This document shows positions 1 to 37,809 of a stretch of DNA of 37,809 nt, piece by piece (position 1 is the stretch's first letter; the number at the start of each line of letters is the position of its first letter). The notes beneath the pieces are model-generated. The model made no database searches. It was given only the letters and a program-made list of their open reading frames with translations, and was not told the origin of the DNA. This DNA comes from an uncultured Bacteroidota bacterium (GTDB lineage Bacteria; Bacteroidota; Bacteroidia; Flavobacteriales; Flavobacteriaceae), in NCBI GenBank assembly GCA_902594745.1, contig CACJNF010000010.1:1-37809 (forward strand), written 5' to 3'. Both the position numbers and the translations under genes were made by a program.

Positions 1-983
1 ATGCAAGCATAACTATGCCACAATCTGATACTTTTAATCTTATTATTGGGACTAATATTATGTCACAAGAGAATAAAAACTTTGGTCATGAAGAATTAAT
101 TCCTGATGCCGATATGAACGACTTTGGACTTTATGGATTAGGTCAAATTGAAATGGAAAATGGTGCTGCACTTATCGGAGTTAGATATGATTCTAGAACA
201 ATAAACTCTGAGATGGGTTCTTCTGATTTCTCAAATTTCAATGGTTCAATTGGAATTAAAAGAGATTTTAATAATTCATCATTTAGATTTAATCTTGGTT
301 CAGGTTATAGAGCTCCTAATTTAATTGAATTATTTGCTGATGGAGTTCATCACGGAACGTTTAGATATGAAAAAGGTAATGCTAATCTTGAAGCTGAAAC
401 AAGCTTTCAAACTGACATTTCACTTGAAATAAATGATCAAGATTCATCTCTTGCATTTGATTTGTTCTATAATGATATATCTGACTATATATATGTATCA
501 CCGTCTAGCATGAATCAAGATGGTTATAAGGTTTATAATTATATGCAGCAAAACGCAACTCTTTGGGGTGGTGAAGTTCATTATTCAAAACAAACAGGAA
601 TTGAATGGTTATCTTCTAATACATCTCTTGAATATGTTCACGGAGAATCAGCTGATGGTGATGCACTTCCATTTATATCTCCATTAACATTTAATCAGAC
701 TTTTAATTTAGATTTTTCTGACAATTACTCTCTTGAAATTGACTTTTTAGCTAAAACAAAGCAAAGTAGAGTATCTATGTTTGAGGAAGAAACTGATGGA
801 TATTCAGTTCTAAATCTTTCAGGAAATTGGATGACATCATTACTAGGTAATGATTTAAATATTTTCTGGAGTATAGATAATGTATTTGACAAAGAATACT
901 ATGACCATCTTTCAAGATTAAAGACTGCAGGTATACATGAGATGGGAAGAAACATATCCGTAGGATTAAAATATAATTTCTAG
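1..983 (+). CDS. TonB-dependent outer-membrane receptor, C-terminal part (5' end outside window)
   Basis: This is the C-terminal half of an outer-membrane beta-barrel receptor for TonB-driven uptake. The frame is open to the left edge (codons from position 3 read A-S-I-T before the Met at 15), so that Met is not the start. Alternating beta-strand patterns run throughout. The barrel motif GYRAPNLIELF followed by GVHHGTF and GNANLEAE (about 297-395) is the conserved block of TonB receptors and is closest in my recollection to ZnuD-like metal receptors. The protein ends in an aromatic residue (KYNF), the usual barrel assembly signal. The plug and TonB box are missing because of the window edge. 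The substrate is not determined; the nearby SCO-like and Tp34/P19-like genes make a metal ion plausible. A terminator hairpin follows the stop. Confidence 0.9.
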   Translation, partial: ASITMPQSDTFNLIIGTNIMSQENKNFGHEELIPDADMNDFGLYGLGQIEMENGAALIGVRYDSRTINSEMGSSDFSNFNGSIGIKRDFNNSSFRFNLGSGYRAPNLIELFADGVHHGTFRYEKGNANLEAETSFQTDISLEINDQDSSLAFDLFYNDISDYIYVSPSSMNQDGYKVYNYMQQNATLWGGEVHYSKQTGIEWLSSNTSLEYVHGESADGDALPFISPLTFNQTFNLDFSDNYSLEIDFLAKTKQSRVSMFEEETDGYSVLNLSGNWMTSLLGNDLNIFWSIDNVFDKEYYDHLSRLKTAGIHEMGRNISVGLKYNF

Positions 984-1011
984 ATTTTTTGTATTTGAAT
1001 TATAGAAATTC

Positions 1012-1042
1012 AAAAGGCTGGGTTCTACTCAGCCTTTTTTTT
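1012..1042. terminator. Intrinsic terminator, probably bidirectional
   Basis: A nine-base stem, AAAAGGCTG (1012-1020) pairing with CAGCCTTTT (1030-1038), is extended by a G-T and a G-C pair and is followed by a T run to 1042. It lies between the stop of the TonB receptor and the convergent stop of rseP, and the A tract on the left gives the T run for the minus strand. This is the clearest GC-containing terminator in the window. Confidence 0.85.
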
Positions 1043-2366
1043 ATCCATTTAAAAATCTAAATAGATCATTACCATTTGCATACAAGACAAGAGAAATTAA
1101 TAAGAAAAAGCCAATCATTGTTGCAGTTTCCATAAACTTATCACTAAGCTTTTTACCTGTTACCATCTCATATATCAAAAACATAACATGTCCTCCGTCA
1201 AGAGCAGGAATTGGCAGAACATTCATAAATGCTAGAATAATAGATATAAGAGCAGTGCTCATCCAAAATCCTTTCCAGTCCCATTTAGCAGGAAAGATAT
1301 TTCCAATAGTTCCGAATCCACCTAGTTGTTGAGCCCCCTCTTTTGTAACAATATATTGAAACCCTGATACATAATCATAGAGTATCCAGTATCCATAATC
1401 AAAACCTTGAACAACACTATCTATAAGACCAAGCTTTTTATTTGTTGTTTTAATATTATAAGCAGGAAATACTCCTATTGTACCATCATCATCTCTTTCA
1501 ATAGAGATACTGTAATTAGTATTGTTCCTTTCAACTACTAGATTAATATTTTGTTCTGAATTGCTATCCATCCAATTTGAGAACGAAGGCCAATCACTTA
1601 TAATAAAATCATTAACACTTAATATTTTATCACCTGATTGAAGCCCAGAATAGAGAGCAGGCGACTCTGGAATTACACTATCAATCTTAGCTGCGATTAT
1701 TGGATCAAAACTCCTCATTTGTCCACTTTTAAAAATATCACTTCCTAAATCGGAAGGAATCTCAATTTCTGTGATTGATCCGTTTAATTTTTGAACAGTA
1801 ACATATTCAATTGGTCTAAAAAGTAACATTGAATTTAACTCTAAAACATTATCAAGCTCTTTTCCGTCTACATTAATAATCTTATCACCTTTATCAAAAC
1901 CTATTTCTTGAACAATTGGAGATGGCTGCATACCTAATGGAAAATTATCTTGTGGAAGAGTCTCTTTACCCCAGACAAATAAAACCATCATATAGATAAC
2001 AAATCCAACAATTAGATTTACTGTTACTCCTCCTAACATTATAATTAGTCTTTGCCATGTAGGCTTTGATCTAAACTCCCACGGCTGAGGTGGTTTACTC
2101 ATCTGCTCTTTGTCAAAACTCTCATCAATCATTCCAGATATTTTTACATAACCTCCTAACGGAAGCCAACCTATACCATAAACTGTTTCACCAATTTTTT
2201 TCTTGAATAGGGAGTATTTTACATCAAAGAATAAATAAAATTTTTCAACTCTTGTGCCAAATAATTTTGCTGGTATAAAATGACCAAGTTCATGAAGCAC
2301 AATAAGAATTGAAAGCGACAAAAGAAGTTGTCCAGCTTTTACAAAGAATTCGGGAGACAATAGCAT
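1041..2366 (-). CDS. rseP: RseP-type site-2 zinc metalloprotease (M50)
   Basis: This is an intramembrane protease of the RIP/S2P family, which cleaves membrane-anchored anti-sigma factors and remnant signal peptides. The zinc motif HELGH is at residues 25-29 in the first membrane helix. A second conserved block, NVLPIPALDGGH, lies near the C-terminus, where the LDG aspartate is the third zinc ligand. Two PDZ-like regions lie between (about 150-310), with membrane helices around 105-130, 365-390 and 410-430. The length of 441 residues is normal for Bacteroidota RseP. It starts with ATG at 2366 and is transcribed divergently from the SCO gene. A TAAATTTG element 18 bases upstream of the start could be its promoter. 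Confidence 0.95.
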   Translation of the reverse strand: MLLSPEFFVKAGQLLLSLSILIVLHELGHFIPAKLFGTRVEKFYLFFDVKYSLFKKKIGETVYGIGWLPLGGYVKISGMIDESFDKEQMSKPPQPWEFRSKPTWQRLIIMLGGVTVNLIVGFVIYMMVLFVWGKETLPQDNFPLGMQPSPIVQEIGFDKGDKIINVDGKELDNVLELNSMLLFRPIEYVTVQKLNGSITEIEIPSDLGSDIFKSGQMRSFDPIIAAKIDSVIPESPALYSGLQSGDKILSVNDFIISDWPSFSNWMDSNSEQNINLVVERNNTNYSISIERDDDGTIGVFPAYNIKTTNKKLGLIDSVVQGFDYGYWILYDYVSGFQYIVTKEGAQQLGGFGTIGNIFPAKWDWKGFWMSTALISIILAFMNVLPIPALDGGHVMFLIYEMVTGKKLSDKFMETATMIGFFLLISLVLYANGNDLFRFLNG

Positions 2367-2383
2367 ATAAATATTTTGAATAG

Positions 2384-2391
2384 CAAATTTA
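2384..2391 (-). promoter_or_regulatory. Candidate -7 promoter element (TAAATTTG) for rseP
   Basis: Read on the minus strand this matches the Bacteroidota/Flavobacterium -7 consensus TAnnTTTG exactly and would give a short leader before the rseP ATG at 2366. No well-spaced TTG (-33) box is visible, so only the -7 half is supported. The same eight bases occur upstream of hemA. Confidence 0.45.
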
Positions 2392-2413
2392 ATATTTTTT
2401 TATTTCCATGAAT

Positions 2414-2421
2414 TATCTTTG
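2414..2421 (+). promoter_or_regulatory. Candidate -7 promoter element (TATCTTTG) for the SCO gene
   Basis: This is an exact match to TAnnTTTG, 21 bases before the ATG at 2443. It overlaps a TTG codon at 2419 that could be taken for an earlier start, which argues for the ATG. No clear -33 box is visible. Confidence 0.5.
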
Positions 2422-2442
2422 TCTTCCTTAATTAAGAAAAAT

Positions 2443-3108
2443 ATGTTAAAAAAGTATTGGCTTTTTGCAACTTCAATGATAATAATTTCTCTTATAACAG
2501 TTATTTCATTTTATATTGTATTGACACCTGAGAAAAAATTACCAATATATCAACCTAGTATGGTAAAGTTTCAATTAGTTGATAGTACTATTCAGCATGT
2601 GAAAAGGTTTCATAAAATCGATGACTTTTCACTAGTAAATCAGAACAATGAGATTATCACTAATGAAACTTATGATGGTAAGATTTATATAGCAGACTTT
2701 TTTTTCACAACATGTCCAGGTATTTGTCCAATCATGAAAGAAAACATGATTGTTCTTCAAGATGAGTTCATTAATGATGATCATGTCTTGCTTTTATCTC
2801 ATACTGTTACACCAGAAATTGATTCAGTCCAAGTTTTAAAAAAATATTCCCAAGATAAAGGAATTATTGATTCTAAATGGAATATGGTTACAGGAGATAA
2901 AAAACAGATATATAATTTAGCAAGAAAGTCATATCTAGTTGCAGAAGATATTGAAGGCCCAAGACAATATGATATGATTCATACTGAAAATTTTGTATTA
3001 ATTGATTCTAAAAGAAGAATCAGAGGTTTTTATGATGGTACTGATATTGATGTAATGGATAACTTAATAAGTGACATAAAGATTTTAAAAAAAGAAGAAT
3101 TTGAATAA
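2443..3108 (+). CDS. SCO1/SenC-family protein (copper chaperone or thiol-disulfide protein)
   Basis: SCO proteins have a thioredoxin fold. They bind copper or act as reductases in cytochrome c oxidase CuA assembly and sit on the outer face of the inner membrane. The protein (221 aa from the ATG at 2443) has an N-terminal anchor at residues 5-26, the copper-binding pair C91/C95 in TTCPGICP, and the third ligand His180 in MIHTENFVLID, all as expected for the family. A TTG at 2419 would add eight residues, but it lies inside a promoter-like motif, so I chose the ATG. The next gene follows two bases after the stop, so the two are probably co-transcribed. Confidence 0.9.
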   Translation: MLKKYWLFATSMIIISLITVISFYIVLTPEKKLPIYQPSMVKFQLVDSTIQHVKRFHKIDDFSLVNQNNEIITNETYDGKIYIADFFFTTCPGICPIMKENMIVLQDEFINDDHVLLLSHTVTPEIDSVQVLKKYSQDKGIIDSKWNMVTGDKKQIYNLARKSYLVAEDIEGPRQYDMIHTENFVLIDSKRRIRGFYDGTDIDVMDNLISDIKILKKEEFE

Positions 3109-3110
3109 TT

Positions 3111-3656
3111 ATGAAAAACTATATTTTAACTACAATTTTATCCATAGTAATATCAAACTCATTAATTTCTCAAGAATTAATAATAGGTGAAGAAAGAGTA
3201 AAGCCAGGAATCGTGTTTATTTTTGAGGGAGCAATTAAGGACATAGTCTACCCTGAAAATTATAATCTCGCAGAGGAACTCACTGATATCCATATAGAGG
3301 CAAGGGTAAACTGGGACATCCAGAATATCCCAGAAGGGACACCCGCTGGTGGTTTTATCCCTTACCTTAAAATTAATGCGGTTGTTACTAATAAAAGAAC
3401 TGACCTCAAAACATATGTTGATCTAATTCCACATATTAATTTGGTAGATAATTTTCATTATGCAAGGAATATATCTCTTCCTGGAAATATTGATGATAAG
3501 TATGAAGTTGAATTTTTTATAAATAATCCTAGCAAATTTGACTTATCCTTTCATAAGGATTGGCTAGACAATTACTCTGAGTTGCTTATCGAAGATAAGG
3601 TCTTCAAATATTCAGATATAAGTTTTGGTGAAATTGCTAGACTATCTAGAAGATAG
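3111..3656 (+). CDS. Tp34/P19-like periplasmic metal-binding protein (iron transport family)
   Basis: This is a small secreted protein (181 aa; signal peptide 1-20, ending LISQ). The pattern TDIHIEARVNW (59-69), GGFIPYLKI (80-88), PHINLVDNFHYARN (107-120), LPG and FHKDW (147-151) resembles the Tp34/P19/FetP iron-transport family, whose members bind copper or iron through His and Met residues. Candidate ligands are H61, H108, H116 and H148. It directly follows the SCO-like gene, which fits a shared copper/iron role. The family call is from remembered sequence pattern, not a search. Its stop abuts that of the convergent aminopeptidase with no spacer. Confidence 0.65.
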   Translation: MKNYILTTILSIVISNSLISQELIIGEERVKPGIVFIFEGAIKDIVYPENYNLAEELTDIHIEARVNWDIQNIPEGTPAGGFIPYLKINAVVTNKRTDLKTYVDLIPHINLVDNFHYARNISLPGNIDDKYEVEFFINNPSKFDLSFHKDWLDNYSELLIEDKVFKYSDISFGEIARLSRR

Positions 3657-4946
3657 TTAATTCATTAATTCTTCAATATGGTCTGTTTCAATAGGTATAT
3701 CCTTCATTAAGTTAATAGGCTCACCCTTACTTTGAATTACTACATCGTCTTCAAGCCTTATTCCAAACCCTTCATCAGGTATATAAATACCAGGTTCTAC
3801 AGTAAAAACCATATTCTCTTGGAATGGATCTTCAAGAAGTCCATAATCATGAGTATCAAGTCCAAGATGATGTGAAGTACCATGCATAAAATATTTTTTG
3901 TAGGCAGGGCTCTTCTTACTCTGATTTTTTATATCATTTTTATCAATGAGCCCAACGTCAAGCAACTCTTTTGTCATAATTTCTCCTACTTGCTCATGAA
4001 ATATTTTCCAATTGTTACCGACAGTTAACAATTTAGTAGCTTCATTCTTAACTCTTAAAACAGCATTGTATATTTCCTTTTGTCTTTTTGAGAATTTTCC
4101 TGACACAGGAACAGTTCTAGTCATATCACTAGAATAATTTCCATATTCTGCTCCAACATCCATTAATATTAGTTCCCCACTTTTACATTGCTTATTGTTT
4201 TTTATATAGTGAAGGACATTGTTGTCATTTCCACTAGCTATAATTGGAGAATATGCAAAACCTTTAGATGAGCTATTAATAAATTCATGAATAAATTCTG
4301 CCTCAATTTCATATTCCCAAACATTAGGTTTTATAAATTCTAAGACTCTGTTGAACCCTTTCCTTGTTATATCACACGCTTTTTTTATTTGGTCAATTTC
4401 ATCAGGGTGCTTTATAGATCTTTGTCTTTGAAGGATAGGATTACTTTTTGCAACATTGTGCGCTGGGTACTTTTTTAAGAGCCATGAAATAAACCTATCC
4501 TCTCTGGTTTCAACTGGGGAATTTGCTCTATAGTGCTCATTTTTATTTATGTAAAAAGTATCAACTTTAGTTGCAATTGAACTAAGGATATCTTTGAAAT
4601 CATCAATAAAGTATATACTATTAATACCAGATAGTTCATTTGCCTGTTTTTTACTTAATTTCTCACCTTCCCAAACTTTAGTATGATTGTCCGATTTTCT
4701 TATAAAAAGTATCTCTCTTGTCTTATCATCTTTTGATGGAGGATACAGTAATAATATAGTTTCTTCTTGATCAATACCTGTTAGATGAAAAATATCTCTA
4801 TGTTGTTCAAATGGTAACTCGGAATCAGCACTTACTGGATATATATCATTAGAGTTGAAAACAGCCATAGAATTACCCTTCATTTCATCCATGAAATTCC
4901 TTCTGTTCCTTTTATATATTGAACTACTAAGTGGAATATATCTCAT
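3657..4946 (-). CDS. Xaa-Pro aminopeptidase (M24B, PepP-like)
   Basis: This is a dinuclear metal aminopeptidase that releases N-terminal residues preceding proline, normally in the cytoplasm. The N-terminal creatinase-like domain (about 1-175) contains the flavobacterial signature NSNDIYPVSAD. The C-terminal pita-bread domain has all five metal ligands: D263 and D274 (LMDVGAEYGNYSSDMTRT), H359 (HGTSHHLGLDTHD), E384 (TVEPGIYIP) and E399 (GIRLEDD). The length of 429 aa and the start MRYIPL at 4946 match homologues. It is a single gene, with a 65-base AT-rich gap to the divergent BNR protein. Confidence 0.95.
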   Translation of the reverse strand: MRYIPLSSSIYKRNRRNFMDEMKGNSMAVFNSNDIYPVSADSELPFEQHRDIFHLTGIDQEETILLLYPPSKDDKTREILFIRKSDNHTKVWEGEKLSKKQANELSGINSIYFIDDFKDILSSIATKVDTFYINKNEHYRANSPVETREDRFISWLLKKYPAHNVAKSNPILQRQRSIKHPDEIDQIKKACDITRKGFNRVLEFIKPNVWEYEIEAEFIHEFINSSSKGFAYSPIIASGNDNNVLHYIKNNKQCKSGELILMDVGAEYGNYSSDMTRTVPVSGKFSKRQKEIYNAVLRVKNEATKLLTVGNNWKIFHEQVGEIMTKELLDVGLIDKNDIKNQSKKSPAYKKYFMHGTSHHLGLDTHDYGLLEDPFQENMVFTVEPGIYIPDEGFGIRLEDDVVIQSKGEPINLMKDIPIETDHIEELMN

Positions 4947-5011
4947 TTTATTTTTATCAATTAACTCCTAATTAATATAATGTTTTTAAATTAAAGGTAA
5001 AATTAAAAATT

Positions 5012-7837
5012 ATGAAAAAGTTTTTATCAATTTCAATAAGCTTAATTAGTTCTGTTATTGTGTTTTCTCAACCAAATCCAACTGATTCAGAAAGTATAAT
5101 TAAAGCCTACAAGGATAAAGAGGTTTTAGTAAAATCATCTAGAGTAAAAAACATTGAATTTAAAAATATAGGTCCAACAATAATGAGTGGAAGAGTTGTT
5201 GCGCTGGAGGTCAATCCTCAAGATCCAACAAAATTTTATGTTGCATATGCTTCTGGGGGAGTTTGGTATACAGATAATAATGGAACATCATTTAATTCTA
5301 TATCTGATCATTGGCCAACTCAAAATATTGGTGAAATAGCAATGGATTGGGCTAATGGTATATTATGGGTTGGAACAGGAGAAAATAATTCTTCAAGATC
5401 CTCGTATTCTGGGATAGGAATTTTAAAGACAAATGCTGATGGTTCAAACTGGAAAAATGTTGGTTTGCATGATAGTCATCATATTGGAAAAATTTTAATA
5501 AATCCAGAAAATTCTGATCATATAGTGATTGGAGTTACTGGACACTTATATTCAAATAATATTAATAGAGGGGTATATGTGACAAAAGACGGAGGGGAAA
5601 ATTGGAATAGGACATTATATGTAGATGATTTAAGTGGAATTATTGATATGTCGGATACTCCAGGAAACTTCAATGTAATGTATGCAACATCTTGGGAAAA
5701 AGATAGAAAGGCTTGGAACTTTGATGAAGATGGGAATAGTTCAGGTATATATAAAAGTATTGATGGAGGAGATAATTGGAGCTTAATATCTAATGATGAA
5801 TCTGGTTTTCCAACTGGATCTGGAATAGGAAGGATTGGATTAGCAGTTTTTGATAAAAATATAGTTTACGCAGTTGTGGATAATCAGAACTTTAGAGAAT
5901 CCGCCGAAAAAGAACAAGATCAAGGTTTAACCAAAGAATCCTTTTTAGGTATGTCACTTGAAAACTTCAATAAGATAAGTAATGATGATCTTAAAGCTTT
6001 TTTAAGATCAAATAGATTTCCATCTAAGTATAAACCTGCAGCAATTAAAAAAGATATTAATGAGGGAAAACTCCAGCCTGAGGACTTGTATAGATATTTA
6101 GTAAATGCAAACTCTGAATTATTTGACACTCCAATAATTGGAGCAGAAGTATATAGGAGTAATGATGGTGGAAAAAATTGGTTTAAAACTCATAACACAT
6201 ATTTAGATGGAGTTTACAATACTTATGGATATTATTTTGGAAAAATTCATGTAGATCCAAGTAATAGTGAAAAGATATATACTTATGGTGTTCCAATTTT
6301 AACATCTGATGATGGTGGAGAAACTTTTTATAGGATAGGGAAGGAGAATGTTCATGCTGATCATCATGACCTATGGATAAATCCTGATAAACCTGGACAT
6401 CTTATAAATGGAAATGATGGAGGAGTAAATATAACTTACGATGATGGAAAAAACTGGATTAAGAATAATTCTACTGAAGTTGGGCAGTTTTATGCAATAA
6501 ATGTAGACTACCAAAAGCCATATAACGTTTATGGTGGACTTCAAGACAATGGCGTCTGGATGGGCCCTCATAACTCATCAGTGAACAAAAGATGGAATAT
6601 GACAGGTCAATATCCTTGGAAAGGTATTCTAGGTGGAGATGGAATGGAGGTCCAAATTGATAATAGAAATCCTAATATTGTCTTTACAGGATATCAATTT
6701 GGTTTTTACGCTAGGTTAGATTTAGATTCTGGCAAAAGAAAGTCTATTAAACCTAGCCATGAGCTAGGTCAGTCCCCTTTTAGATTTAATTGGCAGACTC
6801 CTATCTTATTATCACCACATAATCAAGATGTACTTTATCTTGGCTCAAATTTTCTACATAAGTCAATTAATCAAGGAGATGATTGGGAAAATATATCTGA
6901 AGATTTGACCAAAGGCGGCAAAAAAGGGAATGTGCCATATGGGACAATCACTACAATCTCAGAATCCCCTATTAAAGAGGGAGTATTATATGTTGGAAGT
7001 GATGATGGTATGATTCATGTTACAAAGAATGGTGGAAAAACATGGAAGAATATCTCTAGCAACCTACCACAAGATCTTTGGGTAAGTAATGTTTATGCTT
7101 CAAATCATGATGAAAAAGTTGTTTATTTATCTCTTGATGGATATAGATGGGATAACTTTTCACCTTATCTCTTCCAAAGTAAGAATTATGGTAAGACTTG
7201 GGAATCAATTAGTTCTAATCTACCAGATTCACCTATTAATGTTGTAATAGAAGATAACGTTAATCCAGATATTCTATACATTGGAAATGATCATGGGGTA
7301 TATATTTCATTTGATCAAGGAAAAACTTGGGAGCCATTTAACAAAGGTCTTACATCTGCAGCTGTTCATGATTTAGTTATACAGGAAGAGGAACAGCATT
7401 TATTAGTTGGAACACACGGTAGATCAATATATCTAGCTGACATAGCCTTAATTCAGAATCATGATATTAATAATCAACAAGAAGATATTAAAATTTTTGA
7501 TGTTAAGGATGTTAGATTTTCTGAAAGATGGGGTACAAAGAGGAGTACAGATAAAAATTATTTTACACCAAGTTTAAAGTTTTCAATTTTGTCTAAATCA
7601 AGTCACAACGCTTCTTTTGAGATTATTAATAATGACAAAGATATTTTATTTTCAAAATCAATTTCAATTGATAAGGGATTTAATTTTATTGATTATAATT
7701 TGACAATATTAGATGGCGCAAATTTAGATTTAAACAATAAATCTCAAAACGGAAAACATTATTTGCAGAAAGGTGATTACTCTATTTCTATAAAAACTGA
7801 TAATACCACAATAGTAAATCAATTTAAAATAAAATAG
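5012..7837 (+). CDS. Secreted BNR/VPS10 (sortilin-like) beta-propeller protein
   Basis: This is a large exported protein (941 aa) with a signal peptide at 1-19 (ends VFSQ). It contains at least eight Asp-box/BNR repeats of the form S-x-D-G-G-x-x-W (VTKDGGENW, KSIDGGDNW, RSNDGGKNW, TSDDGGETF, VTKNGGKTW, QSKNYGKTW, ISFDQGKTW), expected to fold into one or two beta-propellers. It is usually annotated as VPS10 domain-containing or sialidase-like/glycosyl hydrolase. No catalytic residues can be assigned, and about 130 C-terminal residues lie outside the propeller. There is no C-terminal sorting domain, so it may be periplasmic or outer-surface. The sdh operon starts 45 bases downstream on the same strand. 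Confidence 0.85.
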   Translation: MKKFLSISISLISSVIVFSQPNPTDSESIIKAYKDKEVLVKSSRVKNIEFKNIGPTIMSGRVVALEVNPQDPTKFYVAYASGGVWYTDNNGTSFNSISDHWPTQNIGEIAMDWANGILWVGTGENNSSRSSYSGIGILKTNADGSNWKNVGLHDSHHIGKILINPENSDHIVIGVTGHLYSNNINRGVYVTKDGGENWNRTLYVDDLSGIIDMSDTPGNFNVMYATSWEKDRKAWNFDEDGNSSGIYKSIDGGDNWSLISNDESGFPTGSGIGRIGLAVFDKNIVYAVVDNQNFRESAEKEQDQGLTKESFLGMSLENFNKISNDDLKAFLRSNRFPSKYKPAAIKKDINEGKLQPEDLYRYLVNANSELFDTPIIGAEVYRSNDGGKNWFKTHNTYLDGVYNTYGYYFGKIHVDPSNSEKIYTYGVPILTSDDGGETFYRIGKENVHADHHDLWINPDKPGHLINGNDGGVNITYDDGKNWIKNNSTEVGQFYAINVDYQKPYNVYGGLQDNGVWMGPHNSSVNKRWNMTGQYPWKGILGGDGMEVQIDNRNPNIVFTGYQFGFYARLDLDSGKRKSIKPSHELGQSPFRFNWQTPILLSPHNQDVLYLGSNFLHKSINQGDDWENISEDLTKGGKKGNVPYGTITTISESPIKEGVLYVGSDDGMIHVTKNGGKTWKNISSNLPQDLWVSNVYASNHDEKVVYLSLDGYRWDNFSPYLFQSKNYGKTWESISSNLPDSPINVVIEDNVNPDILYIGNDHGVYISFDQGKTWEPFNKGLTSAAVHDLVIQEEEQHLLVGTHGRSIYLADIALIQNHDINNQQEDIKIFDVKDVRFSERWGTKRSTDKNYFTPSLKFSILSKSSHNASFEIINNDKDILFSKSISIDKGFNFIDYNLTILDGANLDLNNKSQNGKHYLQKGDYSISIKTDNTTIVNQFKIK

Positions 7838-7882
7838 TTATTTCAAGTTTTATGATTTAATTTTACAAGCTGAAAAATTATT

Positions 7883-8548
7883 ATGTCGTTGATTTCTATA
7901 TTTAAATCTTCTATTGGAAAGAAGCTTTTAATGGCCTTGTCAGGTATCTTTCTTGTAGTTTTTTTAACTCAACATTTTCTAATTAATATTACTTCAGTTT
8001 TTAGTGAGGAAATATTTAATTTCTTATCCCATTTTATGGGAAATAACCCCATTGTCCAATTTATATTACAACCAATATTGATATTTGGTGTCATTTTTCA
8101 TTTTGTAATGGGTTTTTATTTAGAAATTATAAATAGAAAATCTAGAGGTGCTAATTATACAAGATATGCCGGTGGAGATAATGCTCCATGGATCTCCAGA
8201 AATATGATATTTAGCGGTGGTGTAGTGCTTTTATTTTTAATCCTTCATTTTTATGATTTTTGGGTTCCAGAGATGAATTATAAATATATTGAGTTCCTTC
8301 CAGAAGATCCAAATAGATACTATGAAGAGTTAATACATAAATTTGAAAGTCCAATTAGGACCTTAATTTATTCTGTTTCATTTATCTTCTTAGCTCTTCA
8401 TCTTTTACATGGTTTCAGTTCATCATTTAAAACTATAGGTGTTGATTCTAAATATTATAAACCTATTAAATCACTTACATTTATTTTTTCTATTCTTATT
8501 CCTTTTGGTTTTATTTTTATTGCAGTTTTCCATAATCTAATGCATTAA
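7883..8548 (+). CDS. sdhC: Succinate dehydrogenase cytochrome b subunit
   Basis: This is the membrane anchor of complex II, of the single-subunit b558 type typical of Bacteroidota. It has five predicted transmembrane helices (roughly 14-36, 58-82, 103-123, 155-176, 190-214). Candidate haem-axial histidines lie within them, including H31 (LTQHFL) and those in IFHFVMG, ILHFYDF and LHLLHGF. It passes electrons from SdhB to menaquinone. The length of 221 aa is normal. It is the first gene of the sdh set, and the unusual spacer before sdhA is described separately. Confidence 0.92.
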   Translation: MSLISIFKSSIGKKLLMALSGIFLVVFLTQHFLINITSVFSEEIFNFLSHFMGNNPIVQFILQPILIFGVIFHFVMGFYLEIINRKSRGANYTRYAGGDNAPWISRNMIFSGGVVLLFLILHFYDFWVPEMNYKYIEFLPEDPNRYYEELIHKFESPIRTLIYSVSFIFLALHLLHGFSSSFKTIGVDSKYYKPIKSLTFIFSILIPFGFIFIAVFHNLMH

Positions 8549-8553
8549 TATAT

Positions 8554-8575
8554 TGGGGCACAAAATGGGGTACAA
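8554..8575 (+). repeat. Paired 10-bp direct repeats TGGGG(C/T)ACAA between sdhC and sdhA
   Basis: TGGGGCACAA (8554-8563) and TGGGGTACAA (8566-8575) recur at a 12-base period. They are G-rich in a very AT-rich gap, 28 bases before an ORF that begins with an integrase arm-like domain. Tandem short repeats of this kind are what an integrase arm domain binds, so they may be a leftover of an integration site or integrase promoter. That role is inference. Confidence 0.55.
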
Positions 8576-8590
8576 CTAAATTAAAAGTTA

Positions 8591-8598
8591 TATATTTG
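8591..8598 (+). promoter_or_regulatory. Candidate -7 promoter element (TATATTTG) before the sdhA fusion ORF
   Basis: This is an exact TAnnTTTG match only five bases before the ATG at 8603, so a transcript from it would be almost leaderless. If real, it gives sdhA a promoter inside the sdh operon, possibly inherited with the integrase-like sequence. No matching -33 box is visible. Confidence 0.4.
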
Positions 8599-8602
8599 TA
8601 TT

Positions 8603-8896
8603 ATGGGATTATATCTTACAGAAAAACACATAAAATACAAAGATGGTAAAGACGACCATGTCTCACCCTTTTTTATATATCATAATAATAATAAAAGGGC
8701 TAAATTTTTTTGTAGCCTTAAGGTTAATAACAAAAATTGGTGTTTTGACAAAAAGAAAGTTAAGTCAACAGATAAAGATTCTGGCACAAAAAACAGAAAG
8801 ATAAAGTCAATTAAGTCTCAACTCGAATCTATTATCTCATCCTTTGAAACTAAAAAAGAACCTTTAACTCCTGAAAAATTAAAATCAGAATTTGAG
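8603..8896 (+). pseudogene. Remnant 5' end of a tyrosine-recombinase gene (arm-binding domain), fused to sdhA
   Basis: The first ~98 codons of the sdhA ORF look like the beginning of a Bacteroidota phage/element integrase. They have a beta-rich stretch with [16 protein letters not shown], a conserved V-x-x-K-N-W, then a helix [15 protein letters not shown] and [10 protein letters not shown]. No core-binding domain and no R-H-R-Y catalytic domain follows or occurs elsewhere in the window, so only the 5' end remains. The family call is by pattern recognition. An alternative is an unrelated lineage-specific SdhA extension. Confidence 0.6.
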
Positions 8897-10942
8897 ATTT
8901 CCAAGCTATTAGATAATGAGGTAAAAAATATTAAAACAAAACCTACTATAAATTCTAGAGTCCCAAATGGTCCCCTTTCCTCTAAATGGGAATCCCATAA
9001 AGGAAGCATAAACCTTGTTAGCCCATCAAATAAGAGAAATATTGATATAATTGTTGTTGGTACTGGCTTAGCCGGTGCATCTGCCTCAGCAACTCTAGCT
9101 GAGTTAGGTTATAATGTTAAAGCCTTCTGCTTTCAGGATTCTCCTAGAAGAGCTCATTCAATTGCTGCTCAAGGAGGGATAAATGCTTCCAAAAATTATC
9201 AAGGTGATGGAGATTCAGACTACAGACTTTTTTATGATACAATCAAAGGAGGAGATTATAGGTCAAGGGAGGCAAATGTATACAGACTAGCTGAAGTATC
9301 TGGAAATATAATTGATCAATGTGTTGCTCAAGGAGTACCTTTTGCAAGAGATTATGGAGGTCTTCTTGATAATCGTTCTTTTGGAGGAGTTCAAGTTTCA
9401 AGAACATTTTATGCTAAAGGACAAACTGGTCAACAATTACTTTTAGGTGCATACTCAGCTATGAACAGACAAATTGCTAGAGGTAAAATTGAGATGTTCA
9501 GTAGACATGAGATGATGGATCTTGTTAAAGTGGATGGGAAAGCAAGAGGAATTATTGCAAGGAATCACGTTACCGGTAAACTTGAAAGATTTTCAGCACA
9601 TGCAGTTGTAATTGCTTCTGGTGGATATGGAAATATTTTTTATTTATCTACAAATGCTATGGGGAGTAATGTGACTGCTTCATGGAAGATTCATAAAAAA
9701 GGAGCCTACTTTGCAAATCCTTGTTTTACTCAAATTCATCCAACCTGTATTCCAGTATCAGGGGATTATCAGTCAAAATTAACTTTAATGTCTGAATCAT
9801 TAAGAAATGATGGAAGAATATGGGTTCCAAAAGATTTAACTGATGCTAAATTAGTCCAAGAAGGTAAGTTATCACCTCTTGATATAAAGGAAGAAGATAG
9901 AGACTATTATTTAGAAAGACGATACCCTGCATTTGGTAATCTAGTTCCAAGGGATATTGCTTCAAGAGCTGCTAAGGAAAGATGTGATAATGGTTTTGGA
10001 GTTAATAAAACAGGAGAGGCTGTGTACTTAGATTTCTCGCATGCAATTATTAGATATGGTAAGGAAAAAGCATTACTTAATGGACAAGATGAGAATAATA
10101 TTGAGATAGTAAAAAAATTAGGTAGAGAAATTATAAAACAAAAATATGGGAACCTGTTCCAGATGTATGAGAAAATAGTTGATGAAGATCCATATGTCAT
10201 GCCAATGAAAATTTATCCAGCTGTTCATTACACAATGGGCGGTGTCTGGGTTGACTATAACTTAATGACTACAATTCCAGGTTGTTTTACAATAGGTGAG
10301 GCAAACTTTTCTGACCATGGAGCAAATAGGTTAGGAGCTTCTGCGCTAATGCAAGGATTGGCTGATGGATATTTTGTTTTACCATATACTATAGGGGATT
10401 ATTTGTCTGATGATATAAGTACAGGTAAAATTAGTACTGACACTAAAGAATTTGAGGAGAGTGAAAATGGTGTACAAGACTTACTTATAAAGCTAATATC
10501 AAATAAAGGGAAAAATTCTGTTGATCATTATCATAAAAAATTAGGAAAGATAATGTGGAATAAATGTGGTATGTCAAGAAATCAAAATGATTTAGTTGAT
10601 GCAATTAATGAAATAAAAAAATTGAGAAACGACTTTTATAAAAATGTAAATGTAACTGGCAAGATTAGTGAATATAATGAGGAACTTGCAAAAGCAGTTA
10701 GAGTTGCTGATTTTCTTGAGTTAGGAGAGTTGTTTGCAAAAGATGCATTAGAAAGAAATGAATCTTGTGGAGGACATTTTAGAGAAGAATATCAGACAAA
10801 AGATGGAGAAGCTATTAGAGATGATAAAAATTTCAAATTTGTTTCAGCTTGGGAATATGTTGGTGAGCCTTCTGATGCTAAACTTCATAAAGAAGATCTT
10901 AAATATGAAGAAATAGAAGTTAAAACAAGATCTTACAAATAA
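8603..10942 (+). CDS. sdhA: Succinate dehydrogenase flavoprotein with integrase arm-like N-terminal fusion
   Basis: This catalytic subunit of complex II oxidises succinate to fumarate with covalent FAD. From about residue 118 ([13 protein letters not shown]) it is an ordinary Bacteroidota SdhA, with FAD fold [10 protein letters not shown] (GxGxxG 153-158), FAD-linked H185 in [17 protein letters not shown], and the [16 protein letters not shown] block. It is 779 aa long, roughly 110 more than usual. Residues 1-98 instead resemble the arm-type DNA-binding domain of tyrosine recombinases ([37 protein letters not shown]). There is no internal ATG, GTG or TTG at the join; where the native start is expected there is ATA (8948-8950). 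Translation therefore appears to begin at 8603. The next ORF starts two bases after the stop. Confidence 0.9.
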
Positions 10943-10944
10943 TT

Positions 10945-12462
10945 ATGAGATATATACTAACAATATTATTAATTTCAATATCAATAAATTTACACCCTCA
11001 GACTTTTGATAGAAAAATTCCTTCAGATACTAAGGTTATTACAGAACATTCAACTAATATTCTTGGTAAAAAAGTAAACTATTCGGCTCAAATTGGAACT
11101 CAGCCAATATGGGATTCTAAAGGCGAAGTTATTGCAACTCTTCATTATACATATTATAAAAGAACTGATATAGATGATAATTCAAATCGTCCATTAGTAT
11201 TTTCATTTAATGGAGGACCCGGGTCTGCATCAATATGGATGCACATGGGTTATACTGGACCATATAGTTTGATTATTGATGATGAAGGATACCCTATACA
11301 ACCATATGGTTATAAGACAAATCCATATTCAATTCTTGATGTTGCAGATATTGTTTTTGTTAATCCTATTAATATTGGTTTTTCAAGAATACTAAAAGAT
11401 ATGACTAAAGATGAAGCATCAGAAAAATTTTTTGGTGTCAATCAGGATATTAAATATTTAGCTGAGTGGATAAGTACTTTTGTCTCGAGATCAGAAAGAT
11501 GGAAATCTCCTAAATATCTGGTTGGTGAAAGTTATGGTGGTGTAAGGGTAATGGGATTAGCTCATGAGTTACAACAAAATCAATGGTTATATCTAAATGG
11601 AGTAGTACTTGTTTCTCCTGCTGATTACGAACTTCAAGATTACAACTATGCAAGAGGTGGTGGAAATATTGTTCAGCCAGTTGTTGATTTTCCCTATTTT
11701 ACAGCTACAGCATGGTATCATAAAAAATTAGGTGATGAACTTCAGAAAAAAACTTTGTCTGATGTAATTGAAATTTCCGAGGATTTTGCTTACTATGATT
11801 TACTTCCTTCAATTGCAAAAGGTGGATATTTAAATAAAAATTTGAAAGAAGACATTGCAAAAAAAATTGAATCCCTTACAGGAATAGGATACAATGTAAT
11901 ATTAGATAATAACCTAATAATAACAACTGGATTATTTTGGAAAGAATTATTAAGAGAAGAGGGCTTAACAATTGGAAGATTAGATTCTAGATATAAGGGA
12001 ATTGATAGCAAAGATGGAGGAATTTATCCTGAATATCCTCAAGAACTTAGTTCATGGGACCATGCATTTACTCCTGCAATGAACTCTTACATCAGAGAGA
12101 AATTAAACTTTAAAACAGATATAAAGTACAATACATGGGCGAGAGATGAATTGTCAGTTAGACCATGGAACTCGGATAATGTAAATATTAGAAGAAGGTT
12201 TAGAGAGGCTATCGCAGAGAACCCATTTTTAAATGTTTTGATTCAATCTGGATATTATGATGGAGCAACAACTTTTTCTGCTGCGAAATATACTATACAA
12301 CAAGTTGACCCGTCAGGGAAATTAAGCGATAGATTTACTTTTAAAGGATATGAAAGTGGTCACATGATGTATTTAAGGAGAGAAGATCTTCAGAAATCAA
12401 ATCAAGATTTAAGAGATTTTATTCTTAAAACTGTTACCGAAAATACCCCAGCAAAATATTAG
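10945..12462 (+). CDS. Serine carboxypeptidase, peptidase family S10, inside the sdh operon
   Basis: This exported S10 alpha/beta-hydrolase removes C-terminal residues from peptides. It has a signal peptide at about 1-19. The oxyanion-hole motif is FNGGPGSAS (88-96), and the nucleophile is S196 in GESYGG (194-199). The later acid and base are in SGYYDGAT and ESGHMM, so the catalytic triad is complete. The length of 505 aa is normal. It begins two bases after sdhA and ends one base before sdhB, so it is co-transcribed with complex II. A peptidase in this place is not part of the usual sdhCAB arrangement and has no obvious functional link. Confidence 0.92.
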
Positions 12463-12463
12463 T

Positions 12464-13204
12464 ATGAAACTTAACCTCAAAATTTGGAGACAAAAGAATT
12501 CAGAGTCAAAAGGTGGCTTTGAGAATTATGTTATAGATAATATTACCCCAGATATGTCTTTTCTTGAAATGATGGATGTACTTAATCAAAAATTAATCTA
12601 TGAAAATATTGATCCAATTTCATTTGATCATGATTGTAGAGAAGGAATTTGTGGTAGCTGCTCACTATTTATAAATGGAAGAGCTCATGGCCCTGATAAG
12701 GGAATCACAACATGTCAACTTCACATGAGAAAATTTAAAGATGGGGATTCAATAGTTATTGAGCCTTTTAGAGCTAAATCGTTTCCTATTATTAAAGATT
12801 TAGTTGTTGATAGGTCAGCCTTTGATAGGATTCAACATTCAGGTGGTTATATTAGTATAAATACTTCTGGAAATACTCAAGATGCAAATACTACACCAAT
12901 TAGAAAAGAGGATGCAGATAATGCCTTTGATGCTGCTACCTGTATTGGATGTGGTGCGTGTGTTGCAACATGTAAAAATGCATCTGCAATGCTTTATGTA
13001 TCTGCAAAAGTTTCGCAATTTTCTTATCTACCACAAGGAAAGGTAGAGGCAAAAGAGAGAGTATTAAATATGGTTAAACAAATGGATGATGAAGGTTTTG
13101 GAAACTGTACAAATACTGGTGCATGTGAGGTAGAATGTCCAAAAGGAATTTCAATAAAAAATATAGCTAGGATGAACAGAGAGTTTTATAAAGCTAAAAT
13201 CTAA
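12464..13204 (+). CDS. sdhB: Succinate dehydrogenase iron-sulfur subunit
   Basis: This is the electron-transfer subunit of complex II, at the cytoplasmic face. The N-terminal ferredoxin domain holds the [2Fe-2S] cysteines C58, C63, C66 and C84 (CREGICGSC). The C-terminal domain holds [11 protein letters not shown] (C160, C163, C166, C170) and [14 protein letters not shown] (C215, C221, C225) for the [4Fe-4S] and [3Fe-4S] centres. All ligands are present. The length of 246 aa is typical for Bacteroidota. It ends in a perfect hairpin shared with the convergent hydrolase gene. Confidence 0.97.
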
Positions 13205-13218
13205 ATTATTTAGATTTT
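13196..13218. terminator. Perfect 11-bp inverted repeat covering both convergent stop codons
   Basis: AAAATCTAAAT (13196-13206) and its exact complement (13208-13218) flank a single base. The repeat contains the sdhB TAA and the opposing hydrolase TAA. The stem has only one G-C pair, so it is a weak intrinsic terminator by free energy. Its perfection and position suggest bidirectional 3'-end formation. Confidence 0.5.
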
Positions 13219-14333
13219 AAAATCATCTCTATAAAATTACCAATAGTATTTCTTCCTAACCACCTTCCAACAACAACCATGTTTTCGTCTGGTATAACTA
13301 CAATATAGTTACCACCAAAACCACTACCATAGTATAGATTATCAGGAAGATTGTTCCATTCTGTATTTAACCACCACATAAATCCATATTCAGGATTTGG
13401 AGTAGACGGATTCAAGGATTTATCAATCCACTCTTTTGAGATAATTCTTTTATTATCCCAAACTCCATTGTTTAAATACAATAAACCAAATCTTGCATGA
13501 TCTTCAGAGTTTATAAATATTCCACCTCCATTATGCCCTCCTCCAGAAACTGATTGTGTCATTACACCATCCAAATTTATCCACGAGTTTTCATATCCAT
13601 ACCACCTCCATGAATTGGAAGCTCCAATTGGATCCATTATATACTTTTTTAAAACTTTTGGAAGTGCTTCTCTAAAAACATGAAGAAGAGAATAAGCTAA
13701 AACGTTTACTCTAACATCATTGTATTTATAAAATGTACCTGGCTCTTTTTGAGGTTCTGACCTCCAATCATCAATAACTTTTGAAGTGTCTGGTCTATCT
13801 TCCCAATCGTTTATGCCCCATAAGCTTCCTTCCCAGTCAGAAGATTGATTAAGAAGATGTTCCCATGTAATTCTACTATTCTTGTTGCCATCAAAAGTTT
13901 TATCCCATACATAATTTGACACATAATCTTCTTCAGACTTTATTAATTTATTATCAAAAGCAATACCAGTTACAGCAGATAAATAGCTTTTTGTAACACT
14001 AAATGTCATATCTACTCTTTTAGTATCACCCCAAGATGCAATTATGTATCCATCTTTTATTATTAGCCCATTAGTCTCGCCTCTTTTTTTAGTAGGACCT
14101 AAAATGCTATGATATGGCTCAGAGGAAAATCCTTTTAAAATCTCAACTCTTAAATCCTTGTTTCCAGGGTTTTGATTTTCAATAACGAAATCTATAGCCT
14201 GGTTTATTTTTTTTTCGTTGTAACCAAATTCAGATGGAGATTTAGACTCCCATTTTTCTGATGGAAAATAAGTTGTCTGACTGTATATGTTTGATACAAA
14301 AAATAGAATAAGTAGTAAAAAATTTTTTTTCAT
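13206..14333 (-). CDS. Exported serine hydrolase, class C beta-lactamase family
   Basis: This penicillin-binding-protein-fold hydrolase (Beta-lactamase domain family) has a signal peptide at 1-18. The nucleophile motif is S112-V-T-K115 (MTFSVTKSYLS), a YND at 204-206 takes the place of the family's Y-x-N, and GSGFGGNYIVV near the C-terminus is the third active-site strand. Related proteins include 6-aminohexanoate-oligomer hydrolases, esterases and D-aminopeptidases; true beta-lactamase activity cannot be assumed. The length of 375 aa is normal. It starts five bases after the Ig-like lipoprotein gene on the same strand, so the two likely form an operon. Confidence 0.85.
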   Translation of the reverse strand: MKKNFLLLILFFVSNIYSQTTYFPSEKWESKSPSEFGYNEKKINQAIDFVIENQNPGNKDLRVEILKGFSSEPYHSILGPTKKRGETNGLIIKDGYIIASWGDTKRVDMTFSVTKSYLSAVTGIAFDNKLIKSEEDYVSNYVWDKTFDGNKNSRITWEHLLNQSSDWEGSLWGINDWEDRPDTSKVIDDWRSEPQKEPGTFYKYNDVRVNVLAYSLLHVFREALPKVLKKYIMDPIGASNSWRWYGYENSWINLDGVMTQSVSGGGHNGGGIFINSEDHARFGLLYLNNGVWDNKRIISKEWIDKSLNPSTPNPEYGFMWWLNTEWNNLPDNLYYGSGFGGNYIVVIPDENMVVVGRWLGRNTIGNFIEMILKSK

Positions 14334-14338
14334 AAAAT

Positions 14339-15973
14339 TTAGTTTATTGAATCCTTTAAAGAATTTAAAAGATTTAAATTAAATGTTTCATTAAGATCCC
14401 AATTTGCCCTAACATCAAGCTCACTTGGAAAATAGTATACTGGTTCAGGTTGAACTTGTTTTAAATAATTTCCAGTATCCCAAATATCATTTGAGTTTAG
14501 ATCTTCAATTAATCTAAAAGTGTATTTTCCAGGTCTTATATAATCAAAAATAAATGTTGAATTTGAATTAACATTATTAAACTCTCTTATAATATTAGAA
14601 CTTGAGTCTAACAAGTGAAGGATATATTTAGAATCATTATTTGTTACAACATCAAGAAAAACATTTCCATAATCTTCTAAGGTTTGACTAACAACATTGT
14701 ACTGTAGAGTGTCATTCTCTGTTCCTCGAATGTCTTTAATTGCTCTTGGTTTAATAAATATGCTATAATCGTCCGAGGGTGAAACTTCGAAATCAATATA
14801 GATTTCATCTAATCTTTCGTTAATGCTTGTTGTAAATGGTATAATAAGTGAGTCAATATCTCTTATAGTAATTAGTGAATCTTCAATCTTTTTTAAAGGA
14901 ATGTTTGAAGAAACCTTAAATGATTCTTTAAGATGGATTACGTTGACTGTCTTAGGACTTATATTCAAAGAGTCAATCAAACTATCTCTCTTCCTATCAA
15001 ATTTTACTGTTGTAAGTTTGGTTGTATCAGTCTCAATTAAACTGAAATTTAATGAATCGAAGCTATTTTTTGATAGCCAAAGATTTAGAGTATCAGTTTC
15101 TTTTTCTTTTATAAATACATAATTAACTGAATCTGGAATATTAGACTCAATCTTTATCTTATCTATATCTAATTTTCCATAGTAACCAAATCCAATTTTT
15201 TCAGAATTTATAAAATGAGGTTTATCCCAAATTACTTCAGTCTCTTCTTTAAATAATTTTAAATCAAAAACTGAATCTCTAGGGAGTGTAACTAAAGAGT
15301 CAATGAATCCTATTTTATCAATGAATGGATCAAACAAATAATTATTATCAAAATCCTTTAATGCAATTAGTAAATACTTTCCTTCTTTTAAATTTTGAAA
15401 CTTATAATTTGTAGAATCAAGGGTATTAGCTATATACGTTGGCTTATCCTTAAAAATTATTGAATCATTTAATATGGAATCAATTCTATATAATTGAAGT
15501 GAGACGTATTCATCAGACTCTTGACTAAATGCATCTTTAGTATTTCCCTTAATATAAAGGGAATCGATTGTCTCACCCGTAGAGAACGTATAGCTAAAAA
15601 AAGTTAGAGGATTATTTTCATTATTATCCTGAATGCTGTTACCGAAGTTTATAGTATATGTTGTTTCAGGGGTTAGGCTGTCTAAAAATTTTAAAAAAAC
15701 TTTTTTTGTAACTCCAGTTAGGGGTTTTATTTCATAAGATGACTTTTCTAATGGAGGAGAAATAATTAGTTGATCCTGAACTTTATCTAGCTTTATCCAC
15801 TCATCAAATGTTAGTCTAATTTCTTCTGAATCAAAATTTGTTGAATTTAATTTTGGACTAGCATTAACTAAAACAGGAGGAATGCTATCTTTTGGTCCAC
15901 CTGTTGGGGTTCCTCTTTTAGCACAGCCAAAAAGTATAATTAGCGAAAATGATATATAGACTAAATTCTTCAT
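14339..15973 (-). CDS. Lipoprotein with N-terminal Ig-like (Big_5/SbsA-type) domain
   Basis: This is a predicted outer-membrane lipoprotein of 544 aa. The lipobox LFGC puts the lipidated cysteine at residue 17, followed by AKRGTPTGGPKD. The region IPPVLVNASPKLNSTNF to FFSYTFSTGETID (about 30-135) is a bacterial Ig-like domain seen in a family conserved across Flavobacteriia. The rest is beta-rich, with repeated calcium-site-like DxNxN loops (DFDNNYLFDP, DLNSNDIWDTGNY) that recall transthyretin-like folds. No enzymatic motif is visible. It is first in a two-gene unit with the serine hydrolase and is transcribed divergently from glyS. Confidence 0.8.
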   Translation of the reverse strand: MKNLVYISFSLIILFGCAKRGTPTGGPKDSIPPVLVNASPKLNSTNFDSEEIRLTFDEWIKLDKVQDQLIISPPLEKSSYEIKPLTGVTKKVFLKFLDSLTPETTYTINFGNSIQDNNENNPLTFFSYTFSTGETIDSLYIKGNTKDAFSQESDEYVSLQLYRIDSILNDSIIFKDKPTYIANTLDSTNYKFQNLKEGKYLLIALKDFDNNYLFDPFIDKIGFIDSLVTLPRDSVFDLKLFKEETEVIWDKPHFINSEKIGFGYYGKLDIDKIKIESNIPDSVNYVFIKEKETDTLNLWLSKNSFDSLNFSLIETDTTKLTTVKFDRKRDSLIDSLNISPKTVNVIHLKESFKVSSNIPLKKIEDSLITIRDIDSLIIPFTTSINERLDEIYIDFEVSPSDDYSIFIKPRAIKDIRGTENDTLQYNVVSQTLEDYGNVFLDVVTNNDSKYILHLLDSSSNIIREFNNVNSNSTFIFDYIRPGKYTFRLIEDLNSNDIWDTGNYLKQVQPEPVYYFPSELDVRANWDLNETFNLNLLNSLKDSIN

Positions 15974-16021
15974 TGAATAAATTCAAATACAAATTAAAGT
16001 ATTTAAAATAGTAAAAAGAAC

Positions 16022-16029
16022 TATTTTTG
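16022..16029 (+). promoter_or_regulatory. Candidate -7 promoter element (TATTTTTG) for glyS
   Basis: This is an exact TAnnTTTG match 11 bases before the glyS ATG, which implies a very short leader. No properly spaced -33 TTG is seen. Confidence 0.45.
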
Positions 16030-16039
16030 CAATATACTC

Positions 16040-17575
16040 ATGGATAAAGATTCTCTAAAAAAGATTATTTCACATTCTAAAGAATACGGCTTTATATTTC
16101 CATCTAGTGAAATTTATGAGGGATTAAATGCAATATATGATTATGCCCATAATGGTGCACTACTAAAAAATAATATTAGAGAATATTGGTGGAGATCTAT
16201 GGTTCAGCTTAATGAAAATATTGTAGGTATAGATTCTGCAATATTTATGCATCCAAAGACTTGGGTCGCATCAGGCCATGTAGATGCTTTTAATGATCCC
16301 CTTATTGACAATAAGGACTCTAAGAAAAGATATAGGGCTGATGTTTTAATAGAAGAATTTATTGAAAAGTTAAATTCTAAAATCCAAAAAGAAGTTCAAA
16401 AAGCTGAAAAAAGATTTAAAGAAAAATTTGATAAAGATCAATTTCTTAATACTAGCCCAAAAGTTTTAGAAATTACAAATCAGATTAATGAACTAAAATC
16501 AAGAATGGTCTCTGCATTTGAAAAAGATGACTTGGTAGAAGTAAAAAAAATAATTGACGATATGGACATTAAATGTCCAATTTCAGGAACATGTAATTGG
16601 ACAGAAGTCAGACAGTTTAACCTTATGTTTAGTACTAAGCTAGGAGCTTCTGAAGAGTCAAGTATGGATTTATATTTAAGACCTGAAACTGCTCAAGGAA
16701 TTTTCTTAAACTATTTAAATGTACAAAAGACATCAAGAATGAAAATTCCTTTTGGAATTGCTCAAACTGGTAAGGCATTTAGAAATGAAATTGTTGCCAG
16801 ACAATTTATCTTTAGAATGAGGGAATTTGAGCAGATGGAGATGCAATTTTTTATTAAACCTGGAACCCAGGAAAATTGGTTTAATCATTGGAAAGAGAAA
16901 AGACTTAACTGGCATTTAAATTTAGGTATTGATTCAAGTCTATTTAGATACCATGATCATGATAAACTTGCACATTATGCTGACGCTGCATGTGATATTG
17001 AGTTTAATTTTCCATTTGGGTTTAAAGAACTTGAGGGTATTCATTCAAGAACTGATTTTGATCTTAAAAGCCACGAGGAGCTTTCAGGTAAGAAAATTCA
17101 ATATTTTGACCCTGAATTAGATAAAAACTATACACCATATGTCCTTGAGACGTCTATTGGTTTAGACAGAATGTTTCTTGCAATTATATCTAACTCATTT
17201 AAAGTAGAAACCCTAGAAGATGGATCTACAAGAAATGTTATGAGTATACCTAAGCAAATTGCTCCAAACAAATTAGCAGTTCTTCCACTACTTAAAAAAG
17301 ATGGACTTCCAGAATATGCTAGAAAAGTTATGAATGAGTTTAGTCATGAGATTAATCTTGTTTATGATGAGAAAGATGCAATTGGAAGAAGATATAGAAG
17401 ACAAGATGCAATTGGGACTCCATATTGTATTACGATTGATCACCAAACAATTGAAGATGATTCATTTACAATAAGAGATAGGGACTCAATGGAACAAAAA
17501 AGAATAAACATAGAAGATTTAAAATCTATTGTTGATAGTGAATTAACACTTAAAAGTTTATTAAAAAAGCTTTAG
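16040..17575 (+). CDS. glyS: Glycine-tRNA ligase (homodimeric type)
   Basis: This class II aminoacyl-tRNA synthetase charges tRNA-Gly. The sequence is unmistakable: IFPSSEIYEGLNAIYDYAHNG near the start, ASGHVDAFNDPLIDNKDSKKRYRAD, then RQFNLMF, LRPETAQGIF (motif 2 region), FRNEIVARQFIFRMREFEQMEMQFF, ETSIGLDRMF (motif 3), and a C-terminal anticodon-binding domain (about 410-511). It has 511 aa. The N-terminus is short, but the Met at 16040 aligns with the family start. It is the single-chain alpha2 enzyme, not the glyQ/glyS heterotetramer. The stop TAG is followed at once by the TTG start of xth in the same frame. Confidence 0.97.
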   Translation: MDKDSLKKIISHSKEYGFIFPSSEIYEGLNAIYDYAHNGALLKNNIREYWWRSMVQLNENIVGIDSAIFMHPKTWVASGHVDAFNDPLIDNKDSKKRYRADVLIEEFIEKLNSKIQKEVQKAEKRFKEKFDKDQFLNTSPKVLEITNQINELKSRMVSAFEKDDLVEVKKIIDDMDIKCPISGTCNWTEVRQFNLMFSTKLGASEESSMDLYLRPETAQGIFLNYLNVQKTSRMKIPFGIAQTGKAFRNEIVARQFIFRMREFEQMEMQFFIKPGTQENWFNHWKEKRLNWHLNLGIDSSLFRYHDHDKLAHYADAACDIEFNFPFGFKELEGIHSRTDFDLKSHEELSGKKIQYFDPELDKNYTPYVLETSIGLDRMFLAIISNSFKVETLEDGSTRNVMSIPKQIAPNKLAVLPLLKKDGLPEYARKVMNEFSHEINLVYDEKDAIGRRYRRQDAIGTPYCITIDHQTIEDDSFTIRDRDSMEQKRINIEDLKSIVDSELTLKSLLKKL

Positions 17576-18337
17576 TTGAATATTATTAGTTATAATGTAA
17601 ATGGCATAAGAGCGGCAATAAACAAAGGATTTGTTGACTGGCTAAAAAGAGAATCTCCTGATGTCATATGTCTTCAAGAAATAAAAGCAAATAAAGAACA
17701 GGTTGAGGTTTCTGAAATTGAAAATTTAGGATATAACACATTCTGGTTTTCAGCTCAAAAAAAGGGTTATAGTGGAGTTGCAATATTTTCAAAACAAAAA
17801 CCTAATCATGTTGAGTATGGCTCAGGGATAGACTATATGGATTTTGAGGGAAGAATCATTAGACTTGATTTTGATAAGGTATCTATAATAAGTTTATATC
17901 TTCCATCAGGAACAAATCTAGATAGACTTGACTTTAAGTTTAAATTCATGGATGACTTTAAAGATTATATTTATCAATTAAATAATGAAATAAAAAATTT
18001 AGTTATTTGTGGCGATTATAATATTTGTCATAAGGCTATTGATATTCATGACCCTATAAGAAATAAGAATGTATCAGGTTTTTTGCCTGAAGAAAGAGAA
18101 TGGTTAGATAGATTTATTGGAGAAAGATTTATTGATTCATTTCGTTTTGTAAACTCTTCACCGCATCAATATAGTTGGTGGAGTTACAGAGCAAATTCAA
18201 GAGCAAATAATAAGGGGTGGAGAATTGATTATAACATGGTATCAAAATCAATTGAGGACAATATAGTTAATGCATCTATTTTAAGTGATGTTCACCATTC
18301 TGATCATTGCCCAATAAAGCTTGAACTGTCTCTTTAG
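17576..18337 (+). CDS. xth: Exodeoxyribonuclease III (AP endonuclease), TTG start
   Basis: This Mg-dependent AP endonuclease and 3'-5' exonuclease acts in base-excision repair (EEP superfamily). Active-site residues are present: N7 (SYNVNG), E35 (CLQEIK), D147 and N149 (CGDYNICH), RIDYNMVS, and D243/H244 (SDHCPI). The length of 253 aa is normal. There is no ATG at the N-terminus. TTG at 17576 is the only start that keeps the conserved NIISYNVNGIR, and it follows the glyS stop directly, so translation is probably coupled. The 3' end overlaps the convergent hydrolase by four bases. Confidence 0.95.
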   Translation: MNIISYNVNGIRAAINKGFVDWLKRESPDVICLQEIKANKEQVEVSEIENLGYNTFWFSAQKKGYSGVAIFSKQKPNHVEYGSGIDYMDFEGRIIRLDFDKVSIISLYLPSGTNLDRLDFKFKFMDDFKDYIYQLNNEIKNLVICGDYNICHKAIDIHDPIRNKNVSGFLPEEREWLDRFIGERFIDSFRFVNSSPHQYSWWSYRANSRANNKGWRIDYNMVSKSIEDNIVNASILSDVHHSDHCPIKLELSL

Positions 18338-19467
18338 TCAATAAGCTTTAAAGCTTCATCAATATATACAAGCACATCAGGCGAAACTCCTGGTCTACCA
18401 AGATCAACATCTCTTTTACCAAGCCTAGTAATTATTAATTTTTTTTCAGGTATCATAATTACATATTGTCCTTGGTGACCACTCATTAGAGATATTTTTA
18501 AATCTTTATAATTAGACAACCACACTCCAATTCCATAGGCATCAAAGTCATCTAAATGTGGTTTTAGAGATTTTTGAATAAATGTTGAGTCAATAATTTG
18601 ATCACCATTCCAACTCCCATTATCAAGATATAATTTACCAAGCCTAGAAAAGTCTCTTGCATTTGAATGAAAACAGCAGAATGATTTTACGTTTCCTGAT
18701 TCCTTACTGTCTATTTGCCAATATGCATCATTATCAGGATTAATTTTTGACCAGAATTCTTTTTCAAAATAATCATTTGTTTTTATACCAGTTGCTTTTT
18801 CAATAACCATTGATAATATTTGGGTATTACCACTTGAATAGTGATAAGTTTTACCTGGTGCGTCAATAAATGGCTGATCTAACATTAACTTGACGACATC
18901 TTCATAGAAGTATTGCTTAGCAACAGGACTAAAAGGATTAGATGTACCTTCATCCCATTCTAAACCAGATGTCATAGCCGCTAAATCAATTATTTTTACA
19001 TCACTAGCAAATTCTCCTTTTAAATCTGGAATATAATCAATCACTTTATCTTCAAAGCTTTTAATATAACCTTGTTCATGAGCTTTAGCCATCATTAATG
19101 AAACAAATGTCTTTGCCATAGAGAATGAGTTAGTTGACGAGTTGACAGAATAATCTTCATAATATTTTTCTCCAACGATTTTATCATTATGAATAACAAT
19201 ATATGCAGCGGTTCCCATTTTTTGATTATAATCCTCAAATTCTGAAGAAAAATTAGTTGTCTTATTCTCACTCTCTTTCCATGGTGATTTTTCTTTGGGT
19301 GATTCAATGGTCTCGTAATCAAAATATTTTAAATCATCTATAAAGACTGTAGATTCTCCATTGAGGTATACAATTCTAACCCCTTTTACAAAATATTCTA
19401 GATTTAGAGTATAAACAACTGCAAATAAGACTGCTACAGTTATTACTAAAATTTTTAATTTTTTCAT
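18334..19467 (-). CDS. Membrane-anchored or exported serine hydrolase, class C beta-lactamase family
   Basis: This is a second PBP-fold hydrolase (377 aa), with an N-terminal membrane segment or uncleaved signal at about 4-22. The nucleophile motif is S116-M-A-K119 (NSFSMAKTFVS), Y210-S-S takes the place of Y-x-N, and SGHQGQYV is the third motif. It is closest in style to 6-aminohexanoate-dimer hydrolase-like proteins; the substrate is unknown. It shares only the fold motifs with the hydrolase at 13206-14333. Its ATG overlaps the antiporter stop (ATGA), so it is co-transcribed with that gene. Confidence 0.85.
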   Translation of the reverse strand: MKKLKILVITVAVLFAVVYTLNLEYFVKGVRIVYLNGESTVFIDDLKYFDYETIESPKEKSPWKESENKTTNFSSEFEDYNQKMGTAAYIVIHNDKIVGEKYYEDYSVNSSTNSFSMAKTFVSLMMAKAHEQGYIKSFEDKVIDYIPDLKGEFASDVKIIDLAAMTSGLEWDEGTSNPFSPVAKQYFYEDVVKLMLDQPFIDAPGKTYHYSSGNTQILSMVIEKATGIKTNDYFEKEFWSKINPDNDAYWQIDSKESGNVKSFCCFHSNARDFSRLGKLYLDNGSWNGDQIIDSTFIQKSLKPHLDDFDAYGIGVWLSNYKDLKISLMSGHQGQYVIMIPEKKLIITRLGKRDVDLGRPGVSPDVLVYIDEALKLID

Positions 19468-20735
19468 TTTTTATCAATTTGTGAGTCGACTATTTCAGAT
19501 AGAGATTGTTGGGGTTCACTAGATTTTTCATCTTCTTTCTTTGTTCTCTTTATAGATCCTTGAATCATGATTAGCATTGAAGCAATAATAATTACTAGTA
19601 GCACTTTTTCATCAACAATATTACTCTTTTGAATATCATAATCAGATATGCTTAGGAATAAAAGTATAGTTATTAATCCCCTTGGTGAAAAGTATAGAAG
19701 AGGTTTGGATTCCTCATCATTTAATACAAGAGCCAAATAAAAATATCTAACTCCATACATAATCAGTAAAACCGTTGCACCAATTATATATGGTTCAAAC
19801 TCAACAAAACTCTCAAGAGGTATTGAAAAACCAAAAAATAAAAAGAAGAAGGTTCTAACTAAAAATGTTGATTCAGCCGTCAATAAATGAAATTCGTGTA
19901 AGTCAGACTTTTTAATATCATCAGTTTTGATATATTTTTTTAAACTCTTTGGAATAAGGTTTGTAAAATTTGACAGAAAAATTCCAAAAATAAATATCAA
20001 GACTAATGATGGAAGTTTTAAAAAATCTTTTCCAATTTCATAAGCTAGTATTAATAAAGCTAGAATAAGAAAAAACTTTACATGATGCTCAATTCTTTGG
20101 ATCAACTGAAATAAAAGATATGTTATAACAATTGAAATACCAATGATTAAGAAAATCTGTCCTATTAATGTAAATATTGGTTCAAGTCCAATAAATGCTT
20201 CTCCCTTCTCTGCTTGCCTAATACAATAGTAAAAAATCATAATACCAAGAATATCTGAGAATGTTGATTCATAAACAACAAACTCCTTATTCTTAGTTAT
20301 TAGTCCAGTTGCCGATGGAATTGCTACTGCGCTACTAATTATTGATAAAGGAATAGCATATATAACAGATGTCGAATATTCTAATCCTATAACTTGATTA
20401 AAGAAAATACTGACTAGCACAATATTGATAATTAGGATAACCAATGCAGCTAAAAACCCTTTAATTATAATCTGTGCCTTTTCTTTCTTTATCTCTAATT
20501 CAAGTGCAGCCTCGAGAACAATTAAGATTAATCCTATTGTGCCTAATACGGGAACAAGACTATCAAGAAACTCAAAATTGCTATAACCGGAGTATGAGGA
20601 AAAGAATCTTAATATTATACCTGTTAGTACAAGTAGGATTACTGATGGAAATTTTGTCCTCCTTGCAAAAATATCAAACAGGTATGAAAATATTATTAAT
20701 AAGGGTAGTACAATTAATATTGACCCAACATCCAT
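19464..20735 (-). CDS. Cation/proton antiporter (CPA family)
   Basis: This inner-membrane monovalent cation/H+ exchanger is 423 aa long, with about 12 hydrophobic helices from residue 5 to 390 and a charged cytoplasmic tail (KRTKKEDEKSSEPQQ). Conserved patterns are the N-terminal FPSVILLVLTGIILR, the helix GLILIVLEAALELE, ISSAVAIPSATGL and the acidic ESTFSDILGI motif of the ion-binding region, which is NhaP/Kef-like. The ion (Na+ or K+) cannot be decided. No TrkA-N domain follows. It forms a two-gene unit with the serine hydrolase. The 123-base AT-rich gap upstream separates it from the divergent DUF6607 gene. Confidence 0.88.
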   Translation of the reverse strand: MDVGSILIVLPLLIIFSYLFDIFARRTKFPSVILLVLTGIILRFFSSYSGYSNFEFLDSLVPVLGTIGLILIVLEAALELEIKKEKAQIIIKGFLAALVILIINIVLVSIFFNQVIGLEYSTSVIYAIPLSIISSAVAIPSATGLITKNKEFVVYESTFSDILGIMIFYYCIRQAEKGEAFIGLEPIFTLIGQIFLIIGISIVITYLLFQLIQRIEHHVKFFLILALLILAYEIGKDFLKLPSLVLIFIFGIFLSNFTNLIPKSLKKYIKTDDIKKSDLHEFHLLTAESTFLVRTFFFLFFGFSIPLESFVEFEPYIIGATVLLIMYGVRYFYLALVLNDEESKPLLYFSPRGLITILLFLSISDYDIQKSNIVDEKVLLVIIIASMLIMIQGSIKRTKKEDEKSSEPQQSLSEIVDSQIDKK

Positions 20736-20829
20736 AAAAGCTAATTTAATGAAATTAATTAGTAAACAATTTATCTATCAATAAATATGAAATAATGATT
20801 TTCTAATATTTATAATAATATTATATTAG

Positions 20830-20852
20830 TTATTTAGAATCATTTTAAATAA
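20830..20852. promoter_or_regulatory. Inverted-repeat operator candidate upstream of the DUF6607 gene
   Basis: TTATTTAGAAT (20830-20840), one C, then ATTTTAAATAA (20842-20852) pair in 10 of 11 positions. The repeat ends six bases before the ATG at 20859, where a bound repressor would block transcription or initiation. A second copy matching 18 of 23 positions lies upstream of hemA. The size and TTTAGA...TCTAAA core are what one expects for a Fur- or DtxR/IdeR-type dimeric regulator; the regulator is not identified. Confidence 0.6.
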
Positions 20853-20858
20853 TACACA

Positions 20859-21767
20859 ATGAAAAATTACTTTTTTTTATACATTTTTTTATTTTCAGTA
20901 TCAATTGTAAACTCTCAAAATAAATTAAAAAAAGATTCAAATGCGATAATGAATATGTGTGGCTGTTTTGAAGTAACCTTTAATTTTAGTGAGACAATAA
21001 AACTTAATAATAGAGAGGACTATGTTCCTTCTGAAGATTATCAAACCACTCCAGTTTATGAACTTGCAATTCCAATTAAAAAAAATAAAAATGAAATTTC
21101 TATTCAACATATACTTCAAGTTGGAGACGAAAATTATAGATCGATTGTAAAACATTGGAGACAAGACTGGTTATACCAAAATAAAGATTTATACGTATAT
21201 AATAAGGATAATAATTGGAGATATAAAAACCTGTCAAGATCAGATGTAAAAGGTCAATGGACTCAAAAAGTCTTTCAAGTTGATGATAGTCCCAGATATG
21301 AGGGTACATCATCTTGGGTTCATGTTGATGGAAAGAGCTTCTGGGAAAATCAAACATCTGCTCCTCTTCCAAGAAGAGAGTTCTCAAAAAGAAAAGACTA
21401 CAATGTTCTAGTCAGAAATAATAGACATGAAATAACAAACTATGGATGGTTTCATGGACAAAACAATGAAAAGGTTGATAAAGTTAATGATACAGAAAAA
21501 GAGTTACTAGCACTTGAAGTTGGTTACAACTATTACAGAAGAGTGGATGATGAAAAGTGTAAATATGCAAAAGATTGGTGGTTGGAAAATGAGAAAAAGT
21601 GGGCTGTTGTAAGAGGTATTTGGGATGAAATATATAGTCAAAATAAAGATTTATCTTTGAAAAGCAATATAGATGGAAGAAGATTGTATGAGTATCTTTT
21701 ATTCACAAATGATTTCAATAATTACGCTGAGATAAAAGAACTTATTATTTCTTTCGTTGATAAATAA
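20859..21767 (+). CDS. DUF6607-like exported protein of unknown function
   Basis: This exported protein (302 aa) has a signal peptide at 1-19 (ends VNSQ). Conserved blocks are MCGCFEVTFNF just after the signal, IVKHWRQDWLYQN, VKGQWTQKVFQVDDSPRYEG, WVHVDGKSFWENQTSAPLPRR (shown in part), and a Trp-rich C-terminal segment DWWLENEKKWAVVRGIWDE. I recognise this pattern as the uncharacterised DUF6607 family. The C-G-C pair could bind a metal or form a disulfide. It is followed after seven bases by the AraC regulator and preceded by an operator-like repeat that recurs before hemA, so an iron- or haem-linked role is plausible but inferred. Confidence 0.7.
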   Translation: MKNYFFLYIFLFSVSIVNSQNKLKKDSNAIMNMCGCFEVTFNFSETIKLNNREDYVPSEDYQTTPVYELAIPIKKNKNEISIQHILQVGDENYRSIVKHWRQDWLYQNKDLYVYNKDNNWRYKNLSRSDVKGQWTQKVFQVDDSPRYEGTSSWVHVDGKSFWENQTSAPLPRREFSKRKDYNVLVRNNRHEITNYGWFHGQNNEKVDKVNDTEKELLALEVGYNYYRRVDDEKCKYAKDWWLENEKKWAVVRGIWDEIYSQNKDLSLKSNIDGRRLYEYLLFTNDFNNYAEIKELIISFVDK

Positions 21768-21774
21768 TATTTAA

Positions 21775-22626
21775 TTGAATACTTTAAAAATTGATAACGA
21801 CATTATAATCAATACTTGCTCTAACTTTGATAATGAGCAAAAAAAAATATTATTAAATACTGATATTAATTTTATTCAATTCCATTTTTGTCTCTTGGGA
21901 AAAGTAACTTTAAATTATAATGATGGATCGTATAATTTCCAGCTACATGAGAACAACTCGATTATACTTTTTAATCCATCTATAAATCTACCAATTGATG
22001 GAGAGTTAGATAAAAACTCTAAATATTTAAGTTTATTAATTACTATAAAAAAATTTCATGGACTTTTTTCTGAGCTAACAGATAATATCTCTTTTTTGTC
22101 AAATGAAAATGTAAATAAAAAATATTATAAAGAAAGTTCAATTTCACCTCAAATAAGTACAGTTTTAAATCAAATTCTTAATGAAAAATTAAGTGATAAT
22201 GTGAAAAACCTGTATTTAAAGGGTAAGGTTTTTGAATTATTAGGGATGTACTTTAATGAATCAAATGATTTGGACATTGAACAATGTCCTTTTCTAGCAG
22301 ACGAAAAAAATGTTGTTAAAATAAAAATGGCTAAAGAGATAATTATTAAAAGAATGTCAGACCCTCCTAGTCTTAAAGAACTATCTGCTGAAGTTGATAT
22401 TTCATTAAAAAATTTGAAGGAAGGTTTCAAAGAAATATATGGATATACTGTTTATGGTTTTTTATTGGAATATAAAATGAATATTGCTAGTAAAATGCTG
22501 TCAACAAAAAACTATAATGTCAACGAAGTTGCTGACCATATTGGATATAGTACTTCAAGTCATTTTATCAATGCTTTTAAAAATAGGTTTGGAACAACTC
22601 CAAAAAAATACTTAAAGTCAATCTAA
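21775..22626 (+). CDS. AraC-family regulator of the haem-cluster-associated type, TTG start
   Basis: This transcription factor (283 aa) has a sensor-like N-terminal half and a C-terminal AraC double helix-turn-helix (about 185-283). HTH1 is SLKELSAEVDISLKNLKEGF, and HTH2 is VADHIGYSTSSHFINAFK, ending FGTTPKKYLKSI. The linker EQCPFLADEKNVVKIKMAKEI, with C171, is typical of the regulator that sits beside hemA in many Flavobacteriia. TTG at 21775 follows an in-frame TAA directly and no nearby ATG exists, so TTG is the start. Here the gene is at the far, convergent end of the haem operon and overlaps hemG by four bases. It may sense haem or iron through the linker Cys; that is inference. Confidence 0.9.
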   Translation: MNTLKIDNDIIINTCSNFDNEQKKILLNTDINFIQFHFCLLGKVTLNYNDGSYNFQLHENNSIILFNPSINLPIDGELDKNSKYLSLLITIKKFHGLFSELTDNISFLSNENVNKKYYKESSISPQISTVLNQILNEKLSDNVKNLYLKGKVFELLGMYFNESNDLDIEQCPFLADEKNVVKIKMAKEIIIKRMSDPPSLKELSAEVDISLKNLKEGFKEIYGYTVYGFLLEYKMNIASKMLSTKNYNVNEVADHIGYSTSSHFINAFKNRFGTTPKKYLKSI

Positions 22627-23939
22627 AAATTAGCTTCTACTAGCTTTTTTGAATTTAAAATACAGTCACTTACAGATACTCCATTATGAAAATTACCGTG
22701 TATATAAAAGTTAGAATTTTCATTTTCAAATTTTCTGATTTCATCAATTACGTCAGACATTGACATATTATATGTCGGTATTCCTCTTTTCCATCTATAG
22801 TGTTTAATAAACTCTGGCTTTGTGTTTATTTTTAGTATATCATTGACTTCAGCAAGAATTAATTTCTCTATTTTTTTTGGGTCCTCTTTACAAAGATTCT
22901 GTTGTCTCTTTCCTCCAACCAAAACAGTTAAAAGAAATTTATTTTTTTTAGCAACATGATTAAATATATTTGAGCTATATAAGATTCCTAGAAAATTTTT
23001 TTCATCTTCAGGCTTAGTTAAAAGTCCAAATCCATCAATTTTATTTTCTAAATTTTTTTTATCAAAACCAAAATGAAAGACATCAATAGGGACATAATTA
23101 ATTTTAGATAAAATTTTTTTAAATTTTAAATCAAAGACTAATTCACTTAATGAAAAAGATGGAATAGTTGAAATTAAATTCTTACACGATATTCTTTGTC
23201 CATCAGAAAAAAATAAATCATATCCACTAGATACTTTTTGAATTTTAGAAATCTTTGAGTTAAAGATTATTTTACTATGAAATTTATTTTTTAATGAGTT
23301 TATTAAATGACTTAGACCATTCTTAAATGTAAATATTTTTGATTTTGAACTTTTTTTCATTTTCAATAAACCAATTATTACACTTCCATAATTTTGCTCT
23401 AATTCCCAAATAGTTTTCAATGTATGTTTTGCACTCATTGTTTTAGTTTCATCAGCATATATTCCAGTTAAAAAAGGGACAATTAGTCTTTCATGGAATT
23501 CATTTCCAAATCTTCTTGAAATAAAACTCTTAACATCAGTATTATGTTTATGTTTCTTCACGAAGACTTCTAAAAGAATTCTAATTTTTGAATACATACT
23601 GAATAATGGTGAAATGAAAAATTCGCTAAAACTTAAAGGTATTTTAATAGGTTTACCATCTTTCAATACATAACGATTCTTTATCGCATTATTATTTGGA
23701 TAAATTAAATCATCTGATATCTTTAAATCGTCTAGCAACTCTTGGATACCACTATTATTATTAAGTACAGTGTTTGGACCATTTTCACAGGTATAACCCC
23801 TTTCTTTGTGAGTATCAATTATACCACCAACCTTATTACTCGATTCAACAATTATGAAGTCTAGGGTCTTTTTTGATAAAAAATTTGCAGTGCTTAATCC
23901 TGATATACCAGCTCCAATAATTACAGTATTAATTTTCAA
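22623..23939 (-). CDS. hemG: Protoporphyrinogen oxidase (oxygen-dependent, HemY/HemG type), TTG start
   Basis: This FAD enzyme oxidises protoporphyrinogen IX to protoporphyrin IX, the penultimate haem step. The N-terminal dinucleotide fold is VIIGAGISGLSTANFL (GxGxxG at 9-14), followed by ESSNKVGGIIDT and ENGPNTVLNN; the C-terminal HGNFHNGVSVSDC block is the second FAD contact. The length of 438 aa is normal. The start is TTG at 23939, overlapping the hemH TGA (TTGA). A coproporphyrinogen-oxidising role is conceivable, but the hemN and hemH partners favour the protoporphyrin route. It is last in the nine-gene haem operon. Confidence 0.92.
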   Translation of the reverse strand: MKINTVIIGAGISGLSTANFLSKKTLDFIIVESSNKVGGIIDTHKERGYTCENGPNTVLNNNSGIQELLDDLKISDDLIYPNNNAIKNRYVLKDGKPIKIPLSFSEFFISPLFSMYSKIRILLEVFVKKHKHNTDVKSFISRRFGNEFHERLIVPFLTGIYADETKTMSAKHTLKTIWELEQNYGSVIIGLLKMKKSSKSKIFTFKNGLSHLINSLKNKFHSKIIFNSKISKIQKVSSGYDLFFSDGQRISCKNLISTIPSFSLSELVFDLKFKKILSKINYVPIDVFHFGFDKKNLENKIDGFGLLTKPEDEKNFLGILYSSNIFNHVAKKNKFLLTVLVGGKRQQNLCKEDPKKIEKLILAEVNDILKINTKPEFIKHYRWKRGIPTYNMSMSDVIDEIRKFENENSNFYIHGNFHNGVSVSDCILNSKKLVEANF

Positions 23940-24958
23940 GTTTTTAATTTTAAATAATCCTTAGTCCAATTTGATATTAATTGGGCCCAATTATCATCAT
24001 CATTTAAACATGGCACATATGTGTACTCTTCCCCTCCTGCCTCAATAAATTCTTCCTTACCTTCCATCTCAATCTCTTCAAGTGTCTCAAGACAATCAGT
24101 GACAAATGCAGGTGTAATAATTACTAGTTTTTTCTTACCACTTTTAGCCAGTCTCTCTAATTCACTATCCGTATATGGTTTAAGCCAAGGTTCGTTTGGA
24201 AGCCTAGATTGAAATGAATTGCTATACTTATTTTTACTAATATTAAGTCTTTCAGTTACTAATCTAGTTGTCTCAAGACATTGATGCTTATAACATGTTT
24301 CATGAGCTGAAGAACTAATTGAACAACAATTTTCAACTTTATAGCAGTGGGAATTAGTTGGATCAGAAATTTTTAGATGACTTATTGGAATTCCATGATA
24401 TGAAAATAAAATATGATCATATTCTATATTTTTAATTGAAGACGATATTTTTAAAGATAATAGATCTATATATTTTGAATTATTATAAAATGGAGGCACA
24501 ATATCTATATTAATATCAGGGAAGTTCTCTTTAACCTCTTCTTTCACTTTCTCAACAACTGTCTCATAAGATGACATTGCATAATGTGGATATAATGGTA
24601 AAACTAGCACGTCTTTAACACCATTATTTTTTAACTCTTTTAATCCTTTGTTAATAGTTATTGAACCATATCTCATTGCAAGAGAAACAGGAATGTCAAG
24701 TAGTTTTGTGATTTTATTAAATAATCTTCGTGATAAAACAATTAAAGGAGACCCCTCTTTCCACCATATTTTTTTATAAGCTTTAGCAGACTTTCTAGGT
24801 CTAGTATTTAATATTATTAGTTTAACAAGAATCCATCTAAAAATATAACTTTTACCTATAACCCTTTTATCCATTAAAAACTCATCTAAATATCTTTTTA
24901 TATCAGGTATAGATGTACTATCAGGGGAACCCAAGTTTATTAATAATAGTCCTTTCAT
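23936..24958 (-). CDS. hemH: Ferrochelatase
   Basis: This enzyme inserts Fe2+ into protoporphyrin IX. Signature stretches are LLINLGSPDS, LPLYPHYAMSSYETV, the catalytic His188 in FSYHGIP, SFQSRLPNEPWLKPYTD and the acidic DCLETLEEIEMEG. A cysteine-rich loop (C205, C211, C212, C222, C227) matches Bacteroidota ferrochelatases and might ligate a cluster. The length of 340 aa is normal. ATG at 24958 overlaps the hemN stop by one base (TAATG), indicating translational coupling. Confidence 0.97.
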   Translation of the reverse strand: MKGLLLINLGSPDSTSIPDIKRYLDEFLMDKRVIGKSYIFRWILVKLIILNTRPRKSAKAYKKIWWKEGSPLIVLSRRLFNKITKLLDIPVSLAMRYGSITINKGLKELKNNGVKDVLVLPLYPHYAMSSYETVVEKVKEEVKENFPDINIDIVPPFYNNSKYIDLLSLKISSSIKNIEYDHILFSYHGIPISHLKISDPTNSHCYKVENCCSISSSAHETCYKHQCLETTRLVTERLNISKNKYSNSFQSRLPNEPWLKPYTDSELERLAKSGKKKLVIITPAFVTDCLETLEEIEMEGKEEFIEAGGEEYTYVPCLNDDDNWAQLISNWTKDYLKLKT

Positions 24959-26337
24959 TATACAGTGTTTGAATATGTCCCTACTTTCTGATCAATCATT
25001 GGATCAAATCTCATAGCTATATTTCTAGTAAATAATCTACCTCTTTCGTTTATGGTCATTATTCCCGATTTAAAATTTAAAATTTTATCAGAAATAAAAT
25101 CATTTAAAAGATCTTCTTTAAATTTTACGATTTTAAAAATATCAGTGATTGACATTTTATATTTCTCGGCTATCTTATTAAAATCAACAAAATAATTACA
25201 CATTATAGAATTGATTATCTCACGAATTATTTTTTGTTCGATTGTAACTGAATAGCCTCTAAGAACAGCTAAATTATTTTTTTCAATTGCATTGATGTAC
25301 TGGCTTGCATTTTTTATATTCTGGATATATGCAGAGTCTAGTTGAGATATTGAAGATGCTCCAAATGCATATACCTGACCTGTGGTTTCCAGAGTACAGT
25401 ATCCTTGAAAGTTTCTATGTAGTTGTCTATTTTTAAGAGCTATTGCAAATTCATCATCAGGTTTTGAGTAGTGATCCATTCCTATTGAGACATAACCAGC
25501 TTTTATAAGTTTCTCATATGCAGTTTCGTACATAAGTGCCTTATCATTGGAGCTAGGAAACCCTATCTTTTCCAATATTTTTTGTCTTGGAAGTATACTT
25601 GGAACATGTGCATATGAAAAAGTAACAATTCTATCCGTATTTAACTTTATAGCTCTATCAACGGTCTTGGAGAAACTTTCTGGTGTTTGATAAGGTAGAC
25701 CATATACCAAGTCAATATTAGTTCCAGTAAACTCCTCATCTTCAATTTTCTTTATAATATCTTCAATTGGATATTTAGAAGGTTTTCTATTAATTCCTTC
25801 TAGAACATCAAGTCTAAAGTCTTGAATTCCTAATGATATTCTGTTAAAGCCAAACTTTTTTAATAACTCAATGTGATTAAATTCTAAGTGAGCAGGATTA
25901 CATTCAATTGCCATTTCATAATTTGGTGCAAAATCAAAAGTTTCAAATAGCTTATTAGTTACTCTTTCAATAAATTTATATGATATGGCATTTGGCGTAC
26001 CTCCTCCCCAGTGAACTTGGGTTAATTTTCTCTTTGATTCAATTTTTTTGGAAACAAATTCAATCTCTTTAATTAATGCATCAATATATCTTTCTAAAAA
26101 TGGTTTTGTAAATCCAGTTTCTGTAGTACATCCACAAAAATGGCAAATTTGAGGACAAAAAGGTATATGAATATATACTGATATACTTTCAGGAGATTCA
26201 TTATTTGATAAGATAAGTTTTTCAACATAGTCATCATTACTAAAACTTGTATCAAAGAAAGTAGCTGGGGGATATGATGTATATCTAGGACCAGTTGAAC
26301 TATACTTTTTTAATAATTTATTATCTACTCTGCTCAT
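24958..26337 (-). CDS. hemN: Oxygen-independent coproporphyrinogen III oxidase (radical SAM)
   Basis: This radical-SAM enzyme decarboxylates coproporphyrinogen III to protoporphyrinogen IX without oxygen. The cluster motif CPQICHFCGC has C61, C65, C68 and the extra C70 of genuine HemN. WGGGTPNAI, EMAIECNPAH and LGIQDFRLDVLEGINR follow, and the C-terminal HemN domain is present, so this is HemN and not the HemW haem chaperone. I chose ATG at 26337 (overlapping the hemE TGA as TGATG) over a GTG three bases earlier; this gives 459 aa. Confidence 0.96.
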   Translation of the reverse strand: MSRVDNKLLKKYSSTGPRYTSYPPATFFDTSFSNDDYVEKLILSNNESPESISVYIHIPFCPQICHFCGCTTETGFTKPFLERYIDALIKEIEFVSKKIESKRKLTQVHWGGGTPNAISYKFIERVTNKLFETFDFAPNYEMAIECNPAHLEFNHIELLKKFGFNRISLGIQDFRLDVLEGINRKPSKYPIEDIIKKIEDEEFTGTNIDLVYGLPYQTPESFSKTVDRAIKLNTDRIVTFSYAHVPSILPRQKILEKIGFPSSNDKALMYETAYEKLIKAGYVSIGMDHYSKPDDEFAIALKNRQLHRNFQGYCTLETTGQVYAFGASSISQLDSAYIQNIKNASQYINAIEKNNLAVLRGYSVTIEQKIIREIINSIMCNYFVDFNKIAEKYKMSITDIFKIVKFKEDLLNDFISDKILNFKSGIMTINERGRLFTRNIAMRFDPMIDQKVGTYSNTV

Positions 26338-27362
26338 CACCTATTCCAATTTTTATCTTTTATCCAGTCTATTGCAAATTTTACTTTTTCATGATTTATA
26401 TCTGGAAGAAAACCATGGCCAAGATTAAATATCCAATCAAAATTTTGGGAGCCAAAATTAGTTAAACTATTCAAATAAGCTTCAATCTGTTCATAATCTT
26501 GATAGAATATTCTTGGATCCATATTTCCTTGGATACCAACCTTCTTGTCAATTATATTTCTCGCATAATTAATTGAAGTATGCCAATCAACACTAATAAA
26601 ATCACAAATATCTTTATTAATAAGATTCATACCATGACCAAAATCTTTTGGAAAAAATATTGTCGGGCAATCTTCTTCTTTTGCTGCATTTAAAATTCTT
26701 TTTGAATAAGGCAAAATTAAATCTGCATAAAGTTCACATGGAATAGATCCACAATATGTCTCAAAAAGCTGAAAAACATTAATACCTGAGTTGCATTGAC
26801 CCTTTACATATTCTATTGATGACTTTGTAATAAGTTCAAGTATCTCTGTGCTTTCTTTTCTTTTTTCATATAAAAATTTAATCGCTTTCTTCATGTGATC
26901 TTTAGACCCTTCACTTTTAAACATAAATAAAAACACAGTCAGTGGTCCTCCGCAAAAACCAATTAAAGGTGTGTCAGGGTTTTTATCTTTTATTACTTGA
27001 TCAATATTGTCATATATATAATCTAATTTATTTGGATCAAACTCAAGATTGGTCGCCTTTGAATTATAATTTAGAGGATTATTAAAAATAGGACCGGTTT
27101 TTTTAAATTCTACATCAAGACCTAGAGCATGAGGAATTACTAGTATATCACTAAATAATATAGCTGCGTCGACATTCAAATCCTTTATGGGCATTAGTGT
27201 AACTTGAGATGCTAGATTTTTGTCATTCATCAGCTCATGAAATGAATAAGTTTCTTTTAACTTCATGTAATTAGGTAAAATCCTTCCAGCTTGTCTCATA
27301 AACCAGACAGGTGGTCTAGAAGTTTTTTCTCCATTTAAAGTTTTAATTAATATTGAATCCAT
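26337..27362 (-). CDS. hemE: Uroporphyrinogen decarboxylase
   Basis: This enzyme decarboxylates the four acetate side chains of uroporphyrinogen III to give coproporphyrinogen III. The N-terminal RPPVWFMRQAGR (Arg23 and Arg27 contact the substrate), ILFSDILVIPHALG, GFCGGPLTVF, QLFETYCG and the final NLGHGFLPD are the family signatures. The length of 341 aa is normal. ATG at 27362 follows the hemL TAA with no spacer. Confidence 0.97.
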   Translation of the reverse strand: MDSILIKTLNGEKTSRPPVWFMRQAGRILPNYMKLKETYSFHELMNDKNLASQVTLMPIKDLNVDAAILFSDILVIPHALGLDVEFKKTGPIFNNPLNYNSKATNLEFDPNKLDYIYDNIDQVIKDKNPDTPLIGFCGGPLTVFLFMFKSEGSKDHMKKAIKFLYEKRKESTEILELITKSSIEYVKGQCNSGINVFQLFETYCGSIPCELYADLILPYSKRILNAAKEEDCPTIFFPKDFGHGMNLINKDICDFISVDWHTSINYARNIIDKKVGIQGNMDPRIFYQDYEQIEAYLNSLTNFGSQNFDWIFNLGHGFLPDINHEKVKFAIDWIKDKNWNR

Positions 27363-28646
27363 TTATTTTATTTTTTTTAATGATTTTAGATTACTATCAA
27401 TTATTTTTTGGATATCGTTATCATCTATCTTATTAGATAAAAACATACACTCATATTGTGATGGAGGAAGATATACTCCGTTTTCTAACATTGAATGAAA
27501 GTATTTTGAGTATAACTTTGTATCACACTCTTTAGCATCATCATAATTTTCAATTCTCTCTTTACTTGAAAAAAACAAAGTCATCATAGACCCTACTCTT
27601 GCTATATTTGCATCAACCCCAGTTTCCAAAATATTATTTTTTATTCCTATTTCAATTTGTGATGAAATTTTTTCTAATTCAATATAAACTTCACTATCAA
27701 GACGCTTTAAAACACTTAATCCTGCTGCCATTGCTAAAGGATTTCCAGAGAGTGTTCCCGCTTGATATACTGGACCGTCAGGAGCGACATAGTCCATAAT
27801 CTCATTTCTTCCTCCATAGGCTCCAGCTGGTAGTCCCCCTCCAATTATTTTACCAAGTGTAGTAAGATCAGGTTCAATATCATATAATTCTTGAGCTCCA
27901 CCTCTTGAAACTCTAAATCCACTCATTACTTCATCAAAAATTAAAAGTGCATCATTTTCACTACACAATATTTTTAAATTTTGAAGAAAGTTTTTATTTG
28001 GAGTTACAAGACCCATATTCCCAGCAATTGGCTCTATAATAACAGCAGCAATTTTATTTTTATTTTTATGAAAAAGATGTTTGACAGAATCTATATTATT
28101 AAAATCAGCTACTAAAGTATCTTTTGCTATATTCTCGGTAACACCTTGACTATCAGGTTTGCCTAAAGTCATTGCTCCTGACCCCGCCCTAATTAAAAAA
28201 CTATCAAAGTGGCCATGATAATTACCAGAAAACTTAATGATTAGATTTTTTTTCTTATAACCTCTAGCTAATCTTATTGCACTCATAGTTGCTTCTGTAC
28301 CAGAACTAACCATTCTAACTTTTTCAATTGATGGAACCATATCAATTATTTTAGATGCCATTGCGGATTCAATTTCTGTTGGGGCTCCATAAGTTGTGCC
28401 CTTCTTTGAGTATTCTATAATAGAATCAACTGTAATTTTGTCTGCGTGGCCAAAAATTAATGGTCCCCATGATCCAACACAATCAATATATTCATTGTTA
28501 TCAATATCTCTCATCTTACTCCCTTTTCCACTTTTGAAAAAAATAGGAGTTGAGTTTACACTCCTAAAAGCCCTTACTGGAGAGTTTACTCCTCCAGGAA
28601 TAATTTTTTTTGCTTTGTTATATGCATCTATACTTTTTTCAAACAT
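27363..28646 (-). CDS. hemL: Glutamate-1-semialdehyde 2,1-aminomutase
   Basis: This PLP enzyme converts glutamate-1-semialdehyde to 5-aminolevulinate, the second step of the C5 pathway. The start IIPGGVNSPVRAF, the GTEATMSAIRLARG phosphate site, GNYHGHFD, DEVMSGFR and the PLP lysine K266 in LGKIIGGGLPAGAYGG are all present. I chose ATG at 28646 (427 aa), which is four bases after the hemB stop and matches the family N-terminus; a TTG at 28676 would add ten non-conserved residues. Confidence 0.97.
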   Translation of the reverse strand: MFEKSIDAYNKAKKIIPGGVNSPVRAFRSVNSTPIFFKSGKGSKMRDIDNNEYIDCVGSWGPLIFGHADKITVDSIIEYSKKGTTYGAPTEIESAMASKIIDMVPSIEKVRMVSSGTEATMSAIRLARGYKKKNLIIKFSGNYHGHFDSFLIRAGSGAMTLGKPDSQGVTENIAKDTLVADFNNIDSVKHLFHKNKNKIAAVIIEPIAGNMGLVTPNKNFLQNLKILCSENDALLIFDEVMSGFRVSRGGAQELYDIEPDLTTLGKIIGGGLPAGAYGGRNEIMDYVAPDGPVYQAGTLSGNPLAMAAGLSVLKRLDSEVYIELEKISSQIEIGIKNNILETGVDANIARVGSMMTLFFSSKERIENYDDAKECDTKLYSKYFHSMLENGVYLPPSQYECMFLSNKIDDNDIQKIIDSNLKSLKKIK

Positions 28647-28650
28647 ATTA

Positions 28651-29631
28651 TTAATTAGATAGAATTTTTTTGGCAATTTCTACAGCACTATACGTAACTA
28701 TTGCTGTAGCTCCAGCTCTTTTAATAGAGTATATTATCTCCATTGTTAGCTCCAGCTCATCTACTAAATTTTTTTCTGCTGCAGAATTGACCATAGCATA
28801 CTCCCCACTGACACTGTAGGCTATTATTGGAATATTAAAATTTTCTTTAACCTTTGAAATTACATCTAAATATGCAAGTGCAGGTTTTATTATAACTGCG
28901 TCACAGCCTTCATTAATATCATACTCAACTTCTCTTATAAACTCATAACTATTTTTAAAATCCATTTGATGAGTTTTCCTATCACCACCTTCTAAGTTAT
29001 TATCAACAGCATCTCTAAACGGGCCGTAGAAAGATGATGCATACTTAACAGAATATGGAAAAATTGGTATTTTTTCAAACCCATTTTTATCTAACGATTC
29101 TCTAATTTTTGAGACTCTTCCATCCATCATATCTGAGGGTGCAAGTACATCAGCACCAGATTTAACAAGAGTTAATCCTTGATCACATAAGGTCTTTAAT
29201 GTCTTATCATTATCTACATCACCATCTTTAATTGTCCCACAATGTCCATGATTAGTATAACTGCAATTACAAAGATCAGCAATGATTAAAATTTCATCTT
29301 TATATTTCTTCTTAATTTTTTTAATAGTGGATGGGACAATGCTAGTACTCGAGCAAGCAATTTCGCCATTACTGTCTTTTTTGCTTGATACCCCAAATAA
29401 TAAAATAGATTTAATTCCAATTTCAATAAGCTCATCACATTTCTCTATAACTTTATCAGCAGACAATCTATATTGTCCTTTTAGAGATTCTATCTCATTT
29501 TTTATGTTTTCTCCTTCGCACACAAAAATTGGATATATCAGATCAGAAATGTTTAATTGTACATCTTGAACTAAGGATCTTATATTCTTATTATACCTAA
29601 GTCTTCGTAGTCTAGATTCAGGATACTTCAT
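28651..29631 (-). CDS. hemB: Delta-aminolevulinic acid dehydratase (porphobilinogen synthase)
   Basis: This enzyme condenses two 5-aminolevulinate molecules to porphobilinogen. The catalytic zinc site C121, C123 and C131 (ADLCNCSYTNHGHCG) shows the zinc-dependent class. Schiff-base lysines are K196 (FPYSVKYASS) and K249 (AVIIKPALAYLD). The length of 326 aa is normal. The 5' end overlaps hemD by 14 bases. Confidence 0.97.
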   Translation of the reverse strand: MKYPESRLRRLRYNKNIRSLVQDVQLNISDLIYPIFVCEGENIKNEIESLKGQYRLSADKVIEKCDELIEIGIKSILLFGVSSKKDSNGEIACSSTSIVPSTIKKIKKKYKDEILIIADLCNCSYTNHGHCGTIKDGDVDNDKTLKTLCDQGLTLVKSGADVLAPSDMMDGRVSKIRESLDKNGFEKIPIFPYSVKYASSFYGPFRDAVDNNLEGGDRKTHQMDFKNSYEFIREVEYDINEGCDAVIIKPALAYLDVISKVKENFNIPIIAYSVSGEYAMVNSAAEKNLVDELELTMEIIYSIKRAGATAIVTYSAVEIAKKILSN

Positions 29632-30340
29632 AATTTAAGTTTTTGTTAAAAAAATCAATTATTGAGTTACTTATGCCTTCATATGACTGCATTTTGGCAG
29701 TCACTAATGGTTTATAGCCCCTTTCTATTATATATTCAGTAGTAGTATTCCCAATACTAATAATATTCTCATTTGGACTATATTTATTAATGAAAGACTC
29801 AAAAGTTGATGGACTTGTGAATACTGTAAAAGTTTTTTTATTATTTAATAGATTATCAACATCTCTGTTAAATTCATTTGTTAAAGAAGTCTTATAAAAT
29901 ATCTTCTGTTCAATATTTGCAAATTTTTGTATACAATCAAATAGTTCTTTTTTTGCTAAATTACCTTGCGCAAGAAGAATTTTAGAATCAACTGGTAATC
30001 CTAAACTTTTGATTTCCTCACACATGTACTTTGAATAGTTTCTCTTTAATATAAAGTTAGCTTCCATTTTATATTTCAATAAACTTTTTGCAGTCTTATC
30101 ACCCAAACAAATGAATTCTAATGAATCATTAATTTTGTCTGTTAGATTATCCATGAAATACTTTACTCCATTTTTAGAAGTAAAAATTATAAAGTCATAA
30201 TCATTTGGGTTAACTAAATTCTCAAGTTTTGAAATTAAAATCATTGGATAGTGATAGATGTATACACCTATTTTTTTGAGTTCTGAAAATTCAAAATCAA
30301 TCTCATCACCTGTCAAAATCAAATTATAATTATTATTCAA
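29618..30340 (-). CDS. hemD: Uroporphyrinogen-III synthase, TTG start
   Basis: This enzyme closes hydroxymethylbilane to uroporphyrinogen III with inversion of ring D. HemD is poorly conserved in sequence. The two-lobe pattern is recognisable from YDFIIFTSKNGVKYFMD, FICLGDKTAKSL, ILLAQGN, FTVFTSPSTFESFINKY, IISIGNTTTEYI and KPLVTAKMQSYEGISNSI. Position between hemC and hemB supports it. The start is TTG at 30340, which overlaps hemC by eight bases; no ATG precedes the first beta-strand (NYNLILTG). The length of 240 aa is usual. Confidence 0.9.
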   Translation of the reverse strand: MNNNYNLILTGDEIDFEFSELKKIGVYIYHYPMILISKLENLVNPNDYDFIIFTSKNGVKYFMDNLTDKINDSLEFICLGDKTAKSLLKYKMEANFILKRNYSKYMCEEIKSLGLPVDSKILLAQGNLAKKELFDCIQKFANIEQKIFYKTSLTNEFNRDVDNLLNNKKTFTVFTSPSTFESFINKYSPNENIISIGNTTTEYIIERGYKPLVTAKMQSYEGISNSIIDFFNKNLNYEVS

Positions 30341-31259
30341 AACCTATTTTTTTAATTAGTTCTTTTCCACCATTATTTAATATCTTGTCAGCCAGCAAAC
30401 TGCCTAAGTCAATATTTTCTTTTGTTCGAGATTCTACTTTATCTCTAATTAGTATTTTACCATCCAATGAAAGTATTGAACCTATTAAACAAGTGTCATC
30501 ACCTTCAACATTTGAATATGCTGCAATTGGGGAATTACATCCACCCCCTAACTTGTTCATAAAAGACCTTTCAAAAAAAGTACATTTCTCAGTCTTTACA
30601 TGATTTATCTTTGAGATAATAGCTTCTAACTCATAACAATTAGAATTTGTTTCAATTGCAATTGCTCCTTGCCCTGGAGCACTTAACATTATATTATTAT
30701 TGAGATATTCTGTTATATATTTTTCAAGACCTAATCTTTCAATACCCGCAGCAGCCATAATAAGTCCATCATACTCTCCATTTTGCATCTTAGTAATTCT
30801 TGTATCAACATTACCCCTTATATCGATTACATTTAGATTTGGATTCAAATGTAAAAGTTGAGCTTTCCTTCTTAAGGATGAAGTGCCAATCACATCATTT
30901 TCTGAAAATTCATGAAGTTTTTTTTTATTTCTACTTAAAAAAACATCATAGTGATTGCCTCTTTTTAAAATTGCTGAAGTTTTTATTTTTTCATTTTCCT
31001 CTACAGGTAAGTCTTTGAGACTATGAACTGCTATATCTATTTTACCTTCAATTAAGGCATCTTGAATTTCTTTAACAAAAAAACCTTTATCTAGATTTCT
31101 GTCTAAATTCTGGTCTTGAATTTTATCGCCTTTTGTCTTGATCTTAACTATAGAATATTTAATATTTGGAAAAATTTCAGTTAGTTTTTCCTTGACTAGG
31201 TTTGCCTGATACATTGCTAGATTACTTGATCTTGTTCCTATTTTTATTGAATTAATCAT
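30333..31259 (-). CDS. hemC: Porphobilinogen deaminase (hydroxymethylbilane synthase)
   Basis: This enzyme polymerises four porphobilinogens to hydroxymethylbilane. The N-terminal IKIGTRSSNLAMYQA, GFFVKEIQDAL, DIAVHSLKDLP, IGTSSLRRKAQLL, NVIDIRGNVDTR and the dipyrromethane-cofactor cysteine C241 in LGGGCNSPIAAY are all intact. I chose ATG at 31259 (308 aa) over the TTG one codon earlier. It overlaps hemA by eight bases. Confidence 0.97.
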   Translation of the reverse strand: MINSIKIGTRSSNLAMYQANLVKEKLTEIFPNIKYSIVKIKTKGDKIQDQNLDRNLDKGFFVKEIQDALIEGKIDIAVHSLKDLPVEENEKIKTSAILKRGNHYDVFLSRNKKKLHEFSENDVIGTSSLRRKAQLLHLNPNLNVIDIRGNVDTRITKMQNGEYDGLIMAAAGIERLGLEKYITEYLNNNIMLSAPGQGAIAIETNSNCYELEAIISKINHVKTEKCTFFERSFMNKLGGGCNSPIAAYSNVEGDDTCLIGSILSLDGKILIRDKVESRTKENIDLGSLLADKILNNGGKELIKKIGFE

Positions 31260-32526
31260 CAAGAAAAATTTTATTAATTATACCAATAGCATTCTCGTCT
31301 TTTCCATTATTGCTTGCTTCTTTAATTTTCCTAATCAGGTTATCTGAAAACTTTTCATAAACCTTATTTAACCTTTTATTTAAACCAGAAGAATCAAACT
31401 TTGAATTGGAACAATCACAATTAGATGATTTAACGTTATCAATTGTCTCATCAATTACAATCTCTTTAATTTGCTTTTTAAGTGATAGTATGGAAGGTCT
31501 TAACTGTCTTGAATTTGTCCAATCATCAAAGTCTTGAAGGAAGTCATCAATATATCTTTCTGCTTTAACAATTTCACTTCTTCTTTTTTTATAATTAAGG
31601 TTTACAATATCCTTTAAATTATCTACGTTTACTATTTTAATTCCTGGAATTTCATAACATTCGCTAGTAATATTTCTAGGTACAGATAAATCAACTATTA
31701 ATAGATCTTTATTAGAGTTTTCTTGTATTCTAGTTAACTCATCTGAAGTAATAATTGGATCTTTTGATGATGTGGAAAAAATAGCAATATCAGTATTCTC
31801 TAATTCTTTTTTAAAATCATTAAATTTTACAGCTTCTAGATTCATTGATTTGGCAAATTTTACAGCTTTTTTGTGCGTTCTATTTGTAATCCTTATGTCA
31901 GTGTAATTCTTTTGATGAAGATGTTTAATAGATAATTTAGATGTTTCACCAAGTCCAATACATAAGAACTTAGGCGATTTAATTTTAGTTAGTTTATTGA
32001 TCTTCTCTACAGCAGCATAGCTTACTGATACGGCTCCTTTATCAATTCTAGTATTTGTTCTTATATACTTACCAGTTTCAAGTGATTTTTGAACCATTCT
32101 GTTTAGTATAGGCCCTAACATATCATGCTTTGTAGCAAAATCATATGCATTTTTTAGTTGTTCTACAATTTGAAACTCTCCTATTATCATTGACTCAAGT
32201 CCAGAGGAAAGTCTAAATAGATGTTCCGATACACTATAGGGACCTGTAATTTTTATAAGAAATGGAGAAAGACTTTCTTTGAAGTTTCTATATTCTGAAA
32301 GCTCTTTTACAATACTGTGGATAAGTTTTTTCTCCTCACCTAGATGATTTTCAAACTCAAAATATATTTCAGTTCGATTACATGTAGAGATTAGCATTAG
32401 TCCTTCAACTCCAACATTTTTTTTCAGCAGATTATGAAAAGCAAGTTTATCCTTATCATCAAAATAAAACTTTTCTCGTAACTCAATTGGAGCTACTTTG
32501 TAATTTAAACTTATTAAACCAACCAC
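31252..32526 (-). CDS. hemA: Glutamyl-tRNA reductase, GTG start
   Basis: This enzyme reduces glutamyl-tRNA to glutamate-1-semialdehyde and is the committed and usually regulated step of the C5 pathway. The catalytic Cys49 is in LISTCNRTEIYF. HLFRLSSGLESMIIGEFQIVEQ (shown in part), the NAD(P)-binding LCIGLGETSKLS and the C-terminal dimerisation helices follow. It begins with GTG at 32526, preceded at once by an in-frame TAG, and has no ATG alternative. The length of 424 aa is normal. A NCDC cysteine cluster lies in the C-terminal region. It is the first gene of the haem operon, with a promoter-like element and an operator-like repeat upstream. Confidence 0.96.
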   Translation of the reverse strand: MVGLISLNYKVAPIELREKFYFDDKDKLAFHNLLKKNVGVEGLMLISTCNRTEIYFEFENHLGEEKKLIHSIVKELSEYRNFKESLSPFLIKITGPYSVSEHLFRLSSGLESMIIGEFQIVEQLKNAYDFATKHDMLGPILNRMVQKSLETGKYIRTNTRIDKGAVSVSYAAVEKINKLTKIKSPKFLCIGLGETSKLSIKHLHQKNYTDIRITNRTHKKAVKFAKSMNLEAVKFNDFKKELENTDIAIFSTSSKDPIITSDELTRIQENSNKDLLIVDLSVPRNITSECYEIPGIKIVNVDNLKDIVNLNYKKRRSEIVKAERYIDDFLQDFDDWTNSRQLRPSILSLKKQIKEIVIDETIDNVKSSNCDCSNSKFDSSGLNKRLNKVYEKFSDNLIRKIKEASNNGKDENAIGIINKIFLDD

Positions 32527-32540
32527 CTAGTAAATTTGTG

Positions 32541-32548
32541 CAAATTTA
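32541..32548 (-). promoter_or_regulatory. Candidate -7 promoter element (TAAATTTG) for the haem operon
   Basis: This is an exact TAnnTTTG match on the minus strand, 14 bases before the hemA GTG. A TTTG at 32567-32564 lies 15 bases upstream, a little closer than the usual 17-23 base spacing, so the -33 assignment is uncertain. Confidence 0.5.
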
Positions 32549-32613
32549 AATTTTAGATTGAGACAAATAATAACGCTTAAGGTTCAAAAAGTATTGCCAT
32601 AAGTTCCCAGGGT

Positions 32614-32636
32614 TAATATAGACTTATTCTAAATAA
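32614..32636. promoter_or_regulatory. Inverted-repeat operator candidate upstream of hemA
   Basis: TAATATAGACT (32614-32624), one T, then ATTCTAAATAA (32626-32636) pair in 8 of 11 positions. Read on the plus strand it matches the repeat before the DUF6607 gene in 18 of 23 positions, including the TAGA...T.TAAATAA core. It lies 88-110 bases upstream of the hemA start, in the only sizeable gap (147 bases) between the uptake operon and the haem operon. Confidence 0.5.
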
Positions 32637-32651
32637 TATTTTTAAAATATC

Positions 32652-32685
32652 GTTATAGGTTCATAAGATTTTCTTATTCTATAAC
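32652..32685 (-). terminator. Hairpin at the end of the iron-uptake operon
   Basis: GTTATAG (32652-32658) pairs with CTATAAC (32679-32685), and inside it ATAAGA (32663-32668) pairs with TCTTAT (32672-32677) around a TTT loop, with small bulges between. It spans the last codons and stop of the DCC gene and is followed on the minus strand by an A/T run. It is GC-poor, so it is probably a weak terminator; some read-through into hemA is possible. Confidence 0.4.
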
Positions 32686-33063
32686 TCTTGACTTTAAATC
32701 ATCTTTTAAGACAGGACATGAGTCATATTTACCAAAAAATTTATACCTGGTATATGCTACGATATCATAAACAATGTTTGATATAAAGGTTGGTAGTATA
32801 AGTATTAAGACTCTTATTAGAAAAAGCATTTTTACTTTTCTCAAGATGTAAAAAACTGCTTTGCTCTTTTGTAATATAGTACCATCTTTTTTTATGACCG
32901 CAACAGAATCAACTTTCAGTACATCAGGGTAGTGAGTTTTTGTGAAATTACTCTGTAAACTCGTCACACTAAAATGTTCATCTTTATCTTTATCAAGAAT
33001 CAATCGAATAAAGAAATTACAAAGTACACATATGCCGTCGTAAATTATTATTTCTGTTCTCAT
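32674..33063 (-). CDS. DCC-family thiol-disulfide oxidoreductase (DUF393)
   Basis: This small protein (129 aa) has the DCC-family opening IIYDGICVLCNFF. D9 and the C12-x-x-C15 pair form the predicted thioredoxin-like redox site. A hydrophobic stretch VKMLFLIRVLILILP (about 80-95) and YTRYKFFGKYDSCPVL near the C-terminus complete the family pattern. The biochemical substrate is unknown for the family. It starts seven bases after the TonB receptor stop. Because it shares an operon with a carboxylase-like HTTM protein, it may supply or recycle thiols for that enzyme; that is inference. Confidence 0.88.
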   Translation of the reverse strand: MRTEIIIYDGICVLCNFFIRLILDKDKDEHFSVTSLQSNFTKTHYPDVLKVDSVAVIKKDGTILQKSKAVFYILRKVKMLFLIRVLILILPTFISNIVYDIVAYTRYKFFGKYDSCPVLKDDLKSRVIE

Positions 33064-33070
33064 ATCCTGT

Positions 33071-35488
33071 TTACAGTATTATTTGCAAAGTTAAATAAGT
33101 ATTTCTAGGTGGAGAAGGAATAATTCCTGGTCCAGGATATCCAGTAGCTCTTCTTGTGAAATAAATTTCATCAAATATATTATTTATTCCAGCTTCTAAC
33201 TTTAAATTTGAAAATTTATATGATAAGGCTAAGTCAGATATTTCATAAGATGAAATTTCACCAATTACACCACTTAAGTTTCCACTAACTGCATTAGATG
33301 AGTCCGTAAATTGTCTAGATAAATATGAATATTGAAAATTAAGAGCAAAATTTTTATATCCAAATTTTAATCCTGTTTTAAAATTATTCTTAGGAACAAA
33401 CTCTACTTCTTTTCCAGTTATTCCTATTTCATCTGATTTTAGATATTTTGATTCAATATATGAGTAGTTCATAAATATATTGAAATCGATGAATTCATTA
33501 TTAAATAGAATTCTATTTAAGTCAAAATCAAATAAAGATTCAATACCTATAATTTGAGCATTACCAACATTTCCTCTTTCGCTTTTAACACTTCCATCAT
33601 TATATGCTCTTTGTATAAATCCAATTCTATCTTTATAAATTAATGCAAATATACTCGAGTCGAAAGAAACCATTTTTTTATAATTTCCCCTCAGTCCTAA
33701 ATCAAATGTGTAGCCTTTTTCATCGTCAATGTTAGGATTAATTGCATAAGCTGGATTAATTATGCTTATATCTGCAAAAGTTACAGACCTGAAATTTTGA
33801 CTAAAATTAGTATATACCTCAGTATTATTTTTCTTATAACTGATTCCTAACCCCAAAAGCAAAAAGTTTCTTTTTTTTGAGTCCGATTCTTCAAACACCT
33901 CGTTATAAATAGTATTTCCTGCAGCATCTAAATTAATTCTTCTATAGTATCCATCAAGGTTAGTATTAATATTTTCAAATCTAAACCCAGGGGTAATTGA
34001 AAAATTTTCACTTAAGTAAAAAATATTTTCTCCAAATAAGGCCAGATTAAAATTTGGATAACTATAATCAGATTGATTTACATAATTTGGAAAGTTTAGA
34101 TAGTCAAAATCAAAATTTGCATCTTTTGATGCACTTCCTGGACCTTGAGTGCTTTCAGAAAAGGAATTATAATATTTTGCTCCTAATAGTAAATAAGATT
34201 TTTTATTTAATACAGTATAATTATTTATGTATCTAGTTTCAAAACCGAAATTTCTAAATCTACCTTTTATAAGATCTCTTTCATCACCAAAATCAATTTG
34301 ATCGACTCGATTAGTCCTAAACCCTAGTGCATTTCTTGTTGCATCTAATCCAAAAAAACTGAAGCTGAAATTTGAATTTGGAGAAATTTCATAAAGGTAT
34401 TTTAAATTGTACAAGAACCACTTCACTTCAAACCAGTTTCTCTCTCTGTTACTTTGGTAAGGATCTATTTCAAACATTCTGTCTGAAAGTCCACCTGCTT
34501 GATGAGCAAGATATTCTAAATAAGTGATTTCAGTGGTTAGCTTTGATCTATCAGAAAGGTTAAAATTTAAACTTTGAAAAGTATTAATGGATTTAAAATC
34601 TGAATTAGGTCTAAATCCATCACCAATTTTATAATTTACATATCCGTAATATCCAAGATTCTCGTTAGAGGAACTAATACTAGTAAAGTTTGTATATAGA
34701 TTATTTGAACCAACAGTATTTCTTGTAATTAGCTCAAATTTATCGTCTTGTTTTGGTCCTTTCAATTTAAAGTTTATTAGTCCTCCAAATTGGGTGCCAT
34801 ATTGAAGAGATGCAGCACCTCTTAATATTTGAATTTCTTCGAGTCCTTCAGGTGGTGGGGTATAATAGCTCTCTGGATATCCGAGTGCATCTGCACTTAT
34901 ATCATAATTATTCTGTCTAGTATTAAAGTTTGCAGTTCTATTAGGATTTAGTCCTCTTCCTCCAATATTTAGTTGAAGTCCAGCATCATCATTTTGATAG
35001 ATGTTAAGGCCTGGTATTTGATTATAGATTTGGCGTGCATTATTTGACGCTAAATTTGCCATAGAGACATCAAGTAGTATTACCTCGTTTTTTTTACCAG
35101 CATATATTCTTGTCCCAACTACATCTTCCATTCTTTTAATTTGAAAAATTCTTTTCAAATTTGCTCTAACTATAACCTCACTTAGTTCCTCTATTTTTGG
35201 AATTAATTTAACTTCAATTAATTCCTCACTATCACTATAAAAATCTGATACAAGGTTATAACCTTCAAGAAAAAAAACTATTTCAGACTCCGGATTAGTT
35301 AAAATAATTTCAAAAGACCCTTTATTATCTGAGTAAGATATCTGATTTGTGTCAGAATTAAATACAGTAACATTATCTAATGGTAGGCCTGAGTTATTGT
35401 CTAAAATTATTCCAGTTAATTGATCCTGAGGATACAATAAGTTAAAAACTGAAAAAATAAATATGCTAAAAACCTTTAATCTCATCAT
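33071..35488 (-). CDS. TonB-dependent receptor, FecA-like, with carboxypeptidase-like N-terminal domain
   Basis: This outer-membrane receptor (805 aa) is complete. It has a signal peptide at about 1-21 (ends LLYPQ), a CarboxypepD_reg-like beta domain at 22-95, a plug at about 105-240 with VVGTRIYAG, LNIGGRGLNPNR and IQILRGAASLQYGTQFGGLINF, then a 22-strand barrel ending in TLQIIL. The plug pattern and GGRGLNPNR recall the FecA ferric-citrate receptors, but the ligand cannot be assigned. The first 23 bases overlap the HTTM gene, which makes co-translation likely. The imelysin gene two places upstream also suggests iron uptake. Confidence 0.92.
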   Translation of the reverse strand: MMRLKVFSIFIFSVFNLLYPQDQLTGIILDNNSGLPLDNVTVFNSDTNQISYSDNKGSFEIILTNPESEIVFFLEGYNLVSDFYSDSEELIEVKLIPKIEELSEVIVRANLKRIFQIKRMEDVVGTRIYAGKKNEVILLDVSMANLASNNARQIYNQIPGLNIYQNDDAGLQLNIGGRGLNPNRTANFNTRQNNYDISADALGYPESYYTPPPEGLEEIQILRGAASLQYGTQFGGLINFKLKGPKQDDKFELITRNTVGSNNLYTNFTSISSSNENLGYYGYVNYKIGDGFRPNSDFKSINTFQSLNFNLSDRSKLTTEITYLEYLAHQAGGLSDRMFEIDPYQSNRERNWFEVKWFLYNLKYLYEISPNSNFSFSFFGLDATRNALGFRTNRVDQIDFGDERDLIKGRFRNFGFETRYINNYTVLNKKSYLLLGAKYYNSFSESTQGPGSASKDANFDFDYLNFPNYVNQSDYSYPNFNLALFGENIFYLSENFSITPGFRFENINTNLDGYYRRINLDAAGNTIYNEVFEESDSKKRNFLLLGLGISYKKNNTEVYTNFSQNFRSVTFADISIINPAYAINPNIDDEKGYTFDLGLRGNYKKMVSFDSSIFALIYKDRIGFIQRAYNDGSVKSERGNVGNAQIIGIESLFDFDLNRILFNNEFIDFNIFMNYSYIESKYLKSDEIGITGKEVEFVPKNNFKTGLKFGYKNFALNFQYSYLSRQFTDSSNAVSGNLSGVIGEISSYEISDLALSYKFSNLKLEAGINNIFDEIYFTRRATGYPGPGIIPSPPRNTYLTLQIIL

Positions 35489-36821
35489 CTAAATTTGTAA
35501 TCCATTTTTTATTTGTAAACCCCTTTTTCTCTTTCATCAAATCAATACTTGGATCAATAAATCTTTTACTCGGCCTTCCATTTAAAGTCACAAAACTTTC
35601 TGCATAAACTTCAACATCATTGAATCCATTATTATTATAATGTTCACCTAAATAGTGGGCGTACTCTAAAATAAAATCAGGTTGAAAACTCATTTGTCGT
35701 TCTTGAAACTCAGTTAAAAAATCACTATTTATAACATAAAAAGATTCAGATGTTTCACTATCAACTATTTTAAATTCTGTAAAACCTTTCTTTTCGATTA
35801 GCATAACTCTCCATGAAAATCTGTAGCCTTGCTCTTTCCAAAACAGCTCTCCGGGATATAGAAAATATCTAAAAGGGAGTAGCAACTGTAAAGAAAAGAA
35901 AATAGCTAAGGATGTTTGAATAATCTTCTGCCTCTTAAATTCATAAATTTCAATTTTTTTGATTTTATTCAGGAATTTTTTAAATGGAGATAATATCTTA
36001 TTTAAAATCTGCTTATGGGTTTCTTGATCAAAGAATATAATAGAGCATGTGATCATTATGTATGGAAACATTCCAATTGCTGGAAATAGAATTGCTGTCA
36101 TTATATGAAAGCTTAAAACTAGGAAGAATCCAAAAGCTCTTGTTCGTCTATTTAATAAAATAAATGCAATTAACAAATCGTACAACATACCAGCCCAGCT
36201 AAAAAAGATATGTACCCAGGTCATTTGAAATAATGTATTCCCTATAACTGGTATGTCATATTTTGAAGTTAGCCATATCTTTAGGGGTTGAGCATCAATA
36301 AGCCAGTCCGAATTAATTTTGGCAACACCTGCATAGAAGTATACAATACAAATAATCAATTTTAATGAATCAACATTCCATTTGGGAATTGATTTATAAT
36401 ATTTTTTTTTAACAAAACTATCAACTGAGTAACTTGCATTGGCAGGAAAAAAAATCATTAAAAAACTAATAAGGCTAACTAAATAGTAATGATTTAGATA
36501 AGTTGTCTTATCCATTAACTCGATATATGTAAAGCTTAAAAAGAGTAAAATTATAGATAGTCTATACTTATACCCAATAGCAACTAAAAAAGAAGAAACT
36601 GCACAGACTAGAAAAATTATATATGTGTAATCACCTATTGGTTTAATCCATTCAAAACCATAATATGAAAAATGAAATGAAGGTTCAATATAAAGGGTCT
36701 CAATCCATCCTTTAAAAAAAATTCTTATTATGCTATATAGCATTAAAAAACCAAAGCCTAGACGGAAAATTGCTAGGCTTGATGAGTCTTGTTTTTTATT
36801 TAAATATCTCGAAATATTCAA
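35466..36821 (-). CDS. Vitamin K-dependent gamma-carboxylase-like HTTM membrane protein, TTG start
   Basis: This integral membrane protein (451 aa) has several helices in residues 15-330 and a soluble C-terminal part. TTYLNHYYLVSLISFLM and YFYAGVAKINSDWL followed by PLKIWL are the HTTM/vitamin-K-carboxylase core. EQGYRFSWRVMLIEKKG in the C-terminal region also matches gamma-carboxylase-like proteins. In animals the family carboxylates protein glutamates using vitamin K; bacterial roles are largely unknown. No ATG is available at the N-terminus, so TTG at 36821 is taken, 12 bases after the imelysin stop. It sits between an imelysin and a FecA-like receptor, so a role in metal acquisition is inferred. 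Confidence 0.85.
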   Translation of the reverse strand: MNISRYLNKKQDSSSLAIFRLGFGFLMLYSIIRIFFKGWIETLYIEPSFHFSYYGFEWIKPIGDYTYIIFLVCAVSSFLVAIGYKYRLSIILLFLSFTYIELMDKTTYLNHYYLVSLISFLMIFFPANASYSVDSFVKKKYYKSIPKWNVDSLKLIICIVYFYAGVAKINSDWLIDAQPLKIWLTSKYDIPVIGNTLFQMTWVHIFFSWAGMLYDLLIAFILLNRRTRAFGFFLVLSFHIMTAILFPAIGMFPYIMITCSIIFFDQETHKQILNKILSPFKKFLNKIKKIEIYEFKRQKIIQTSLAIFFSLQLLLPFRYFLYPGELFWKEQGYRFSWRVMLIEKKGFTEFKIVDSETSESFYVINSDFLTEFQERQMSFQPDFILEYAHYLGEHYNNNGFNDVEVYAESFVTLNGRPSKRFIDPSIDLMKEKKGFTNKKWITNLDDEIKGF

Positions 36822-36833
36822 TATAGTATTTAA

Positions 36834-37809
36834 TTAATCACCGTCGGCATCTGTATAATCAACTGCAACATTAAAGTTTGAAAGCATATCTGTCTTCAGG
36901 TTTACTACTATGGTTTGAAGTGCATCAAAAGCAAGTAGCATTAATGTATTGTTGTTGTTTATTTGATCTATAAAATTTTCATCCAGTCCATTGATGGACT
37001 CTAGGGCATTATTAAGTTTTGTTTGAACTGATGTGCCAATATCAGTTTCTAAATAATCTAAATAAGTTTTGTAGCTAGGTCCTAATTGCCCGTCAAAACC
37101 TTGACCCATAAATAATTCTTCAGCTCCTTTTCTGGCTTCTAATGCAAGTGTTTTTGATAGATTACCAAATGAATTTTTTGAATAATAATATGCTTCAATT
37201 CTATCAGGTAAAGGGAGAGAGGAGAACCTTCCCGCAGGGATACCAATTTTATTTGTTCTTAATCCTTTTTCAAAATAGTATACAAAGTCATTTACCATCA
37301 TATTAAAAGCTGATGTTGCAGTATTTTCAAAAGAGGAATTAAAAGTGTCTTTATATGTTGCCCAATCATCAACAACTTGTATTGTATTTTCATCCATCAC
37401 AGTGGCTAAAGTGAGAAGATAATTTCCATATTTTGAATTGGAATTGTATATATCAATTACTGCATCTTTTGTTTCTGCTATTCCATGGAGCATGTAATCT
37501 AAAGCAGGAAAACCTTGAGCAGCCCAGTCATTAGGATTTGTTAGATCAGTTTTTTCTTCCTCTATATTATTCTCAATCCTTTCTTTTCCTACTGGATAAG
37601 TATTCATCTTTAGTCCATACATAATTTCTTCTGCCTTACTTATATTAAAAACTTCAACATATTGCCACTTTTTATAAGAATCAATCCATTCGTTTTGAAA
37701 AGCATCATAATTATCTGAGTTAGGAGAATTTACAAAGGTTTGAATACTATTCTTTAAATTATCCATTGATGTTTTAAATGTGTTATATCTAGGAATGATT
37801 ATATTTTCA
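36834..37809 (-). CDS. Imelysin-family (EfeO/M75-like) protein, N-terminus outside window
   Basis: This is a helical periplasmic or outer-membrane-associated protein of the imelysin family, often linked to iron uptake. The frame is open to the right edge: codons before the Met at 37766 read ENIIIPRYNTFKTS, which fits the family, so the start and signal sequence lie beyond 37809. Seen motifs are WIDSYKKWQ, AEEIMYG, AAQGFPALDYMLHG (domain 1), VNDFVYYFEKGLRTNKIGIPAGR and ALEARKGAEELFMG (domain 2). It is first in the visible part of the operon with the HTTM protein, TonB receptor and DCC protein. Confidence 0.85.
   Translation of the reverse strand, partial: ENIIIPRYNTFKTSMDNLKNSIQTFVNSPNSDNYDAFQNEWIDSYKKWQYVEVFNISKAEEIMYGLKMNTYPVGKERIENNIEEEKTDLTNPNDWAAQGFPALDYMLHGIAETKDAVIDIYNSNSKYGNYLLTLATVMDENTIQVVDDWATYKDTFNSSFENTATSAFNMMVNDFVYYFEKGLRTNKIGIPAGRFSSLPLPDRIEAYYYSKNSFGNLSKTLALEARKGAEELFMGQGFDGQLGPSYKTYLDYLETDIGTSVQTKLNNALESINGLDENFIDQINNNNTLMLLAFDALQTIVVNLKTDMLSNFNVAVDYTDADGD

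Follow-up and report, generated by a model that had tools for sequence, protein, structure and literature searches.

The window (the whole stretch of DNA analysed here, 37,809 nucleotides of contig CACJNF010000010.1 from an uncultured member of the Flavobacteriaceae) belongs to a 1.27 Mb draft genome of 16 contigs that is 84% complete. At its sdh locus, sdhA is flanked by sdhC and sdhB, and it carries a 5' extension preceded by a promoter and two short boxes (Table 1). sdhC homologues adjoined sdhA in all 18 loci checked. The feature as a whole starts at about 8555, upstream of the interval 8603-9010 in which a first-pass annotation, made from the sequence alone, had placed it. A Peptidase_S10 (serine carboxypeptidase) gene at 10945-12462 lies between sdhA and sdhB of the window. 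A match to this family was also present at L117, L118, L119, L121, L124 and L126, while none was found at L120, L122, L123 and L125; since its presence varies in the genus, the carboxypeptidase gene does not track the fusion.

Table 1. Features of the sdhC-sdhA-sdhB locus, in coordinates of the window.
Feature	Coordinates	Strand	Basis
sdhC (cytochrome subunit), 5' neighbour of the fusion gene	7883..8548	+	Sdh_cyt 24.4 bits, slightly below the cut-off of 25.8
Box 1, GGGGCAC, -48 from ATG, proposed arm-type site	8555..8561	+	11 of 11 type-1 sequences
Box 2, GGGGTAC, 12 bp downstream of box 1, at -36 to -30	8567..8573	+	covers the -33 promoter position
-7 promoter box TATATTTG	8591..8598	+	TAnnTTTG, 12 nt before ATG
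sdhA fusion frame, 779 aa, ATG start	8603-10942	+	ORF list and sequence
Arm DNA-binding domain of integrase type (fusion residues 1-98)	8603..8896	+	Arm-DNA-bind_5, hhalign, AlphaFold2
Variable linker, residues 99-116	8897..8950	+	faster amino-acid change; alignment with non-fused relatives
sdhA part, complete SdhA flavoprotein subunit	8951..10942	+	FAD_binding_2, Succ_DH_flav_C, PRK07573
sdhB, iron-sulfur subunit	12464..13204	+	Fer2_3, Fer4

The in-frame join of an arm-like sequence to a complete SdhA, proposed in the first-pass annotation, was borne out: a single ATG-started frame encodes both. The extension alone matched Pfam Arm-DNA-bind_5 over residues 20-94 with 39.5 bits (cut-off 22.6), and the family scored 34.4 bits when the whole 779-residue protein was searched. 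It was likewise found, by the same cut-off, in distant copies of this kind of extension (type 1 hereafter): 40.7 bits in L121 and 39.1 bits in L119. On the enzyme side, PRK07573 (the SdhA model) covered residues 114-779 with 1151.9 bits, the core being complete, and both FAD_binding_2 and Succ_DH_flav_C were present. Moreover, hhalign matched the type-1 extension to 16 flavobacterial integrase arms at 97.6% (E 3.5e-12), although these arms were drawn from hits of the type-1 profile and of the profile of a second, type-2 extension (below) and are not an independent sample. The earlier assignment to integrase arm families thus agrees with both profile comparisons. No integrase match for the window's extension came from PHROGs or NCBIfam.

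AlphaFold2 modelled the extension by itself as strands followed by two helices (pLDDT 82.0, 11 alignment rows); Foldseek of this model against the PDB gave no match at E 0.001, and the model of the full-length fusion was poor (pLDDT 50.8) and was set aside. The Phage_integrase catalytic domain was absent from the 779-residue protein (Pfam, E 1), as was any proline dehydrogenase family (E 1), so that the protein is not PutA itself. By its families, the chain unites an enzyme and a DNA-binding domain, without an internal start between them.

This last point was borne out by a codon scan: in the window no in-frame ATG, GTG or TTG occurs from codon 2 to codon 40 of the SdhA core, in line with the earlier reading that start codons are missing near the join and that the native start was lost. 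Across the type-1 set, the last 28 codons before the core were free of start codons in ten of eleven sequences, the exception being L121 with a TTG at -5; L035, also of type 1, has a TTG at -29 relative to the core. As encoded, the SdhA product is not makeable without its DNA-binding N-terminal domain, and the fusion is obligate. Non-fused members of the genus start their SdhA with M(S/N)K(L/I), followed by NSKIPKGPL or similar. Their native Met aligns with AAA at 8939-8941 in the window, while ATA at 8948-8950, which had been taken for the decayed Met, falls at the fourth residue of these relatives (native Leu), and that detail was accordingly abandoned.

Among the 25 genomes of the genus (own genome included), 12 were fused, 5 were non-fused and 8 were without a match, the genus genomes being incomplete (54-95%). 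In the 24 relatives this corresponds to a joined frame in 10, a split frame in 1 (G006, where the extension ends one contig and the SdhA start opens another), a normal SdhA start in 5 and no match in 8. Several of the named genus records are isolates called AG-nnn, a style of name used for single-cell genomes. The type-1 extensions were 57-93% identical to the window copy. Hence the possibility, raised with the first-pass annotation, that the extension is a conserved SdhA feature of all relatives holds in part: 12 genomes have it, and 5 have SdhA without it.

Selection was assessed by Nei-Gojobori counts on 13 chosen pairs from 11 type-1 sequences. For the extension, comparing the window with its three closest relatives gave a dN/dS of 0.08-0.14; the ratio was 0.06-0.08 between the window and L036 and L035, 0.17 for L035-L036 and 0.13 for L120-L121; among distant type-1 pairs, which were near synonymous saturation, it was 0.12-0.30 where computable. 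The SdhA core was lower still (0.015-0.08). Within the extension, the two segments differed. Residues 1-98, the arm, had pN of 0.017-0.021 vs pS of 0.27-0.36 in the three closest pairs, and the linker pN of 0.16-0.17 vs pS of 0.23-0.40; for example, between the window and L034 the values were pN 0.021 and pS 0.357 for the arm, and pN 0.155 and pS 0.292 for the linker. Amino-acid change in the linker was faster than in the arm in all 13 pairs compared. With its low pN, the arm is maintained at the protein level; the linker, with a higher pN, is maintained to a lesser degree. By these substitution patterns, the extension is under purifying selection. The idea that part of an integrase gene had landed in front of sdhA stands as regards the arm fusion and the lost start; a recent date does not, the same extension occurring in 12 of 25 genomes, and a recent insertion was rejected because synonymous sites are near saturation between distant type-1 copies.

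Upstream of the fused genes, the motif GGGGYAC occurs twice at 12 bp in all 11 type-1 sequences, in a fixed geometry within flanking spacer sequence that varies, and the TAnnTTTG element begins exactly 12 nt 5' of the ATG in the same 11. The spacer between sdhC and sdhA is 51-54 bp in type 1; in the five relatives without the fusion there is no spacer, the stop codon of sdhC and the ATG of sdhA overlapping. At the level of genomes, the tandem GGGGYAC-N5-GGGGYAC was found in 12 of 12 fused vs 0 of 5 non-fused members of the genus, and a reversed control pattern was found in none of them. The pair occurs once in 11 of the 12 fused genomes, own genome included. The twelfth, G020, has two extra tandem pairs, one within a coding gene and one before another gene: the latter (GGGGTAC/GGGGCAC, L202 near 2342 on the minus strand; G020:C4:49140-49158) lies about 30 bp before a gene that by eye resembles a class V aminotransferase or cysteine desulfurase, and this gene may be a second target, confined to G020.

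In PMC9723704, the flavobacterial TAnnTTTG box is placed at -12 to -5, from which the predicted transcription start in the window is 8603, the A of the ATG. The fusion mRNA is accordingly predicted to be leaderless with its start at 8603, a class that makes up only 5.5% of the mRNAs mapped in F. psychrophilum according to the same paper (PMC9723704), which counts against the prediction.

A comparable arrangement was found before integrase genes. The tandem-repeat test looked for 9-bp repeats at 8-14 bp and used 200 shuffles (p floor 0.005), with an upstream stretch of 100 bp for sdhA and of about 136-160 bp, partly coding, for integrases. All 11 type-1 sdhA loci passed, each at 12 bp, while among 42 hand-picked control sdhA loci without an extension 3 passed p 0.05 and none did so at 12 bp. 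The integrase set comprised 26 genes found via the type-1 and type-2 profiles, several of them close kin; 19 were confirmed by Pfam Phage_integrase and 7 were recognised by recombinase motif only (L157, L162, L171, L172, L198, L199 and L200). The best repeat was at 12 bp before 17 of these genes (p <=0.035) and at 11 bp before a further 3 (p <=0.015), giving 20 of 26 with a spacing of 11-12 bp; no passing repeat preceded the other 6 (L154, L158, L159, L161, L173 and L206). When the phylum was searched with the type-1 profile, the best-scoring protein other than SdhA was L203 (30.5 bits), an integrase with two copies of GTTGTACCC upstream at 12 bp; read on the opposite strand, this sequence is GGGTACAAC, which resembles the type-1 box GGGGTACAAC. 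No tandem repeat precedes L154 (28.0 bits), which ranked second among the arm matches in the order. The 12-bp arm-site pattern takes an extreme form at L205, where at least six head-to-tail 12-bp units (cccctgagctgt) precede an integrase gene of another family.

We also searched for a donor. In the window's own genome, Arm-DNA-bind_5 matched sdhA and one other frame, the latter at 20.8 bits and below the cut-off. This frame (L113; G000:C4:6005-6208) encodes 574 residues, with a 9-bp repeat at 12 bp upstream; it matched no Pfam family at E 0.001 and was excluded from the integrase counts. It is perhaps a divergent recombinase. As the only candidate, below the cut-off and without a Pfam family, it was rejected as a remnant of the donor integrase. 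A tblastn search found no viral relatives of either the type-1 or the type-2 arm. Tandem GGGGYACAA occurs in 23 stretches of viral contigs, but long frames beginning up to 250 bp after these stretches did not resemble integrases by eye.

Two further kinds of SdhA extension were found in marine Flavobacteriales. Type 2, at 18 distinct loci, is another arm-like extension. Of five scanned against Arm-DNA-bind_5, L042 reached 29.8 bits, L043 and L096 stayed below the cut-off, and L129 and L053 gave no match; profile comparison with the same 16 integrase arms, themselves partly recruited by the type-2 profile, gave 96.3% (E 2e-9). Type 3, at 8 loci, places an excisionase-type HTH on SdhA (HTH_17 at 48-55 bits in the three scanned; TIGR01764 at 43.1 bits in the one scanned), and the fused domain was the sole HTH_17 (E 0.001) in four of the five type-3 genomes scanned, both copies being fused in the fifth. 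One type-2 protein, L181, has a long Ser/Asn/Lys-rich linker and 164 residues before the SdhA core. One draft genome, G125 (5% contamination), has two different type-3 SdhA fusions (L177 and L178), which are either two copies or the product of a mixed bin.

Each of these types is accompanied by sites of its own. Type-2 spacers, whose sites are of the GTGTTAC kind, held 42 GTGTTAYA in 2,177 bp vs 9 in 141,168 bp elsewhere in the 18 loci, and type-3 spacers held 38 RGACAW in 1,257 bp vs 94 in 39,051 bp elsewhere; as the motifs were picked after the spacers had been viewed and the loci are related, these ratios express a contrast and not a probability. At least one GTGTTAYA site was present in 16 of 18 type-2 spacers. 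In the other two, L180 and L183, the spacer is almost missing, L183 being a shorter copy of L043; 4 of 4 GTGTTA copies in the 1,642 bp upstream of sdhA at L180, and 5 of 6 in the corresponding 3,000 bp at L043, precede sdhC. In type 3, RGACAW is repeated in exact 10-bp steps at L178, L184 and L185. Conversely, L049/L127 and L179, which fall within the type-3 clade but are without the HTH, have spacers of only 7 and 17 bp, and L188, of the same family and outside the tree, has a 21 bp spacer with no RGACAW site. The shuffle test was passed by 6 of 18 type-2 and 2 of 8 type-3 loci; most do not reach significance, as not all of their sites adjoin one another. Type-2 and type-3 sites vary in position with respect to the core promoter, and some lie at or after the predicted start.

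In a quickly built tree of SdhA cores, monophyly was not rejected for type 1 (p 0.161) and was rejected for type 2 (p 0.0001), although in such a single-protein tree gain, loss and transfer look alike. Type 1 may therefore have arisen once in the genus and been lost again from some members, or may have been passed between members, while by this tree the pattern of type 2 is one of several origins, losses or transfers.

Regulatory use of the extension, one of the options offered in the first-pass annotation, is a sound guess; candidate boxes and a promoter accompany the domain. We consider it probable that a captured integrase 5' module makes SdhA an autoregulator at its own promoter, most likely as a repressor when unassembled. 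Under this model: i) an integrase gene would have supplied its 5' module, consisting of tandem boxes, a promoter and the arm domain, which was captured between sdhC and sdhA and kept as a unit; ii) the arm of SdhA would bind the two GGGGYAC boxes over its own -33 position, two subunits sitting side by side at the 12 bp spacing; iii) this binding would set transcription of sdhA and the following genes; and iv) free SdhA, not assembled with SdhB and SdhC in the membrane complex, would repress, so that flavoprotein synthesis is matched to assembly or flavin state. The sign of regulation is read from box position alone: box 2 sits at the sigma -33 contact and some type-2 and type-3 sites lie at or after the predicted start, which makes blocking likelier than activation. 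Since a membrane enzyme must be free in order to bind DNA, unassembled SdhA is the proposed repressor. In this scheme the sequence itself supplies the domain, the obligate fusion, the purifying selection, the conserved boxes with their promoter geometry and the parallel cases, whereas binding, its regulatory sign and the signal are inferred.

The opposite sign is the alternative that survives best, though we think it unlikely. The fusion would then bind its own promoter as an activator, with box 2 replacing a missing -33 element and SdhA aiding RNA polymerase at a weak promoter; this would account for the lack of any visible TTTG element at -36 to -30, where box 2 lies, but the varied promoter positions of type-2 and type-3 sites, some downstream of the predicted start, suit blocking better. 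It is more doubtful still that the extension serves complex assembly or membrane contact while the boxes are promoter elements for other factors. Such a reading draws on the putative status of DNA binding by the extension, and on the weak fold signature that type-2 extensions keep; against it, all 12 genomes with the domain have the boxes, all 5 without the domain lack them, and domains as unlike as arm and HTH each come with their own repeat.

Two simpler fates of the extension fare worse. Cleavage after translation, which would release the arm as a peptide, either regulatory or idle, and leave SdhA in its usual form, could make use of the variable linker between arm and core, but the linker sequence is not conserved and we regard this as very improbable. 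Slightly fainter is the prospect of a functionless insertion relic. Five genus members do live without the extension; however, purifying selection, the invariant boxes and the existence of DNA-binding extensions of two other kinds on SdhA all speak against a relic, and the earlier suggestion that the piece is merely tolerated does not fit a dN/dS of 0.06-0.17 in close pairs. Finally, an assembly chimera or frameshift artefact, conceivable in a 16-contig draft, was rejected and deserves practically no credence, because ten other assemblies contain the same joined frame, in every case free of internal stops.

Whether the autoregulator reading extends beyond the genus is for us an evenly balanced matter: in marine Flavobacteriales, SdhA would have been made a self-regulating transcription factor via captured mobile-element 5' modules of at least three kinds, each with cognate sites. 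If true, the enzyme itself would govern expression of the TCA cycle in these streamlined genomes, the signal being assembly or flavin state; the bacteria concerned have small genomes and few regulators and are abundant in the ocean. Promoters of mobile elements would then be captured jointly with DNA-binding domains as ready-made feedback modules, and repeatedly so for one enzyme.

Among open-licence papers we found none on a DNA-binding TCA-cycle respiratory subunit or on integrase arms used in this way. Several known systems nevertheless resemble parts of it. Compared with ordinary Bacteroidota SdhA (PRK07573), the fusion shares the complete core between sdhC and sdhB, and differs by 116 extra residues and its own promoter between sdhC and sdhA. 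The arm domain and arm sites of Bacteroidota arm-binding tyrosine recombinases have been described (PMC8138268). Like these IntCTnDOT-like enzymes, the fusion has an N-terminal Arm-DNA-bind_5, and direct repeats of about 12 bp lie upstream, as they do for 20 of 26 integrases; unlike them, it has SdhA in place of the core-binding and catalytic domains. Excisionase HTH proteins (TIGR01764, HTH_17) are matched by the type-3 extension under both models, with sites in 10-bp steps, but the type-3 HTH stands on SdhA and has no integrase neighbour as far as seen. The closest functional parallel is PutA of Salmonella, which according to PMC6978683 acts as proline dehydrogenase and also represses the put operon directly. 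PutA, a trigger enzyme that adjusts its own synthesis to the use of proline, and the fusion are alike in being respiratory-linked flavoenzymes with a DNA-binding domain in the same chain and sites at their own genes (candidate sites in the case of SdhA), and it is by this likeness that unassembled SdhA would be the repressing form. On the other hand, the DNA-binding domain of PutA is a ribbon-helix-helix, whereas SdhA carries an integrase arm or an excisionase HTH and is a membrane-complex subunit and TCA-cycle enzyme. Self-repressing enzymes as such are already known.
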